From Imbricaverruca yamaguchii (lineage: Eukaryota > Arthropoda > Thecostraca > Neoverrucidae): a stretch of 64,000 nt of DNA. Position 1 is the stretch's first letter, and each line of letters opens with the position of its first letter. The position numbers were made by a program, and so were the translations under genes. The stretch spans positions 1,008,501-1,072,500 of the forward strand of contig JAOTOL010001605.1 of the NCBI GenBank assembly GCA_034440575.1. Direction: 5' to 3'. Under the pieces are notes generated by a model. It was not told where the DNA came from. It saw only the letters and a program-made list of their open reading frames with translations, and did not search any database. This document shows, piece after piece, positions 1 through 64,000 of this stretch.

Positions 1-75
1 GCCCACCGGCGCAACAGCGTGGGCGGCGCCATTAGCCGTGAATGTGCATGCAGTGCGTCGTAAAACACTCAATAA
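1..75 (+). mobile_element. SINE family A, 3' tail (cut by window start)
   Basis: The sequence matches the 3' half of the complete family A copies at 32999, 23528 and 56785: the GGGCGGCGCCATTAGCCGTG block, then GTGCGTCGTAAAAC, then an AATAAA-rich tail. The tRNA-like head would lie to the left of the window. Family A has a GGCCGAGTGGTTAAGG A-box typical of tRNA-Leu/Ser-like promoters, so it is a pol III-type retroposon. The identification comes from internal comparison, not a database. Confidence 0.8.
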
Positions 76-231
76 ATGAGGTGGCGACAAGACTAGGCAT
101 CTCTCACAAAACCAAGTGGGTCTGTGTCCCAAAATGTCAGAATGAATAAGGAAATTGACAAATGAACATTAGCTCCAGGAAACTCCAGAACAGGAAACGT
201 CCGAACCACCATCCCTCGACCCACCCGGATT

Positions 232-322
232 GCCCAGCTAGTTGTGTGTGTGTGTGATTGTGGTTTTAGGGCGCATCGACCATGGTTGGTCATTTAGCGC
301 CCATAACAGAGCCCAGCTAGTT
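232..322 (-). mobile_element. Mini-retroposon family D, copy 1, with TSD
   Basis: A 67-nt insert (244-310) is flanked by a perfect 12-bp direct repeat, GCCCAGCTAGTT, at 232-243 and 311-322. The insert holds the family D hairpin (GGGCGC ... GCGCCC) on the right and its tail on the left, here expanded to a GT microsatellite. In the element's own orientation the hairpin is 5' and the tail 3', so the copy lies on the minus strand. It has no tRNA-like head. Confidence 0.85.
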
Positions 323-1034
323 AGTTGATTAGTTGGGTATTACTGTTTAAGGGTCACGGCCGGCGATATCGGGCCGGAAGGCGACTGGAAGTGTTCATCT
401 ATGCCACACAAGATGACTTGGATTTCCCTACGACATTCATCAAAAGCGGTGTACACTGTTTACGGCTCCGGATGACTGTGTGGTGAGGCGACAATGCACT
501 TGCATAGCCGGCCGAAACCACCGCTGATGAACTTCTTTCAGTGAATACAGTAGTAGCTGAGTAGAGTACACCTCAAGATCGAATGGGAAAGCCACATCTT
601 CGGCAAGACCGAGGTCAAGTACGACACCATCGAATGCGTGGGCGTAGAGTGCATCGAGTGTCATTACGTGTAGAGTGCATCAAGAATCAAGCCTTTGGAA
701 ATGTAGGTTTACACTGGCGATCCAATCATCAAGCGAGGGCGGAGTGACAAAGCCAGAAGCCAAGTCAAATTAGTTCAAGACGTTCCTGGATGCAATTCAG
801 TGGATAGAGTTCCCAGGTTTATATACATATTAAATAAGCGCAGTCCTAAACGGTAAGCTATTCCAGGGGCAGCATAGACCCACGCCCTGTATGAATTTCG
901 AATGTACAAGGTTAGACACCCTTCGTGGTCGACAGGGAATGTAAAACGAGTGCTGGCGCAAGAACAAGCATAAAAAAGCGTTCGATATACTCCGATACAA
1001 AACACGTTTTCGTAGAGCGAGCGCATGATTACCT
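323..1034. other. Single-copy DNA, nothing recognised
   Basis: About 700 bases of mixed composition without a tandem repeat. Short open frames occur on the minus strand but none shows a domain or motif I recognise. Confidence 0.5.
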
Positions 1035-1116
1035 TTCGAATGGTATGCTAATTAGTTAGTTATTTGAGATTAAGGGCGCATCGACTGCGTCGGTCATGCA
1101 GCTTCGAATGGTATGC
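1035..1116 (-). mobile_element. Mini-retroposon family D, copy 2, with TSD
   Basis: A 54-nt insert (1049-1102) sits between two perfect 14-bp direct repeats, TTCGAATGGTATGC, at 1035-1048 and 1103-1116. The insert reads, on the plus strand, tail (TTAGTTAGTTATTTGAG) then the GGGCGCATCGACTGCG hairpin arm, ending at CATGCAGC. This is one of the cleanest examples that a sequence of about 55 nt retroposed by itself. Confidence 0.9.
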
Positions 1117-1789
1117 GTCTCGTTTTGTGAGCCCTCGAGCCGTGCCAACGTGCCGCGTATTGCCGCACACACACACCCAGCACTACGCCACCGGCTCGAG
1201 TGGTGTCATGACACCAGGTCAGCTCATGTCCGGCCGCCCACGGACACGTCTGTCGTGTCGGCAATGCCCGTCATAGCGTGTCAGCGTCGGGTGCCGGCCT
1301 GCTTAACGTTGCCGGTCGCACTGCTGGGCCGGGATGGATCGAACACAAACAATACATTTGTCGGTGAACGGCAGAACCTAAAACCTGCGCCTAAATGATT
1401 GTGCGGACGAGCTGCGTGCGCTCCTACTCTCCATGTGGTCAAATATCGGCGCAAGTAGTGATGGATGGACATGGCGTGCGAATTGGGCTTCATGCACAGC
1501 GTACACTCACAATGATGTTCATGCCTAGTTCTGCAGCGGTATACCTGCAATATCCATCACCCCATGTCACGATGCTCAATGCAACGCTTCATTTCATTTT
1601 CCCAGAATCTGAAATGGAAAATACGCCACGCTGGCAATAAACTACGCCAACATGACACTTCCGTCATGTGTGCATAAATAATTGCATTAGTGGATGCTTC
1701 AAGGAAAATCGACTTCACCTTGCGAGACAGCCTGGCGGCAGTGCCATGTTCCCGCCAAAACCGCGTGAGCCTGTCGATACGTTCTTGCG
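1117..1789. other. Single-copy DNA, nothing recognised
   Basis: Mixed-composition sequence leading into the 24-bp minisatellite. No convincing exon, promoter or dispersed repeat was seen. Confidence 0.45.
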
Positions 1790-2242
1790 GGCTTTGACAG
1801 GTCACAACTGGTGGCCTTTGGCAGGTCACAACTGGTGGCTTTTGACGAGTCACAACTGGCGGCGTCTGGCAGTTCACAAATGGCGGCCTTTGACAGGCCA
1901 CGACTGGCGGCCTTTGGCAGGTCACAACTGGTGACCTTTGACAGGCCACAACTGGCGGCCTTTGGCAGGCCCCAACTGGCAGCCTTTGACAAGTCACAAC
2001 TGGTGGCCTTTGATAGGTCACAACTGGTGGCATTTGGCAGGTCACAACTGTTGGCCTTTTTCAGGTCATAACTGACGGCCTTTGGCAGGTTACAACTGGC
2101 AGCCTTTGACAAGTCACAGCTGGTGGCCTTTGCTAGGTCACAACTGGTGGCCTTTGACAGGTCACAACTGGCAGCCTTTCTCAGGTCACAACTGGTGGCC
2201 ATTGGCAGGCGACAACTGGTGACCTTTGGCAGGTCACAACTG
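1790..2242. repeat. 24-bp minisatellite, about 18 units
   Basis: The unit is CACAACTGGTGGCC plus TTTGRCAGGT. Start positions advance by exactly 24 from 1803 to 2235. Units differ by point changes only, with no length change, so both strands stay open for over 150 codons with an 8-residue period. Sequence drift looks even along the array. The unit contains GGTCAC, a motif shared with several other arrays here. Confidence 0.95.
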
Positions 2243-2504
2243 CACCAACAGCTCAACAAAAACTGCGCCGGTGTGCCGCTGCACAGCGTCGCACCGTCCA
2301 GCCATTGTCGCCCGACGTCGGCCAGATGTGGCGCTGGAAAGTGGCCTGAACGAATTACTGGATCGTGCGGCTAATTCCTGAAATGGCGCCGGTATTTCCG
2401 CGGCAGCTCAATTCGCAGACAGATTGCCTGCATTGGCCTGTCCTGCTCTCTGCAGGGCAGGCTGCACCAGTCCGAATATCCGGCCCAGCTGGGGAGTCAG
2501 CTGG

Positions 2505-2818
2505 GAAGTGGCGAGGTGAGGTTGGGACGTGGCGAGGTGAGGTTGGGACTCGGCGGAGTGAGGCTTGGGATGTGGCGAGGTGAGGTTGGGAATCGGCGGG
2601 GTGTGGTTGGGACTCGGCGGGGTGAGGTTGGGACTCGGTGGGGTGACGTTGGGACTCGGCGGGGTGAGGTTGGGACTCGGCGGGGTGGGGCTTGGGACGT
2701 GGCAGGGTGAGGATTGGGACGTGACGGAGTGAAGTTGGGACGTGGCTGGATGAGGCTCGGGACGTGGGGTGGGGGTGAGGCTTGGAACGTGGCGGGGTTA
2801 GGCTTGGAACGCGGCAGC
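2505..2818. repeat. 21-bp G-rich minisatellite, about 14 units
   Basis: The unit is GTGAGGTTGGGACTCGGCGGG. The right third is more degenerate and contains a G-rich spacer near 2765. Runs of GGG at regular spacing make G-quadruplex formation on the plus strand possible; that is inference. Confidence 0.9.
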
Positions 2819-2823
2819 AGGAC

Positions 2824-3179
2824 GACAGTGCCAGGGTTAAAATATTGGTTTTTCGTTATGTGTGAGATGTCGAAACGAGCATAGCAGGATGTCGAAATTT
2901 GACATGTAAGTAGTGTAATTTAAAATGCTTTTGATGTCTTTCAAACTAAAATTAGAGTTGATGGCGTAGGTAATTATGACTGGACCTTTATCATTTGTTT
3001 TGAGGTTTATAATTTAGGAAGAGCTGTATTTCATAAACGAGATACTGTTAGAAAGGAGACATGAATAGTTCATATCCAGGAGCAGGATGCCGATACTTCT
3101 TGGAGAAGGATGTCGATTATGTGTTCAGAAAGTGGTATATTCCACCCTATTTCGCGAATAATTTATCACTGGACAGTGC
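2824..3179 (-). mobile_element. hAT-type MITE, complete copy 1
   Basis: A 340-bp element (2832-3171) starts with CAGGGTTAAAATATT and ends with the complement of CAGTGATAAATTATT. These terminal inverted repeats match at 12 of 15 positions. It is bounded by a perfect 8-bp direct repeat, GACAGTGC, at 2824-2831 and 3172-3179. CAG termini with 8-bp TSDs are the hallmark of the hAT superfamily. There is no transposase, so it is non-autonomous. GATGTCGA motifs lie near both ends. Its strand is given relative to the copies at 36237 and 61917. The 70-codon frame at 3061-3273 starts inside the element and is not treated as a gene. Confidence 0.92.
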
Positions 3180-3504
3180 TGTCCAACAGTGTCAATACGC
3201 GGACACCGCTGTGTTAGCACAAGACAAACTGCCCATCGGTAACGTCAATTCCTGTGCAACATGCCACGCCTAGTCTACCCCGATATCGCATGAATCAACT
3301 CCGAAACGCCGAATAAATAGTCACCGGCTACCGGCTACCGGCTAAATAGTCACCTACGGCACAGGGCGCAGTTCGTTGCCGCGCATTAAAACAGCAGATC
3401 ACCACATGTCGAGGCGCCAGCGCCAGCCGACTTCCGTTCTCAACCCCCCTCCCCCCGTCGGCTGCGGCTGACTTCCGTTCCCGGCGGGGTTGGTTGTACA
3501 TTTG
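3180..3504. other. Single-copy spacer with a CCGGCTA triplet
   Basis: Holds a short perfect triplication of a 7-bp unit (CCGGCTA) near 3324-3345 and a C-run near 3445. Otherwise unremarkable. Confidence 0.5.
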
Positions 3505-3754
3505 CAAGGTTCGGTCTGGTTTGGCTATTTGAGTTTTAGGTCGCGTCGAGGTTGGTTGGTTGGTTATTGGTTTTACGACACGTCGACCGTTGAGTCATGT
3601 AGCGTCACCAATCTCTCACGCCGATTGGTCGCGGGCGAATAGTTGTGACAGGTGAGACTCGAACCCACAACCTTTCGATTGTGAGACGAGCAACTTACCC
3701 CTAGGCTACTCGTCCCCTTGGGTCGCGTCGAACCGACGTGCTCATTTAGAGTCC
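3505..3754 (-). mobile_element. Family D relic split by a SINE-B insertion
   Basis: Left (3505-3549) and right (3721-3754) parts join into one family D element: tail TTGGCTATTTGAGTTTTA, then GGTCGCGTCGA, then the second hairpin arm. Between them lies the SINE-B copy with its own 11-bp TSD. The D copy is therefore older than this SINE-B copy. No outer TSD for D is visible, consistent with age. Confidence 0.7.
3539..3731 (-). mobile_element. SINE family B, full-length, with TSD
   Basis: A 171-nt insert (3550-3720) is flanked by a perfect 11-bp repeat, GGTCGCGTCGA. Read on the minus strand it starts with a tRNA-like head: a TAGCCTAGGGGTAAG A-box, a CTCACAATCGAAAGG anticodon region and a GGTTCGAGTCT B-box. 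A body (CCGCGACCAATCGGCGTGAG), the shared hairpin and an AATAACCAACC tail follow. The head resembles tRNA-Val in its anticodon arm; that assignment is inference. Confidence 0.92.
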
Positions 3755-3861
3755 AATATCCAGGGTGACCGTGAAGGGTCGCCGCTGGATAGGAGACAGC
3801 CGCTCACTGTGCAGTCCGATGCACCGTTCACAATACAGTCGCCGCTCGATAACTGTGGATT

Positions 3862-4790
3862 GTGTGTAACGCAGCCCTTGGCTGGTGCTGGATACGTCGG
3901 TTGGTTGGTTATTGGAGTTTTGGGGCGCATGGTGTCGGGTACGTGACGCAGCCCTTGGCTGGTGTCGGGTACGTGACGCAGCCCTTGGCTGGTGTCGGGT
4001 ACGTGACGCAGCCCTTGGCTGGTGTCGGGTACGTGACGCAGCCCTTGGCTGGTGTTGGGTACGTGACGCAGCCCTTGGCTGGTGTTGGGTACGTGACGCA
4101 GTCCTTGGCTGGTGTCGGGTACGTGACGCAGCCCTTGGCTGGTGTTGGGTACGTGTGTGCGTGACGCAGCCCTTGACTGGTGCTGGGTACGTGACGCAGC
4201 CCTTGGCTGGTGCTGGGTACGTGATGCAGCCCTTGGCTGGTGCTGGGTACGTGATGCAGCCCTTGGCTGGTGCTGGGTACGTGATGCAGCCCTTGGGTGG
4301 TGCTGGGTACGTGACGCAGCCCTTGGCTGGTGCTGGGTACGTGACGCAGCCCTTGGCTGGTGTCGGGTACGTGACGCAGCCCTTGGCTGGTGTCGGGTAC
4401 GTGACGCAGCCCTTGGCTGGTGCTGGGTACGTGACGCAGTCCTTGTCTGGTGTTGGGTGCGTGACGCAGCCCTTGGCTGGTGCTGGGTACGTGACGCAGC
4501 CCTTGGCTGGTGCTGGGTACGTGATGCAGCCCTTGGCTGGTGCTGGGTACGTGATGCAGCCCTTGGCTGGTGCTGGGTACGTGATGCAGCCCTTGGCTGG
4601 TGTCGGGTACGTGACGCAGCCCTTGGCTGGTGCTGGGTACGTGACGCAGCCCTTGGCTGGTGCTGGGTACGTGATGCAGCCCTTGGCTGGTGCTGGGTAC
4701 GTGATGCAGCCCTTGGCTGGTGTTGGGTACGTGACGCAGCTCTTGGCTGGTGTCCGTTACGTGACTCGACTCGCGATGTATCTAGTCAGC
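3862..4790. repeat. 30-bp minisatellite, about 29 units
   Basis: The unit is GTGACGCAGCCCTTGGC plus TGGTGCTGGGTAC, in phase with the 60-base rows. A 6-bp insertion at about 4152-4160 shifts the register once. Each unit contains CAGCC-CTT-GGCTG, able to form a 5-bp hairpin. Variants (GCTGGG, GTCGGG, GTTGGG) are interspersed in blocks, suggesting local duplication. One unit (about 3868-3897) is separated from the rest by a family D fragment. Confidence 0.95.
3897..3930 (-). mobile_element. Family D fragment at the edge of the 30-bp array
   Basis: The sequence TTGGTTGGTTATTGGAG, then TTTTGGGGCGCAT, matches the tail and the start of the hairpin of family D. It separates the first array unit from the remainder. 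The unit-like sequences on both sides (TGGTGCTGGATACGT and GGTGTCGGGTACGT) could be diverged TSDs or ordinary array units. Confidence 0.65.
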
Positions 4791-4944
4791 GCCTGATGGA
4801 GCGGCATCACCGTTTGCGTGTATAAGCCGTGACGCACATGGGAAGCCCACGACACCCGGGCCGAACCCAGGAGGAGGACCAAGTCAGAGCTGGCTGCGGT
4901 GGCAACGTGCGTCAGCCTGACTCACTCAGTCCTGATCAACAATG

Positions 4945-5635
4945 TCGACTGACCGGGCCGCCCCAGTCCAGCTGCAGTGGGAGGAGGTCGGGGCCGCCCC
5001 AGTCCAGCTGCAGTGGGAGGAGGTCGGGGCCGCCCCAGTCCAGCTGCAGTGGGAGGAGGTCGGGGCCGCCCCAGTCCAGCTGCAGTGGGAGGAGGTCGGG
5101 GCCGCCCCAGTCCAGCTGCAGTGGAGGAGGTCGGGGCCGCCCCAGTCCAGCTGCAGTGGGAGGAGGTCGGGGCCGCCCCAGTCCAGCTGCAGTGGGAGGA
5201 GGTCGGGGCCGCCCCAGTCCAGCTGCAGTGGGAGGAGGTCGGGGCCGCCCCAGTCCAGCTGCAGTGGGAGGAGGTCGGGGCCGCCCCAGTCCAGCTGCAG
5301 TGGGAGGAGGTCGGGGCCGCCCCAGTCCAGCTGCAGTGGGAGGAGGTCGGGGCCGCCCCAGTCCAGCTGCAGTGGAAGGAGGTCGGGGCCGCCCCGTTCA
5401 GCTGCAGTCATGTGACCGTCCCAGCCCGGTCCTAGGAGGCGAGGGTCGCCCCAGCCCAGAGCCAGTGAGAGGTCAGCATCGTCCCGGTCCAGTTCTAGTT
5501 GAAAGAAGTCGCGGCCGGCCCAGCCCAGATCCAGTCGTGGGAGTTCAGCGTCGTCCCAGTCCGGTTTTAGTTGGAGGAGGTCAGTGCGTTCCCAGTCCGG
5601 TTCTGGTTGGAGGTCAGGCAGCAGATCAGGCGGCG
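4945..5635. repeat. 36-bp minisatellite with decayed right flank
   Basis: About 12 near-identical 36-bp units (GTCGGGGCCGCCCCAGTCC plus AGCTGCAGTGGGAGGAG) run from 4950 to about 5400. One unit near 5120 lacks a G, which shifts all frames. From 5400 to 5635 the same unit continues in strongly diverged form (for example TCCCAGTCCGGTTCTGG with TTGGAGGTC). Homogenised units therefore lie beside an older decayed edge. Confidence 0.93.
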
Positions 5636-6265
5636 GGTGGCCGCCACCATTCGACAGGTGCAGACGGACATACGGGTCCGATCCGGCTGATAGGCACGGC
5701 TGCCGGCCGGCCGCTACGACCTGTTTGGTTTCCACTGCTGCATCGGCGCCGGCTTCGAGAGAAAGCCGAGCATACCCAATGCCGATGGCCCCAATAGAGC
5801 AAACTATTGGTCAGCCTGTAAGTGTCTCTATCATATGTTATTACATTCAGATGTAGGCTTAAGCCGATGTGGGGATATCACCCGACAAATTTCAGACTTC
5901 AGACAATTTGCATCATGTCTCTTCGAAATAGTTAAATGCAAAGCCCATTCTTCGCGAGCGACTGAAACGATGTTCCGGTATCGAAATGTCGTTCGGCCAC
6001 AGCATCGCAGCCACTGCAATTTCCGTTACCCGTTCGAGGTTGCAGCGCGGCGTCACTGTCAACAACAGCCGGCCGGCACGTGAGCCGTGACGGTGTGACG
6101 ACACGCCGGCCGCGCCGGCTGGCACGCGCCGGCGTCACACGCTGTCGACACGGTGCACCCTGCCACTGCGCCCGTCTGCTCATGCACCACGAGCGCGGCC
6201 GACGCGCCGCTGCCAGCGCGACCCTGCACTCGGCGCTCGGTTGCATGCACGCAAAGCAGATTAAC
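5636..6265. other. Single-copy DNA, GC-rich on the right
   Basis: No repeat family or exon recognised. From about 6040 the sequence becomes CpG-dense. Confidence 0.4.
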
Positions 6266-6372
6266 ACGGTATTGTGTGTGTGTGTGTGTGTTGCTGGCCG
6301 CCGCATCTGACCTCGACGTCGCCGCCCCTGTGTGTGTGTTGCCGGCCGCCGCACTTGACCTCGACGCATCAC
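6266..6372. repeat. GT microsatellite and short direct duplication
   Basis: A (GT)n run at about 6273-6290 is followed by a block with GCCGCCGCATCTGACCTCG that repeats about 48 bp later as GCCGCCGCACTTGACCTCG, again after a short GT run. Confidence 0.7.
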
Positions 6373-6714
6373 TGTGCGGAGTACTGGACCTCGCCACCAG
6401 TCACCGCCGGCCGGTCACTACGGGCGCGCACGTCCACAGGCGGCGGAGGGCGGGCGGGGGCACAGGAAAATACACCGCTGAAGTCGAGAAGCGGCACGGC
6501 GAGACACGACTGCACAGTTGCAGCGCGAGTGTCGGCCTTCTGACACGACATGCGGCACGTGGCGGCCCCATTACCGGCCGCAGTGCCGGCCGTGGCATTG
6601 CCTATGTATGGCCTGAAGTACTGCACGTGTGTTTATCGCAAATGTGTCACGCGACAGCCAAAAGTGCACCACCGCCGTCGCAGCGCCTGCCTGGCAGACA
6701 CTCCTCCCCCACCC

Positions 6715-6827
6715 AAAATTTACGCTTTGTTGTAGACTTGTCCAAATGTTTCGATACCGTTAACAATAATAATCTCCTCAGAAAACGCAACAAGTGCGGT
6801 GTAAATAGCAAGTGGTTTTCAAATTAA
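6715..6827 (+). pseudogene. Non-LTR retrotransposon RT fragment
   Basis: The frame reads RFVVDLSKCFDTVNNNN and then LLRKRNKCGVNSKWFSN before a stop. This matches the conserved first catalytic block of non-LTR (jockey/CR1/I-like) reverse transcriptases, whose usual form is LDLSKAFDTVNH..LL..L...G, and it carries the catalytic aspartate of that block. Nothing upstream or downstream continues the domain, so it is a roughly 110-bp scrap. The clade cannot be set from so short a piece. Confidence 0.6.
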
Positions 6828-6889
6828 TTAGCACACACACACGGACAGGCAGTAAGTAGAAGTACTGGGCTCAGACGGCGTGCCTTAAT

Positions 6890-7055
6890 CATCGGTCTTC
6901 CTTGGAACACTGGCGTGTTCCCAGGGTGGTCCCAAGGCTGTCTGTTGTGTAAAATCAGCCCATACGTGCACGATGCAGAAATAATCCGACCCGAAAACGA
7001 CATGCAGAGCTGATAACGAACTACAAAAGTGAGCCGTGTGAAAAGATCTGACGAT
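6890..7055 (-). repeat. Unclassified dispersed repeat, left copy of inverted pair
   Basis: The minus strand here resembles the plus strand at 7588-7745. Shared blocks include TTTTCACAC..GCTCAC, TTCGGGTCGGATTAT, GGGCTGA and TTACACAACAGACAGC. By eye the identity is near three quarters. The two copies face away from a centre at about 7320. The class is unknown; no TSD or terminal repeat was found. Confidence 0.6.
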
Positions 7056-7587
7056 GAAGCAAGAGTCGTGGCGCTTATTCGACTTGCTCCGAGACAAGGG
7101 TCGGACAGTAAACTCCGCAAATACAAAAATGATCGTGTGTGGCAATTATAGGCGCATCCAAGGGTAATTGTCCTTCCCTCGGCAGCAAAAAAAAAGAGAT
7201 AAATATCACTGGATCAAACAAGATATTTTGAGATTTGCGCCAGAGTGAACCAGAAATGATTGGAGCGCCAGGTGCTCCGACAGCGGTTTCGATAGCGTAA
7301 TAGTTTTTGACGAGCTGGGCCCCCTTAAAAAAGTTCTGACAGCGCCCGTTGTGGCATTGCCGCCAGGCTGCGAAACTTGCCCAATGCTCATAATAAACTT
7401 CTGTGGATCAATCATCACCAAGTCTAAAGTTGCATAAACAGCTTGGCGTGCATGCCGACAGACATTTCACATTCAAAGATAATGCCATGTGCGTGAAATG
7501 TGACGGTATTTATAGTGTCCATGCAAGCAAAACAGAGCCTCCCGAAATATACTACGACAAAACCACTGTCGCCGCTCCAATTATTTA

Positions 7588-7745
7588 TATTTTCACACAG
7601 CTCACATTTGTTGTTCGTCATCAGTGCCTGCAGGTCGTCTTCGGGTCGGATTATGTCTGTGTCGTGCCAGTACGGGCTGACATTACACAACAGACAGCTT
7701 ATGTGGCACTGGTCAATCCCCAGCACCGGCGAAATCAATACCCGG
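7588..7745 (+). repeat. Unclassified dispersed repeat, right copy of inverted pair
   Basis: Inverted partner of 6890-7055, starting at the same TTTTCACACAGCTCAC boundary. The 530 bp between the copies shows no homology between its two halves, so this is better explained by two insertions than by one fold-back element. Confidence 0.6.
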
Positions 7746-7855
7746 CACCGGCCGTGGCTGACAGCTAATTAATGCCAGCCACACCCTGGCCAGCACTGGT
7801 TCAGTACCGGCGAAATCAATGCCCCGCGCCGAACGCGGCTGACGGCTGACCACGC
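7715..7855. repeat. Short tandem duplication, two units of about 75 bp
   Basis: ACCGGCGAAATCAATACCC followed by a GGCTGACAGCT end recurs as ACCGGCGAAATCAATGCCC followed by GGCTGACGGCT. Confidence 0.7.
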
Positions 7856-7859
7856 ACCG

Positions 7860-8315
7860 GGGCCGGGAGTTGCGCAACACGCCGCCCCAGACACGCACTG
7901 CCCAACTGGGCCGGCGGTCGCGCCGTGCTGGGATCCGGCAGGCGCCTCGAGGCCTCGAGCGCACTGCGTGACCAGATGACAGGAAGTGTCACCTGTAGCA
8001 GCAGTCACGGGTGCGTCACGTACCCGTGACCAACCGAACCCCGCGGCAGGGCTGGCGGGGTACACGCATACCTTTATGAACGGATCATTGCGCTCCGCAA
8101 GGCCTACCGCCAGCTTGGATGACTCTGCCTTCGCCGTGAACGGGAAGAATATGCCACATGAGGGCTGTGGAAGGCTTTCAGGCGAGAGGAAGTATCCCAA
8201 AGTAGAATATGCACGTGATAGGATTAAATTAAAGCCTGCCAAACATTAGAGGCGGCCGCTGCTCCAACTTCGACCTTATTCGCGACACCATCACAAGCAG
8301 TGGATGCCCGCTCGG
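7860..8315. other. Single-copy DNA, nothing recognised
   Basis: Mixed GC-rich sequence. Open frames on both strands lack recognisable domains. Confidence 0.4.
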
Positions 8316-8317
8316 TC

Positions 8318-8363
8318 AGTCTGGACCCAGTGGACCCAGTGCACCCAGTGGACCCAGTAGACT
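8318..8363. repeat. 9-bp repeat, about 5 units
   Basis: The unit is TGGACCCAG with one substitution (TGCACCCAG). Confidence 0.85.
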
Positions 8364-8676
8364 CGCGTGGCCTCACGCGGACCGGCCTGACCCGGACCGC
8401 GCTGCTCACTCAACCGATAACAGAAATGGTGACGTTTCAAAACAACGCCATCCATTGCAGTTTTATATGTGGAGTAATTGGCCCGCCGTAAATAAACATG
8501 GGCCACGACGCCCCGGGGCCCAGCAAAGTCACGGGTCCCGTCCGTGAAGCCTCCGGCGATATACTGAGCATAGAGCGCGCAGCAGCAAAGCACGATTGCT
8601 CGACAACGCTCTCCTCTCAACAATTCTCCGGGCTGGAGGAATGTGATTGCATTTGCAATTCGAAACAGCATAGCCA

Positions 8677-8856
8677 TGGGAGGGCCAGGGGAGGGGAAAG
8701 AGAATGGGAGGGCAGGGGTAGGGGAGGAGAGAAAGGGAACGATAAATAGAAAGGGAAAGTGAAAGGAAAAAACAGAAAAAGGAAGAGAAAGAGAAAAAAG
8801 TGAGAGCACACGGAAAGAACAAGAACGATAAAAAGGAAGAGAGAAAACAACGCGAG
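8677..8856. repeat. Polypurine tract of about 180 bp
   Basis: The plus strand is almost pure A/G: GGGAGGGGA blocks grade into GAAAGGGAAAG blocks. Such tracts can form triplex (H-DNA) structures, which is inference. The minus-strand open frames over it are low-complexity F/S/L-rich artefacts. Confidence 0.9.
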
Positions 8857-8859
8857 TAC

Positions 8860-9176
8860 ACTTGTGTACTCTCGTTATTCAAGTGCTAGATTATGAATCC
8901 ATTCACACATAATAAGCAACTCTGATAACTTCGACGGCTAGCTAATGCCACTACCGTTACAGCTGTCAGTTCTAATGGCCTCCAATCGGTTGCTAAAAAA
9001 GACGGTCTAATTTAGAGTTCAACGGCAGCGAACACTCACTAGCAAGAATTATGCTTCGGTCTGCATAGTACAGACCCACTGGTGTCTTGAAGATATACAT
9101 GATACATGCTATCATTCAGGTACTTTGAGGGAGGCGCCGCCCTACATAGGTCATGCCATTGCCCCACACAGGTCGC
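8860..9176. other. Single-copy DNA, nothing recognised
   Basis: AT-richer spacer without a recognisable element. Confidence 0.4.
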
Positions 9177-9377
9177 ATTGCAGCCCCTTGTCCAGTGGCA
9201 TATCATACATCGCTTACCTTGTCTAACTACAAATATGTGGAACAGATCATTCACCGTTTACCGTATTGCAGCCCCCTGTCCAGTGGCATATCATTCATCG
9301 CTTACCACATCTGGGCACAAATATGTGGAACAGATCAGTCATCGTTTACCTTATCTGGGCACAAACATGTGGAGAAA
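9177..9377. repeat. 88-bp tandem duplication, about 2.3 units
   Basis: ATTGCAGCCCC(T/C)TGTCCAG begins at 9177 and 9265. Each unit ends in ACAAATATGTGGAACAGATC, and a third partial copy carries ACAAACATGTGGAGAAAGC. Shorter internal similarity (CATCGYTTACC) suggests the 88-mer arose from a unit about half as long. Confidence 0.85.
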
Positions 9378-9960
9378 GCTGTGAAGCAAGCAAAACAAAT
9401 CAGTTTACTGCGCTGCAGCCCACCGCATCAAAAGCAATGTTTACACTGTGTGGTTGGATTAGCTTCTTTTCTCGCGAACTGACCGTGCACACTGCATAAC
9501 ATATCACCGCTCCCTGGTCCGGCCAAAACAGCAACGCCCGAGAACGGGACGCGCTGTTGTTCAGCTACGCGACGACGCTGATGATCATCATGACTAACGG
9601 CAACTACGGCGAAACCCAGGGCGGCGTCACGACAGGACACGCTCCTGAGCAGCCATACATATCTCCACTGGTGACCACTAGCCGAGGTCCGCGCGGCTAA
9701 TTGGAACTATGGTGCAATCCAGTGTGACACCGTGACCTGGGATAACCCGAAGTAAATCGCAGGAAGCTGTCGTCAGGCCCAAAGCGCATCTCAGATCTCA
9801 AGATATACGAGTCACATGTGAGTCGACTAAAAAAAATTGAGTCGAGCACAAGTCTGCCTGCAACGAAAGCCGACAAGACCTCGTTCATTCCAATGACGCA
9901 CACGAGACACAACGGACAATGGCTGCGTCACGGCGCGCGCATGCTCAGAAGCTCCCCGAG
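9378..9960. other. Single-copy DNA, nothing recognised
   Basis: No repeat, exon or RNA gene recognised. Confidence 0.4.
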
Positions 9961-9967
9961 CTGCCCG

Positions 9968-10514
9968 GCCGGCTGCCGACGGACTCGCGGCCGGACCAAA
10001 CCGTACAGGGCCGCCCAACTTGGACGGACTCGCGGCCGGACCAAACTGAACAGCGCCGCTCAACTTGGACGGACTCGCGGCCGGACCAAACTGAACAGCG
10101 CCGCCCAACTTGGACGGACTCGCGGCCGGACCAAACTGTACAGGGCCGCTCAACTTGGACGGACTGGAGGCCGGACCAAACCGTACAGGGCCGCTCAACT
10201 TGGACGGACCGACGGCCGGACCAAACCGTACAGGGCCGCCCAACTTGGACGGACTGGCGGCCGGACCAAACCGTACAGGGCCGCCCAGCTTGGACGGACT
10301 CGCGGCCGGACCAAACTGAACAGCGCCGCTCAACTTGGACGGACTCGCGGCCGGACCAAACCGTACAGGGCCGCCCAACTTGGACGTCCAGCCGCCCGGA
10401 CCAAACTGTACAGAGCCGCCCAGCTTGGACGGACTCGCGGCCGGACCAAACTGCACAGGGCCGCCCAACTTGTGCAGACTCGCGGCCGGACCAAACCATA
10501 CAGGGCCGCTCAAG
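9968..10514. repeat. 45-bp minisatellite, 12 units
   Basis: The unit is CAGGGCCGCCCAACTTGG, ACGGACTCGCGGCCGGACC, AAACCGTA. Four units fill exactly 180 bases. Because 45 is divisible by 3, both strands stay open for more than 200 codons. The translated repeats have no family I recognise and the array has no flanking splice or promoter signals, so it is not called coding. Confidence 0.95.
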
Positions 10515-10765
10515 TGACCTCAAGAAACAATGAATCCTGAACAGTGGGCACGGATGGGCAGTGTTTGCGGCACCTGCATGGGCAGTCAATGTTTGCATCA
10601 CCTACACGGGCAGGCAGTGTTTGGGTCACCTACATCGAGTAGGCAGAGTTTGCGGCACCTATACGGGTGGGCACGTGTTTGCGGCACCTACGGGGGGGGC
10701 AGTGTTTGTGGCACCTACACGGGTGGACAGTGTTTGGGGCACCTACACGGATATGCAGCGACGGA
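10511..10765. repeat. 28-bp minisatellite, first block, about 7 units
   Basis: Units of GGGTGGGCAGTGTTTGCGG plus CACCTACAC follow a unique leader (GTGACCTCAAGAAACAATG) at 10516. The leader and first units recur at 11139, so this block and the large array at 11165 descend from one duplication. Confidence 0.92.
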
Positions 10766-11136
10766 GGGAAAACAGCGGGGGTTTTTTTTTTTTAATGAAT
10801 AAACATCCGACGCCGAACGCTGTTCGACAGCCATCTGGACAAGTAAAGGCAACAATAATTTGAGAGAAAACTAAAATATGGCAACTTGACGACCAATCCA
10901 GCTTGAACTCCTGCTCGTTGTATGCGGGCCTGATTCTCCTATACGCCTACCATGGTCGATACGTGACTCGTTAGAAGGGCTGGTAAGCAAAGTGTTTGCA
11001 GCACCTAGTAGCACGTGAAACGTTGGTAACAAAATGTAAAGTTGAATTTGGATTGAGCCAGCGGACCAGCATGCCCTCCTGCAAAAGTCCTCCATGCTTG
11101 GTAGTTGTGACAATACGAGGTATTTTCTGTAGCTCT
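10766..11136. other. Spacer between two copies of the 28-bp array
   Basis: Contains a T-run near 10781 and otherwise single-copy sequence. It lies between the duplicated leader sequences. Confidence 0.5.
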
Positions 11137-12040
11137 AGTGACCTCAAGAAACAATGAATCTGAACAGTGGGCACGGGTGGGCAGTGTTTGCGGCACCTGC
11201 ATGGGCAGTCAGTGTTTGCATCACCTACACGGGTAGCCAGTGTTTGGGTCACCTATATGAGTAGACAGTGTTTGCGACACCTACACGGGTGGGCAGTGTT
11301 TGCGGCACTTACACGGGTGGGCAGTGTTTGCATCACCTACACGGGTGGGCAGTGTTTGGGGCACCTACACTGGTGGGACAGTGTTTGCGGCACCTACACG
11401 GGTGGGCAGTGTTTATGGCACCTACACGGGTGGGCAGTGTTTGTGGCACCTACACGGGTGGGCAGTGTTTGCGGCACCTGCATGGGTGGGCAGTGTTTGG
11501 GGCACCTACACGGGTGGAAAGTGTTTGCTGCACCTACACCGGGGGGGGGGGGGGCAGTGTTTGTGGCACCTACATGGGTGGGCAGTGTTTGCTGCACCTA
11601 CACGTGGGGGGGGGCAGTGTTTGTGGCACCTACACGGGTGGGTACAGTGTTTGTGGCACCTACACGGGTGGGTACAGTGTTTGTGGCACCTACACGGGTG
11701 GGTAGTGTTTGTGGCACCTACACGGGTGCGCAGTGTTTGCGGCACCTACACGGGTGGGTACAGTGTTTGTGGCACCTACACGGGTGGGCAGTGTTTGTGG
11801 CACCTACACGGGTGGGTACAGTGTTTGCGGCACCTACACGGGTGGGTACAGTGTTTGTGGCACCTACACGGGTGGGCAGTGTTTGTGGCACCTACACGGG
11901 TGGGTACAGTGTTTGTGGCACCTACACGGGTGGGTACAGTGTTTGTGGCACCTACACGGGTGGGTACAGTGTTTGTGGCACCTACACGGGTGGGTACAGT
12001 GTTTGCGGCACCTACACGGGTGGGTAGTGTTTGCGGCACG
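11137..12040. repeat. 28/30-bp minisatellite, main block, about 30 units
   Basis: Begins with the same leader as 10511, then units of GGGTGGGCAGTGTTTGCGG plus CACCTACAC. Towards the right, 30-bp units with GGGTGGGTACAGTGTTTG dominate, so a new variant has spread. Two units carry long G-runs (about 11540-11553 and 11606-11614). Several frames stay open for 280-310 codons in this block. Confidence 0.95.
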
Positions 12041-12590
12041 GCGGTGTCGTCAGCATTGATCGGCGACCGCCGGCGCGACGCTCGATCGTCGACAAACGGT
12101 GCGCCACGATGTGCTCTGTACAGTGTGCACAGCACAGCACAGCACGGCACACCACAACACAGCGCCGCTGTGTTGGTAAAATGGGCGTTTTTTGGGATTC
12201 GCCAGCCCAAAGAATTATACATTCCCCCAAAAAATTAACTCCTTGCATTGCCGAATACCAGATGAAGAGCTAATGCATAACTTGAATCAGACGAAGAGCT
12301 AATGCATAATCTTGTTCCTGAGACCGTCACCTGGGAGCAAAAGGAGCTGCAAAAGCAACTACTCAATACGATCCCAGGGAAACCGTACACTATTTTAATG
12401 CGTGGAAAAATGAATCATGGTACATGACTTAGCGGTGTAATTGGTTCACTATTATATCGGCAAATTTATGCACTCCTTTGTTTATGGAGATGTGTACACT
12501 CCAGTATATGGCTTGATGAGGTTATACACTCCGATATTTTACCGAACCCAATAATCATACACTCCCAGTCCAAGACTGAGAAGTGAAAAT
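12041..12590. other. Single-copy DNA with small duplications
   Basis: Contains AGCACAGCACAGCACGGCAC near 12130 and two copies of GACGAAGAGCTAATGCAT (one as GATGAAGAGC) at about 12261 and 12291. TACACTCC recurs three to four times at 12495-12570. Confidence 0.5.
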
Positions 12591-12597
12591 ACAAGAC

Positions 12598-12892
12598 TGT
12601 ACAGCGGTCAGCACGGCACAGCAGTCAGCACTGCACAGCAGTCAGCACAGCACAGCAGTCACCACGGCAGTCAACACTGCACAGCGGTCAGCACGGCAGA
12701 TCAGTCAGCACAGCACAGCGGTCAGCACAGCACAGCAGTCACCACAGCAGTCAACACTGCACAGCAGTCAGCACGGCAGATCAGTCAGCACAGCACAGCG
12801 GTCAGCACAGCACAGCAGTCACCACAGCAGTCAACACTGCACAGCGGTCAGCACAACACAGTGGTCAGCACAACACAGCAGAGAGCACAGAC
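12598..12892. repeat. CAGTCAGCACAGCA repeat with 80-bp higher-order unit
   Basis: Short related units (CAGCAGTCAGCACAGCA and variants) are organised in an 80-bp higher-order repeat: TCAACACTGCACAGC starts at 12671, 12751 and 12831. Units alternate between CAGTCAGC, CAGTCACC and CAGTCAAC. Confidence 0.9.
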
Positions 12893-13395
12893 GGCTACTA
12901 TGGCGAACCTCCCCAAGCCTGATCCGCAACACAGTGCAGTTTGGCAGGATTTGCGCCGCACTGGTACCGGTGGCGAGAGCGGAGCATCACACCAATCATT
13001 TCGAGGGTCCAGCAATGCTGCAGCCGATGAATTCAAAACGCACTGGCAGGCTCCGTCCATACCGATCACTAATTAAAGCAGTAATTATTGAAGGAGCTCG
13101 ACCGAACATCAAAGGAGCTCCGAAGGGATGAGACCCTTCAGGAAGCTCCATCCATCGCCGCTGCGTTAGTGGACTCCAAGCCCTGCAACCGTTTGGCACA
13201 TCGAACTTTGGCTGGCGACGGCGCAGGCGCCGCTTAGCGGAGCGCGAACTCCGGCGAACTCTGCACTGTTATCCACCGTCTTGGCATACCTAAAGCTGCT
13301 GCCAGCGGCGTGCGATCACGCCATGGAGGACCGGCGGAAAGCCGCATTCTTTTCACCGCGTCAACTCGACAGAGGCCACACAGGCCACCCAGGCC
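12893..13395. other. Single-copy DNA between two arrays
   Basis: No convincing exon. AAGGAGCTC occurs twice at 13091-13120. Confidence 0.4.
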
Positions 13396-13397
13396 AC

Positions 13398-14492
13398 CGT
13401 GAGGCGCAACTCGCGACACAGCGCAAGCTCGGCACAGACCGGACAGCAGGCGCAACTCGCGACACAGCGCCAGCTCGGCACAGACCGGACAGCAGGCGCA
13501 ACTCGCGACACAACGCCAGCTCGGCACAGACCGGACAGCAGGCGCAACTCGCGACACAACGCCAGCTCGGCACAGACCGGCGCAACTCGCGACACAGCGC
13601 CAGCTCGACACAGACCGGACAGCAGGCGCAACTCGCGACACAGCGCCAGCTCGGCACAGACCGGCAGGCGCAACTCGCACACGCCAGCTCGGCACAGACC
13701 GGACAGCAGGCGCAACTCGCGACACAACGCCAGCTCGGCACAGACCGGACAGCAGGCGCTCGACACAGCGCCAGCTCGCCACAGACCGGACAGCAGGCGC
13801 AACTCGCGACACAACGCCAGCTCGGCACAGACCGGCGCAACTCGCGACACAGCGCCAGCTCGACACAGACCGGACAGCAGGCGCAACTCGCGACACAGCG
13901 CCAGCTCGGTACAGACCGGACAGCAGGCGCAACTCGCGACACAGCGCCAGCTCGGCACAGACCGGACAGCAGGCGCAACTCGCGACACAGCGCCAGCTCG
14001 GCACAGACCGGACAGCAGGCGCAACTCGCGACACAGCGCCAGCTCGGCACAGACCGGACAGCGGGCGCAACTCGCGACACAGCGCCAGCTCGGCACAGAC
14101 CGGACAGCAGGCGCAACTCGCGACACAACGCCAGCTCGGCACAGACCGGACAGCAGGCGCGCAACTCGCGACACAGCGCCAGCTCGGCACAGACCGGACA
14201 GCAGGCGCAACTCGCGACACAGCGCCAGCTCGCCACAGACCGGACAGCAGGCGCGCAACTCGCGACACAGCGCCAGCTCGGCACAGACCGGACAGCAGGC
14301 GCAACTCGCGACACAGCGCCAGCTCGGCACAGACCGGACAGCAGGCGCAACTCGCGACACAGCGCCAGCTCGGCACAGACCGGACAGCAGGCGCGCAACT
14401 CGCGACACAGCGCCAGCTCGGCACAGACCGGACAGCAGGCGCGCAACTCGCGACACAGCGCCAGCTCGGCACAGACCGGACAGCGGGCGCCC
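13398..14492. repeat. 46-bp minisatellite, about 24 units
   Basis: The unit is CAACTCGCGACACAGCGCC, AGCTCGGCACAGACCGG, ACAGCAGGCG. Some units lack the ACAGCAGGCG block or have GCGCGCAACTC at the junction. A 46-bp unit without stops shifts frame each time, so all frames are open; the longest run is 477 codons on the minus strand. No start context, splice site or domain supports translation. Confidence 0.96.
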
Positions 14493-14637
14493 AGGCCGCC
14501 GGCCCGTCGACAGCCGCTCGCCTGTCCGCTGTCGCACGGCGCCCGGGCGGCTCGGCTGACGCGGAGAGCCGGGCTCGATGCCAGGAGCCGACTGCAGTGT
14601 CGCCCGGGCCGCCGCGGAGCTGCTAGCGGCTGCGCTG

Positions 14638-15262
14638 CCACCGTGCGGTAACGCAGCCTGGTATCCGTGAGGTGACACTGCGTAACACACCGTGGGTAAC
14701 GCAGCCTGGTATCCGTGAGGTGACACTGCGTAACACACCAGGTGGTAACACTGCGTCACCGACTTGTGGTAGCACCGCGCTACCACCGTGCGGTAACGCA
14801 GCCTGGTATCCGTGAGGTGACACTGCGTAACACACCAGGTGGTAACGCTGCGTCACCGACTTGTGGTAGCACTGCGCTACCACCGTGCGGTAACGCAGCC
14901 TGGTATCCGTGAGGTGACACTGCGTAACACACCGTGTGGTAACGCTGCGTCACCGACTTGTGGTAGCACTGCGCTACCACCGTGCGGTAACGCAGCCTGG
15001 TATCCGTGAGGTGACACTGCGTAACACACCGTGTGGTAACGCTGCGTTACCGCCGTGTGGTTACACAGCCTGGCATCGGTGTGGTAACACTGCGCTACCA
15101 CCGTGTGGGTAACACGTCCGGAATCGGTGTGGTAGCACTGCGACACGGTGTGGTAACACTGCGCTACCACCGTGTGGTACCACAGCCCGGAATCGGTGTG
15201 GTAGCAATGCGTAACACGTGTGATAACACTGCGCTACCACCGTGTGGTACAATAGTCGTTGC
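14638..15262. repeat. 97-bp array built of palindromic subunits
   Basis: CCGTGCGGTAACGCAGCCTGG starts at 14786, 14883 and 14980, a 97-bp period, with a shorter unit at 14641. Each unit contains GGTAGCACTGCGCTACC, a 6-bp stem with a 5-nt loop. Right of 15050 the array continues with diverged units. Many GGTAAC/GTTACC and GGTAGC/GCTACC pairs give high hairpin potential. Confidence 0.92.
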
Positions 15263-15666
15263 CATTGTGTGGCAAGGACCGAGACAGAGAACGGAGCTGG
15301 TTGGAGACATGAACGAGTAAGTATCTTCACAGGCGACGAGAGACAAACCCTTTACCCTTTTTGTAGCTATAGGATCTCTGGTGCTTTATTTGGGACGTTG
15401 TTTCTTTCTTCTCCAGGATGATCTCAGTGGTGGGGCTTAGGCGGGAGTGTGGCGACGGACAGGGGGAAGCAAGCCTCGTAATTAGCATTCCTGGCGGACG
15501 GATGGGTGTAGAAGCAATTAAATAACTTGGTCCCTCTGAAGTATAAAGCAGACGCTGTTTCAAGCCGACCGAAACCCACAGCGCCACACAGGCTGACAGG
15601 TGCCACACAGGCCGACAGGTGGCACGCAGGAAGAACCTTGAGTTCTTCTCCCTGAGTCCTATGTGC
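15263..15666. other. Single-copy DNA with a precursor of the next repeat
   Basis: No gene seen. GACAGGTGCCACACAGGCC at about 15597-15620 resembles the 21-bp unit that is amplified from 15749. Confidence 0.5.
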
Positions 15667-15735
15667 CTTTTACGACGCACTCAGCTGCTTGTCATATAGC
15701 GTCGCCAACCTCTCACGCCGATTGGTCGTGGGTGG
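15667..15735 (-). mobile_element. SINE family B, 5'-truncated relic
   Basis: The shared 3' domain (TTTTACGACGCACTCAG, then CATATAGCGTCGCC) is followed by the family B body, CTCTCACGCCGATTGGTCG. The copy stops before the tRNA-like head. No TSD seen. Confidence 0.75.
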
Positions 15736-15748
15736 ACTCGGTAATCCG

Positions 15749-15872
15749 GTGCCACACAGGCCGCGACAGGTGCCACACAGGCCACTACAGGTGCCACACA
15801 GGCCGCGACAGGTGCCACACAGGCCGCGACAGGTGCCACACAGGCCGCGACAGGTGTCGCACAGGTCGGCAG
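15749..15872. repeat. 21-bp minisatellite, about 6 units
   Basis: The unit is GACAGGTGCCACACAGGCCGC. Confidence 0.92.
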
Positions 15873-15875
15873 GTG

Positions 15876-16135
15876 CGAGATAACGTGTCGAGAGGCACCT
15901 CCACGCGTCACAATGTGTCGAGAGAGGCGCCGCCTCCACACTGTGACGAGGCCGCGACAGGTGTCCACACGTGACAATGTGTCGAGAGGCGCCGTCAGCG
16001 TGACAATGTGTCGAGAGGCGCCGCCTCCACGCGTCACAATGTGTCGAGAGAGGCGCCGCCTCCACACGTGACAATGTGTCGAGAGGCGCCGCCTCCACAC
16101 GTGACAATGTGTCGAGAGGCGCCTCCACGTGCGAT
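15876..16135. repeat. 33-37-bp repeat, about 7 units
   Basis: The unit is GTGACAATGTGTCGAGAGG plus CGCCGCCTCCACAC, with length variation around the GCCGCCTCC part. A fragment of the preceding 21-bp unit (GAGGCCGCGACAGGTG) sits inside it at about 15948. Confidence 0.88.
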
Positions 16136-16256
16136 AATGCGCCGCGCCCGCCCCGGGTAATTGGGGCACACGTGCGACGACAGCCGACCGGCGGGCACAG
16201 CTGGCCGGGCCGGCGCCGGACATGTGTTCAGAGCCGTCCGGCCGCACCGCCAGCAC

Positions 16257-16920
16257 AGCAATTACCGGCCCCGGTCTCGGACATGACACGACACCGGGCC
16301 GGTCACGGGTGCCGTCACAATTACCGGCCCCGGTCTCGGACATGACACGACACCGGGCCGGTCACGGGCGCCGTCACAATTACCGGCCCCGGTCTCGGAC
16401 ATGACACGACACCGGGCCGGTCACGGGTGCCGTCACAATTACCGGCCCCGGTCTCGGACATGACACGACACCGGGCCGGTCACGGGTGCCGTCACAATTA
16501 CCGGCCCCGGTCTCGGTCATGACACGACACCGGGCCGGTCACGGGTGCCGTCACAATTACCGGCCCCGGTGGACGTATCTCTGACACGACACCGTGCCGG
16601 TCACGGGCGCCGTCACAATTACCGGCCCCGGTCTCGGACATGACACGACACCGGGCCGGTCACGGGTGCCGTCACAATTACCGGCCCCGGTCTCGGACGT
16701 GACGGGCGACACCGGCTGTTCACGGACGCCGTCACAATTACCGGCCCCGGTCTCGGACATGACACGCTCACCGGGCCGGTCACGGGTGCCGTCACAATTA
16801 CCGGCCCCGGTCTCGGACATGACGGGACACCGAGCCGGTCACGGGCGCCGTCACATACCCCTGGGCTCCTTGAAACGCTCACCGGGCTGATCACGGGTGC
16901 CATCACAATTACCGGCCCCG
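16257..16920. repeat. 59-bp minisatellite, about 11 units
   Basis: The unit is CACAATTACCGGCCCCGG, TCTCGGACATGACACGACA, CCGGGCCGGTCACGGGTGCCGT. Each row shift of one base shows the 59-bp period. Variants such as ACACGCTCACCGGG are confined to single units. Confidence 0.95.
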
Positions 16921-16941
16921 ATGTTTGTGCTTGCAGCCAGT

Positions 16942-17016
16942 GACTGTCATTGGTTGGTTGGGTATTTGGGCTTACGGGCGCATCGACTGCGTTTGTCATG
17001 CAGCGCGACTATCATT
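16942..17016 (-). mobile_element. Mini-retroposon family D, copy 3, with TSD
   Basis: A 55-nt insert (16952-17006) lies between 10-bp direct repeats GACTGTCATT and GACTATCATT (one mismatch). Tail GGTTGGTTGGGTATTTGGG is followed by the GGGCGCATCGACTGCG hairpin ending CATGCAGCGC. Confidence 0.85.
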
Positions 17017-19380
17017 AATTTTAAACGTCCATCATATCATTCCTGATTAGCTTAGGACACTAACACTGAGTGAGTTGCACACATTTAGACCAATAGGCCA
17101 AGAATCGGACAAAGTTGCGGTGTTGACCTTATTTTGAGAAGTTCCTGGATGGCGTCTCTGGGTACCCATGGACGCCATGTACCTGAAGGGACTAACGGAC
17201 GCTGGATACAGTTTGATCGCTCAAATTATCCCAGAGTGACGCATGAACTGAAAAAAGTCATCTGGGGCCAAGCTATGCCAATGACTTCAAACGACCTTGG
17301 AAACGTCACTAACCTATGCGAACAGGTTAGCTGAGATGTGCATTATCCTACAACTAGCATCGGCCATTTGAGGGCAATACGTGAAAGTAATTGCCGACGA
17401 TACACGGGCTCGGCAAGACAACCGTCTGATATGCTACCTCCTACATCACCAAAGGTGAGGGACCTGACATTTCATCACCAAATGGTTTATTTACACGATA
17501 AGGCTGACAGAAGTCTCCTCAGACAGGTCGCATGGTGAGGCGCTGACAGCACGCCGTATTCCCCCAGTAACGGTACGCGACTCTGGGGAGGGCTGCATCG
17601 ACATGACGCAGCAGGCTGGCCGGATTCCGAAACACCGATCCAGGAATAGTTGCTCTTTCAAAGAATGACTCGAGAAAATGGAATTGATATCTTCCCAGAT
17701 CAAGATGAGCTCAAAATGCCTCTGAAACTAAACACTATATATAAAGCTGGACAGTGAACCTAAACTACTTGCTTTAGCTGGTTCCGTACCAGACAGAAGG
17801 CATCAAAGTGCATTATTATTTCATTCATCAATGTGTATAATGTGTGGCATAAAAATCAAAGTACACGACATGGTATATATTTATGAATAGGATGCATCCG
17901 TCAGTCATTACCAATATGTTTCCCTAGCTCTCCAAAAATATTTTGTTCCGACCTACTTTGTATTATGAAATTCTATCTACCACAATCGTAACTAAGTTAT
18001 GCCTTATAGCGTGATCATTTTAATAAGCGAAGCATTTATATATATATATTATATGTTATCATATATTGATTGATTCTGCGCAATCCAACAGCAGTTCCCT
18101 ACAGATCATACCTCACCAAGTCAATCAATCGGACCAAAGCCACAAGCATATCTAAAATGTCCAGTTCGGTAATGCACTTCTATAAGATCGATGACAAACA
18201 GGAGCACAACTTCGCAGAACACCAAACAGGATGCAAGTCAGCTCCAGTGCGCACGTCCATGTCGGAGACAACTTTTGTTTCGGCCACGAGTTCGAGTTTC
18301 CACTTGAACCCATTCAGATTCGCGCGGTGCTAAAACCAGCGCTGAAATTTTCCGTCGCCGGCGTTGATCTCGTGACGTCGTTCGTGTTGACTTCCACGTC
18401 CAGCAACACACCGTTTGCGGTTATTCGGCGGCGGTGTAATCGAGCCAATCCGGCGGAGCGTGCTGGCAGGCGGCTGGACCGCGCCGTGCCAAGACGTCGC
18501 CGGCCGCCGCCGGGGCTTGGCGGCCGCACGGCGCGCTACGTCACCGGCCCATTTACCCGATTTACAGAGATGAAGGCGGCCTGTTGAAACACATACCGCC
18601 TACGTGCATATCGCCGAGAGACACAACTTCTCTTTGAGAGATCTTGATGGGTTTCAGTCGGTTGTAGTTCCGCAAAATAGCCGGGACTGGCAGCACGGCA
18701 CGCAACGACCGAGTCGAGATATTGGGGAGCTGAGCCGCCGCTGTGCTACTGCCACGCTGCAATGGCCCATTGCGGCGGAGAACAGCCGCTCGCTCCAGTC
18801 CGCTGCCAGCATGGGGCAGTAGACCAACAACGCGTGGAATCCAGACCATGCCGAAACGGTGGACACAAAATAGACCGCCAATTTGTCCCTCCACTTCGTC
18901 AGTAAATGTCTTCAACACCACAAATTACACACTTACCAAAACAGAACACCCTTATTAGTGTGGCGAAATCCGCCCAATTATCCATTCGTAGCATATCAAG
19001 CATAGCCGAACACGGCAGTGGTCCGATGCAGAACATTACTGGTTCATTCGCGACGACACCAAACCAAATAAACCTAGTCGCAGTTTACATATCGACAAAA
19101 TAATCATAACAGAGCGCATCCGTCTAACTTGATCGCAACCGACCCCAACGGCGCTCAGAAATTCCACGCCGTTTGCTTATGGATGCACAACTACTGCGGT
19201 CCGACGGAGGCGAATCATTTGTATATTGCGTATTGTATGTCATGTGTTATATCATGTTAGTGGTAATAAAGTATGTCACTAGCTGTATCATGTTACGCTT
19301 AAGATGTCCACGCTCGAAACATGTCAGTGCTTCGCAGCGATGGTAGTCTTTTGTATCAAGGGTGTATTAAAAACAAATCG
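17017..19380. other. AT-richer single-copy stretch, about 2.3 kb
   Basis: Longest interval in the left third without an array. It has a TA-rich tract near 18040-18065 and a GC-rich patch at about 18430-18540. Open frames up to about 120 codons exist on both strands, but none shows a domain, plausible splice pair or codon pattern that would support a gene. Confidence 0.45.
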
Positions 19381-19508
19381 ATGGTATTCTATGGTATGGT
19401 ATGGTATGGTATGGTATGGTATGGTATGATATGGTATGGTATGGCATGACATAACATGACATGACATGACATGACATGACATGACATGGCATGGCATGGT
19501 ATGGTACT
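19381..19508. repeat. ATGGT/CATGA 5-bp microsatellite
   Basis: About 12 units of ATGGT grade into about 10 units of CATGA and back to ATGGT. Confidence 0.93.
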
Positions 19509-19524
19509 CCATCTGAGCATCAGA

Positions 19525-19700
19525 CGCGTGAGTACAGTACGAGTGGGGCGTCTGCAGGTGCCCGCAGAACGTCACTGCCTTCATCCAGGTGGGGTCCAAC
19601 CTCAGGAGCGCACGAGTACAGCACAGCTAGGCCGCCTGCAGGCACCAGCAGCACTTCACTGCCGCCACCCAGGTGGGGTCCAACCTCGGGGGCACACTAA
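19525..19700. repeat. Tandem duplication, two units of about 85 bp
   Basis: CACGAGTACAGCA and CAGGTGGGGTCCAACCTC occur in both units, with GTCACTGCC and TTCACTGCC in the middle. Confidence 0.75.
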
Positions 19701-19789
19701 CGACTGCCATATCAGAGGAGCAAGGCCGTGGCCGTTTCCTATCTCGGGTGGTGTCTGCACCAAGGGACCCCGGCGGTGGTCCCCCAGCC

Positions 19790-20400
19790 CCCCGGCTGTC
19801 CGTCCTATCCAGTGGCAGCGGCCGACAGCGCTGCGGCGGCCGGCGCCGCCGGCTATTTACCCGTGCGGTCGGTAGGCTTGGCGGCCGCCGCCGCCGCCGG
19901 CGTCTGTGTCGCACTCATCTCGCTGTGGCCGCCGCTGGTCACGGATCGTGTCACGGCCGCGCCGCCGACGCCATGCCGCCGTCACGTCACACTGAGACGC
20001 ACGCGCGCGCGCGTCGTGCGCCGCCGGTGCGGCCGCGTCGGTCACTGCCGCCGCTACCTGTGGCGGCGGCGGCGGCGGCGCCGACGCGCCGGGCGGGGCG
20101 GCAGCCGGCTCGTCGGCGCCGTCCTGCGCACGGCACACAGGTCGCCGCGGCGCGGCGTGTCGCCGGCCTTCTCACGACTCTCTCGCCAGCCGCGACGGCC
20201 GGCCGGCGGTACCATGCTGTGCCGCGCGGCCGCGCCGCCCGCTCCAGGCCGCCGCACCACCCGGGCCGGCCGCGGCGCGGCTCCCCGGCCGGCCGCGTGT
20301 CGGCGCCGATGCGGCGCGTGCTGGTGACGGGCCGCATCAGACTGGTGGCCGGCTGACGCGTGCTGGTCACGGCGCGTCGCGCTCCGTCCAGCCGGACCGC
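19790..20400. other. CpG-dense GC-rich block
   Basis: Very GC- and CpG-rich with GGCGGCGGCGGCGGCGGCG-type runs near 20061. Open frames over 200 codons exist because stop codons are rare at this composition. It could be a CpG island, but no transcription signal or exon can be shown. Confidence 0.5.
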
Positions 20401-20404
20401 CACG

Positions 20405-20618
20405 CCGGTACAGCTGCAGTGCTGCAGCCAGTGGCGGACCCAGGCGGCAGCTGGGGAAGCTGCAGTGCTGCAGCCGGGGCAGCTGCAGTGCTGCAGCCAG
20501 TGCAGCTGCAGTGCTGCAGCCGGTGCTGCAGCCAGTGCTGCAACCAGTGCAGCTGCAGTGCTGCAGCCGGTGCTGCAGCCAGTGCTACAGCCGGTGGCGG
20601 ACCCAGGCGGCAGCTGGG
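20405..20618. repeat. CTGCAG-rich repeat
   Basis: Many copies of GCTGCAGTGCTGCAGCC with varying spacing. A 27-bp block, GTGGCGGACCCAGGCGGC and what follows it, starts at about 20432 and again at about 20593 and so brackets the array. Confidence 0.85.
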
Positions 20619-20625
20619 GCAGTTG

Positions 20626-20816
20626 CCAACTCCGTTGGATGCATGTTGGCTATTTATTTTACGACACATCGACCGTTGAGTCATGCAGTGTCGCCAATCT
20701 CTCACGCCGATTGGTCACGGGCGAAGAGTAGCGACAGGTGAGACTCGAACCCACGATCTTTCAGTTGTGAGACGAGCAACCTGGCCCTGAGTTACGTGTC
20801 CCCCAGCTCCGACGGA
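20626..20816 (-). mobile_element. SINE family B with diverged TSD
   Basis: The insert carries all family B parts: tail TTATTTTACGACACATCG, body CTCTCACGCCGATTGG, B-box complement GACTCGAACCC and head end ACGTGTCCCC. Flanks CCAACTCCGTTGGA (20626) and CCAGCTCCGACGGA (20803) match at 11 of 14 positions and are a plausible old TSD. Confidence 0.85.
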
Positions 20817-20819
20817 GAT

Positions 20820-22330
20820 GTGGCGCTACTCCAGGACGCTCTCCAGTGCATCTCAGCTCGTCGCGTTTCCAGACGGCGGTACCGTCACAGCAGAAAATAA
20901 GTGCCTCCGAAGAAATGGCGGCCTTCAGAACTTCAGAACAAGTCGCCCCATACATGTTCTTCGACCCGACCCTGTGTCCAGTGGGAGAACTAGCGACAAA
21001 TTTGCAGATACAACGCTACACCTAAAGCCACAGGACATATTATATCATGGGTTTTGGGTCAATTCTTGTTTGCTCTTGAAAATGTTGCAAAGTGACAGAG
21101 TCCATGCATGACAGGTGCAACATTCGGTTTAGGCCAGACGCAAGCCGCCAAAGTTGTGACAATAGTCGTAAGGCACCAGGGAAGAGATATGGACAGAGGA
21201 TGGGAGAGACATGATCTTTTAGGGAAAGCAACTCTTGTTGCTACAAGCTGATTCCTGTCTCTAGTCCAGGGTGTGTTCTTCCCCGAGTGCGAAATGCTCT
21301 TTTTCATCAGCCAATAGTGCAAATGGGCGACGGTATTAGTACATATAGTAGGTATAATATACAGAATGTGGAGAACACCTAAAGGTTAAACCAATTGAAA
21401 AACAAATTTGACTTTAAAAAGCACACACAAAGGAAACTGTAAAAGCCTCGGCATGCCACGTATCAGAAACCTGTCGCGGTGATCAAAGCATGAATTGCGG
21501 TGTTCCATAACTACCACGGCAACGGACCACAAGTGCATCCTATAGAACTTGCCAAATCAGTATTCAGGTGAGTCAACAGTGGAATCGCAAGAGCTTCTAT
21601 TACCAGAATAAATTACAATACATTACTATTCAGTATTGACAATCCCAGCCCTGAATCCTGCCTATGACAAAAGATATTCGAGATGCAATTTTAGTCAGCG
21701 CGAATTTCTGCACAGAATTCCAAGCTTCCGCGAATGCAAATGTGGAAAGGTAGTCGCGGAGCGAGTAACGCCCACCATACCATTACAGAATCCCACTCTC
21801 TCAGCACATTTTTGTCGAGACGTCATCACATTTTCCGCCGTCGAAACGAGCTCGAGAATCGAGCCCCAACTCGGTGTCGACGAGTTACCCAAACCGGTTA
21901 CAAGTTACCGCACCGTTACACTCTGTCTCGGTGTCAGCGGCAACAACAAGACCTCCGAGCCGATCTGAGGATCAGCAATACATAACGGACCTAGGATCGG
22001 CGGCTGTGCGGACGCCACTAGCGCTGGGACGGCCGGAGAAGGCACGGCCGGAGGTCCATCTGTCTCCGTAGCGGAGGTGCCGTCGTCTTGGAGAAAAACA
22101 CGTGTCTGCTCGGATCGCTCCACAAGAATAGTATGGGGATTGTGGGAGAGCGTGTTTTACACAAAGGCAGAGCGTACCTTTACAAATGATCGTTGAAGAG
22201 AAGTAAATTCCACGTACACACGTACACCCCGTACAATTCTGATCGTCCTTTTGACGTTGCCCGCAACATGTGAACTTATGCGCTTACTTTTCGAGAGCTC
22301 AACCTGACAAAAAACTTGTAAACAAGTGAC
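20820..22330. other. Single-copy DNA, nothing recognised
   Basis: AT-richer sequence. A 110-codon plus-strand frame at 21636-21968 has no recognisable domain. No dispersed repeat from this window occurs here. Confidence 0.45.
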
Positions 22331-22404
22331 CTTGATGATTGGTCGGCAGCTGGTATCGGCATGATGGCAATCCAAGCACGTGGTGGGATGTGCTTGTTCA
22401 CACT

Positions 22405-22492
22405 GACGGGAGGCGAAGGCGCCGCGGGGAATCTAACCCATCACCTCCGGCATGCCAGACGCTCATTTTAACCACTGAGCTACCGACGCCCT
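22405..22492 (-). mobile_element. SINE family C, tRNA-like head relic
   Basis: On the minus strand: GGGCGTCGGTAGCTCAGTGG (A-box region), CGTCTGGCATGCCGGAGG, then GGGTTAGATTCCCC (B-box with one change). It aligns with the heads at 45674 and 61690. TAGCTCAGTGG and GGCATGCC resemble tRNA-Ala(TGC); that source is inference. Confidence 0.7.
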
Positions 22493-22620
22493 GCAGTGCC
22501 ACCGGTTCACCAGACGCTCATGTTAACCACTGAGCTTCCAACGAGCTGCAGTGTCACCAGTTCATCAGACGCTCATTTTAACCACTGAGCTACCGACGCC
22601 CTGCAGTGTCAGCAGCTCAG
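22456..22620. repeat. 55-bp tandem triplication including a SINE-C A-box
   Basis: Three 55-bp units start at 22456, 22511 and 22566. Each contains CAGACGCTCATTTTAACC, ACTGAGCTACCGACGCC and CTGCAGTGYCA. The first two blocks are the 5' part of the SINE-C head, so a retroposon edge plus flank has been tandemly amplified. Confidence 0.93.
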
Positions 22621-23519
22621 CTCGTTGATGACGTGCGAGTGTTCTCAGTTTTGATCAGGAGTTAGGGACTGAGACGTGTGACAAGAAATTGAGGAAAGCC
22701 CCGAATATAAATACCATGAGCAAATTAGTATTGAGATTCGAGGGAATTCGGTGATGGCTTGTCTGAAAACCGGCATGCACCTGCAGGAAAAGTTACTTCA
22801 CTAGCCCCATTCTCTCCGTTTAATGCTGATTATCTGCAGGCTTGTATAGCTTGCAATATGCAACACTATACATAAGCATAAAACAGATACATATAGCATG
22901 TACCCATCTGGCATAACTGTCATTTGTGTCACGAATATAAACGTATAAATGCAAGACACTAATTCTCAGTGTCAACTTCTAAATAAAAATGTCAGGCCAA
23001 ATCCGCGAAAGCAATGGGAGGGTCAAAATCAATTGGGGTCACCAATAGGGGTCCGTTCTCAGAATTGAAATCCTTGTGGACCGAGCCGACACTGCTGACG
23101 GGGAGGGGACACGTCTCTCTTCAAAAACGCACACGTCGACAGCCACGCCGATGCCTGTTCCGTGTGTACCCAGCTGCATCTGATGGCAGGTGTTGACTGC
23201 CTCCTGGTCGTCCGACGCCGGGCGTCGGTCGGGCGGGGCATTGTCATGCGCTCCTGCCTCCCGCTACCCAGCCTGCTGCGACGTCAATCCACAGCTTAAT
23301 AAACTCTAAATATTACATAAATGGGAATGCCTGGGCGCGAGACGAAGCGCAATATAACCCGAGAAGCTGACCCAACATACAACTGCAATACGCGTCAGGT
23401 GTAGGAACACTGGCCCCGAGGCTTGGCCGAGCTTTTTCACCATGCTGGTCCGCTGAACGTCCGGGGCGGGAGGGGCTCGGACCGCTTCCGTGAGTCAGAG
23501 AGGGCCTCCCCTGACACGT
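22621..23519. other. Single-copy DNA, nothing recognised
   Basis: AT-rich to about 23000, then mixed. A TGCAATATG..TATACATAAGCATAAAA string near 22853 has a close counterpart at about 26295, which may mark a short unclassified repeat. Confidence 0.4.
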
Positions 23520-23703
23520 TAGCTGGGGGTTGGCCGAGTGGTTAAGGTGTTTGGCTCTGGGTACCAAAGGTTCTAGGTTCGACACTAGCGCCGCTCGGAA
23601 CATTTCCCAATCCCGCGCCCCACCGAAACAGTGTGGGCGGCGCCATTATCCGTGAATGTGCAGAAACTGCGTCGTGAACCGCCCAATAAACAAACTAGCT
23701 GGG
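23520..23703 (+). mobile_element. SINE family A, full-length, with TSD
   Basis: A 168-nt insert (23528-23695) lies between 8-bp repeats TAGCTGGG. It has the A-box GGCCGAGTGGTTAAGG, B-box AGGTTCGACAC, the linker ACATTTCCCAATCCCGC, the shared 3' domain and an AATAAACAAAC tail. Confidence 0.9.
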
Positions 23704-23800
23704 AGGCCGCATCAGTGGCCTCCCATCAGATCAGTCCCAGTCATCAGTGGCCGCATCAGATCAGTCCCAGTCATCGATCAGCCCCCCCCCCCCCCCACAC
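23704..23800. repeat. Small duplication and C-run
   Basis: CATCAGATCAGTCCCAGTCATC occurs in two copies about 34 bp apart, followed by a run of about 14 C at 23782. Confidence 0.8.
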
Positions 23801-24054
23801 CCCTCGCCCTCAGCTTTAGCATTACAGGAGGAGGAGCCTGGTTTCCTCGGAGAGTAGGTTTCGCCGAAGGGACATTCGCCGATGGGCGCGGCCATCAGTC
23901 AAAATTCATTCGACGAGATCCTGATGAGTTAGAAGTACTTTGTCTCCACTGACCTCCCATCGACTCGGAGCAGCGCTTTATGATTTCTCGTTATGGGCGC
24001 CTGAACACCACCAGAATCAAGCGTCCCTACCTCTTGCGGAGTGGGAAACTGGGA

Positions 24055-24196
24055 ATGGGAGGGGATGGGAGGGGTGGTGAGGTGAGGTGAGGTGAGGGGA
24101 GGGGAGGGGAGGGGAGGGGAGGGGAGGGGAGGGGAGGGGAGGGGAGATGAGGGGAGGGGAGATGAGGGGAGGTGAGGGGAGATGAGGGGAAGTAGC
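24055..24196. repeat. GGGGA/GGTGA polypurine microsatellite
   Basis: About 28 units of a 5-bp G-rich motif, all A/G apart from scattered T on the plus strand. G-quadruplex and triplex potential are inferred from composition. Confidence 0.92.
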
Positions 24197-25190
24197 ACCC
24201 TTTCAAATTTTATACGAACTTAGCATTGATCATGTGTGTTGCATGGAAAGAATAGCCTTCAAAATAGTTTTTGTTCGCTCCTCCAAAAATAAGTCTTGAG
24301 ACGGTCCCCATGCCATAGCTACCCACCCAACCTCCCCCTAATATATACGGGCATCTAAATAATCCTCCCAATTAAAGGTTCTCGGTTCCGGCTTTGTTTA
24401 CCAATCCGTGAAACCATGCGCAACATAAACTATGGTCAGGAAGCGGACAGATATCTAAACAATCCTCAACCGCGTATTCATATATTTATATTCATTCATT
24501 AATATTCGCCCGCGTCCCCGTATCTCGCACGCTCCCACTAGCCACCCGGGACCGGAAACGCAGGTCCCGCGAGCGGGCTGTGGCGGCTGGGCAGCTGGCA
24601 CCGACCGCTGCCATCCGGTTTTCGGGTGTTGACACGTGGGGGGTCACCACCCCCACACCTGGACATGGTGATGGGGTGGGGTCACACCCGGCGCACGGGA
24701 CTCCTGCACGTCGTCGACGTCGGCAGCGGAGGCTCAGCGACCCGCGGTCCTACACTTCGACACATCCCAACGTGCTGTTATCCCGCCTCATCTTCATTGA
24801 AGACGTAGTGAAAGGTGCAGCAAATGTTGAGACAACTGATGGAACACCGAGTGCTGCACGTCCCTCTCCCGCCATTGTGCAGCCGGGCGAGGCTTCACTG
24901 TGATAATGCCGTCCCGTAATGAATCGCATGATGTAGCCGCCGATCCAAACAAAGCATGCTCGCCCGTGAAGCGCGTCCGTGTTTGTTTATAGCGGGCGTC
25001 TGGTGCGGACGGTCGAGCCTTTCCAGGAGAAGATCCAATATTTGATCACGGGAAAGGTAGAGTTGAGACTTCTCGGAGGATGTCGCCAGGTCAGAATATC
25101 ACCTCGTGGACTCTCCGAGGGAAATGTACAGAAATGTCGGCCGCCATCGCCGATGGGCGAATCAAGATAGTTGTATTGAAGCATCGACAC
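24197..25190. other. Single-copy DNA, nothing recognised
   Basis: No array or dispersed family. A plus-strand frame of about 107 codons at 24580 shows no domain. Confidence 0.4.
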
Positions 25191-25192
25191 CA

Positions 25193-25282
25193 CTAACGTC
25201 ACTGACTAGTGACGCCGCCACCGTCACTGGCCAGTGACGCCGCCGACGCCACCGACATCACTGGCCAGTGACACCAGCCGCC
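25193..25282. repeat. Palindrome-bearing short repeat, about 3 units
   Basis: CGTCACTGGCCAGTGACGCC and close variants occur at about 25196, 25222 and 25255. Each is centred on a perfect palindrome, CACTGGCCAGTG, in two of the three. Confidence 0.88.
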
Positions 25283-25337
25283 GCCGCCGGCAGCATCACA
25301 TCAGCCAGCCAGAGCTGCGTGACACTTACCCACAGCT

Positions 25338-25605
25338 CTGTTGGCAGCAGATGGATGGACGGTTGGTAGCAGATGGATGGACTGTTGGTAGCAGATGGAT
25401 GGACTGTTGGTAGCAGATGGATGGAGTTGCGTGGATGGAGTGGATGGTGTTGGTAGCAGATGGATGGACTGTTGGTAGCAGATGGATGGACTGTTGGTAG
25501 CAGATGGATGGACGGTTGGTAGCAGATGGATGGACGGTTGGTAGCAGATGGATGGACTGTTGGTAGCAGATGGATGGACTGTTGGTAGCAGATGGCAGCA
25601 GATGG
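25338..25605. repeat. 22-bp minisatellite, about 12 units
   Basis: The unit is GTTGGTAGCAGATGGATGGACT. One irregular segment (GGAGTTGCGTGGATGGAGTGG) sits at about 25418-25448. Confidence 0.93.
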
Positions 25606-25734
25606 TCAGCAGGCGCCGGCGTCCAGCCGCCATCAGTGAGAGGTGGACGGCGCCGCTGTTCGGACATTTCAGCGCGGGCAGCACCGTCGGTTTGTTTGAC
25701 ACCGGAGCCGCTCGACTATTGCCAATAACTGCTG

Positions 25735-25880
25735 CGGTTGGTTTTACGAGTCGGCTGTCGGGTCATCTATCGTCGTCAGTCTTTCACACCGTTTGTCGCG
25801 GGCGGAGAGTAGCGACAAGCGGGATACGCACCCACAACCTTTCGTTCGGGAGACAGGCATCTTACCCCTAGACTACTCGT
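25735..25880 (-). mobile_element. SINE family B, diverged copy
   Basis: GGTTGGTTTTACGA, TTTGTCGCGGGCGGAGAG and CCCACAACCTTTCG, then ACCCCTAGACTACTCG, match family B throughout, with many substitutions. The B-box complement is mutated (GATACGCACCC). No TSD seen, consistent with age. Confidence 0.85.
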
Positions 25881-26505
25881 GGATATCACAAATGGCTGTC
25901 AAAGCACTGCGAAATAATAGCCGAGTGTCACAAATGGCTCACCAGCCTACCGATTAAGCTCAGGAGTGGAGAAGAAACAATCGGGCACGAGGGCACAACG
26001 CAAGGTATGAAATCTGGAACAGTTCTAAGATTAATGAGCCTCGGAAAATCTTTCTGCGAAACGATGGCTGGATCAACGGCTGGATTTTGCTCTCTCCAAC
26101 AAATGGTTTGGGTGGGAAGAGAGATGTCCCAATCCGAATAATGCATAAAAACGAAGTAATACAGCTCCTTCTTGCTTACTTCAGAATCGCTCGCACCAGA
26201 CAGCGAGTAGCAGATCTGAGAAAAATACAATCATTGTCGGAGATGCAACACAGAAATATGAAGTTGATGGACGAAACACTGTATTTTATATCATGCAATA
26301 TGTAGCATTATACATAAACATAAAAGTGTATTCCACAAATTCCTCAAGAAAGGGATCTAATAGCTTCTCTGGTCTTTCTAGGTTCCAAAGAAAAACATGT
26401 TGTTTATTACATTGACCACATCGGTACATAACAAGATTTTTACCCTGCCATGAGGGTATTACCCCGCCATGAGCTTCCTAAAAAAAAATCAGCACAAATT
26501 GAGAC
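25881..26505. other. Single-copy DNA, nothing recognised
   Basis: TCACAAATGGCT occurs twice (25886 and 25928). It could flank a 30-bp insertion, but the insert matches nothing else. Confidence 0.4.
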
Positions 26506-26507
26506 TT

Positions 26508-26940
26508 CCCGCCGTCTATCAGTCTGTCCATCTCCCCGTCTTTTCGTCTGTCCCTCTGTCCGTCTGTCCGTCTGCCAGTCTGCCGTTTGCCCGTCTCTCC
26601 GTCTCCGTCAATCCGTCCGCCCGCCTCTCTGTCTGCCCGTCCGCCTTTATACATGCCGCCCATCCATTCATTTCCTTCATCTATTCCATCTGTTTCCGTC
26701 TATCTTTCCCGATGTATCATTCTCCATTGATCTTTCTCCACCTATATTTGTGTTTCCGGTTCTGTTTTCTCTCTGCTCCCTCACTCCTTCACACACTCAC
26801 TCACTCACACTAACACTCACTCTCTCACTCACTCACTCACTCACTCACTCACTCACTCACTCACTCACTCATTCACTCACTCATACTCACACACTCTCTC
26901 TCCCTCTCTCTCTCTCCTCTCTCTCTTCTCTCACTCGCGT
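26508..26940. repeat. Pyrimidine-rich simple repeats
   Basis: CCGTCTGT/CCGTCTCT-type runs (26515-26640), then (ACTC)n at about 26785-26892, then CTCTCTCT to 26935. Frames across it are low-complexity. Confidence 0.9.
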
Positions 26941-26944
26941 CCCC

Positions 26945-27440
26945 CACCGTCCATCCTCTCCTCCGTCGCCGTCGGGCCGGCCGACGTGCCAAGTTCCAGC
27001 TGCACACGCGCCGGCCGCCGGCCCGGCCCGTGCGGCGCTGTCGCGCACCTCGGCCGATGCCGATCGGCACCGACGGCGGCGCGCCAAGAGACGCGCGCGC
27101 GCCCAGTGAGCCGGCCGTGGTCGATCACGCCGCGGCCGCACGGCAACAGAGCGGCCGACGGCCGGCCGGCGGACGCGCCGGGGGCGGCGCCGCCGGCCGG
27201 CGCCGGCCTGGCGCCCCGACGGCCGGCGCGCTGGACGTCGGATCACGCCGCGCGCCCCAGCTCGTCGGCGGCGACGACGACGACAAACGCCGAGAGCGGC
27301 GGCACCTGATCGGCGCGCGAGACACGGTGTGGTGAGCGCGGCCGCCGGTCGACACGTATTCCGCTGCCGTGCGGTGTGCAGACCGTGGTCGACACCGCGC
27401 CGGCGCCAGCGGCCGGCGCCAGAACAATGGCTGTCCAGTC
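26945..27440. other. CpG-dense GC-rich block
   Basis: Extremely rich in GCCGGCCGG and CGGCGCC strings. All frames are nearly stop-free because of composition. No domain recognised. Confidence 0.5.
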
Positions 27441-27753
27441 CTCCCGGTGATACGCATCTACCTGCGACGAATGGTACGGAGAGACTCCGACATCACGCGC
27501 CGTGACTGACGTGACACCGTGACTGACGTGACTCCGACATCACCCACACGCGAGCGCGGACTGGCTCACTTGGCCGCCCGGCCACATGCCAACGCCTAAT
27601 TCCCAGTGCTCAATGACTTAATGATTTGCATTGGCTAATAAACAAAGTTGAAGATGCGTCAACTGGTCGACCGTCGATAGCCACCAGACCACGTCTGGTC
27701 AGCTCTGTTCGAATCACGTTACCGCTATTTTAAGGACTTGTTTAAACGAACTG

Positions 27754-27836
27754 GTGGGTGGTCAAGTTAGTTAGTTATTTGGGCTTAGGGGCGCTTCGAC
27801 TGCTTCGGTCATACAGCGCCCGTGTGGGTGGTCAAG
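27754..27836 (-). mobile_element. Mini-retroposon family D, copy 4, with TSD
   Basis: A 57-nt insert (27767-27823) lies between perfect 13-bp repeats GTGGGTGGTCAAG. Tail TTAGTTAGTTATTTGGGC, then GGGGCGCTTCGACTGC, ending CATACAGCGCCC. Confidence 0.93.
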
Positions 27837-28193
27837 CTATTGCGTACATTATACGGATTATATCATACGCTATAAGGCACGGAGATCACACACTAAAGGT
27901 GATTTCCGAAAATTCACGCCCACTAAATAACGAAAGTTCACGCCCACTAAAGTATGGTTAGAAAGACATCCGTACAACATTGGTGACGAAACTAAGACGC
28001 AGAAGGGAACGATATCTCATCCCTCTCCACTCCGAATCCATCTACTCGCACCATTATATATAGCCAAGAAGGGCATGCAACATATCACCAAAACTGGCGT
28101 GTACGCACTCGCCGTTTGGGGTGTTGTTTGGGTATGCCCTGTGGCATCACTAGTGTCCGCATCCGTTATTGGTCTCTCTCGATAAGCTTACTC
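27837..28193. other. Single-copy DNA, nothing recognised
   Basis: One small duplication, TTCACGCCCACTAAA, at about 27912 and 27936. No gene. Confidence 0.45.
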
Positions 28194-28281
28194 CACGCAG
28201 AATCGCTGGGCGCTACATAATCAGTAGCAGTTGATGCGCCCTTAAGCCCAAATAATCAATCAATCAATCACGCAGAATCGC
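28194..28281 (+). mobile_element. Mini-retroposon family D, copy 5, with TSD
   Basis: A 62-nt insert (28207-28268) lies between perfect 13-bp repeats CACGCAGAATCGC. It is the only plus-oriented D copy: hairpin GGGCGCTACATAATC .. GATGCGCCC, then CTTAAGCCCAAATAATC and an AATC-repeat tail. Confidence 0.93.
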
Positions 28282-28500
28282 GGCGTAATATCACGCCTGG
28301 GCTACGCCAATGGCAAACTACCAGAACACATTGACCAACTTTCACTCGGCCAGTACAGTGCACTTGTTGATGCATTCGGGCCGATTCTAGGAACCTCCAG
28401 ACCGAAGGTTAACTTGCTCAGCTCCCGTACCGCAAAACATAACATCGGCGCAATGTCGCTGACGCCACGTCGGTGTGGCACCGCATGCTTTACGGAGCTG
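28282..28500. other. Single-copy DNA with an unassigned open frame
   Basis: A plus-strand frame beginning before 28300 reads LPEHIDQLSLGQYSALVDAF and continues. It has a less repetitive composition than its surroundings, but I do not recognise it and it runs into a D element. No function is proposed. Confidence 0.25.
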
Positions 28501-28501
28501 G

Positions 28502-28552
28502 ATATTCGGGCTCGGGGGCGCATCAACTGCGTCGGCCATGCAGCGCCCTCAG
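28502..28552 (-). mobile_element. Mini-retroposon family D, copy 6
   Basis: TATTCGGGCTCGGGGGCGCATCAACTGCG (split here: TATTCGGGCTCG, then GGGGCGCATCAACTGCG) followed by GCCATGCAGCGCCC. The complete hairpin is present; the tail is short and no TSD was found. Confidence 0.75.
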
Positions 28553-28784
28553 TAAGGCGACGCCGCACCGACTTCAGTGGCCCCACCTCCTCCACAGAGC
28601 GGCCTGATCGTGTCCGACACGCGCTGTGGCCGGCACGACCACACCACGCCAGGCCAGCCGGCACACCGTCCGCCCTACCCGGCCGTCATGTATCGCCGGC
28701 GTCCGCGGAATCTGCGCGTCGGCCTGATGACGCAATCAGCGTCGGTTCCGGCTCGCCCGGAGCGTCGCCACCGTGTCGACGGGA

Positions 28785-29015
28785 CACCGCGGCGGGACGG
28801 GACGGGACGGGACGTGGCGCGACGGGACGGGACGGGACGGGACGGGACGTGGCGCGACGCGACGGGACTGGATTCGAAGGGACGGGACGCGACGCGACGG
28901 GATTCGAAGGGACGGGACGGGACGGGACGCGACGGGACTCGAAGCGACTCGAAGCGACGCGACGCGACGCGACGCGACGCGACGCGGCGGGACGGGACGG
29001 GACGCTACCAGCGTC
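28785..29015. repeat. GGGAC/GCGAC 5-bp repeat
   Basis: Dominated by GGGAC with GCGAC and GATTCGAA interruptions, about 45 units. The GGGACGGGACGGGACGGG segments can fold as G-quadruplexes (inference). Confidence 0.93.
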
Positions 29016-29039
29016 CCCGGGGTGGCATGAGACCAGCCG

Positions 29040-29292
29040 GCCGTGCCACCGTTCCGTGTCAGGGTGGTGTGGTGACGGTGCTATGTCGACACCGACACCA
29101 GTGTCCCGGGGTGACACTGGTGTCGGTGCTCTGCTCCGTGTCAGACTGGTGTCAGGGCGGTGTGGTAACGATGGTGTCCCGACACCGACACCAGTATCTC
29201 GGGGTCACACATGCCGCTGCTCCGTGTCAGAAGTGTCAGAGCGGTGTGGTAACGGTGGTGTCCCGACACCGACACCAGTGACCCCGGGGCCG
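29040..29292. repeat. About 65-bp repeat carrying a strong inverted repeat
   Basis: CCGACACCGACACCAGT recurs with GTGTGGTRACGRTGGTGTC. At 29090-29105 and 29113-29128 lie perfectly complementary 16-bp arms (CACCGACACCAGTGTC and its complement) with a 7-nt loop. Confidence 0.88.
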
Positions 29293-29439
29293 ACAGCCGA
29301 CGCGGCCGGCCGGGCCGACGCACTGCGTGGCGCCGCCGGCGGCGATATCTGGGCCGGCGGCGCCACGGCCGCGCCGGTCCATTGCCGCGCCGATCGATGG
29401 CTCGACGTCATGCGGCCGTGCAACAGGCCGCCGCTGCAG

Positions 29440-29660
29440 CCGACAGCTGCTCAACAGCTGGCAAACAGCTGGTCCGGGCAGCTGTCAACAACTGGTACAG
29501 GCGGCTGGTCCGGGCAGCTGGCCAACAGCTAGTACGGGCACTGGCCAACAGCTGGACCGGGCAGCTGACCAACAGCTAGTACGGGCACTGGCCAACAGCT
29601 GGACCGTGGAGCCGGCTAACAGTTGGTCCGGGCAGCTGGCCAACAGGTAACCTCGCTGTA
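29440..29660. repeat. AACAGCTGG-rich minisatellite
   Basis: Units combining GCCAACAGCTGGACCGGGC with GCCAACAGCTAGTACGGGC, with a period near 28 bp and a composite of about 57 bp. Degenerate at both ends. Confidence 0.85.
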
Positions 29661-29799
29661 TGGTCAACAGCTGTCTTAGATAGCTTACGGTTGGTCCAGG
29701 CAGCTAGTCGAGACAAAGACGCCAGAGGACAGCTGGATAGTGTGTGTTGTCTTCAGCACGTACGAGCAGCTGATATGCATAGTAGTCGGCTGGCCGCCG

Positions 29800-30466
29800 G
29801 ACGGATTAGCAGTGATGTATCGCCGTGTACACTGTGTAAGGACCTGAACTATTCAAGTGTAATGGACCTGAACCTGTTGATGATTCATAGTACTGTGAAT
29901 TGATCAGGGCTTGAAACCTGAACTATGCATATGGTAACCTGTTGATGTATCGCCGTGTGCAGTATGTATGGGCAGTATGGTAACCTGTTGATGTATCGCC
30001 GTGTGCAGTATGTATGGGCAGTATGGTAACCTGTTGATGTATCGCCGTGTGCAGTATGTATGAGCAGTATGGTAACATGATGATGTATCGCCGTGTGCAG
30101 TATGTATGGGCAGTATGGTAACCTGTTGCTGTATCGCCGTGTGCAATATGTACGAGCAGTATGGTAACCTGTTGATGTATTGCCGTGTGCAGTATGTATG
30201 ATCAGAATGGTAACTGATGTAATGCAGTATGGTAACCTGGATGTATCGCCGTGTGCAGTATTTATGAGCAGTATGGTAACATGATGATGTATCGCCGTGT
30301 GCAGTATGTATGGGCAGTATGGTAACCTGTTGATGTATCGCCGTATGCAGTATGCATGAGCAGTATGGTAACCTGTTGATGTATTGCCGTGTGCAGTATG
30401 TGTGGGCAGTATGGTAACCTGTTGATGTATCGCCGTGTGCAGTGTGTATGGGCAGTATGGTAACTA
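29800..30466. repeat. 46-bp minisatellite, about 11 units plus decayed edge
   Basis: The unit is ATGGTAACCTGTTGATG, TATCGCCGTGTGCAG, TATGTATGGGCAGT. Left of 29930 degenerate relatives (GATGTATCGCCGTGTACACTG) mark an old edge. A shortened, rearranged unit lies at about 30185-30240. Confidence 0.93.
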
Positions 30467-31620
30467 GCTTTTAACCTTTTTTCAACATTGTTTGCGAACT
30501 CCCGTCATTCTGACACGGGTTTTTACGGTAATTCCGAATATCAACTTCTTTCCACATTTTTTGTTTGTTTGTTTTTCCCCATGGTTCGCTGTCAAAATGT
30601 GGACTTATGACATATTTTGGGCTGTGGTTATCAATATGAATAAAACAAAGCTTTACCTGGTTATGTGTATTAAAGCTTGGACAACAGAAATTAACTTGAC
30701 AGCAGATTCAGTGCACTTGCGTAATCCATTGATGCCTAAAATTAAACTTCAAATGAAGCGTTTGCATAGTCCAAGTTTCATTTATACCTGGCGGTAGTGT
30801 TAGACGTCGCGATCCACACTGCATTGGGCGATATTTTGGCGACCAGGTAACATTGATGACTATTGTAATTATTGGATTGCAAACTAGATATGTTCAGTCC
30901 GTTTCAAGCATTGTGTGCGAGCTGGTGGTCGTTAATTTCAAGTGAATCGCGAATCGGCAGATATTAGCAGAATACGCGATGAGCTTTCAGTTCATAATAT
31001 TTCGTACCGCGAGCAATACTTAGAACCTAATAGATACTAAGTATTAAGATCAATGAAGTGTTGACGGGGCCCACAAGCTACTGATGCAATCATTTTCCTC
31101 CTGACATGCCAAAATAAAGCATTAACCTTACGTCGCTTGTTATGAAAATACATAAGGTCTCCGTCCGATTCTGATAGACTAGCCCATCAGAAGCACTCCA
31201 TCCATATCAGACGTAATGCATTGCGCTCGGCATTTAGATATGTCATGCTTGCATTGCACACACATTACGGTCCGACCTGACCTGAGCGCATTTTGTTAGA
31301 TTGTACTTGGTTTAGGGCGTGTGCATCCTGTCCGTCGGCTCCGACCACCGCTGCCTATCGTTCAGCTGTCAGTTTTACCGACCTCTCTGTTGACTGTGAG
31401 TGTCAAGGAACTCCTGCCTGAAGTTGTTCTTCGATGAACTTCAGCATGTTTTCCTCGTCGAAGGCGGTTCTACATCCTGTCAGTCTTGCATGCACTGCTA
31501 AACTCCGACCGGTTCGATGCATGACTCGGCACGCCAGTGCAGGCGCGGGGTCTGAAATCACCGACTTGTGCCGCATTATGTGGAAAGGTTTTCCCTTTGG
31601 TGCACGGTTCCATCTCCAAT
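30467..31620. other. Single-copy AT-rich DNA, nothing recognised
   Basis: About 1.1 kb without arrays or dispersed elements. The 101-codon plus frame at 30492 has no recognised domain. Confidence 0.45.
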
Positions 31621-31629
31621 CAGAAAATG

Positions 31630-32225
31630 TGACCTTGGCCTAACGCCAACGTCACCATATTCAAAACGCCCATGCGTGTCGTCCATGTACGTCGATTGTC
31701 GAAGGTTGCATGAAATTATATTCCGTAGTCCCGGTGTATGGGCGTAGCAACTCTTTAAAATGGTTTTGTGCATTTTTAGTGACCTTCACCTGAAACCAAG
31801 ATCACCGCATAGAAAAGTCCCAAGTATGGCGACTATGTCACGCCGAATGGTGAAGATTTCATGAAATTTGGTTCAGTAGTTTAGGAGCATGGGCACAGCA
31901 ACAATTGAAAACAAAGATGTACTTATTTTGCGAAATTTGGTCAAAGTCATGGTCACCGTATTGCAAAGTCCCAAGTAAATCGACTAGGCATCGAATGTTG
32001 AAGGTTTCATGGAATTCAGTCCAGCGGTTTAGGAGCATTGGCACCGCAACATTGCCAAAATGGCCGCTTCCAATGCAATGGGCAATTCACTAGCTTTACG
32101 TAACGGTGAGAGTCACCATATTCAAAAGTTCCACGTAGATTGACTATGATGTATCGATTTGTGAAGGCTTCATGAAAATCGGTTCGGTAGTTTCGGAGTA
32201 CGGGCACGGCAACAACCCAGGGCAA
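31630..32225 (+). repeat. Degenerate tandem repeat, 4 units of about 150-162 bp
   Basis: Each unit has a core like GAAGGTTTCATGRAATT .. GGTTCAGTAGTTTAGGAG .. GGGCACAGCAAC, with cores at about 31698, 31848, 31998 and 32160. A second conserved block, GTCACCATATTCAAAA / GTCACCGTATTGCAAAG, precedes most cores. Units have diverged greatly, so this is an old array. Similar cores occur as dispersed repeats in marine invertebrates as far as I recall; I cannot check this here. Confidence 0.8.
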
Positions 32226-32375
32226 CATAGTAGACCCACCACGATCTGGTTCGGTCCATCACCACAAATGAAGGCGATGTTCACCGAGGGTGGGGGCCGA
32301 CTGGCCGGATCGGACGGTCGTCGTGCGACCCGAGGGTCGACGGTCCCACGACCCTGCGACCGGCGCAGAGGACAG

Positions 32376-32459
32376 CCTGCCAGTGTGGTTGGTTGGTTAT
32401 TTGGGCTTTCGGGCGCATCGACTGCGTTGGTCATACAGCGCCCATCCCTGCCAGTGTGG
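32376..32459 (-). mobile_element. Mini-retroposon family D, copy 7, with TSD
   Basis: A 58-nt insert (32389-32446) lies between perfect 13-bp repeats CCTGCCAGTGTGG. Tail TTGGTTGGTTATTTGGGC, then GGGCGCATCGACTGCG, ending CATACAGCGCCC. Confidence 0.95.
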
Positions 32460-32987
32460 GCTAGATCGATTGATTATTAGCGTTTTCGGCGGGCCAACCC
32501 CAATTGCGTCGTATTGAACCCGCGACCACCTTACAAACGTGGCACATTATCACGTATGAAAGTCGCGGCCTGGAGAAGCAAAATAAATATGCTACGCAGG
32601 TGCGTATATTGTCTGAAATCTATTTGTAGAAGGAAGCAAAACACCGCCCTATTGTGAACACATCGATACTTACCAAGCGAGTTTACTGGTGCAAGTGTTC
32701 GAGTTGTATCCGAAACGACGCGCTGCGCTCTTCGGCGCATTATGGACACAATACCAACGCATGGTGCACAGTCAGCGGGGCATTACGCCCCACGAATTAT
32801 GCTCTTCCGTCGCCACACAATAAATAACTATGTGCAACTGGTATGTTCCCAATTCTGATATCATATCTTACGCGGATTACATTCTGGTGACTGTGCCCAG
32901 ATAACGCAGCCGACAGGCCCAAGAGCGCACAGCTATACCGGACTGTCATGTCACTGGGGACAGCTCCGGCCGATATCGCCCATATCA
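32460..32987. other. Single-copy DNA, nothing recognised
   Basis: No repeat or exon seen. Confidence 0.4.
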
Positions 32988-33195
32988 CATAATAACACTG
33001 GGGGCGGGGATGGCCGAGTGGTTAAGGTGTCGGGCTATGGGTACCAAAGGTCCCGAGTTCGACTCTAGCGCCACTCAAGACATTTCCCAATCCCGCGGCC
33101 CACCGGCAAAACAGTGTGGGCGGCGCCATTAGCCGTGAATGTGCATAAAGTGTGTCGTGAACCAACCAATAAACAATAAACAAACATAATAACAC
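32988..33195 (+). mobile_element. SINE family A, full-length, with TSD
   Basis: The best family A copy: a 186-nt insert (32999-33184) between perfect 11-bp repeats CATAATAACAC. Head GGGGATGGCCGAGTGG, B-box GAGTTCGACTC, linker ACATTTCCCAATCCCGC, then GGGCGGCGCCATTAGCCGTG, GTGTGTCGTGAACC and a tail of AATAAAC repeats. Confidence 0.95.
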
Positions 33196-33575
33196 AGACA
33201 CATCAATAAATGACGCCCCCACACATGCTACGCATCCATCTCCTTCGAGTGTGCCGACGTGCCTCGGGCCCAGCCGGCTCGGTACTTTGCTAAACTGAGC
33301 ATTTACACCAGCTGTTGACCTCTGCAGGCCTGTGTCGGGCCGCCCGGCGACCCAGCCAAGCGAGCACATGAAACCACGCCTGCACTCGGAATATCAAACA
33401 GAACCGAACTGTCTGCGGTCCGCGCAGCGGCGTGGCATTTTCCGCCGACTTGGAGGTGCCGAGTCGGTCCTGAGCAGCTCCGGCTGTCACACGTGACATG
33501 TGGCCACTGGCACTGCCGTGTCTGCAAGGGTACTGACGGGCCCGGCCAGTGCCGACGAGGGGAGGTGCAGGCTGG
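33196..33575. other. Single-copy DNA, nothing recognised
   Basis: Mixed, moderately GC-rich. No supportable exon. Confidence 0.4.
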
Positions 33576-33577
33576 CA

Positions 33578-33772
33578 TTGTGGATACTGCAGAACAACTG
33601 CAAAACAAGGGAGGCACGGCTGGCACAGACAAACATAGTTGGTACCGCAGAAGAGAGGTTCAAGACCGGTACAAACAAACATAGCCGGTACCGCAGAACA
33701 GGGGGAGTACGGCTGGTGTAGGTACCGCAGAACGGGAGAGACATGACTGGTGTAAACAATCGTACTCCCCCC
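33578..33772. repeat. Degenerate repeat around GGTACCGCAGAA
   Basis: GGTACCGCAGAA occurs at about 33640, 33687 and 33719. GGCTGGYRYAG and ACAAACAAACATAG recur between them. Spacing is irregular. Ends in a C-run near 33768. Confidence 0.65.
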
Positions 33773-33917
33773 CCCGAACGTGGGCAGGTAGTTGGTACGG
33801 ACGCATCTGACCGGTTCTGAAGATCGGGTGGAGGGGGGATAGGGGGTTACAGCCAGACACAACTGACCCCAAATGGAGGTACAGCTGACACACGCCAGTA
33901 AGGACAGTCAGAGCTGT

Positions 33918-33978
33918 GTTTGATTGATTGGCTGTTTGAGCTTAAGGGCGTATCAACTGCTACTGGTTATGTGGCGTC
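33918..33978 (-). mobile_element. Mini-retroposon family D, copy 8, diverged
   Basis: TTGATTGATTGGCTGTTTG, then GCTTAAGGGCGTATCAACTG, ending GGTTATGTGGCGTCC. It matches family D with several substitutions. No secure TSD. Confidence 0.75.
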
Positions 33979-34341
33979 CAGGAGGTCCGAGCTGGGGAAT
34001 GGGCTGGCGGCGTATCAGACTATCGCGGGCCTGCGCTCGACTCACTGCAAACCGGCTCGTGATGGCCATCTGTGTGCAAGATGGTTATATAGCCTGCCAT
34101 TCGCCGGGCTATAAATCACAGCCGGATGAATTGCCTGCAAAGCTTGCAATTCCGAGAAAGGCAGCATGCTGCAATATCAACATGATATTTGGGATGAGGA
34201 AGCCGAGGGGTTTCTAAATAGCTGGAACAGTAAATAAATGAATGAAGAAAATACTCGGTCATTGAGCACATTGTTCTCAAAACTACACGACCTCAAAATC
34301 AACAGAAAGTCTATAGAAGTTGTTAATTGACATATTATTAA
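33979..34341. other. Single-copy DNA, nothing recognised
   Basis: No repeat or exon seen. Confidence 0.4.
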
Positions 34342-34440
34342 CCAAACACTGCTGACCGCCCGGCATATAACACTCCTAACCCCTCAGTATATAACACTGC
34401 TGACGGCTCAGTATATAACACTGCTGACCGCTCAGTAAGC
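34342..34440. repeat. 27-bp minisatellite, about 3.5 units
   Basis: The unit is ATATAACACTGCTGACCGC plus TCAGT, with decayed left units (ACTCCTAACCCC). Confidence 0.88.
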
Positions 34441-35140
34441 CAGCAGGCCAGCCCAGCAGACAGCGGGCGTCCGGCGACGACTTGCTGCAGACGGCACCAA
34501 GCGCGGGACAACTGGCCGGCCAGACCCGCCGACGAGGCTCGTCTGGGCGACCCGCCCACGGCTACACGTCGTCTGCCGTCCACTGTCGTCTCCCGGACCG
34601 CGGCGGCCGGCGCGGGCTCCTGCAGAACGGTCCAGCTGGAGCGCCCGGCCGGCCATTCAGCCCCAGCTCTCCGTCTGCCGCCCGCCCCCGAAGCTCTCGA
34701 GACACGCCGTCCAACGACCGTGCCGGCTCCAGCTTTGCACCCGCCTCCCGGCCCCAGCCCGGCACTCAGCTCCAACTCCACAGCTCCCGGTCCCAGCTCC
34801 CCACCCACCTCCCGGTCCCAGCTCCCCAGCCACCTCCAGCTCCCCACTAACCTCCCAGTCCCAGCCCGGCACCCAGTTACAGCTCCACACCCATCTCCCA
34901 GTCTCAGCTCGGCATTCAGCTCAAAGTCTAGCTCCACACCCACCTCCCAGACCCAGCTCCAGCTCCACACCCGCCGCCCAGTGCCAGCTCCCGGTCGTTC
35001 GCCGCCGGCGGCTCGCGGCCCGTCGGCGGCGCCAGCAGCAACAGCGGCGCCGATTAATCTGCACGGTGCAGGCCGGCGGCGCATTTGTCAACGCCACATC
35101 TCCACCGGCAACCAGGCACCGTGGGCACCGTGCAGGCGCT
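34441..35140. other. C-rich DNA with degenerate CCCAGCTCC motifs
   Basis: Between 34745 and 34985 strings such as CCCAGCTCCCCACCCACC and TCCAGCTCCACACCC recur without a fixed period. Minus-strand frames of up to 248 codons pass through but reflect composition. Confidence 0.5.
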
Positions 35141-35146
35141 GCCGCC

Positions 35147-35480
35147 GACCGGCCCGGTCACGCCGCCGCCGACCGGCCCGGACACGCCGCCACCGACCGG
35201 CCCGGACACGTCAGCACCGACCGGCCCGGTCACGCCGCCGCCGACCGGCCCGGTCACGCCGCCACCGACCGGCCCGGACACGCCGCTACCTACCGACCGG
35301 CCCGGTCACGCCGCCACCGACCGGCCCGGTCACGCCGCCGCCGACCGGCCCGGTCACGCCGCCGCCGACCGGCCCGGTCACGCCGCCGCCGACCGGCCCG
35401 GACACGCCGCCGCCGACCGGCCCGGTCACGCCGCCGCCGACCGGCCCGGACACGCCGCCGCCGACCGGCTCGGACACGAC
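35147..35480. repeat. 24-bp minisatellite, about 14 units
   Basis: The unit is CCGACCGGCCCGGTCACG plus CCGCCG, with CGGACACG variants. Being 24 bp, it keeps all frames open (for example PTGPVTPP per unit). No flanking evidence that it is translated. Confidence 0.95.
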
Positions 35481-35759
35481 ACGCCATGAACCCCGTAGGT
35501 CACGTGGCGTCACACTCGCAGGCCATCGGCTGACTCTGGAGTGTGGGCCTGACTCAGGCCGGGCACGGGCACACCTCCCTGACCACTGCGCATTGAACAC
35601 CGACCACCGACCGTCCCGGAAGTGGCCGCCAAGAAAATGTATCCGTTTTGTCACTGCGGAGATAATCCCGTGAGAGTTCGGCCGGAACTCGGCCACCGGT
35701 AAAAGTTGGCCGTGTTTGCATTGCTTATTAAAACAGTAAAACAGTAACGACGCTGCAAA
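35481..35759. other. Single-copy spacer
   Basis: Nothing recognised. Confidence 0.4.
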
Positions 35760-35918
35760 CGCTCTGCCTGAACACAGATACTCCGCCCGAACACAGAGAC
35801 TCCGCCGGAATACAGACGCTAAGCCCGAACACAGAGACTCCGCCCGAACACAGACTCTAAGCCCGAACACAGAGACTCCGCCGGAATACAGACGCTAAGC
35901 CCGAACAGAGACTCGCTC
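35760..35918. repeat. About 19-bp repeat with a 76-bp higher-order period
   Basis: Units CGAACACAGAGACTCCGCC and GGAATACAGACGCTAAGCC alternate. TCCGCCGGAA recurs at 35801 and 35877. Confidence 0.88.
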
Positions 35919-36228
35919 GAGCTCCGAAGTTGCGTCAGAATACACAGTGGCTCGGCCCCGTTCGTGTCAGATCAGACCTCTAATGAAGTACTGCAATGAA
36001 GCTCAGTTGAAGGGCTGTACACACCACCGACTTCAAGCATCAGGAGCGGAGAGGCATCGTCACATAGAGGACACCTGCACCGTGACGGTACCGCACTATC
36101 CACAGAACCCGAAGCCAACCCACCCGGCTACCCGACCTCGCGCACACGCTCCCGCCTTCCTCCAGCGGCAATCTCCAGCGGCAATCTCCAGCGGCAATCC
36201 CTTCGCACGCGCCGTACAGACGGCCGGC
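35919..36228. other. Single-copy spacer with a 12-bp triplet
   Basis: CAGCGGCAATCTC occurs three times at about 36162-36200. Otherwise nothing recognised. Confidence 0.5.
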
Positions 36229-36501
36229 AGCAGCTGCAGTGATAAATTATTCGTGAAATAGAGTGGAATATACCACTTTCTGAACGTTCAATCGACATCT
36301 TTCTCCAAGAAGTATCGACATCCTGCTCCTTGGAACCTACACCATCAGCTCGAAGTGCCTACACCATCAGCTCGAATTTGAGCCTGAGGCATCAAAAGCA
36401 TTTAAACAACACTCATTCCATGGGAAATTTCGACATCGTACCGTCCTCTTTTCGACATCTCACACCTAACGGAAAACTATTATTTCAACCCTGAGCAGCT
36501 G
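36229..36501 (+). mobile_element. hAT-type MITE, complete copy 2 (shortest)
   Basis: A 257-bp element (36237-36493) starts CAGTGATAAATTATT and ends with TATTTCAACCCTG, flanked by perfect 8-bp repeats AGCAGCTG at 36229-36236 and 36494-36501. TCGACATC occurs near both ends, twice on each side. A 28-bp duplication (CTACACCATCAGCTCGAA) lies at the centre. Compared with 61917 it lacks about 230 bp of the middle. Confidence 0.95.
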
Positions 36502-36572
36502 GCTCCCAGCCGCGACATCGCACCAGCCGTCGGCACGCCGCCGCCGGGTGACGTCGGCCGCCAGCCGTTCGA

Positions 36573-36728
36573 CGGGTGTCCACTGCGGGCTGAGCAGACG
36601 GCGGTCCACTGCGGGCTGAGCAGACGGCGGTCCACTGCGGGCTGAGCAGACGGCGGTCCACTGCGGGCTGAGCAGACGGCGGTCCACTGCGGGCTGAGCA
36701 GACGGCGGTCCACTGCGGGCTGAGCAGC
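36573..36728. repeat. 26-bp minisatellite, 6 units
   Basis: The unit is GCGGTCCACTGCGGGCTG plus AGCAGACG, nearly identical throughout, suggesting recent expansion. It begins about 70 bp right of the hAT MITE. Confidence 0.95.
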
Positions 36729-37048
36729 CGGCGGCGGCCGTCACGAGCGTGTAGCGGCCGTCACGAGCGGGTGACAGCCGCCACGAGCGTGCGCCGGCGC
36801 CGCCGCCCCGGTGGCGTGACGGGCCGATCACGCTCGCCGACGCCGCGCCATGCCGGCGGCCCGCGAAAACGGATCACTTGTTTGATTTGTCAAGTGGGTC
36901 GCCGCCGGCTTGGTGCAGCCGACACGGCACTGGCGTCCGCGGACGGCGGCGCGGTCAATAGGATCAGGTGGCGGCGTCCAGGCTGGAGAGCCGGCCCCCG
37001 GCGGCGGCCGCCCGGTCAGTCACGGACGGCCGAGCCGGCAGCCACTCG
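36729..37048. other. GC-rich spacer, nothing recognised
   Basis: CpG-dense, with GCCGTCACGAGCG repeated three times near 36735-36790. Confidence 0.45.
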
Positions 37049-37049
37049 G

Positions 37050-37330
37050 GACCCACCTAACTGGACCCACATCGGCCGGACCCACCCAGCCGGACACACT
37101 ACAGCCGGACTCATCCGGGCCGGACCTATCCGAGCCAGGCCCACCCCAGCCGGACCTATCCCAACTAGGCCCACCCCAGCCGGACCCCTCGGGCCGGACC
37201 CCTCGGGCCGGACCCACTTCAACCGGGCCCATCTTAACGGGATCCACTCCAGCCGGGTCCTTCCCAGTCGGACCCATCCAGGCAGAACCGCGTCCCAGCC
37301 GGACCCGCCTCAGCCGGAGCCTATTCCCGG
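37050..37330. repeat. Degenerate short repeat, AGCCGGACCYATCC-like
   Basis: About 17 loosely spaced units of 14-18 bp built on CAGCCGGACCCATCC. The only exact duplication is GGACCCCTCGGGCC near 37185. Confidence 0.8.
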
Positions 37331-39188
37331 CCGGCATCCACGCGCGTGAAATTCGCCGCGGACGGCGGACGGGATGTCCGCCTGGTCCAAAAGTCAGAGC
37401 AAGCCTGATCAGAGCGGCTCACCGCCACTGACGCAGCACCAGAGCCGGCCATTCACCGCACTGATTGCCACTTGACACTCGCGGGCTGGTCCAACGACAA
37501 CCCCTCGAGTTCCGAGTGGCAGTGGGAGCGGCATCGCCGGTGTAACACAGACGATCGAGTAATTGCCCTCGTTATTAGGCATAGCCGCCTAGCGCTGTCG
37601 ATAGGTGAAGTGTGCCCGTGCAGTGATTTGATTTCCCGCAATTTGGGCGTGACGTGGTGTGCACGGCACGCACACCATACGTATACTTGCTTGTACGCTA
37701 TCTTCACATGCACACAAGAATAAGGCAAGAAAATGAACAAACGCTGCTTAAAAATAACGACACAAAATAATGCCTCTACATGCCGTAGTCCAGACGGAGT
37801 TCTCACGCTAAATTATGGCGTTCTAAAATTGGAGCGTTTCCGTGGGCTGCGCATCGCTTGGTAGTTCTGCTAAGCGATGGACAGTCCACGAAAATTGTAG
37901 ATTTAAGGTAGATGCTGAGCTCTTCCCTGACTCGAGCTGGACAGGATTGCCAACCGCGTCACTGTGGGTGTTTATTTTCGTCAGTTCGAGATATTTTAAC
38001 TCATTAGTGCTTTGTGCAATCGAGTATGTAGCACCGCTTGCAAGCGCGAGTTCCTTTCTAATTGCCGGAATTTCCTTTTAGTGTAATGGCGACTAAAATA
38101 CTTCCCAAGCCGGGAACAACAGTTGGATTTGGCTCAGTGACGTAGACAAGGAACGCGCTACCGTCTGAACGTCTGGTGGGACAATTTTCTTGAGACATAC
38201 TTTTGTACGACGACACCGGGTACTTCAGACAGCGTGATGCCCGGCAGATTCGACGGAGTCCTGACGTCTCGGAGTCTCTTAACTTACATGGATCCCGTTC
38301 AACCTTCCGGGTCCCATCGTATGTGCAGTGCCCCTTGGAGCTGCATTCGCCACTCTAAGCTGGAGAGGTCTCTTGAAGCCGGAGGGCTAAGTCGAAGGGC
38401 CCCAAGTAGCTTTGCCACTGGCCCCACTTGAGTTCCATGGGAAAGATTCGGGTGCTTTAGAGATCCGGCTTGAACACGGGACCTTGTGAGCTAGAGAGGC
38501 CCATTGTGGCTGGAAGTCTCTTCTGGAAGTACTGGATTAAAACAAGACTGGCTTGTTTTTAATAAGGTGGAGCGATCCCAAGTACATTTAACATTTTTGG
38601 GTAGGTCAGAACTCAACGTGCGAGCGTTCCGTTGACCAATTTATGCCTACGCTTTCGGTTCGGTTCCATTTACGCACTTCATAATAGAAACATTGTCTCT
38701 GATGTCTTGATCCGTTAGGCACCGATAAATCCATTCCCGACGCTACGGTGTGGTACCGAGCGAGGGCATATCCATCACATATGCCCAGGGTTCGATTTGC
38801 ACTTCGTAATGCTGGACGCGGGAATGAAAATGTTCGCATCGTCGAATACAGAGAGGATATTTTCTTCAAACCTGTGACACCGGAATCTCAGTTTGCACTT
38901 TCAGCGAATATTGAGCACTTCATCACAAAGCAGCTCAATGTCGAACAGCGCCATTCAACCTCCAAATGAGAAAAGTAAGACGCTAATCTTCTGGAGAGGA
39001 TAATGTTCTGCAGTCGAGAAATCAGCCAGTTCTTTGAACCCTGTTAGCCCGCCGTCTGGCCGGTTGTCACGACCGACGACCGGCAGGCCCGGGCTGGGGA
39101 AGGGGACGGCACGCCCGGGGAAGATGGCCTGGTGCAGCAGTTGCAAGTGAACTGCTGCTCCCTGATTCCGATGTGAAACATCGTCCAA
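37331..39188. other. Single-copy DNA, about 1.8 kb, nothing recognised
   Basis: Moderate composition and no arrays. Frames at 37842-38081 and 38606-38969 show no recognisable domain. If a single-copy exon exists in the middle of the window, this is one of the few places with room for it. Confidence 0.4.
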
Positions 39189-39256
39189 GGAAGACGGCGT
39201 CAGTTAATTAGTTATTGGAGTTTAAGGGCGCATCGACTGCGTCGGAAGACGGCGTC
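39189..39256 (-). mobile_element. Mini-retroposon family D, copy 9 (42 nt), with TSD
   Basis: The shortest insert: 42 nt (39202-39243) between perfect 13-bp repeats GGAAGACGGCGTC. It contains the tail TTAATTAGTTATTGGAG and only the 3' arm and loop of the hairpin (AAGGGCGCATCGACTGCG). Confidence 0.9.
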
Positions 39257-39745
39257 GTTTTGGGCTCACTCAAAGACGACTGGCAGGAAGAGCAACTGGA
39301 GCAATTTCCTACCGAGCTTCCACCTATATATCTCCTTCATTAACTATTCATGCGTGAACATGAAACACCAATAGAAGGGAAATGGTATGAATGAATCGCG
39401 TGCATCAGCTTTAGAGGAAAGTGGGCTTGCGTCCGCTCGTCCTGGCATTTAGACGCCATTTCATGTTGCCAAGGTCCTTTTGTGGAGCGAATAAAATAAG
39501 GTTCCTAAAATGGGAGGGCATATGCGCTTAGTGAAGATGTTCCCAAGTAGCGGACATGTGTGTATATATTATCTTCGCATTGGCATATTTCAAAGGCACC
39601 AGGGGAAACTATCTGATAACGGGGAAATGCGATGCGCAAGAAGCGATGATCTGGATGAAGGCTTCTCTGATCTCCTGCCAAGCCTCTCCAAGTTCCTAGA
39701 GCACAACCATGCTGTTGTCCGGGGCACCACCGTAGTTGCTTAGGT
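39257..39745. other. Single-copy DNA, nothing recognised
   Basis: No repeat or exon seen. Confidence 0.4.
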
Positions 39746-39914
39746 TTTACACTAACTAGTGCTCGTCTCACAATCGAAAGGCTGTGGGTTCGAGTCTCAC
39801 CTGCCGCTACTCTTCGCCCGCGACCAATCGGCGTGAGAGATTGGCGACGCTACATGACTCGACGGTCGATGTGTCATAAAACCAATAACCAATAACCAAT
39901 TTACACTAACCAGT
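39746..39914 (+). mobile_element. SINE family B, 5'-truncated, with TSD
   Basis: A 139-nt insert (39761-39899) lies between 15-bp repeats TTTACACTAACTAGT and TTTACACTAACCAGT (one mismatch). It begins inside the tRNA-like head (GCTCGTCTCACAATCG), so the A-box is missing. The B-box GGTTCGAGTCT, body, hairpin and three ACCAATA tail units are present. It is the only plus-strand SINE-B here. Confidence 0.94.
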
Positions 39915-39998
39915 CGCCATATAAAGTTCTTGCCGATTTTGAGCACTGGATCCCGGGCTAGACTACACCAATCAGCTGGCAGCCGGCACGAGTCAGCT

Positions 39999-40145
39999 GA
40001 TCATCCAGTACATCATCCAGACGCTGACATCCAGTCAGCTGGCATCCAGTAGCTGACATCCAGTCAGTTGACATCCAGACGCTGGCATCCAGTCAGCTGA
40101 CATCCAGTCAGCTGACATCCAGACAGCTGACATCCAGACGCCAGA
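39999..40145. repeat. 15-bp minisatellite, about 10 units
   Basis: The unit is GCTGACATCCAGTCA with CCAGACA variants and two shortened units. Confidence 0.92.
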
Positions 40146-40149
40146 CTCG

Positions 40150-40604
40150 CCTGGCCGCCCAAGAGCTGCATGGCCCGGCCACGGCGGCTGACGAGTGTGA
40201 GGGGACCTCGAGCGGATTCCCAGGTCAACCAGTGGCCGCGTCTCTCGCGCCGGGCCGGCCGGCACACTTCCGGTACGGCGGGCGAGAGAGCGTGGGGGAG
40301 GGGCGTGGCAGTTGGCACGCGCGGGCCTCGGCGTCTGAGTGGCCGCCGTCGCTGCGGCGCCGGGGGCGGGCCGGCGGCCGTACCGCGCCCGGCACGTGAC
40401 TCGGCCGCGGCAGGCGCGCAGCGGCCGGCGCCGGCCAGACGTGCACTTCGGCAGTGAATCAGACGACCGCGGCTCGGCGTCGCCGGCTTCGCAGAGCGTC
40501 GGCGACGGCGACGTCGAGCGTCGACGAGTGGCGCGTCCGGTGGCGGGCGGCGGCGGCGCGCGCGCGGTGCCCGGCGAGGTCGCGCGGACGCCGCTCGCCA
40601 GCCT
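40150..40604. other. CpG-dense GC-rich block
   Basis: Very GC-rich with frequent CG. No array and no recognised exon. Confidence 0.45.
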
Positions 40605-40790
40605 CTCGGCCGTTTGCCGGCCAGAGCCGGCTGATGCGAGAGCCGGCTGTTTGGCGGCCAGAGCCGGCTGATGCGAGAGCCGGCTGATGCGAGAGCCGGC
40701 TGTTTGGCGGCCAGAGCCGGCTGATGCGAGAGCCGGCTGATGCGAGAGCCGGCTGTTTGGCGGCGAGAGCCGGCTGATGCGAGACGGGCC
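40605..40790. repeat. 18/37-bp repeat, AGCCGGCTGATGCGAG
   Basis: AGCCGGCTGATGCGAG alternates with AGCCGGCTGTTTGGCGGCC, a composite of two related half-units. Confidence 0.9.
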
Positions 40791-40859
40791 GCCATTGCCG
40801 GCGCTCCGTGCACCCAGCGGTGGAGCCAGAGAACCAGTCTGTCGTGCAGTGTGCGGCCT

Positions 40860-41915
40860 TCACCCGGCCCGGCCGCCGTGGGCCAACACACGGACACCAC
40901 AATGGCCGCCGTGGGCCAACACACGGACACCACAATGGCCGCCGTGGGCCAACACACGGACACCACAATGGCCGCCGTGGGCCAACACGCGGACACTGCC
41001 GCCGTGGGCCACACGCGGCCGCCGTGGGCCAACACCGGACACCACAACGGTCGCCGTGGGCTAACACGCGGACACCACAACTGCCGCCGTGGGCCAACAC
41101 ACGGACACCACAACGGTCGCCGTGGGCCAACACGCGGACACCACAACGGTCGCCGTGGGCCAACACACGGACACCACAACGGTCGCCGTGGGCCAACACA
41201 CGGACACCACAACGGTCGCCGTGGGCCAACACCGGACACCAACGCCGCCGTGGGCCAACACGCGGACACCACAACGGCCGCCGTGGGCCAACACGCGGAC
41301 ACCACAACGGCCGCCGTGGGCCAACACACGGACACCACAACGGCCGCCGTGGGCCAACACACGGACACCACAACGGCCGCCGTGGGCCAACACACGGCAA
41401 CACACGGACACAACGGCGCCGTGGGCCAACACACGGACACCACAACGGCCGCCGTGGGCCAACACACGGACACCACAACGGCCGCCGTGGGCCAACACAC
41501 GGACACCACAACGGCCGCCGTGGGCCAACACACGGACACCACAATGGCCGCCGTGGGCCAACACACGGACACCACAACTGCCGCCGTGGGCCAACACACG
41601 GACACCACAACGGCCGCCGTGGGCCAACACACGGACACCACAACGGCCGCCGTGGGCCAACACACGGACACCACAACGGCCGCCGTGGGCCAACACACGG
41701 ACACCACAACGGTCGCCGTGGGCCAACACCGGACACCACAATGGCCGCCGTGGGCCAACACACGGACACCACAACGCCCCGTGGGCCAACACACGGACAC
41801 CACAATGGCCGCCGTGGGCCAACACACGGACACCACAATGGCCGCCGTGGGCCAACACACGGACACCACAATGGCCGCCGTGGGCCAACACGCGGACACC
41901 ACGATGGCCGCGATG
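40860..41915. repeat. 33-bp minisatellite, about 32 units
   Basis: The unit is GCCGCCGTGGGCCAACAC plus ACGGACACCACAACG. Variants (ACGGTCGCC, ATGGCCGCC, ACACGCGG) form blocks. A few units are shortened (40995-41040, 41240, 41400). Because 33 is divisible by 3, very long frames arise, up to 650 codons on the minus strand including the flank. No domain or gene signal supports them. Confidence 0.96.
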
Positions 41916-42720
41916 GAACGCGATAGGTTCGGCATGAACTCGGCTGCCGTTCTGCCGAACGCCGTGGCGACACGACTGCGAGCAAGGCCAACTGACGAAC
42001 TACTTCTGCACAGCAAGAAGACTCCAGAGCCCGCCCAACCTATGAAGTAGTCAGAGGTGTCCAGCTGAACGCCGAGGACGAGCTCCTCTCAAACAGATTA
42101 GCCTGCGTGTTTCCCTTGTACACGAGCGTACGACAGGCACTATTTCCGTCGTGACAGCCGATTAGTAACGAAATGACGTCAGTGTTCTGGAGCGACTTCA
42201 GACGGACCTGGCATGTTGTATCACGTGTCGCCGTCAGTCACGAGCAGTTGCGCTGTGTATTTATGACGAGCTTAATCGGCGCACTGCCGAGATAGAAGTG
42301 GTATTTCAGCAGATCCTTTGCATCGTTCAACCCACTGGCCGGAAATCCTGCATAGTCGAATGATACGCATGATGATATCATTAGATTATGCATCAAATGG
42401 TATGCACCCGAAGATGCTGAAGCAACCCACTGTAGACCGCTCGCTGCCATTCACGCCACAGATCGTCACTCACAGACGCTGCGAAAATTCGCTCTTGGAA
42501 ATTCAGAAACTACACCCCGTTCTTTGCGCTGCATGCACGGTCTGCACGCTCGATTGTCCCCCGCACGCATGTTCGATTGTCAAATCTTGCGCCCGTGGAT
42601 ATATATCGTCTCCCCACCGATCAGCCAACCCAACATAATACACCCGATGTAACGATACGACAGACAATCGGACATTACGCTGTTGCTGGGCGGCCATACA
42701 CGGCAGTGAGGTCACCTACA
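41916..42720. other. Single-copy DNA, nothing recognised
   Basis: No repeat or exon recognised. Confidence 0.4.
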
Positions 42721-42722
42721 GT

Positions 42723-43627
42723 GGATGGCCTGCAGCGGAATAGCCAGGCCTGCTCAGCAACAGGGCGTAGCATACTGAACATGCGGGCCGGGGCTAATAA
42801 CGACGGATGGCCTGCAGCGGAATAGCCAGGCCTGCTCAGCAACAGGGCGTAGCATACTGAACATGTGGGCCGGGGCTAATAACAACGGATGGCCTGCAGC
42901 GGAATAGCCAGGCCTGCTCAGCAACAGGGCGTAGCATGCTGAACATGCGGGCCGGGGCTAATAACGACGGATGGCCTGCAGCGGAATAGCCAGGCCTGCT
43001 CAGCAACAGGGCGTAGCATACTGAGCATGCGGGCCGGGGCTAATAACGACGGATGGCCTGCAGCGGAATAGCCAGGCCTGCTCAGCAACAGGGCGCAGCA
43101 TACTGAACATGCGGGCCGGGGCTAATAACGACGGATGGCCTGCAGCGGAATAGCCAGGCCTGCTCAGCAACAGGGCGTAGCATACTGAGCATGCGGGCCG
43201 GGGCTAATAACGACGGATGGCCTGCAGCGGAATAGCCAGGCCTGCTCAGCAACAGGGCGTAGCATACTGAGCATGCGGGCCGGGGCTAATAACGACGGAT
43301 GGCTTGCAGCGGAATAGCCAGGCCTGCTCAGCAACAGGGCGTAGCATACTGAACATGCGGGCCGGGGCTAATAACGACGGATGGCCTGCAGCGGAATAGC
43401 CAGGCCTGTTCAGCAACAAGCAACAGGGCGTAGCATACTGAACATGCGAGCCGGGGCTAATAACAACGGATGGCTTGCAGCGGAATAGCCAGGGCTGTTC
43501 AGCAACAGGGTGTAGCATACTGAGGATGTGGACCGGGGCTAATAACGACGGATGGCTTGCAGCGGAATAGCCAGGGCTGTTCAGCAGCGAGGTATAGCAA
43601 ACTGAGCATGCGGACTGGGGTCATTAA
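42723..43627. repeat. 82-bp minisatellite, 11 units
   Basis: The unit is GGATGGCCTGCAGCGGAATAG, CCAGGCCTGCTCAGCAAC, AGGGCGTAGCATACTGAAC, ATGCGGGCCGGGGCTAATAACGAC (split for length). Units start at 42723, 42805 and so on. The last three units on the right are clearly more diverged and one carries an AGCAACA duplication near 43415. Confidence 0.96.
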
Positions 43628-44377
43628 CCATTAATCCGCGCCGTCTCTCCTGTCAGATCCTCACACCCCGTCTCGGGGGAGGGTTTCTCTTATCTGTCAT
43701 ATCCCCCATCTCTCAAGCGTTGAATGAAACCGAAAATGGTATCATCGGAAACCGCTCGTTGAATATAGCCCTAAATCGCCCCAAAATGTTCTCCTTCAAA
43801 AAGTGACGTCACTATGGGATCACGACTGACGTGTTTTTGGCTGTGGGGAGTTAATTTTAGAGGACTTAGCAACAAAATGTATTTGGTATCATAAAAGTAC
43901 GGCGAATTCGACCATGGTCCAAAAATGTGTGCGCATGAAAAAAGACATTTTAGCATTGCGGTTTCGAAAGTTTCGAAATTTTGGATATTTAATTTCATTG
44001 ATTTTTTCTTCTTTTAATGGGTGAAGCACACTGGATAGCATTGCTTTAAGTCGACTTAGCCTAGCTTGGCCGAACAAGCATTTTTCCTCACAGCCTCCAC
44101 AAGCTGCAGAGAACTGTGCTTTTTAGAAACTCTTTAGGTTGTCCGACGCTGAGAACCGACGCTGAGTTGATCGTAAATTCCAGCCGGTCGTTCTCGCGCT
44201 CCCTCGCGCTCTCTCCACGGCTTCGTCATCACGGCCGGTCTCGGCTTCAGCATCACTCACGGCCGTCCACGGTCCCATCACCCCATCACGCATGATCACC
44301 ACGCTTCGCGGACACGGAGAATGCCCCGTCTCCCGAAAGATAAGTCGCACACTGACCACTGAATTTGTCCTGCGCTC
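43628..44377. other. Single-copy DNA, nothing recognised
   Basis: AT-rich from 43750 to 44120. No domain found in the short frames. Confidence 0.4.
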
Positions 44378-44460
44378 GCTTACACCTAACCTTAATGGAT
44401 TATTTGGGCTAAGGGCGGGCCGACTGCAAGGTCACTTAGCACACATGCTTACACCTAACC
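44378..44460 (-). mobile_element. Mini-retroposon family D, copy 10, with TSD
   Basis: A 55-nt insert (44392-44446) lies between perfect 14-bp repeats GCTTACACCTAACC. The tail (TTAATGGATTATTTGGGC) and hairpin are somewhat diverged (GGGCGGGCCGACTGC). Confidence 0.9.
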
Positions 44461-44639
44461 CACTTTTCCTTTAAGTCATTGGCGATCAAAGCGGTCGCCT
44501 TGTGCATGTCCACAATCGACGACTCATCCTGGAGATAGCCCCGAGGGATTTTCTCCTAAACCAACTGCAAACCATAATTAAACAGATGGTCATAATAGTT
44601 GCCAAGCACAAACGCTTTTTCACTGGTCAACAAGCCCAC
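44461..44639 (-). other. Possible continuation of the Penelope-like relic
   Basis: The minus strand stays open apart from one stop (KAFVLGNYYDHLFNYGLQLV, stop, EKIPRGYLQDESS). It directly follows the RT relic. I cannot align it to the C-terminal thumb or endonuclease part, so the link rests on adjacency. Confidence 0.3.
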
Positions 44640-44945
44640 TAATTCCTCTCCGCTGACGGAAATCGTAGCCCTTGCTCGCACCGCTGGAGCATTACGTCCA
44701 GGGAAGGGATCTTTCCGTTCTGCTCCTCGAATTGCATAGCTTTATGGACAGCATTTAAGTTCGAAAGGACTTACATCATGTTAGTAGATGCTGACGCGAA
44801 TACGATTGCATCGTTAACATCCTGCATCCATGTCGCATCGCTACCGGTGATAGCTTTGTAGTTGTCTTCTTCTAATGTCTCCATGTATAGGTTTGAAAGG
44901 ACCGCGCCCACGGGGATCACATTGCAAGATCACTGGTCTGTAATC
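44640..44945 (-). pseudogene. Penelope-like element reverse transcriptase relic
   Basis: On the minus strand the frame from about 44921 reads VLSNLYMETLEED, then WMQDVNDAIVFASAS, then a stop, then VLSNLNAVHKAMQFEEQNG and KIPSLDVMLQR. Penelope-like RTs have, in the same order, AN.YME.FE, the catalytic Y-x-DD box, LN..H..I.FT.E.E..GK.PFLD. The DD box appears here as VND. Just upstream another frame gives DLAM-stop-SP, where the family has AMGSPLSP. So there are at least two stops, one frameshift and a changed active-site residue: a dead fragment. Clade and length of the parent cannot be set. Confidence 0.75.
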
Positions 44946-45522
44946 ATATTCTCATCTTAAGGTTGTACAACCAATACACTTAAAGACCATCGTAGGCTAG
45001 TTTGAAATAGTCAGGCTCGCTGATCATTGACCCATCACATACCGCGATGGCTAACGCACTAGCGCTGGCGCACCACGGGCGGCCGCAACAGGTCAAACAA
45101 TCATCCCGAGCAGGACACACACACATCTCGCCTGCCACCTACCCGGCCGTCCACTGCAGCACCGTCAGCTGCCGGCCGGCGGAGTCCCACCAACACAGCA
45201 GAACACCGCACACTGACCCCGGCCAAGCGGCTGCTGCGTGGACGGTCCGGCGTCTCCTCACATTGCGCGGCGCAGTGCGACTTCAGCCACACACTTGTCC
45301 CGGCCTCAAGAGCACTCGTTCATCTGATCAAATGTACCCGGGAAAGGCTGCCGCCGCGCCGCGCACACTCTGGGGCGTGTCTGCCGGAACGAGGCTGGAC
45401 AAAAAGGACGTCAATATGTCTCACAGGGCTGGCGGCGGTGAGTGCTTCCATGAAGGCCCTGACATGGCGACCACTCCAGGACTTCACAGCGTCTCAAAGC
45501 CGATGCCTGAGACGATAGGAAA
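44946..45522. other. Single-copy DNA, nothing recognised
   Basis: A 189-codon plus-strand frame from 45047 runs through this region and into the hairpins. No domain recognised. Confidence 0.35.
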
Positions 45523-45607
45523 GACCCGACAAAGCGACTTGCATCGCTTTGTCGGGTCGAATTATTGCATCGCCTTGAGACAGAATGTCTCAAGGCGATG
45601 CAATAAT
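45523..45607. repeat. Two adjacent perfect inverted repeats
   Basis: Hairpin 1: 15-bp arms GACCCGACAAAGCGA (45523-45537) and its exact complement (45544-45558) around a 6-nt loop. Hairpin 2: perfect 22-bp arms at 45561-45582 and 45586-45607 around the loop GAA; the inner part of the left arm reads GCATCGCCTTGAGACA. TTGCATCGC occurs in both. No mismatch in 37 paired positions. Confidence 0.95.
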
Positions 45608-45673
45608 CTGAGCTGAGAGGGCAGGAAAATCATCAGGTCGACCGATGAGCGACAGGAAAGCTGAAAATGGCCG

Positions 45674-45835
45674 CTCTGATTGGTTGGTTGTGGCTTTACG
45701 ACGCACTCAGCACCTGAGGCCATACGGTGTCGCCTGCCTCTCACTCCAACAGGAAGGGCGGGCACCGCGGGGATCCAAACACGTACCTCTGACATGCCAG
45801 ACGATCAACTTAACCACTGAGCTATCGACGCCCAA
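45674..45835 (-). mobile_element. SINE family C, full-length
   Basis: Minus-strand order: TCGATAGCTCAGTGGTTAAG (A-box), CGTCTGGCATGTCAGAGG, a degraded B-box region (GTTTGGATCCCC), body CGGTGCCCGCCCTTCCTG, the shared 3' domain GGCGACACCGTATGG .. GCGTCGTAAAGCC, and an ACAACCAACC tail. No secure TSD. The head resembles tRNA-Ala; inference. Confidence 0.88.
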
Positions 45836-46125
45836 GGGACCCAGAGACCCCTATGACTGACATGGATCACCTATAACTGCAAGGTATGCGCTATAGTGTC
45901 CCTATTCCTATGCTAGGAGCCCTGTCGCTGAAATGACCCGTTATGACAATAAACAAAAGCTCATGAGACTGCATCCTGAACTCATGAGCCCTTTCGAATG
46001 CGGTTAGACGAGCCACTGAGTCTCCTACACCAGGCTGCGTGTACTGAGACCGCGCGACTCAGTTCTCGCAGCGAGCACTCCTCTGAATTTCCTTCCCAAT
46101 TATCTTCTCTCTGTCTCGATCTCAG
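45836..46125. other. Single-copy spacer
   Basis: Nothing recognised. Confidence 0.4.
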
Positions 46126-46127
46126 TC

Positions 46128-46313
46128 TATGTCCCGGTCTCTGCCGCTGGCTCTATCTCTGTATCTGCCTATATTTCTGTCTCTGTATCTGCCTCTGTAT
46201 CTGCCTCTGTATCTGCCTCTGTATCTGCCTCTGTATCTTCCTCCGTCTCTGTCTCCGTCTCCGTCTCCGTCTCCGTCTCCGTCTCCGTCTCCGTCTCCGT
46301 CTCCGTCTCCGTC

Positions 46314-46355
<42 letters not shown>

Positions 46356-46388
46356 GTTGTCTGTCTGTCTGTCTGTCTGTCTCGTCTC
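46128..46388. repeat. CTGTATCTGC, CCGTCT and TGTC microsatellites
   Basis: Three neighbouring pyrimidine-rich arrays: CTCTGTATCTGC units to about 46240, CCGTCT units to about 46310, then (TGTC)n to 46382. Confidence 0.94.
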
Positions 46389-46826
46389 CGGTTTTCCTTT
46401 TGCTCATGATGTTGCTCTGTCATCCAACTGCTAAATAATGTAAAATGCCTGTGCTGGCGAACGGCTTTCGCGTCTCCGTCTTCCGTGGCATCCTTTATTG
46501 TCTTCCAGTCTTTCACTATTCCCAATGCAACCTTCATCGACGTTAATGGTGGTACTTTGGACTGCTCCAGCGCCAGGCAATGGACGAAGCCCGGGCTGTC
46601 GGCTCTCCTCGGGCGGCTGGTAGCCGCCGATAGCCGCTGGCCACCGTACTGTGGTGCACGCCGGGGGCTATCAGTGCCGGCTAATGGCCGAAGCCCGGCT
46701 GTCGCCTCTGCAGCGTGTGGCGGCGCGCTGCGGGTAAACAGCCGCGGCAAACCAACGTGTATGGATCACAGCAACGTGCCCGGCGAGTCAAAACAGACCG
46801 GCCAGTGGCCAGCCGTCCCGCCCGGT
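46389..46826. other. Single-copy DNA with a local duplication
   Basis: GGCTGTC..GCCTCTGC and GGCTATCAGTGCCGGCTAATGGCCGAAGCCC echo the segment at 46570-46610 (CAATGGACGAAGCCCGGGCTG). No gene recognised. Confidence 0.4.
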
Positions 46827-47158
46827 GCGTCACGTGACGATGTCGGACCGTGGGTCACGTGACGATGTCGGACCGTGGGTGACGTGACGATGTCGGACCG
46901 TGTGTCACGTGACGATGTCGGACCGTGTGTGACGTGACGATGTTGGACCGTGTGTCACGTGACGATGTCGGACCGTGTGTCACGTGACGATGTCGGACCG
47001 TGTGACACGTGACGATGTCGGACCGTGTGTCACGTGACGATGTCGGACCGTGTGTCACGTGACGATGTCGGACCGTGTGTCACGTGACGATGTCGGACCG
47101 TGTGTCACGTGACGATGTCGGACCGTGTGTCACGTGACGATGTCGGACCGTGTTTGAC
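46827..47158. repeat. 25-bp minisatellite with CACGTG palindrome, 13 units
   Basis: The unit is CGTGTGTCACGTGACGATG plus TCGGAC, an exact 25-bp step. About ten of the 13 units contain the perfect 10-bp palindrome GTCACGTGAC. Others read GTGACGTGAC or GACACGTGAC. Confidence 0.95.
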
Positions 47159-47454
47159 GCCAATTCGTGTCACCGTGTCACCACGGGATCAGTGCGGACG
47201 CGTCCCGGCGACGGCCGTACTGGACGACGTGGATCAAAACTGAGTAGGGAAGGGAGAAGCGGTCAATCGTGTTGCCTACCGGGCCATTGAGCGGCCCCAG
47301 AACACGACCAGCTGGCTGGTGCCTCGCCGTTGAGCTCGGATCAGGCGGGTCGTCGGGCGGGTCGGCAGCGGCCTACACGCGGCCACCACCCGCACCCGTG
47401 CGGCCGACGGACAGGTGGTCTGCATCGACGACAATGGAGCCGGCCAGCCGAGCT
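47159..47454. other. Single-copy spacer
   Basis: Nothing recognised. Confidence 0.4.
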
Positions 47455-48062
47455 GCCCGCAGCTGGCGACCCGTCACCGGCAGCACCAGACCAGTCACCG
47501 GCAGCACCAGACCAGTCACCAACAGCACATCAGTCATCGTCAGCAGGCGACCCGCCACCGGCAGGACGGGATCAGTCACCGGCAGCACGAGACCAGTCAC
47601 CGGCAGCACGAGACCAGTCACCGGCAGGACGAGACAGTCACCAAATCAGTCATCGTCAGCAGGCGACCCGTCACCGGCAGCACCAGACCAGTCACCAACA
47701 GCACATCAGTCATCGTCAGCTGGCGACCCGTCACCGACAGGACGAGATCAGTCACCGGCAGCACGAGACCAGTCACCGGCAGCACGAGACCAGTCACCGG
47801 CAGCACGAGACCAGTCACCGGCAGCACGAGACCAGTCACCGGCAGCACGAGACCAGTCACCGGCAGGACGAGACCAGTCACCGGCAGGACGAGACCAGTC
47901 ACCGGCAGCACGAGACCAGTCACCGGCAGTACGAGACCAGTCACCGGCAGGACGAGACCAGTCACCAACAGCGGAGACCATCCACCGACAACGGGAGACA
48001 CTACAGACGGCAGGTGACCAAGCAAATAGCCGGAGACCCGTCACCGACAGCAGGAGACCCGT
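47455..48062. repeat. 21-bp minisatellite, about 27 units
   Basis: The unit is CCAGTCACCGGCAGCACGAGA. A longer composite (AACAGCACATCAGTCATCG plus TCAGCAGGCGACCCG) occurs twice (47520, 47697), showing a block duplication. Units right of 47960 are diverged. Frames stay open on both strands because 21 is divisible by 3. Confidence 0.95.
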
Positions 48063-48822
48063 CATCGAAGACCGTTCACCGGCATTCGCCGGTCGTGGAG
48101 GACGAGCTGCCAACGGCAGGAGATCTGTCAGCCGCTACCACCGGCAGCAGATCTGTCAGCGACAGCGGGAGACGCGCCACAGATGGCGGTAGTCGTGCGA
48201 CCGCCGCCCGCCTCTCACCTGGTCTCCGCGTCTGGTGCAAGCCATGCCTGACGTTGCGCATCCTCGGTGCGGCGCCGCACCACGGCCGACCTCAGCCCGC
48301 CGGCCGGCAACGGGGCGCCGAGCGCGGCGACTTCCGCCACGCGCGTCACACTGCCGCCGTCACGGCTCCAGCTCGTCACGTGGCACGTCACCGGCTCGTG
48401 GCACGCGCACAGCAGCGGCGGCCGGTCACGTCTGCAGCACGGACGGCCGCCGACCCGCCGTCTACAGCAGGCCCGTCGGGCAGCGCGCCGTGTTCCCGGA
48501 ACCGGCAGATCAGGCTGCCGGCCGGCCGGTCCGGTTTTGGGCTCGCTGTGCCGGCCCGGACCCGCTGCACTGTGGCACTGTGGGCGGGGCTCGCCGTGGA
48601 CCTGCCTCGGGGCTGCGGGCTTGTCGCCACTACCAGCCAAGGGCCGGTCTGCGGTCAGACCGACTGACGCGGAGATGCCGGGGCCCGGGCGGCAGCACCC
48701 GGGCTCTGAGTCGCAGCGCTGACCGTATCGCGACGAGCAGCTCGTGCACACACGTCACGTGCCGGCGCGCCACTGTACACAAATGGCAGTGCACGGTGCA
48801 GCGGCGGCCCGCCGTCCAGTCA
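48063..48822. other. CpG-dense GC-rich block
   Basis: GC-rich with frames open on both strands. No domain recognised. It separates the 21-bp array from the 4.2-kb array. Confidence 0.4.
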
Positions 48823-51800
48823 CCAGTGCAGAGGCGGGACACACCGTCCACAGTCACCAGTGTAGAGGCGGGACACACCGTCCACAGTCATCAGTGTAGA
48901 GGCGGCACACACCGGCCGGTCACTAGTGTAGGGGCGGCCCACCCCTGCCGGTCACCAGTGTAGAGGCGGCACACCCTGTCCAGTTACCAGTGTAGAGGCG
49001 ACACACCCCGTCCACAGCCACCAGTGTGGAGGCGGCACACCCCGTCCACAGTCATCAGTGTAGAGGCGGCACATCTCGGCCAGTCACCAGTGTAGAGGCG
49101 GCACATCCCGGCCACAGTCACCAGTGCAAAGGCGGCACACCCCGGCCACAGTCACCAGTGTAGAGCCGGCATACCGCGTCCAGTCACCAGTGTAGAGGCG
49201 ACACACCCCGGCTGGTCACGAGTGTAGAGGTGGCACACCCCGTCCACAATAATCAGTGTAGAGGCGGCACACCCCGTCCACAGTCACCAGTGTAGAGGCG
49301 GCACATCCCGTCCAGTCACCAGTGTAGAGGTGGCACACCCCGTCCACAGTCACCAGTGTAGAGGCGGCACACCCCGGCCAGTCACCAGTGTAGAGGCGGC
49401 ACACCCCGTCCAGTCACCAGTGTAAAGGCGGCCCACCCCGCCAGTCACCAGTGTAGAGGCGGCACACCCCGGCCACAGTCATCAGTGTAGAGGCGGCACA
49501 CCCCGTCCAGTCATCAGTGTAGAGGCGGCACACCCCGGCCACAGTCACCAGTGTAGAGCCGGCACACCCCGGCCAGTCACTAGTGTAGAAGTGGCACACC
49601 CCGTCCACAATCATCAGTGTAGAGGCGGCACACCCCGTCCACAGTCACCAGTGTAGAGGCGGCACACCCGGGCCAGTCACCAGTGTAGAGCCGGCACACC
49701 CCGGCCAGTCACTAGTGCAGAGGTGGCACACCCCGTCCACAATCATCAGTGTAGAGGCGGCACACCCCGTCCACAGTCACCAGTGTAGAGGCGACACATC
49801 CCGTCCAGTCACCAGTGTAGAGCCGGCACACCCCGGTCAGTCACCAGTGTAGAGCCGGCACACCCCGGCCGGTCACCAGTGTGGAGGCGGCACACCCCGT
49901 CCACAGTCACCAGTGTAGAGGCGACACACCCCGTCCACAGCCACCAGTGTGGAGGCGGCACACCCCGTCCACAGTCACCAGTGTAGAGGCGGCACACCCC
50001 GTCCACAGTCACCGGTGTAGAGGCGGCATACCCCGTCCACAGTCATCAGTGTAGAGGCGGCACACCCCGGCCGGTCACCAGTGTAGAGGCGACACACCCC
50101 GTCCACAGTCACCAGTGTAGAGGCGACACACCCCGTCCACAGTCATCAGTGTAGAGGCGACACATCCCGGCCAGTCACCAGTGTAGGGGCGGGACATCCC
50201 GGCCAGCCACCAGTGTAGAGGCGGTACACTCCGTCCACAGTCACCAGTGTAGAGGCGGCACACCCCAGCCGCAGTCACCAGTGTAGAGGCGGCACATCCC
50301 GGCCAGCCACCAGTGTAGAGGCGGGACATCCCGGCCAGCCACCAGTGTAGAGGCGGTACACCCCGTCCACAGTCACCAGTGTAGAGGCGGCACACCCCAG
50401 CCGCAGTCACCAGTGTAGAGGCGGCACATCCCGGCCAGCCACCAGTGTAGAGGCGGTACACCCCGTCCACAGTCACCAGTGTAGAGTCGGCCCACCCCAG
50501 CCGGTCACCAGTGTAGAGGCGGCCCACCCCAGCCGGTCACCAGTGTAGAGGCGGCACACCCCGGTCAGTCGCCAGTGTAGAGGCGGGACACACCGTCCAC
50601 AGTCACCAGTGTAGAGGCGGGACACACCGTCCACAGTCATCAGTGTAGAGGCGGCACACCCCGTCCACAGTCACCAGTGTAGAGGCGGCACACACCGGCC
50701 GGTCACCAGTGTAGAGGCGGCACACCCCGGCCAGTCACCAGTGTAGAGGCGGCACACCCCGGCCAGTCACCAGTGTAGAGGCGGCACACCCCGGCCAGTC
50801 ACCAGTGTAGAGGCGGCATATCCCGGTCAGTCATCAGTGTAGAGGAGGCACACCCCGTCCACAGTCACAAGTGTAGAGGCGGCACACCCCGACCAGTCAC
50901 CAGTGTAGAGGCGGCACACCCCGGCCAATCACCAGTGTAGAGGCGGCACATCTCGGTCAGTCACCAGTGTAGAGCCGGCACACCCCGGCCAGCCACCAGT
51001 GTAGAGGCGGCCCACCCCGTCCACAGTCATCAGTGTAGAGGCGGCACACCCCGGCCACAGTCACCAGTGTATAGGCGGCCCACACCCTGTCCACAGTCAT
51101 CAGTGTAGAGGCGGCACACCCCGGCCGATCACCAGTGTAGAGGCGACACACCCCGTCCACAGCCACCAGTGTAGAGGCGGCACACCCCGTCCACAGTCAC
51201 CAGTGTAGAGGCGACACACCCCGTCCACAGCCACCAGTGTGGAGGCGGCACACCCCGTCCACAGTCACCAGTGTAGAGGCGGCACACCGCGTCCAGTCAC
51301 CAGTGTAGAGGCGGCACGCCCCGTCCTCAGTCACCAGTGTAGAGGCGGCACACACCGTCCACAGTCGCCAGTGTAGAAGCGGCACACACCGTCCACAGTC
51401 ACCAGTGTAGAGGCGGCACACACCGTCCACAGTCACGAGTGTAGAGGCGGCCCATCCCGGCCGGTCACCAGTGTAGAGGCGACACACCCCGTCCACAGTC
51501 ACCAGTGTAGAGGCGACACACCCCGTCCACAGTCACCAGTGTAGAGGCGACACATCCCGGCCAGTCACCAGTGTAGAGGCGGGACATCCCGGCCAGCCAC
51601 CAGTGTAGAGGCGGTACACCCCGTCCACAGTCACCAGTGTAGAGGCGGCACACCCCAGCCGCAGTCACCAGTGTAGAGGCGGCACATCCCGGCCAGCCAC
51701 CAGTGTAGAGGCGGTACACCCCGTCCACAGTCATCAGTGTAGAGGCGGCACACCCCGGCCAGTCATCAGTGTAGAGGCGGCCCACCCCGGCCAGTCACCA

Positions 51801-52996
51801 GTGTAGAGGCGGCACATCCCGGTCAGTCATCAGTGTAGAGGCGTCACACCACATCCACAGTCACCAGTGTAGAGGCGGCACATCCCGGTCAGTCATCAGT
51901 GTAGAGGCGGCACACCCCAGCCAGTCATCAGTGTAGAGGCGGCACACCCCGGCCAATCACCAGTGTAGAGGCGGCACATCCCGGTCAGTCACCAGTGTAG
52001 AGCAGGCACACTCCGGCCAGCCACCAGTGTAGAGGAGGCCCACCCCAGCCACAGTCACCAGTGTAGAGGTGTCACACCACATCCACAGTCACCAGTGTAG
52101 AGGCGGCACACCCCGGCCAGTCATCAGTGTAGAGGTGGCACACCCCGTCCACAATCATCAGTGTAGAGGCGGCACACCCCAGCCAGTCACTAGTGTAGAG
52201 GCGGCACACCCCGGCCACAATCATCAGTGTAGAGGCGGCACACCCCGGCCAGTCACCAGTGTAGAGGCGGCACATCCCGGTCAGTCATCAGTGTAGAGGA
52301 GGCACACCCCGTCCACAGTCACCAGTGTAGAGGCGGCACACCCCGGCCAATCACCAGTGTAGAGGCGGCACATCTCGGTCAGTCACCAGTGTAGAGCCGG
52401 CACACTCCGGCCAGCCACCAGTGTAGAGGAGGCACACCCCGTCCACAGTCACCAGTGTAGAGGCGGCACATCCCGGCCGGTCACCAGTGTAGAGGCGGCA
52501 CACCCCGTCCACAGTCACCAGTGTAGAGGCGGCACACCCCGGCCACAGTCACCAGTGTAGAGGCGGCACACCCCGTCCACAGTCACCAGTGTAGAGGCGG
52601 CACACCCCGGTCACAGTCACCAGTGTAGAGGCGGCACACCACATCCACAGTCATCAGTGTAGAGGCGGCACACCCCGTCCAGTAACCAGTGTAGAGGCGG
52701 CACACCCCGGATAGCCACCAGTGTAGAGGCGGCACACCCCGTCCACAGTCACCAGTGTAGAGGCGGCACATCCCGGCCGGTCACCAGTGTAGAGGCCGCA
52801 CATCCCGGTCAGTCATCAGTGTAGAGGCGGCACACCCCGGCCAGTCACCAGTGTAGAGGCGGCACACCCCGGCCAGTAACCAGTGCAAAGACGTCACACC
52901 CCGTCCACAGTCACCAGTGTAGAGGCCGCACATCCCGGTCAGTCATCAGTGTAGAGGCGGCCCACCTCGGCCAGTAACCAGTGCAAAGACGGCACA
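48823..52996. repeat. 4.2-kb array of alternating 32- and 34-bp units
   Basis: About 125 units of CAGTCACCAGTGTAGAGG plus CGGCACACCCCG. Two junction types alternate irregularly: GGC (32 bp) and GTCCA (34 bp). 32+34 = 66, so the minus strand shows a 22-residue period with many stop-free stretches. Large blocks are repeated: the segment from about 50078 recurs at about 51468 (offset 1,390) and that from about 50820 at about 52266. The right edge is degenerate and ends in CpG-rich sequence. It is the largest array of the window. Confidence 0.97.
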
Positions 52997-53097
52997 CCCC
53001 GCCCGCCGCGGGCGCCGGCACTAATGCCGCCGACGCGCATCCTCCTGCAATGTTCAGCAGACCACTGGCCTCAGAGTCGTAGCCACAGCAGGACGGC

Positions 53098-53464
53098 TCT
53101 CGTGTCTCGGGCTGCAGCCGTCGGAGGACGGTTCCTCGGACTGCAGCCGGCGGCGGAGGACGGTTCCTCGGACCACAGCCGGCGGAGGACGGTTCCTTGG
53201 ACCGCAGTCGGCGGAGGACGGTTCCTCGGACCACAGCCGGCGGCGGAGGACGGTTCCTCGGACCACAGCCGGCGGCGGAGGACGGTTCCTCGGACTGCAG
53301 CCGGCGGCGGAGGACGGTTCCTCGGACCGCAGCCGGCGGAGGACGGTTCCTCGGACTGCAGCCGACGGAGGACGGTTCCCCGGACCGCGGCCGGCGGAGG
53401 ACGGTTCCTCGGACCACAGCCGGCGGAGGACGGTTCCTCGGACCACAGTCGGCGGAGGACGCCA
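53098..53464. repeat. 27-32-bp minisatellite, about 12 units
   Basis: The unit is CGGCGGAGGACGGTTCCTC plus GGACCACAGC, with GGCGG insertions making length variants. All frames remain open. Confidence 0.93.
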
Positions 53465-53935
53465 TAGTGGAAAATTGAACCGCCCATACACCATACGGAG
53501 GGAAGTGTCGCTCTGACAACTCGACAGCTCAGCGGGCCAGGCCAGGACAGCCAGCAGCGGCGGCAGCCAGGCCAGGCCAGGTCAGCCAGCAGCGGCTGCA
53601 GCCGGTACCGGCACTACCCGCTTGAGATCAGAACCACGTGGGCACCGGCCAGGACGCCACAGAAGGTAAGACACACCGGCCAGGGCGGTCGACAGACGTG
53701 TGGGTAGGGTATCGCGCCGCACTTGTGCAGTGATGTCGGACGTGCTCGGACCTCACACTGCGGCACCGAACCTGCCCGGGCCTGGTGCCGCATCATCAGA
53801 CCTGCCCGTGTCTTACACCCGACCAGACCTGCGCGGACTTCGCGTCCCACACAATGCCAGTCCGCACAGACGATCAGACCTGAGTGGTCTTTTGTCACGG
53901 CACCGTTCCCGCTCGGACATGTCTTGATTCCGTAC
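53465..53935. other. Spacer with short GCCAGGCCAGG repeats
   Basis: AGCCAGCAGCGGC and GGCCAGGCCAGG recur at 53535-53600. Otherwise nothing recognised. Confidence 0.5.
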
Positions 53936-53944
53936 CACAATCCC

Positions 53945-54125
53945 AGACATGCCCAGACCTGACGCTGTAGGAGCAGACCGCTGTGGCATCTGACACGCCC
54001 AGACCTGACGCCGTCACCAGACTTGACGTTGCGGCATCAGACCTGCCCAGACCTGACGCTGCAGGAGCAGACCTGCCCATACCTGACGCCGCGGCATCAG
54101 ACCTGCCACAGACCTAACGCCGCGA
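53945..54125. repeat. AGACCTGACGCCG repeat, irregular period
   Basis: CAGACCTGACGC, GCATCAGACCTGCC and GGAGCAGACC alternate in composite units of about 40-45 bp. Confidence 0.82.
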
Positions 54126-55285
54126 TACTGATTTCGCCAGCGGCTACAACAGAGGCTGGTCGGGGCGGGTATTGTGCAGTGAGCACGCCACCACGTGGGA
54201 GGACAATCGCCGGCACCATCGACCCGCTCGGCCAACCAAACCGCGCCCAGCTGTGTCGCAGTGGCCGCCTGTAGAGCCTGTAGAGTCGACACGGCGCTCC
54301 ACTACCAGCCCAGCCATCACTGGAGGTCACCGTCCTCACACACTCACGGTCACCGTCCTCCCGCAGTCACGGCCACAGCCCTCCCGCAGTCATGGTCACC
54401 GTCTTCCCGCAGTCACGGTCACCGTCCTCCCGCAGTTACGGTCATAGTTTTCGCAGTCATGATCACCGTCTTCCCGCAGTCACGGTCACCGTCTTCCCGC
54501 AGTCACGGTCACCGTCTTCCCACAGTCACGGTCATCGTCCTCCCGCAGTCACGGCCACGCGTCGGCCACCGTCTTCCCACAGTCACGGTCATCGTCCTCC
54601 CGCAGTCACGGTCACTGTCTTCCCGCAGTCACGGTCACCATCCTCCCGCAGTCACAGCCACCGTCCTCCCGCAGTCACGGTCAACGTCTTCTCCGCAGTC
54701 ACTCCCCCTACGGTCATAGTCCTCTCCCGCAGTCATGGTCACCGTCTTCCCGCAGTCATGGTCATTGTCCTCCCGCAGTCATGACACCCCCGCAGTCACG
54801 GTCACCGTCTTCCGGCAGTCACCGTCACCGTCTTCCCACAGTCACGATCACCGTCTTCTCGCAGTCACGATCACCGTCTTCCCGCAGTCACGGTCACCTT
54901 CTTCCCGCAGTCACGGTCACCGTCTTCCCGCAGTCACGATCACCGTCTTCCCGCAGTCACGGTCACCATCCTACCGCAGTCACGGTCACCGTCCTCCCGC
55001 AGTCACGGTCACCGTCCTCCCGCAGTAATGGTCACCGTCCTCCCGCAGTCACGGTCACCGTCCTCCCGCAGTCACGGTCACCGTCCTCCCGCAGTTACGG
55101 TCATAGTCCTTCCGCAGTCATGGTCACCGTCTTCCCGCAGTCACGGTCACCGTCTTCCCGCAGTCACGGTCACCGTCTTCCCGCAGTCACGGTCACCATC
55201 CTCCCGCAGTCACGATCACGGCCTTCCCGCAGTCATTCCAGTACGGTCACCGTCCTCCCGCAGTCACGGTCACCGTCCTCCCGCA

Positions 55286-55330
55286 GATGTTTTTTTGGGG
55301 ATTTTAAAAGGAAGAGAAAATTAAAAAATA
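55286..55330. other. 45-bp AT-rich segment inside the 23-bp array
   Basis: ATGTTTTTTTGGGGATTTT followed by AAAAGGAAGAG and an A-rich end. It may be a remnant of the same hAT insertion event or a second insertion. It does not match the known copies clearly. Confidence 0.5.
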
Positions 55331-55345
55331 ATGGTCACCGTCCTC

Positions 55346-55450
55346 AAATTTGAGCTCGTGGGTAGAACAAGCTGTTGGTGTAGGGGCAGGATTCGATATT
55401 TTTGGGGTCAGAAAGTGTATATTCCACCCTATTTAGAAAATTTATCACTG
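55346..55450 (-). mobile_element. hAT-type MITE, truncated copy inside minisatellite
   Basis: GTATATTCCACCCTATTT and AATTTATCACTG match the CAGTG end of the family on the minus strand, and GGGCAGGATTCGATA matches the next internal block. The CAGGG end is absent. The flank TTCCGCAG to the right resembles TCCCGCAG before 55286, which could be a TSD with one mismatch or just array sequence. Confidence 0.82.
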
Positions 55451-55695
55451 TTCCGCAGTTACGGTCACCGTCCTCCCCACCATTCACCTCTTCCTGGCCA
55501 TGGCCACGTCCTCACGCAGTCACGGGCATCATTCCTCCGCAATCATGAATACCGCCCTGAAATGAACATACTTGACCCTGTCTAGACAGAAAATGAAGCA
55601 TTGGATCATTGTTTGCGCTGAATTCGGATTCAGTGCCCGTTCTCTCTCCTCTAGCAAAAAGGAATAATAGAAACTGCCGCTTACGATACAACTAT

Positions 55696-55775
55696 GGTAA
55701 TGTTTATTGTTAGTTAGTTATTTGGACTTTAGGGCGCATCGACCAGAGTTGATCATTCGCGCCTAAAGGTAATGT
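55696..55775 (-). mobile_element. Mini-retroposon family D, copy 11, with TSD
   Basis: A 64-nt insert (55704-55767) lies between 8-bp repeats GGTAATGT. Tail TTAGTTAGTTATTTGGAC, hairpin GGGCGCATCGACCAGAG .. TCATTCGCGCC. Confidence 0.85.
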
Positions 55776-55968
55776 ATCTTAGTCTTAGGCATCAGCACGT
55801 TGACCTGTTCTCGCCTTGACCTGGACGTTTGGGAATATCACACAGTGGAACATTGATCTGAAGCTTCCAAAGGAGAGTTCTAAGGCAAGTGTCGCTCTGA
55901 CACGATTTATGTCAAAACATCTGCATCCTAAATGTGGTAGGTGAAAAGTATGACTTTGAGCTGACCTT

Positions 55969-56158
55969 TGACCTCGGGTGTGGTAGTGGTGGTTGTTGGT
56001 TTTACGACACATCGACCGTTGAGTCAAGTAGCGTCGCCAATCTCTCACGCCGAATGGTCGCGGACGAAGAGTAGTGACAGGTGAGACTCGAACCCACAAT
56101 CTTTCGATCGTTGGACAGGTAACTTACACCTAGACTACTCATCTCTGACCTCGGGTGT
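55969..56158 (-). mobile_element. SINE family B, full-length, with TSD
   Basis: A 164-nt insert (55982-56145) lies between perfect 13-bp repeats TGACCTCGGGTGT. All family B parts are present: B-box complement GACTCGAACCC, body CTCTCACGCCGAATGG, tail GGTTGTTGGTTTTACG. Confidence 0.95.
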
Positions 56159-56464
56159 CATTCCAAGCATAAAATATTTGGTATTCCGCCTGTATTCAGA
56201 ATGTTCGATTGTTGTCGGAATGATTCAATTCGGCCGAGTGATTATTGAGCTACTCACACAAGTTCATGAGCGTATACCCCAAAATGCCTCCCTCGATACA
56301 TTGGTGTAGGCACGTTTTCTTAAAGAAAATGCAAAGCAATGTTACAGCCATGCTCAGGCATGCTCCCCCCCCTCCCCCAATGCTTTCCGAACAGGCAACT
56401 ATGAACTTCCATGGTCACCCATGTATCCCTTCCCATGCCATCATGGAATACAAATGTGTGCACG

Positions 56465-56669
56465 TCTTCCAGTGGTTATTGGTTTTACGACACATCGACC
56501 GATGAGACATGTAGCGTCGCCTCGCCGAGGGACGCTATCTCTCACGCCAATCTCTCACGCCGAGATTGGCCGCGGGCGAAGAGTAGCGACAGGTGAGACT
56601 CGAACCCACAACCTTTCGATTGTGAGACGATCAGCTTATCCATAGCCTACTCGTCCCCTTCTTCCAGTG
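56465..56669 (-). mobile_element. SINE family B with internal duplication, with TSD
   Basis: A 185-nt insert (56475-56659) lies between perfect 10-bp repeats TCTTCCAGTG. It has an extra segment of about 25 nt in the body, where CTATCTCTCACGCCAATC is followed by a second TCTCACGCC, suggesting slippage during reverse transcription or a later duplication. Confidence 0.93.
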
Positions 56670-56768
56670 TGAGCCCGATGTGTGAGAGTCGGTCCGAGCT
56701 CGACGGCCAGGTCAAGCTAGGTCAGGTGACGTGGCGGACTGCTCCCGCACATTAGGCGGACTGCTCCC

Positions 56769-56956
56769 ACACATCAAACCGTGGGGCGGGGACAGCCGAG
56801 TGGTTGAAGTGCTGAGCTCTGGGTATCCCGCGCACCACTCGGGACATTTCCCAATCCCGCAGCCCACCGGCGGAACAGCGTGGGCGGCGCGATTAACCGT
56901 GATCGTGCACAAAGCGTGTCGAGAGCCATCCAACAAACAGACACATCGGTCCGTGG
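56769..56956 (+). mobile_element. SINE family A, internally deleted, with TSD
   Basis: A 156-nt insert (56785-56940) lies between ACACATCAAACCGTGG and ACACATCGGTCCGTGG (13 of 16 match). A-box ACAGCCGAGTGGTTGAAG, linker ACATTTCCCAATCCCGC and the 3' domain are present. The segment holding the B-box (between GGGTA and CACCACTCGG) is missing. Confidence 0.88.
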
Positions 56957-57234
56957 TGTGGCCACCCCAGTCTCGTGCGCGAGTCCAGCGTGTCGCTCCG
57001 TCGCTGGCGCGTCCCGCGCAGCTGGCTTCACTCTCCGCAGATCATTACCGACGGCGAATGCATTCTACGCGTCATCAACTGATTCGGAATTTGGAGGCAA
57101 AAGACATCAACGGCGCCCTGACCTCGGATTTGGGCCTCGGAACATTTTTGGCAACCCGACGTGCGTCTGCGGCCAGCGTTCACCAGTAAAACACAATCTA
57201 AGTTGGGGCTGCAAAATGCCTGTTATTCGGGCAG

Positions 57235-57435
57235 CTACTCCTCAGTCGGTTGGTTGGTTGGTTGGTTGGTTATTGATTTTACGACACATCGACCGTTGAG
57301 TCATGCAGAGTCGCCAATCTCTCACGCCGTTTGGTCGCGGGCGAAGAGTAGCGACAGGTGAGACTCGAACCCACAACCTTTCGATTGTGAGACGAGCAAC
57401 CTACCCCTAGACCACTCGTCCCCTCTACTCCTCAG
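57235..57435 (-). mobile_element. SINE family B, full-length, with TSD
   Basis: A 179-nt insert (57246-57424) lies between perfect 11-bp repeats CTACTCCTCAG. The tail consists of several GGTT units; head, B-box and body are intact (ACCCCTAGACCACTCG, GACTCGAACCC). Confidence 0.95.
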
Positions 57436-59339
57436 GGTTAAGTGCGTTGTCCGACCGATCGCTACAGCTCCTGATTGACTAATCCGAACACTCGGCTTTC
57501 CTAAATACACACATGCACATGTGGACAGACCTCAATAAAGGGGTATATGGGGAATACGACCAAATACGCCACAAAATCATATAGCAAACTAATTGCCATG
57601 GGTATGCAGACAACCTCAGAGTGTGCTCTGTGGGGGGGGGGAGAAGGGGACTCATTTTGAAGTCATTTTCTATCATGCAAAGCCCATGCGATTAAATTTC
57701 GCTAGTTCATAGCTCGAGGGAGCAAATGCCCCTTGTTTCACCCCCTGCACCTAAGCAGCCACTTGTTGCCAGACACCAAATATCCACATACGGTCCGCCT
57801 ACATATGTTTACTCGACTGTATGTTCCGCGATTTCAAGACCCGCAGTTTCAGAACAAACCAAGTCCTGAGACCACTGTGAAAGGGCGTGTTTATGTTGAT
57901 AAAAAGGCAAAAGTATCGCTTCACTTCGTTAAATGGATCGCTTAATTTGATTAAGCAAATCTATTACTCGAGCATCGGGACACATGTTCCGGTTGTCTGA
58001 ATCCCGATTGTATTTTCACAGTAGTAACTTGGAGGCCAGCCAACTGGAGAACTCTGTTATCTCGAGGGCTGCGTTTGATGTGTTTTCGGGTTGCCTGGGT
58101 GTCTATAGTCGAGCGGATGAATTTGCATTCAGCTCCCTGGTCCAACACTCACTGCTCATCGTCTTCAATCCTGTCTATTTTCACCCGACAACACATTTCG
58201 TCAGGACGTGACGAGTCGCAAAGCATTGGAATACCACTTGTGTATGCATCAAAATGATGACGAGTTATGTTTGGCCGAGCTACCTCAAGCTGAGTGGACA
58301 CTGTTCGACATAGAATCACGTTCAAGATACGCCATTTCTGACAGCACTGCACCACTGAAATATTGTGCTGTCTACAGCGTTGCGAAACTTCTGCGCTTTT
58401 AAAACTGGCTCCTCGATAGAAGTGGCATCTGTCGCAACTGGTCGAATTTCTCACGATTGCTTCTAAAAATGGCTGAGATGACTTCGCAGCACCGTTGGTA
58501 GTTTGCTTAGATTCGGCTTGGCCATAAAGTTTGCTGAAACTTGTTACAAGTGGCTAAAGCCACCCGCCACAAACTTTCTTCTTTTAAAAATAAAAGTTGT
58601 TGGTTAGTTCGTGCATCTAAGATTAAAATCATCACGTCACATTTTCAAAAAATAAAAATAAACCTAAGTAAAGGCGACATACCGGTGAGTGACCTCAGAC
58701 TTTCAAAATATTAGTAAATACCAGGCGAATTCGCGGTGTGATTTCATGATGTATATATATATATTATATATATATATATGCATATGTATGCATGTGTGCA
58801 AAGATGTGTATGTGTGCAAGTTAATAAAGTTGCAGGGCCACTCTTTCTAATAAGGTAATATCTCCTTACTATACCCCATTTGATTTGATGTTTAATGGAA
58901 TTCACGGTAAGGATAACACTTCCGAAGTTGAACGTTTTTTTATTGGCCACAATATGCGTCAAAAATTATCTTCGAACAGCTGGCTTTAACCCTCGTCCGT
59001 GCATGGTGGGCGAGGGTGTAGTACACCGTTTCCACTAACGTTGTTGCGCGGCCATGGGAAAAACGGCGCATTAGCGTGCCGCCCCGCTTCGTGTAGCTGG
59101 TGTACATAGTTGATATTATTGGACGAGTCAGCTGCTTCGGCTATATTACCCTCATAACTAATAGATTATAATTACTTCAGGAGATAAAACGGAATGCGCA
59201 CAAAATCAATGCCAGGGAATGCGAGTAAAATGCAGAACCAGTCAGGACAATACTGGCTCATGGAGATTATCCGTGATGGGTGAAAAAGGGCACATCGGCC
59301 TAAACAGCAAGTTGTGTTCAAAAAAGCATTGGAGGCATG
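57436..59339. other. Single-copy AT-rich DNA, about 1.9 kb
   Basis: Contains a G-run near 57631 and a TA microsatellite at about 58745-58790. Short frames (57733-57945, 57984-58211, 58208-58402) follow one another on the plus strand but share no recognisable domain. Confidence 0.4.
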
Positions 59340-59536
59340 GCATACGGTGACTGGCTGGTTGGTTGTTTATTGGTTTTACGACACATCGACCGTTGAGTCA
59401 TACAGCGTCGCCAACTTCTCGCGCCGATTGGTCGCAGGCGAAGAATGGCGACAGGTGAGGCTCGAACCCACAACCTTTCCATTGTGAGACGAGCAACTTA
59501 CCCATAGGCCACTCGTCCCCAGCATGCATACGGTGA
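59340..59536 (-). mobile_element. SINE family B, full-length, with TSD
   Basis: A 175-nt insert (59351-59525) lies between perfect 11-bp repeats GCATACGGTGA. Head end ACTCGTCCCC, B-box complement GGCTCGAACCC and tail GGTTGGTTGTTTATTGG are visible. Confidence 0.95.
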
Positions 59537-60000
59537 TATAGAGGCGAGAGGGTGAAGCCTAAACGATGCCCATCCTACGACCCTCCGGTGAAACATAGAC
59601 AACATTCATTCTGATGAAATTCAGGAATTTTACAAACATCCGGCATATTCCCAATGACCAATGCTGGATGTAGTAGCGTGATGTATATGTAGCTTAGCGT
59701 GTTCACATCATTAATCATTCCAAGTTCATTCGATGTCACTGCCTGACCTCGGTCTGAACCCTCTTCGGTTTCTAAGTTATCCTTGTATAAATTTGGACGC
59801 CGAAACAGTCTGGCGTCCATTTTCATTGCTGGCTTCAAGCAAATCGCGCTTTCTGTCACCATACCGGAAGTTTTCAAAGAGTCAACACTTTGACCTCACC
59901 TTACCCTTCGCCAGTGGATCGACATGTTAGCGGTGGCACATTGGCAGTATCCCAATATACGAGGAATTATGTGTATATATCAAGGTTGCGTGAGGCCGGT
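59537..60000. other. Single-copy DNA, nothing recognised
   Basis: No repeat or exon seen. Confidence 0.4.
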
Positions 60001-60970
60001 ACGCCCGATACACCCCCACCTCCAGCCCGCGTCAGGTCACCACCCGGCCGCCGGTCCTCCCCTCACAGCCCCACCGCCAGCCCGCGTCAGGTCACCACCC
60101 GGCCGCCGGTCCTCCCCTCACAGCCCCACCGCCAGCCCGCGTCAGGTCACCACCCGGCCGCCGGTCCTCCCCTCACAGCCCCACCGCCAGCCCGCGTCAG
60201 GTCACCACCCGGCCGCCGATCCTCCCCCCCACACCCCACCGCCAGCCCGCGTCAGGTCACCACCCGGCCGCCGGTCCTCCCCTCACAGCCCCACCGCCAG
60301 CCCGCGTCAGGTCACCACCCGGCCGCCGGTCCTCCCCTCACAGCCCCACCGCCAGCCCGCGTCAGGTCACCACCCGGCCGCCGGTCCTCCCCTCACAGCC
60401 CCACCGCCAGCCCGCGTCAGGTCACCACCCGGCCGCCGGTCCTCCCCTCACAGCCCCACCTCCAGCCCGCGTCAGGTCATCACCTGGCCGCCGGTCCTCC
60501 CCTCACAGCCCCACCTCCAGCCCGCGTCAGGTCATCACCCGGCCGCCGGTCCCCCTCACAGCCCCACCTCCAGCCCGCGTCAGGTCACCACCCGGCCGCC
60601 GGCCCTCCCCTCACAGCCCCACCACCAGCCCGCGTCAGGTCACCACCCGGCCGCCGGTCCTCCCCTCACAGCCCCACCGCCAGCCCGCGTCAGGTCACCA
60701 CCCGGCCGCCGGTCCTCCCCTCACAGCCCCACCGCCAGCCCGCGTCAGGTCACCACCCGGCCGCCGGTCCTCCCCTCACAGCCCCACCTCCAGCCCGCGT
60801 CAGGTCACCACCCGGCCGCCGGTCCTCCCCTCACAGCCCCACCGCCAGCCCGCGTCAGGTCACCACCCGGCCGCCGGTCCTCCCCTCACAGCCCCACCGC
60901 CAGCCCGCGTCAGGTCACCACCCGGCCGCCGGTCCTCCCCTCACAGCCCCACCTCCAGCCCGCGTCAGGT
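60001..60970. repeat. 55-bp minisatellite, 17 units
   Basis: CCCGCGTCAGGTCACCACC starts at 60026, 60081, 60136 and so on, an exact 55-bp step. The rest of the unit is CGGCCGCCGGTCCTCCCC plus TCACAGCCCCACCGCCAG. Nearly identical units point to recent expansion. A 4-bp shortening near 60550 shifts the frame once. Two plus-strand frames of 360 and 390 codons result from the repeat. Confidence 0.97.
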
Positions 60971-61690
60971 GACTGGTATCGAGTAGCAGCTGGCTGGCAC
61001 CATCAGTACCCAGTACCCGGCAGCTGGATGGTGACCGGGACTGGCTGCGGGTCAGACCAGCAGGTCCCCGGCTCAGGGAGAGTGGGACCAATCTGACCGC
61101 GCACCATACGCACTTCTATATCCAATTTGTATTATGAAGCTGGGGGGACGACAGCTGACAAAAAGGCGTCCAATTAATGCCTCTTAGAAATCCAATTATT
61201 TCAAAATCAAAATCTGATTCCTCGATTTTATATTTGAGCCTCCCTCACCCCTCAACCGAACCTCTGCCGACCTTGCTATCGAAGTTGGGAAATCGGAGCG
61301 AATTGACTGGGCGAGTATAATGGCCACCGGTTTCAGCAGTTACGACAGTTCCGATTAATGTAAGGGGCGCACCACCGGCATGGATTTCAACGTCAGTGGC
61401 GTCAAATAATGAGGCGCGCACGTCCAACGCCGAAACGTCGCTCCCAATTTCGAGCAGTCCCCGAATACTGCCCCGCAGTGCACATTATGCTGAACGACCT
61501 GTGGAAGGAAGAGGAAATTTGAAAATTCAGTGAGACCTCCGTCCACAGCGTGCAGGCAGATCTGCATCAATGTCACAGTCACAAAGAAGCTTAAACAAGG
61601 TGAGATGCATCGAATTGAACATCCGTGAATGCAACATTGTACAGCAGGAGACAAAAACATCCCGAGATTCCGGTCGTTACCACGGTTTTG
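60971..61690. other. Single-copy DNA with a weak exon-like signal
   Basis: On the minus strand a pyrimidine tract ending TTCCTCTTCCTTCCACAG (about 61500-61517) looks like a 3' splice site and is followed by 55 open codons in one frame. An overlapping frame (61245-61480) is also open. No homology recognised, so no gene is called. Confidence 0.25.
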
Positions 61691-61842
61691 GATTGGATTG
61701 TGGCTTTACGACGCACTGAGCAGCTGAGGCCATATGGCGTCGCCTGTCTCTCACCATGGCAGGAAGGGCGGGCATCGCGGGGAATCGAACCCCGTACCTC
61801 TGGCTTGCCAGACGCTCAGCTTAGCCACTGCGGTGCTGGCTC
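61690..61842 (-). mobile_element. SINE family C, full-length
   Basis: Minus-strand order: A-box region degraded (CACCGCAGTGGCTAAGC), CGTCTGGCAAGCCAGAGG, intact B-box GGGGTTCGATTCCCC, body GATGCCCGCCCTTCCTG, the 3' domain GGCGACGCCATATGG .. GCGTCGTAAAGCC and tail ACAATCCAATCC. No secure TSD. Confidence 0.9.
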
Positions 61843-61908
61843 TGACCTGTTGTACCGTCCTCAACACCGGGCACCGGGACAAGACAGCGAGAGCGACTCA
61901 CACGACCC

Positions 61909-62412
61909 CGACAGACCAGTGATAAATTATTCGTCAAATAGGGTGGAAAATACCACTTTCTAGATACTGAATCGACATCCTTCTCCAAGAAGTGTCGACA
62001 TCCTGCTCCGTGGAATTCGTGTCTTTTGAAATGCTTTGTGTCTCCTTTCTAGCAGTATCTGCGCTTATACGTATCGTGTCAATGCTCCTAATAAGGTGTA
62101 GGTTGCATACGGAGCGGATATCGCAACGTAATTTTGGGTAAAGGGATTAACTACGTCATATGGCGTACGATATCAAATTATAGCATAGGTAATTTTCTCC
62201 CTGTCCTGGATACAGCCCTTCCTAAATTATGAATCTCAAAGCAAATGAAAAATATAGTCATAAGTACGTACACCATTGCTCAAACGTAAGTCGGAAAAAC
62301 ATCAAAAGCACTTTAATTTACACTAATTCCATGGCAAATTTCGACATCCTTCGGTGTCCGTTTCGACATCTCACACCTAACAAAAAACCAATATTTTAAC
62401 CCTGCGACAGAC
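61909..62412 (+). mobile_element. hAT-type MITE, complete copy 3 (longest)
   Basis: A 488-bp element (61917-62404) starts CAGTGATAAATTATT and ends with the complement of CAGGGTTAAAATATT, flanked by perfect 8-bp repeats CGACAGAC at 61909-61916 and 62405-62412. TCGACATC occurs twice near each end. The middle (about 62025-62295) is absent from the shorter copies. No transposase frame. Confidence 0.96.
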
Positions 62413-63226
62413 CCAGCTGCGGCCGCAGTGACGAAGCGCCCCCGGCGGTTGATTGGTTGTCGGCGCCTCTCGCGCATCTCAGCACCGTCCCGGCCCGCAC
62501 CGTTCGTCCCGCCACCATCACCACCCGACTTCCGTCCACGAGGGGCTGTGCTGGCCGCGCCAGCTCCGCAGCATCTCCACCATTCGATCACCGTCAAAGT
62601 CCGGGTGGCCGAGCATTCGGCTTATGCCGGCTAAAAATACACCAGGTGTGGCCATGCAGTGCACACTCATCAGGAACGCATGCAAACACACCACAGCCCA
62701 GGCATATACAAATACACTATACTGAATCGGAGCAGACGTCATATATGGAGTCCTCGAAGCAAATGACGCACGCCACTGAATATCTGACGCCCTTATGAAC
62801 AATGTATGAGCTCACCAACCTCCTAAGAAAATACCAACATACAACGCCAAGCTACTTCTCTAGGCGTATCGAAGCGATCATCACCTACTCAATGGCCGTC
62901 ACTTGTTCTATTATCCCACTTGAGCCCCATCGAGATTCCTTTGCTGTTCGCTGACCCCTGATGTACGATTGTGACCATCTCACTGCGGCAACATGCGACG
63001 CCTATTCAGTCACAGTGACGTCAAGATGACGTCACTGGGGCCCGATGTCCAGCAGGCTCGATGGCGACCCAATGTGCAGGTCAGCGAGGTCACTGACGAC
63101 GTGACCTGCATGAGCCGGCCGCGTCAGCGGCGTCAGCGGGGGCCGTGGTGAACAGGTCAGACGACCCCGTGTGCCGCAGGCTCAGCGGTGTTGGCAGGGT
63201 CGGCACGGGGCTCCGGCGAGCGGCAG
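62413..63226. other. Single-copy DNA, nothing recognised
   Basis: Moderately GC-rich at both ends. No domain recognised in the 90-113 codon frames near 62457. Confidence 0.4.
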
Positions 63227-63227
63227 T

Positions 63228-63484
63228 GATGTCAGCCGACTCGGTAACGAGCCCGGTGTACATACAGCGGCGTCAGCCGACTCGGTAACGAGCCCGGTGT
63301 ACATACAGCGGCGTCAGCCGACTCGGTAACGAGCCCGGTGTACATACAGCGGCGTCAGCCGACTCGGTAACGAGCCCGGTGTACATACAGCGGCGTCAGC
63401 CGACTCGGTAACGAGCCCGGTGTACATACGGCGGGGTCAGCCGACTCGGTAATGAGCCCGGTGTACATACAGCGGCGTCAGCGG
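63228..63484. repeat. 41-bp minisatellite, 6 units
   Basis: The unit is CGGCGTCAGCCGACTCGG, TAACGAGCCCGGTGTACATACAG (split: TAACGAGCCCGG, TGTACATACAG). Nearly identical units. Confidence 0.95.
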
Positions 63485-64000
63485 GAGACCAGCGTGCACC
63501 GTCTCCCACACACAGAGATCAGTGCGGGGGCGGTGTGGCGGTCGCTGGACCGCCAGACCGGCCGCCGCCGCCCGGTCGGCACGGGTCGGACACCGTCACG
63601 CCGGACCGTCACGGGACACGTCACGGCGTGACGGCCCGCCGGCGGCGGCCGGCGCTCGGTCACGTGCCTCGGGGGTGCCGCCGGCACGTCGCGTGGACGG
63701 GCGTCACAAGTGTTCGCCGCACGGCAAATAATCACCGCCGTCGACGACTGGTGGACGTTTGACGGGAGCAAGTGTGCCGGCGATGAACGGGCACCTCCAC
63801 CGGCGGAGCGCCAGGTCACTGGCCGGCCCGAGCGCCGGCGTCACGATGTGTCCGAAGTTGGATAGTTGGTTGGAAAACGACACGCGAACATGCACAGATG
63901 GAGCAAACGTAAATATGCAAGCACATTTGCATGTAAAAACTTCTCTTCGCATTTACATGTTTCACTGAATCATAGCCATTGCATATTAGAGCTCATGCTG
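63485..64000. other. CpG-dense block, then AT-rich end
   Basis: 63530-63840 is CpG-dense. The last 150 bases are AT-richer with TTGCATGTAAAAAC-like strings. No gene seen. Confidence 0.4.

Follow-up and report, generated by a model that had tools for sequence, protein, structure and literature searches.

The loss of 5' ends from LINEs is an old question, mostly studied in elements that break at many positions. Both truncated LINE copies and stem-loops common to the 3' ends of LINEs and SINEs are well known, as the available parts of two articles document (PMC3747384, PMC4176376). According to the accessible sections of the first, a review, truncated LINE copies elsewhere measure 100-1,000 bp and are cut at various positions (PMC3747384), and excerpts of the second describe a zebrafish L2 LINE stem-loop that is recognised and bound by the LINE protein (PMC4176376). 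Here we analyse a 64,000-nt stretch of the Imbricaverruca yamaguchii genome (the window; contig JAOTOL010001605.1) that carries hairpin-bearing inserts of only 42-67 nt. A sequence-only reading had assigned them to a distinct short retroposon family, D. We conclude instead, with a probability of about 95%, that the D inserts are extreme 5'-truncated LINE copies, hereafter stubs.

All nine inserts proposed for the window were confirmed together with their target-site duplications (TSDs), and the evidence supports the proposals that they are retroposed, that their TSDs are precise and that their lengths form a discrete short class. Seven TSDs are perfect and span 12-14 bp, that of 16952-17006 is 10 bp with one mismatch, and that of 55704-55767 is 8 bp. 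A profile built from these nine inserts found two extra matches, and the window inserts were compared against the 3' ends of nine longer copies:

1049-1102, minus strand: LINE 3'-end stub of 54 nt; 14-bp perfect TSD; 5' end at +4, within the 5' arm of the stem; best match L034, 43/49
244-310, minus strand: LINE 3'-end stub of 67 nt; 12-bp perfect TSD; CACACA-type tail; 42/49 to the LINE 3' end of L080
27767-27823, minus strand: LINE 3'-end stub of 57 nt; 13-bp perfect TSD; 53/53 to the 3' end of L034
28207-28268, plus strand: LINE 3'-end stub of 62 nt; 13-bp perfect TSD; 53/54 to the 3' end of L066, an ORF-bearing LINE copy
32389-32446, minus strand: LINE 3'-end stub of 58 nt; 13-bp perfect TSD; 46/52 to L034
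39202-39243, minus strand: LINE 3'-end stub of 42 nt; 13-bp perfect TSD; starts in the hairpin loop; 31/33 to L035
44392-44446, minus strand: LINE 3'-end stub of 55 nt; 14-bp perfect TSD; decayed stem; 39/48 to L062
16952-17006, minus strand: LINE 3'-end stub of 55 nt; 10-bp TSD with one mismatch; 42/50 to L034
55704-55767, minus strand: LINE 3'-end stub of 64 nt; 8-bp TSD; 47/53 to L080
33924-33980, minus strand: additional D-type match; imperfect 10-bp TSD (one mismatch) around an insert of ~68 nt; 47/54 to L066
28499-28548, minus strand: additional D-type match without a convincing TSD

Apart from 27767-27823 and 28207-28268, the remaining eight window inserts compared have weaker best matches, from 31/33 down to 39/48, and are therefore older or belong to subfamilies outside the copies fetched. 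Inserts consisting of tail alone are invisible to the profiles used. The window also holds long GC-rich tandem arrays (3749-4822, 9746-10601, 13170-14852 and 40038-42088) in which several frames are open, with many long, spurious-looking ORFs.

The notion of a distinct D family fails on the finding of longer parents that carry the D-diagnostic bases. In several LINE lineages the element terminates in the D hairpin (GGGCGC...GCGCCC) and, after it, an AATAAC-type repeat tail; this 3' end is common to the stubs and the LINEs of this genome, subfamily by subfamily. The parents are LINEs and not SINE-B or SINE-C elements, as had been envisaged. L065 and L053, which overlap within the same contig, form a single element in which endonuclease, RVT_1, RNase_H and the end of the ORF are followed by the hairpin; the Pfam matches in L065 are endonuclease (PF14529, PF03372), RVT_1 and RNase_H in that order, with two frames read separately across a frameshift. 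We take this order of endonuclease, reverse transcriptase and RNase H to be the layout of an APE-type LINE with RNase H, of the I superfamily. In the protein search, a barnacle, Amphibalanus amphitrite, supplied the first match from a named animal (P0033, 55% over 72%). Copies L050 and L062 share 376 upstream bases at 99.5% identity and differ in their downstream flanks; L050 is a truncated LINE copy of 428 nt that has the D 3' end and is flanked by an 18-bp TSD. The C-terminus of an open frame lies upstream of the hairpin in L053, L062, L050 and L044 and contains a Cys-rich motif, presumably of the kind found at the end of LINE ORF2; Pfam returned weak matches alone, below cut-off, for two of these C-termini.

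Within the copies read of one pair of subfamilies, LINEs and stubs alike, loop C goes with the tail CAAAG and loop A with TTAAG. The exact subfamily hairpins occur 408 times in the genome (206 + 202; 0 and 0 in the control), and a genome search with the LINE C-terminus yielded 9,456 candidates, with 150 places scored. For 19 ORF ends, drawn from the better-scoring of these 150 places on contigs up to C1029, the distance from the end of the ORF match to the hairpin was 41 nt in 11/11 C-type copies and 43 nt in 2/2 A-type copies; the other six have no exact hairpin among the places listed, and two of them (C517 and C748) have a mismatched one. When 20 LINE 3' regions were fetched, the hairpin was found in 10 (one clearly decayed), eight entered a repetitive 3' UTR with no hairpin within 221-229 nt, and two diverged. 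That repetitive 3' UTR is similar (~70-80% over many pieces) to what precedes the hairpin in L034, which makes L034 a probable, though not proven, LINE end. In LINE copies L074-L079, L084 and L085 the ORF is followed by a long 3' UTR in which a CTGTTTCACTGATG-like unit is repeated in diverged form. On the minus strand of L006 lie fragments recognised by eye as CR1-like LINEs; with no D hairpin in the 3' sequence read downstream they were rejected as parents, and probably not every LINE here carries the hairpin.

Because the linked loop and tail variants occur in both LINEs and stubs, the stubs must derive from at least two LINE subfamilies. Stub L030 matches the shared 3' end of L050 and L062, stub L064 and the window stub at 27767-27823 match L034, and the L044-type LINE end has stubs of the matching loop class and tail. 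Such an origin from several LINE lineages is not accounted for by one short source gene. Among the first 100 listed of the 408 places are 25 exact C-type hairpins, made up of 13 LINE-attached copies (11 by ORF match, two by sequence reading) and 12 TSD-bounded stubs, one of which (C584, L102) sits in GT-rich repeats and has a doubtful TSD; two pairs among the 25 are probably one locus each, present in two contigs. None of these 25 falls between the stubs and copies that reach at least the last ORF codons. Fourteen consecutive A-type copies were made up of 11 stubs, one LINE-attached copy and two left unclassified, so that the share of stubs may differ between subfamilies (12/25 C-type versus 11/14 A-type).

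The assembly comprises 767 Mb in 1,430 contigs, with a mean GC of ~51% at 20 arbitrary loci, and contains the exact pattern GGGCGC-N5..30-GCGCCC at 20,884 places versus 1,678 for the reversed pattern. An unselected sample of 284 kb (the window and 22 arbitrary 10-kb stretches, chosen without regard to hairpins) held 26 D-type matches. With a 60-nt upstream search, 18 of these reached a TSD score of at least 9, bounding inserts of 36-70 nt, compared with 11 of 300 trials on swapped flanks; the figure was 11/15 with the window excluded. The eight remaining matches gave no TSD score of at least 9 with the search extended 400 nt upstream. Extrapolated from 26 matches per 284 kb, the genome would hold ~70,000 D-type copies, a figure meant as an order of magnitude. 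Two further sets were scored with a 40-nt upstream search. Set A consists of 38 of the 50 exact-stem places listed, 10 having been removed by eye for a loop that is not D-like and two D-like places (L004; L001/L002) being omitted as already sampled; 23/38 scored at least 9. Set B combines six C-type copies with 14 A-type copies that are consecutive in the list, and 16/20 reached the same score; its C-type copies were picked after passing over LINE-attached places, and the set alone gives no fraction. Swapped flanks scored at least 9 in 1/400 pairs in the control for both sets. The contig pairs L036/L048, L057/L103 and L101/L112 each look like the same locus, with matching flanks; both haplotypes of some loci thus seem to be retained in the assembly, which raises the copy counts somewhat. 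Near position 6177 on the plus strand of L023, we recognised by eye an open frame like a mariner-type transposase.

The stubs are cut at a remarkably narrow place: of the 39 TSD-bounded intact-stem copies of sets A and B (score at least 9, with both L057 and L103, probably one locus, included), 36 begin between -4 and +1 of the stem, the exceptions lying at -7, -9 and, doubtfully, -11. This count rests on intact-stem copies and on a 40-nt upstream search in which 15/38 and 4/20 copies scored below 9, and since both sets require an intact stem, 5' ends inside the stem cannot appear in them. Several stubs in the unselected sample do start within the hairpin, including 1049-1102 and 39202-39243, and two of the 12 C-type stubs extend 8-9 nt into the LINE, with L111 placed at -8 by eye (-3 by script). 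Read by eye, several stubs also have 1-4 bases between TSD and stem that mismatch the LINE. A longer TSD search of 18 low-scoring copies produced convincing TSDs for L036 and L048 (181-182 nt) and for L050 (428 nt) and none for the rest, the control reaching a score of at least 10 in 3/60. Given their identical downstream flank, L036 and L048 are probably one locus and were rejected as two independent long copies. The earlier claim that nothing lies between stub and SINE lengths therefore holds for window inserts with clear TSDs and breaks down in the genome at large, where copies of 181-182 nt and 428 nt and ORF-attached copies (e.g. L053, L062) have the same 3' end. Truncation points varied along the element are not what the stubs display; such variation is usual for LINE copies without defining them, and concentrated truncation is a departure in pattern, not in origin.

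A related hairpin ends the tRNA-headed SINEs of the window:

57261-57428, minus strand: tRNA-headed SINE with the related 3' hairpin; insert of 179 nt by TSD
3556-3724, minus strand: tRNA-headed SINE; insert of 168 nt by TSD
59358-59528, minus strand: tRNA-headed SINE; insert of 175 nt by TSD
55990-56152, minus strand: tRNA-headed SINE; insert of 161 nt by TSD
56473-56663, minus strand: tRNA-headed SINE with a tRNA-Val-like head; insert of 185 nt by TSD

Among 28 SINE-type matches in the unselected sample, 12 (one doubtful) had a TSD score of at least 9 and bounded inserts of 133-218 nt (swapped control 1/300), and none of these 12 was a stub; a few other SINE-type matches, which lack TSDs, begin far into the profile and may include stubs. 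SINEs of ~160 nt are thus copied through the hairpin, which argues that the stubs do not arise from generally low processivity. The tRNA-like head with internal promoter by which SINEs are identified is absent from the stubs, which consist of hairpin and tail, and the tRNA matches of the window fall in SINEs. A SINE derivation of D was rejected, as the stem bases of the SINE hairpin differ and stubs number 0/12 among the TSD-scored SINE matches. One apparent SINE stub, L026 1321-1380 (insert 54, score 7), turned out to be the 3' half of a tRNA-headed SINE split by a D stub of 39 nt with an 11-bp TSD (L026:1121-1460); this stub must be younger than the SINE in which it lies. On the minus strand of the window, 61692-61826 and 45680-45815 belong to an older, diverged second SINE-like family, with a CGACGC/GCGTCG stem that is fully paired in the copy folded.

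The LINE and SINE hairpins share one fold: when 12 sequences, two of which are SINEs, were compared over nine pairs, 97.1% of the cells were paired; their bases are related, and three pairs have changed on both sides. None of 500 shuffles was as high on percentage paired, double-change cells or covariation score, while the observed count of doubly changed pairs was reached in seven shuffles and that of pair types in 416. Judged from this sequence comparison, the hairpin appears to be kept as a structure. A known RNA family or ribozyme was ruled out as its identity, the search of seven LINE-end loci returning one irrelevant match (E = 1). Predicted RNA folding energies overlap, at -11.5 to -16.8 kcal/mol for LINEs and -13.3 to -13.5 kcal/mol for SINEs. 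For the cDNA, the predicted values are -6.4 to -8.6 kcal/mol in LINEs, -2.9 and -5.1 kcal/mol in the main SINE and -6.1 kcal/mol in the older one; the cDNA stem is perfect in the LINE, whereas a G-U pair in the RNA of the main SINE becomes a C-A mismatch in DNA. The modelled contrast is a hint, not proof, in favour of a stop caused by the cDNA hairpin. It is a small one (-6.1 for the older SINE versus -6.4 kcal/mol for the weakest LINE), and the older SINE is longer despite its perfect stem.

How, then, do LINEs come to leave such stubs? A simple roadblock is disfavoured, since its products would consist of tail alone and stop short of the hairpin, whereas the main edge lies beyond it. Two options follow: synthesis stops after the hairpin has been copied, or the template RNA had its own end at that point. 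We favour, at somewhat better than even odds, termination of the LINE enzyme at the hairpin. The enzyme would nick the target and prime within the repeat tail, the tail and then the hairpin would be copied, and a large share of events would stop at once. The reason that we favour is that the new cDNA would fold into the same hairpin and peel off the RNA, which would end synthesis; in a variant, the enzyme would lose its anchor once the hairpin to which it is bound has been copied. Second-strand synthesis would then leave a stub of 55-60 nt. Three observations count against the simplest forms of this scheme: stubs that start inside the hairpin are not predicted by a pure post-hairpin stop, the untemplated junction bases would also fit run-off from an RNA end, and long LINE copies pass the same hairpin. 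The earlier suggestion that reverse transcription stops at the hairpin therefore survives with LINE RNA as the template and is lost for SINE RNA. A tentative and somewhat unlikely extension would make the LINE 3' hairpin a built-in terminator, in which the cDNA folds and releases the RNA, giving stubs of 50-70 nt in 12/25 to 11/14 of copies; as part of this same tentative proposal, the main SINEs would keep the RNA hairpin and weaken the cDNA hairpin, and so escape.

The chief rival to termination at the hairpin, a serious though less likely one, places the cut in the template: LINE RNA would be degraded from its 5' side, hairpin and tail would be protected by their structure or by bound LINE protein, and the remnant of 55-60 nt would be copied in full. 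Such trimming would account for an edge located 5' of the stem, for the extra untemplated bases seen by eye at several 5' junctions and, if short structured SINE RNAs escape it, for the absence of TSD-bounded SINE stubs; RNA hairpin stability alone fails to separate LINE from SINE. Stubs that start inside the hairpin speak against it, as do the two of 25 C-type copies that begin 8-9 nt upstream. It is in this form, as the trimmed 3' end of LINE RNA, that the earlier proposal of a processed hairpin RNA as template lives on. Highly improbable, in our estimate, is random 5' truncation by an enzyme of low processivity, with the stubs as the short end of a continuous distribution. Varied 5' positions are the LINE norm in the available portion of the review (PMC3747384), the intermediates of 181-182 and 428 nt exist and some stubs start within the hairpin, but such an enzyme would hardly yield 36/39 5' ends at -4 to +1, C-type copies (25) with no intermediates between stubs and ORF-reaching copies, or ~160-nt SINEs copied through. 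We consider it barely credible that D is a short retroposon family in its own right, with a source gene to itself, as the sequence-only reading proposed: discrete length and bases unlike those of SINEs suggested it, and against it stand the diagnostic bases in LINE parents, the linked loop and tail variants that track at least two LINE subfamilies, and inserts of 36-70 nt that contain hairpin and tail alone. A DNA-transposon (MITE-like) origin was rejected in view of the LINE parents and of the variation in tail repeats and TSD length.

Truncation at one structure, repeated by several LINE lineages and accompanied by SINEs that read through a related hairpin, makes structure-driven termination, anchor loss and template trimming directly comparable, with the stubs as a natural record of where copying stops. 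There is also a warning for annotation: short hairpin inserts that resemble a tiny separate family can be LINE debris, and stub insertions (18 TSD-bounded in 284 kb) are easily missed below length cut-offs. In the portions of the open-licence literature available to us, nothing recognisably identical to a hairpin-set class of LINE stubs was found.

Among known systems, the stringent-type LINE/SINE pairs (UnaL2, ZfL2-1, ZfL2-2) likewise have a 3' stem-loop with a repeat tail and share their genome with SINEs that bear a related hairpin. They differ in that the zebrafish study, in its accessible passages, concerns the L2 clade, whereas the LINE described here has an RNase H domain; the same passages make no mention of stem-edge stubs (PMC4176376). 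Closest to the stubs are 5'-truncated LINE insertions made by target-primed reverse transcription, which also have TSDs, a retained 3' end, a lost 5' end and longer parents; unlike ordinary truncated LINE copies, the stubs are cut at one structural point ~55 nt from the end. The tRNA-headed SINEs of the window resemble the stubs in their related 3' hairpin, AATAACCAACC tail and similar TSD lengths and differ from them in having a tRNA-like head, in being copied through the hairpin and in other stem bases. In bacteria, an RNA hairpin ends transcription at intrinsic terminators. By the analogy that we propose, the nascent strand here would likewise fold and end synthesis, except that this strand is DNA, which a reverse transcriptase makes from an RNA template.
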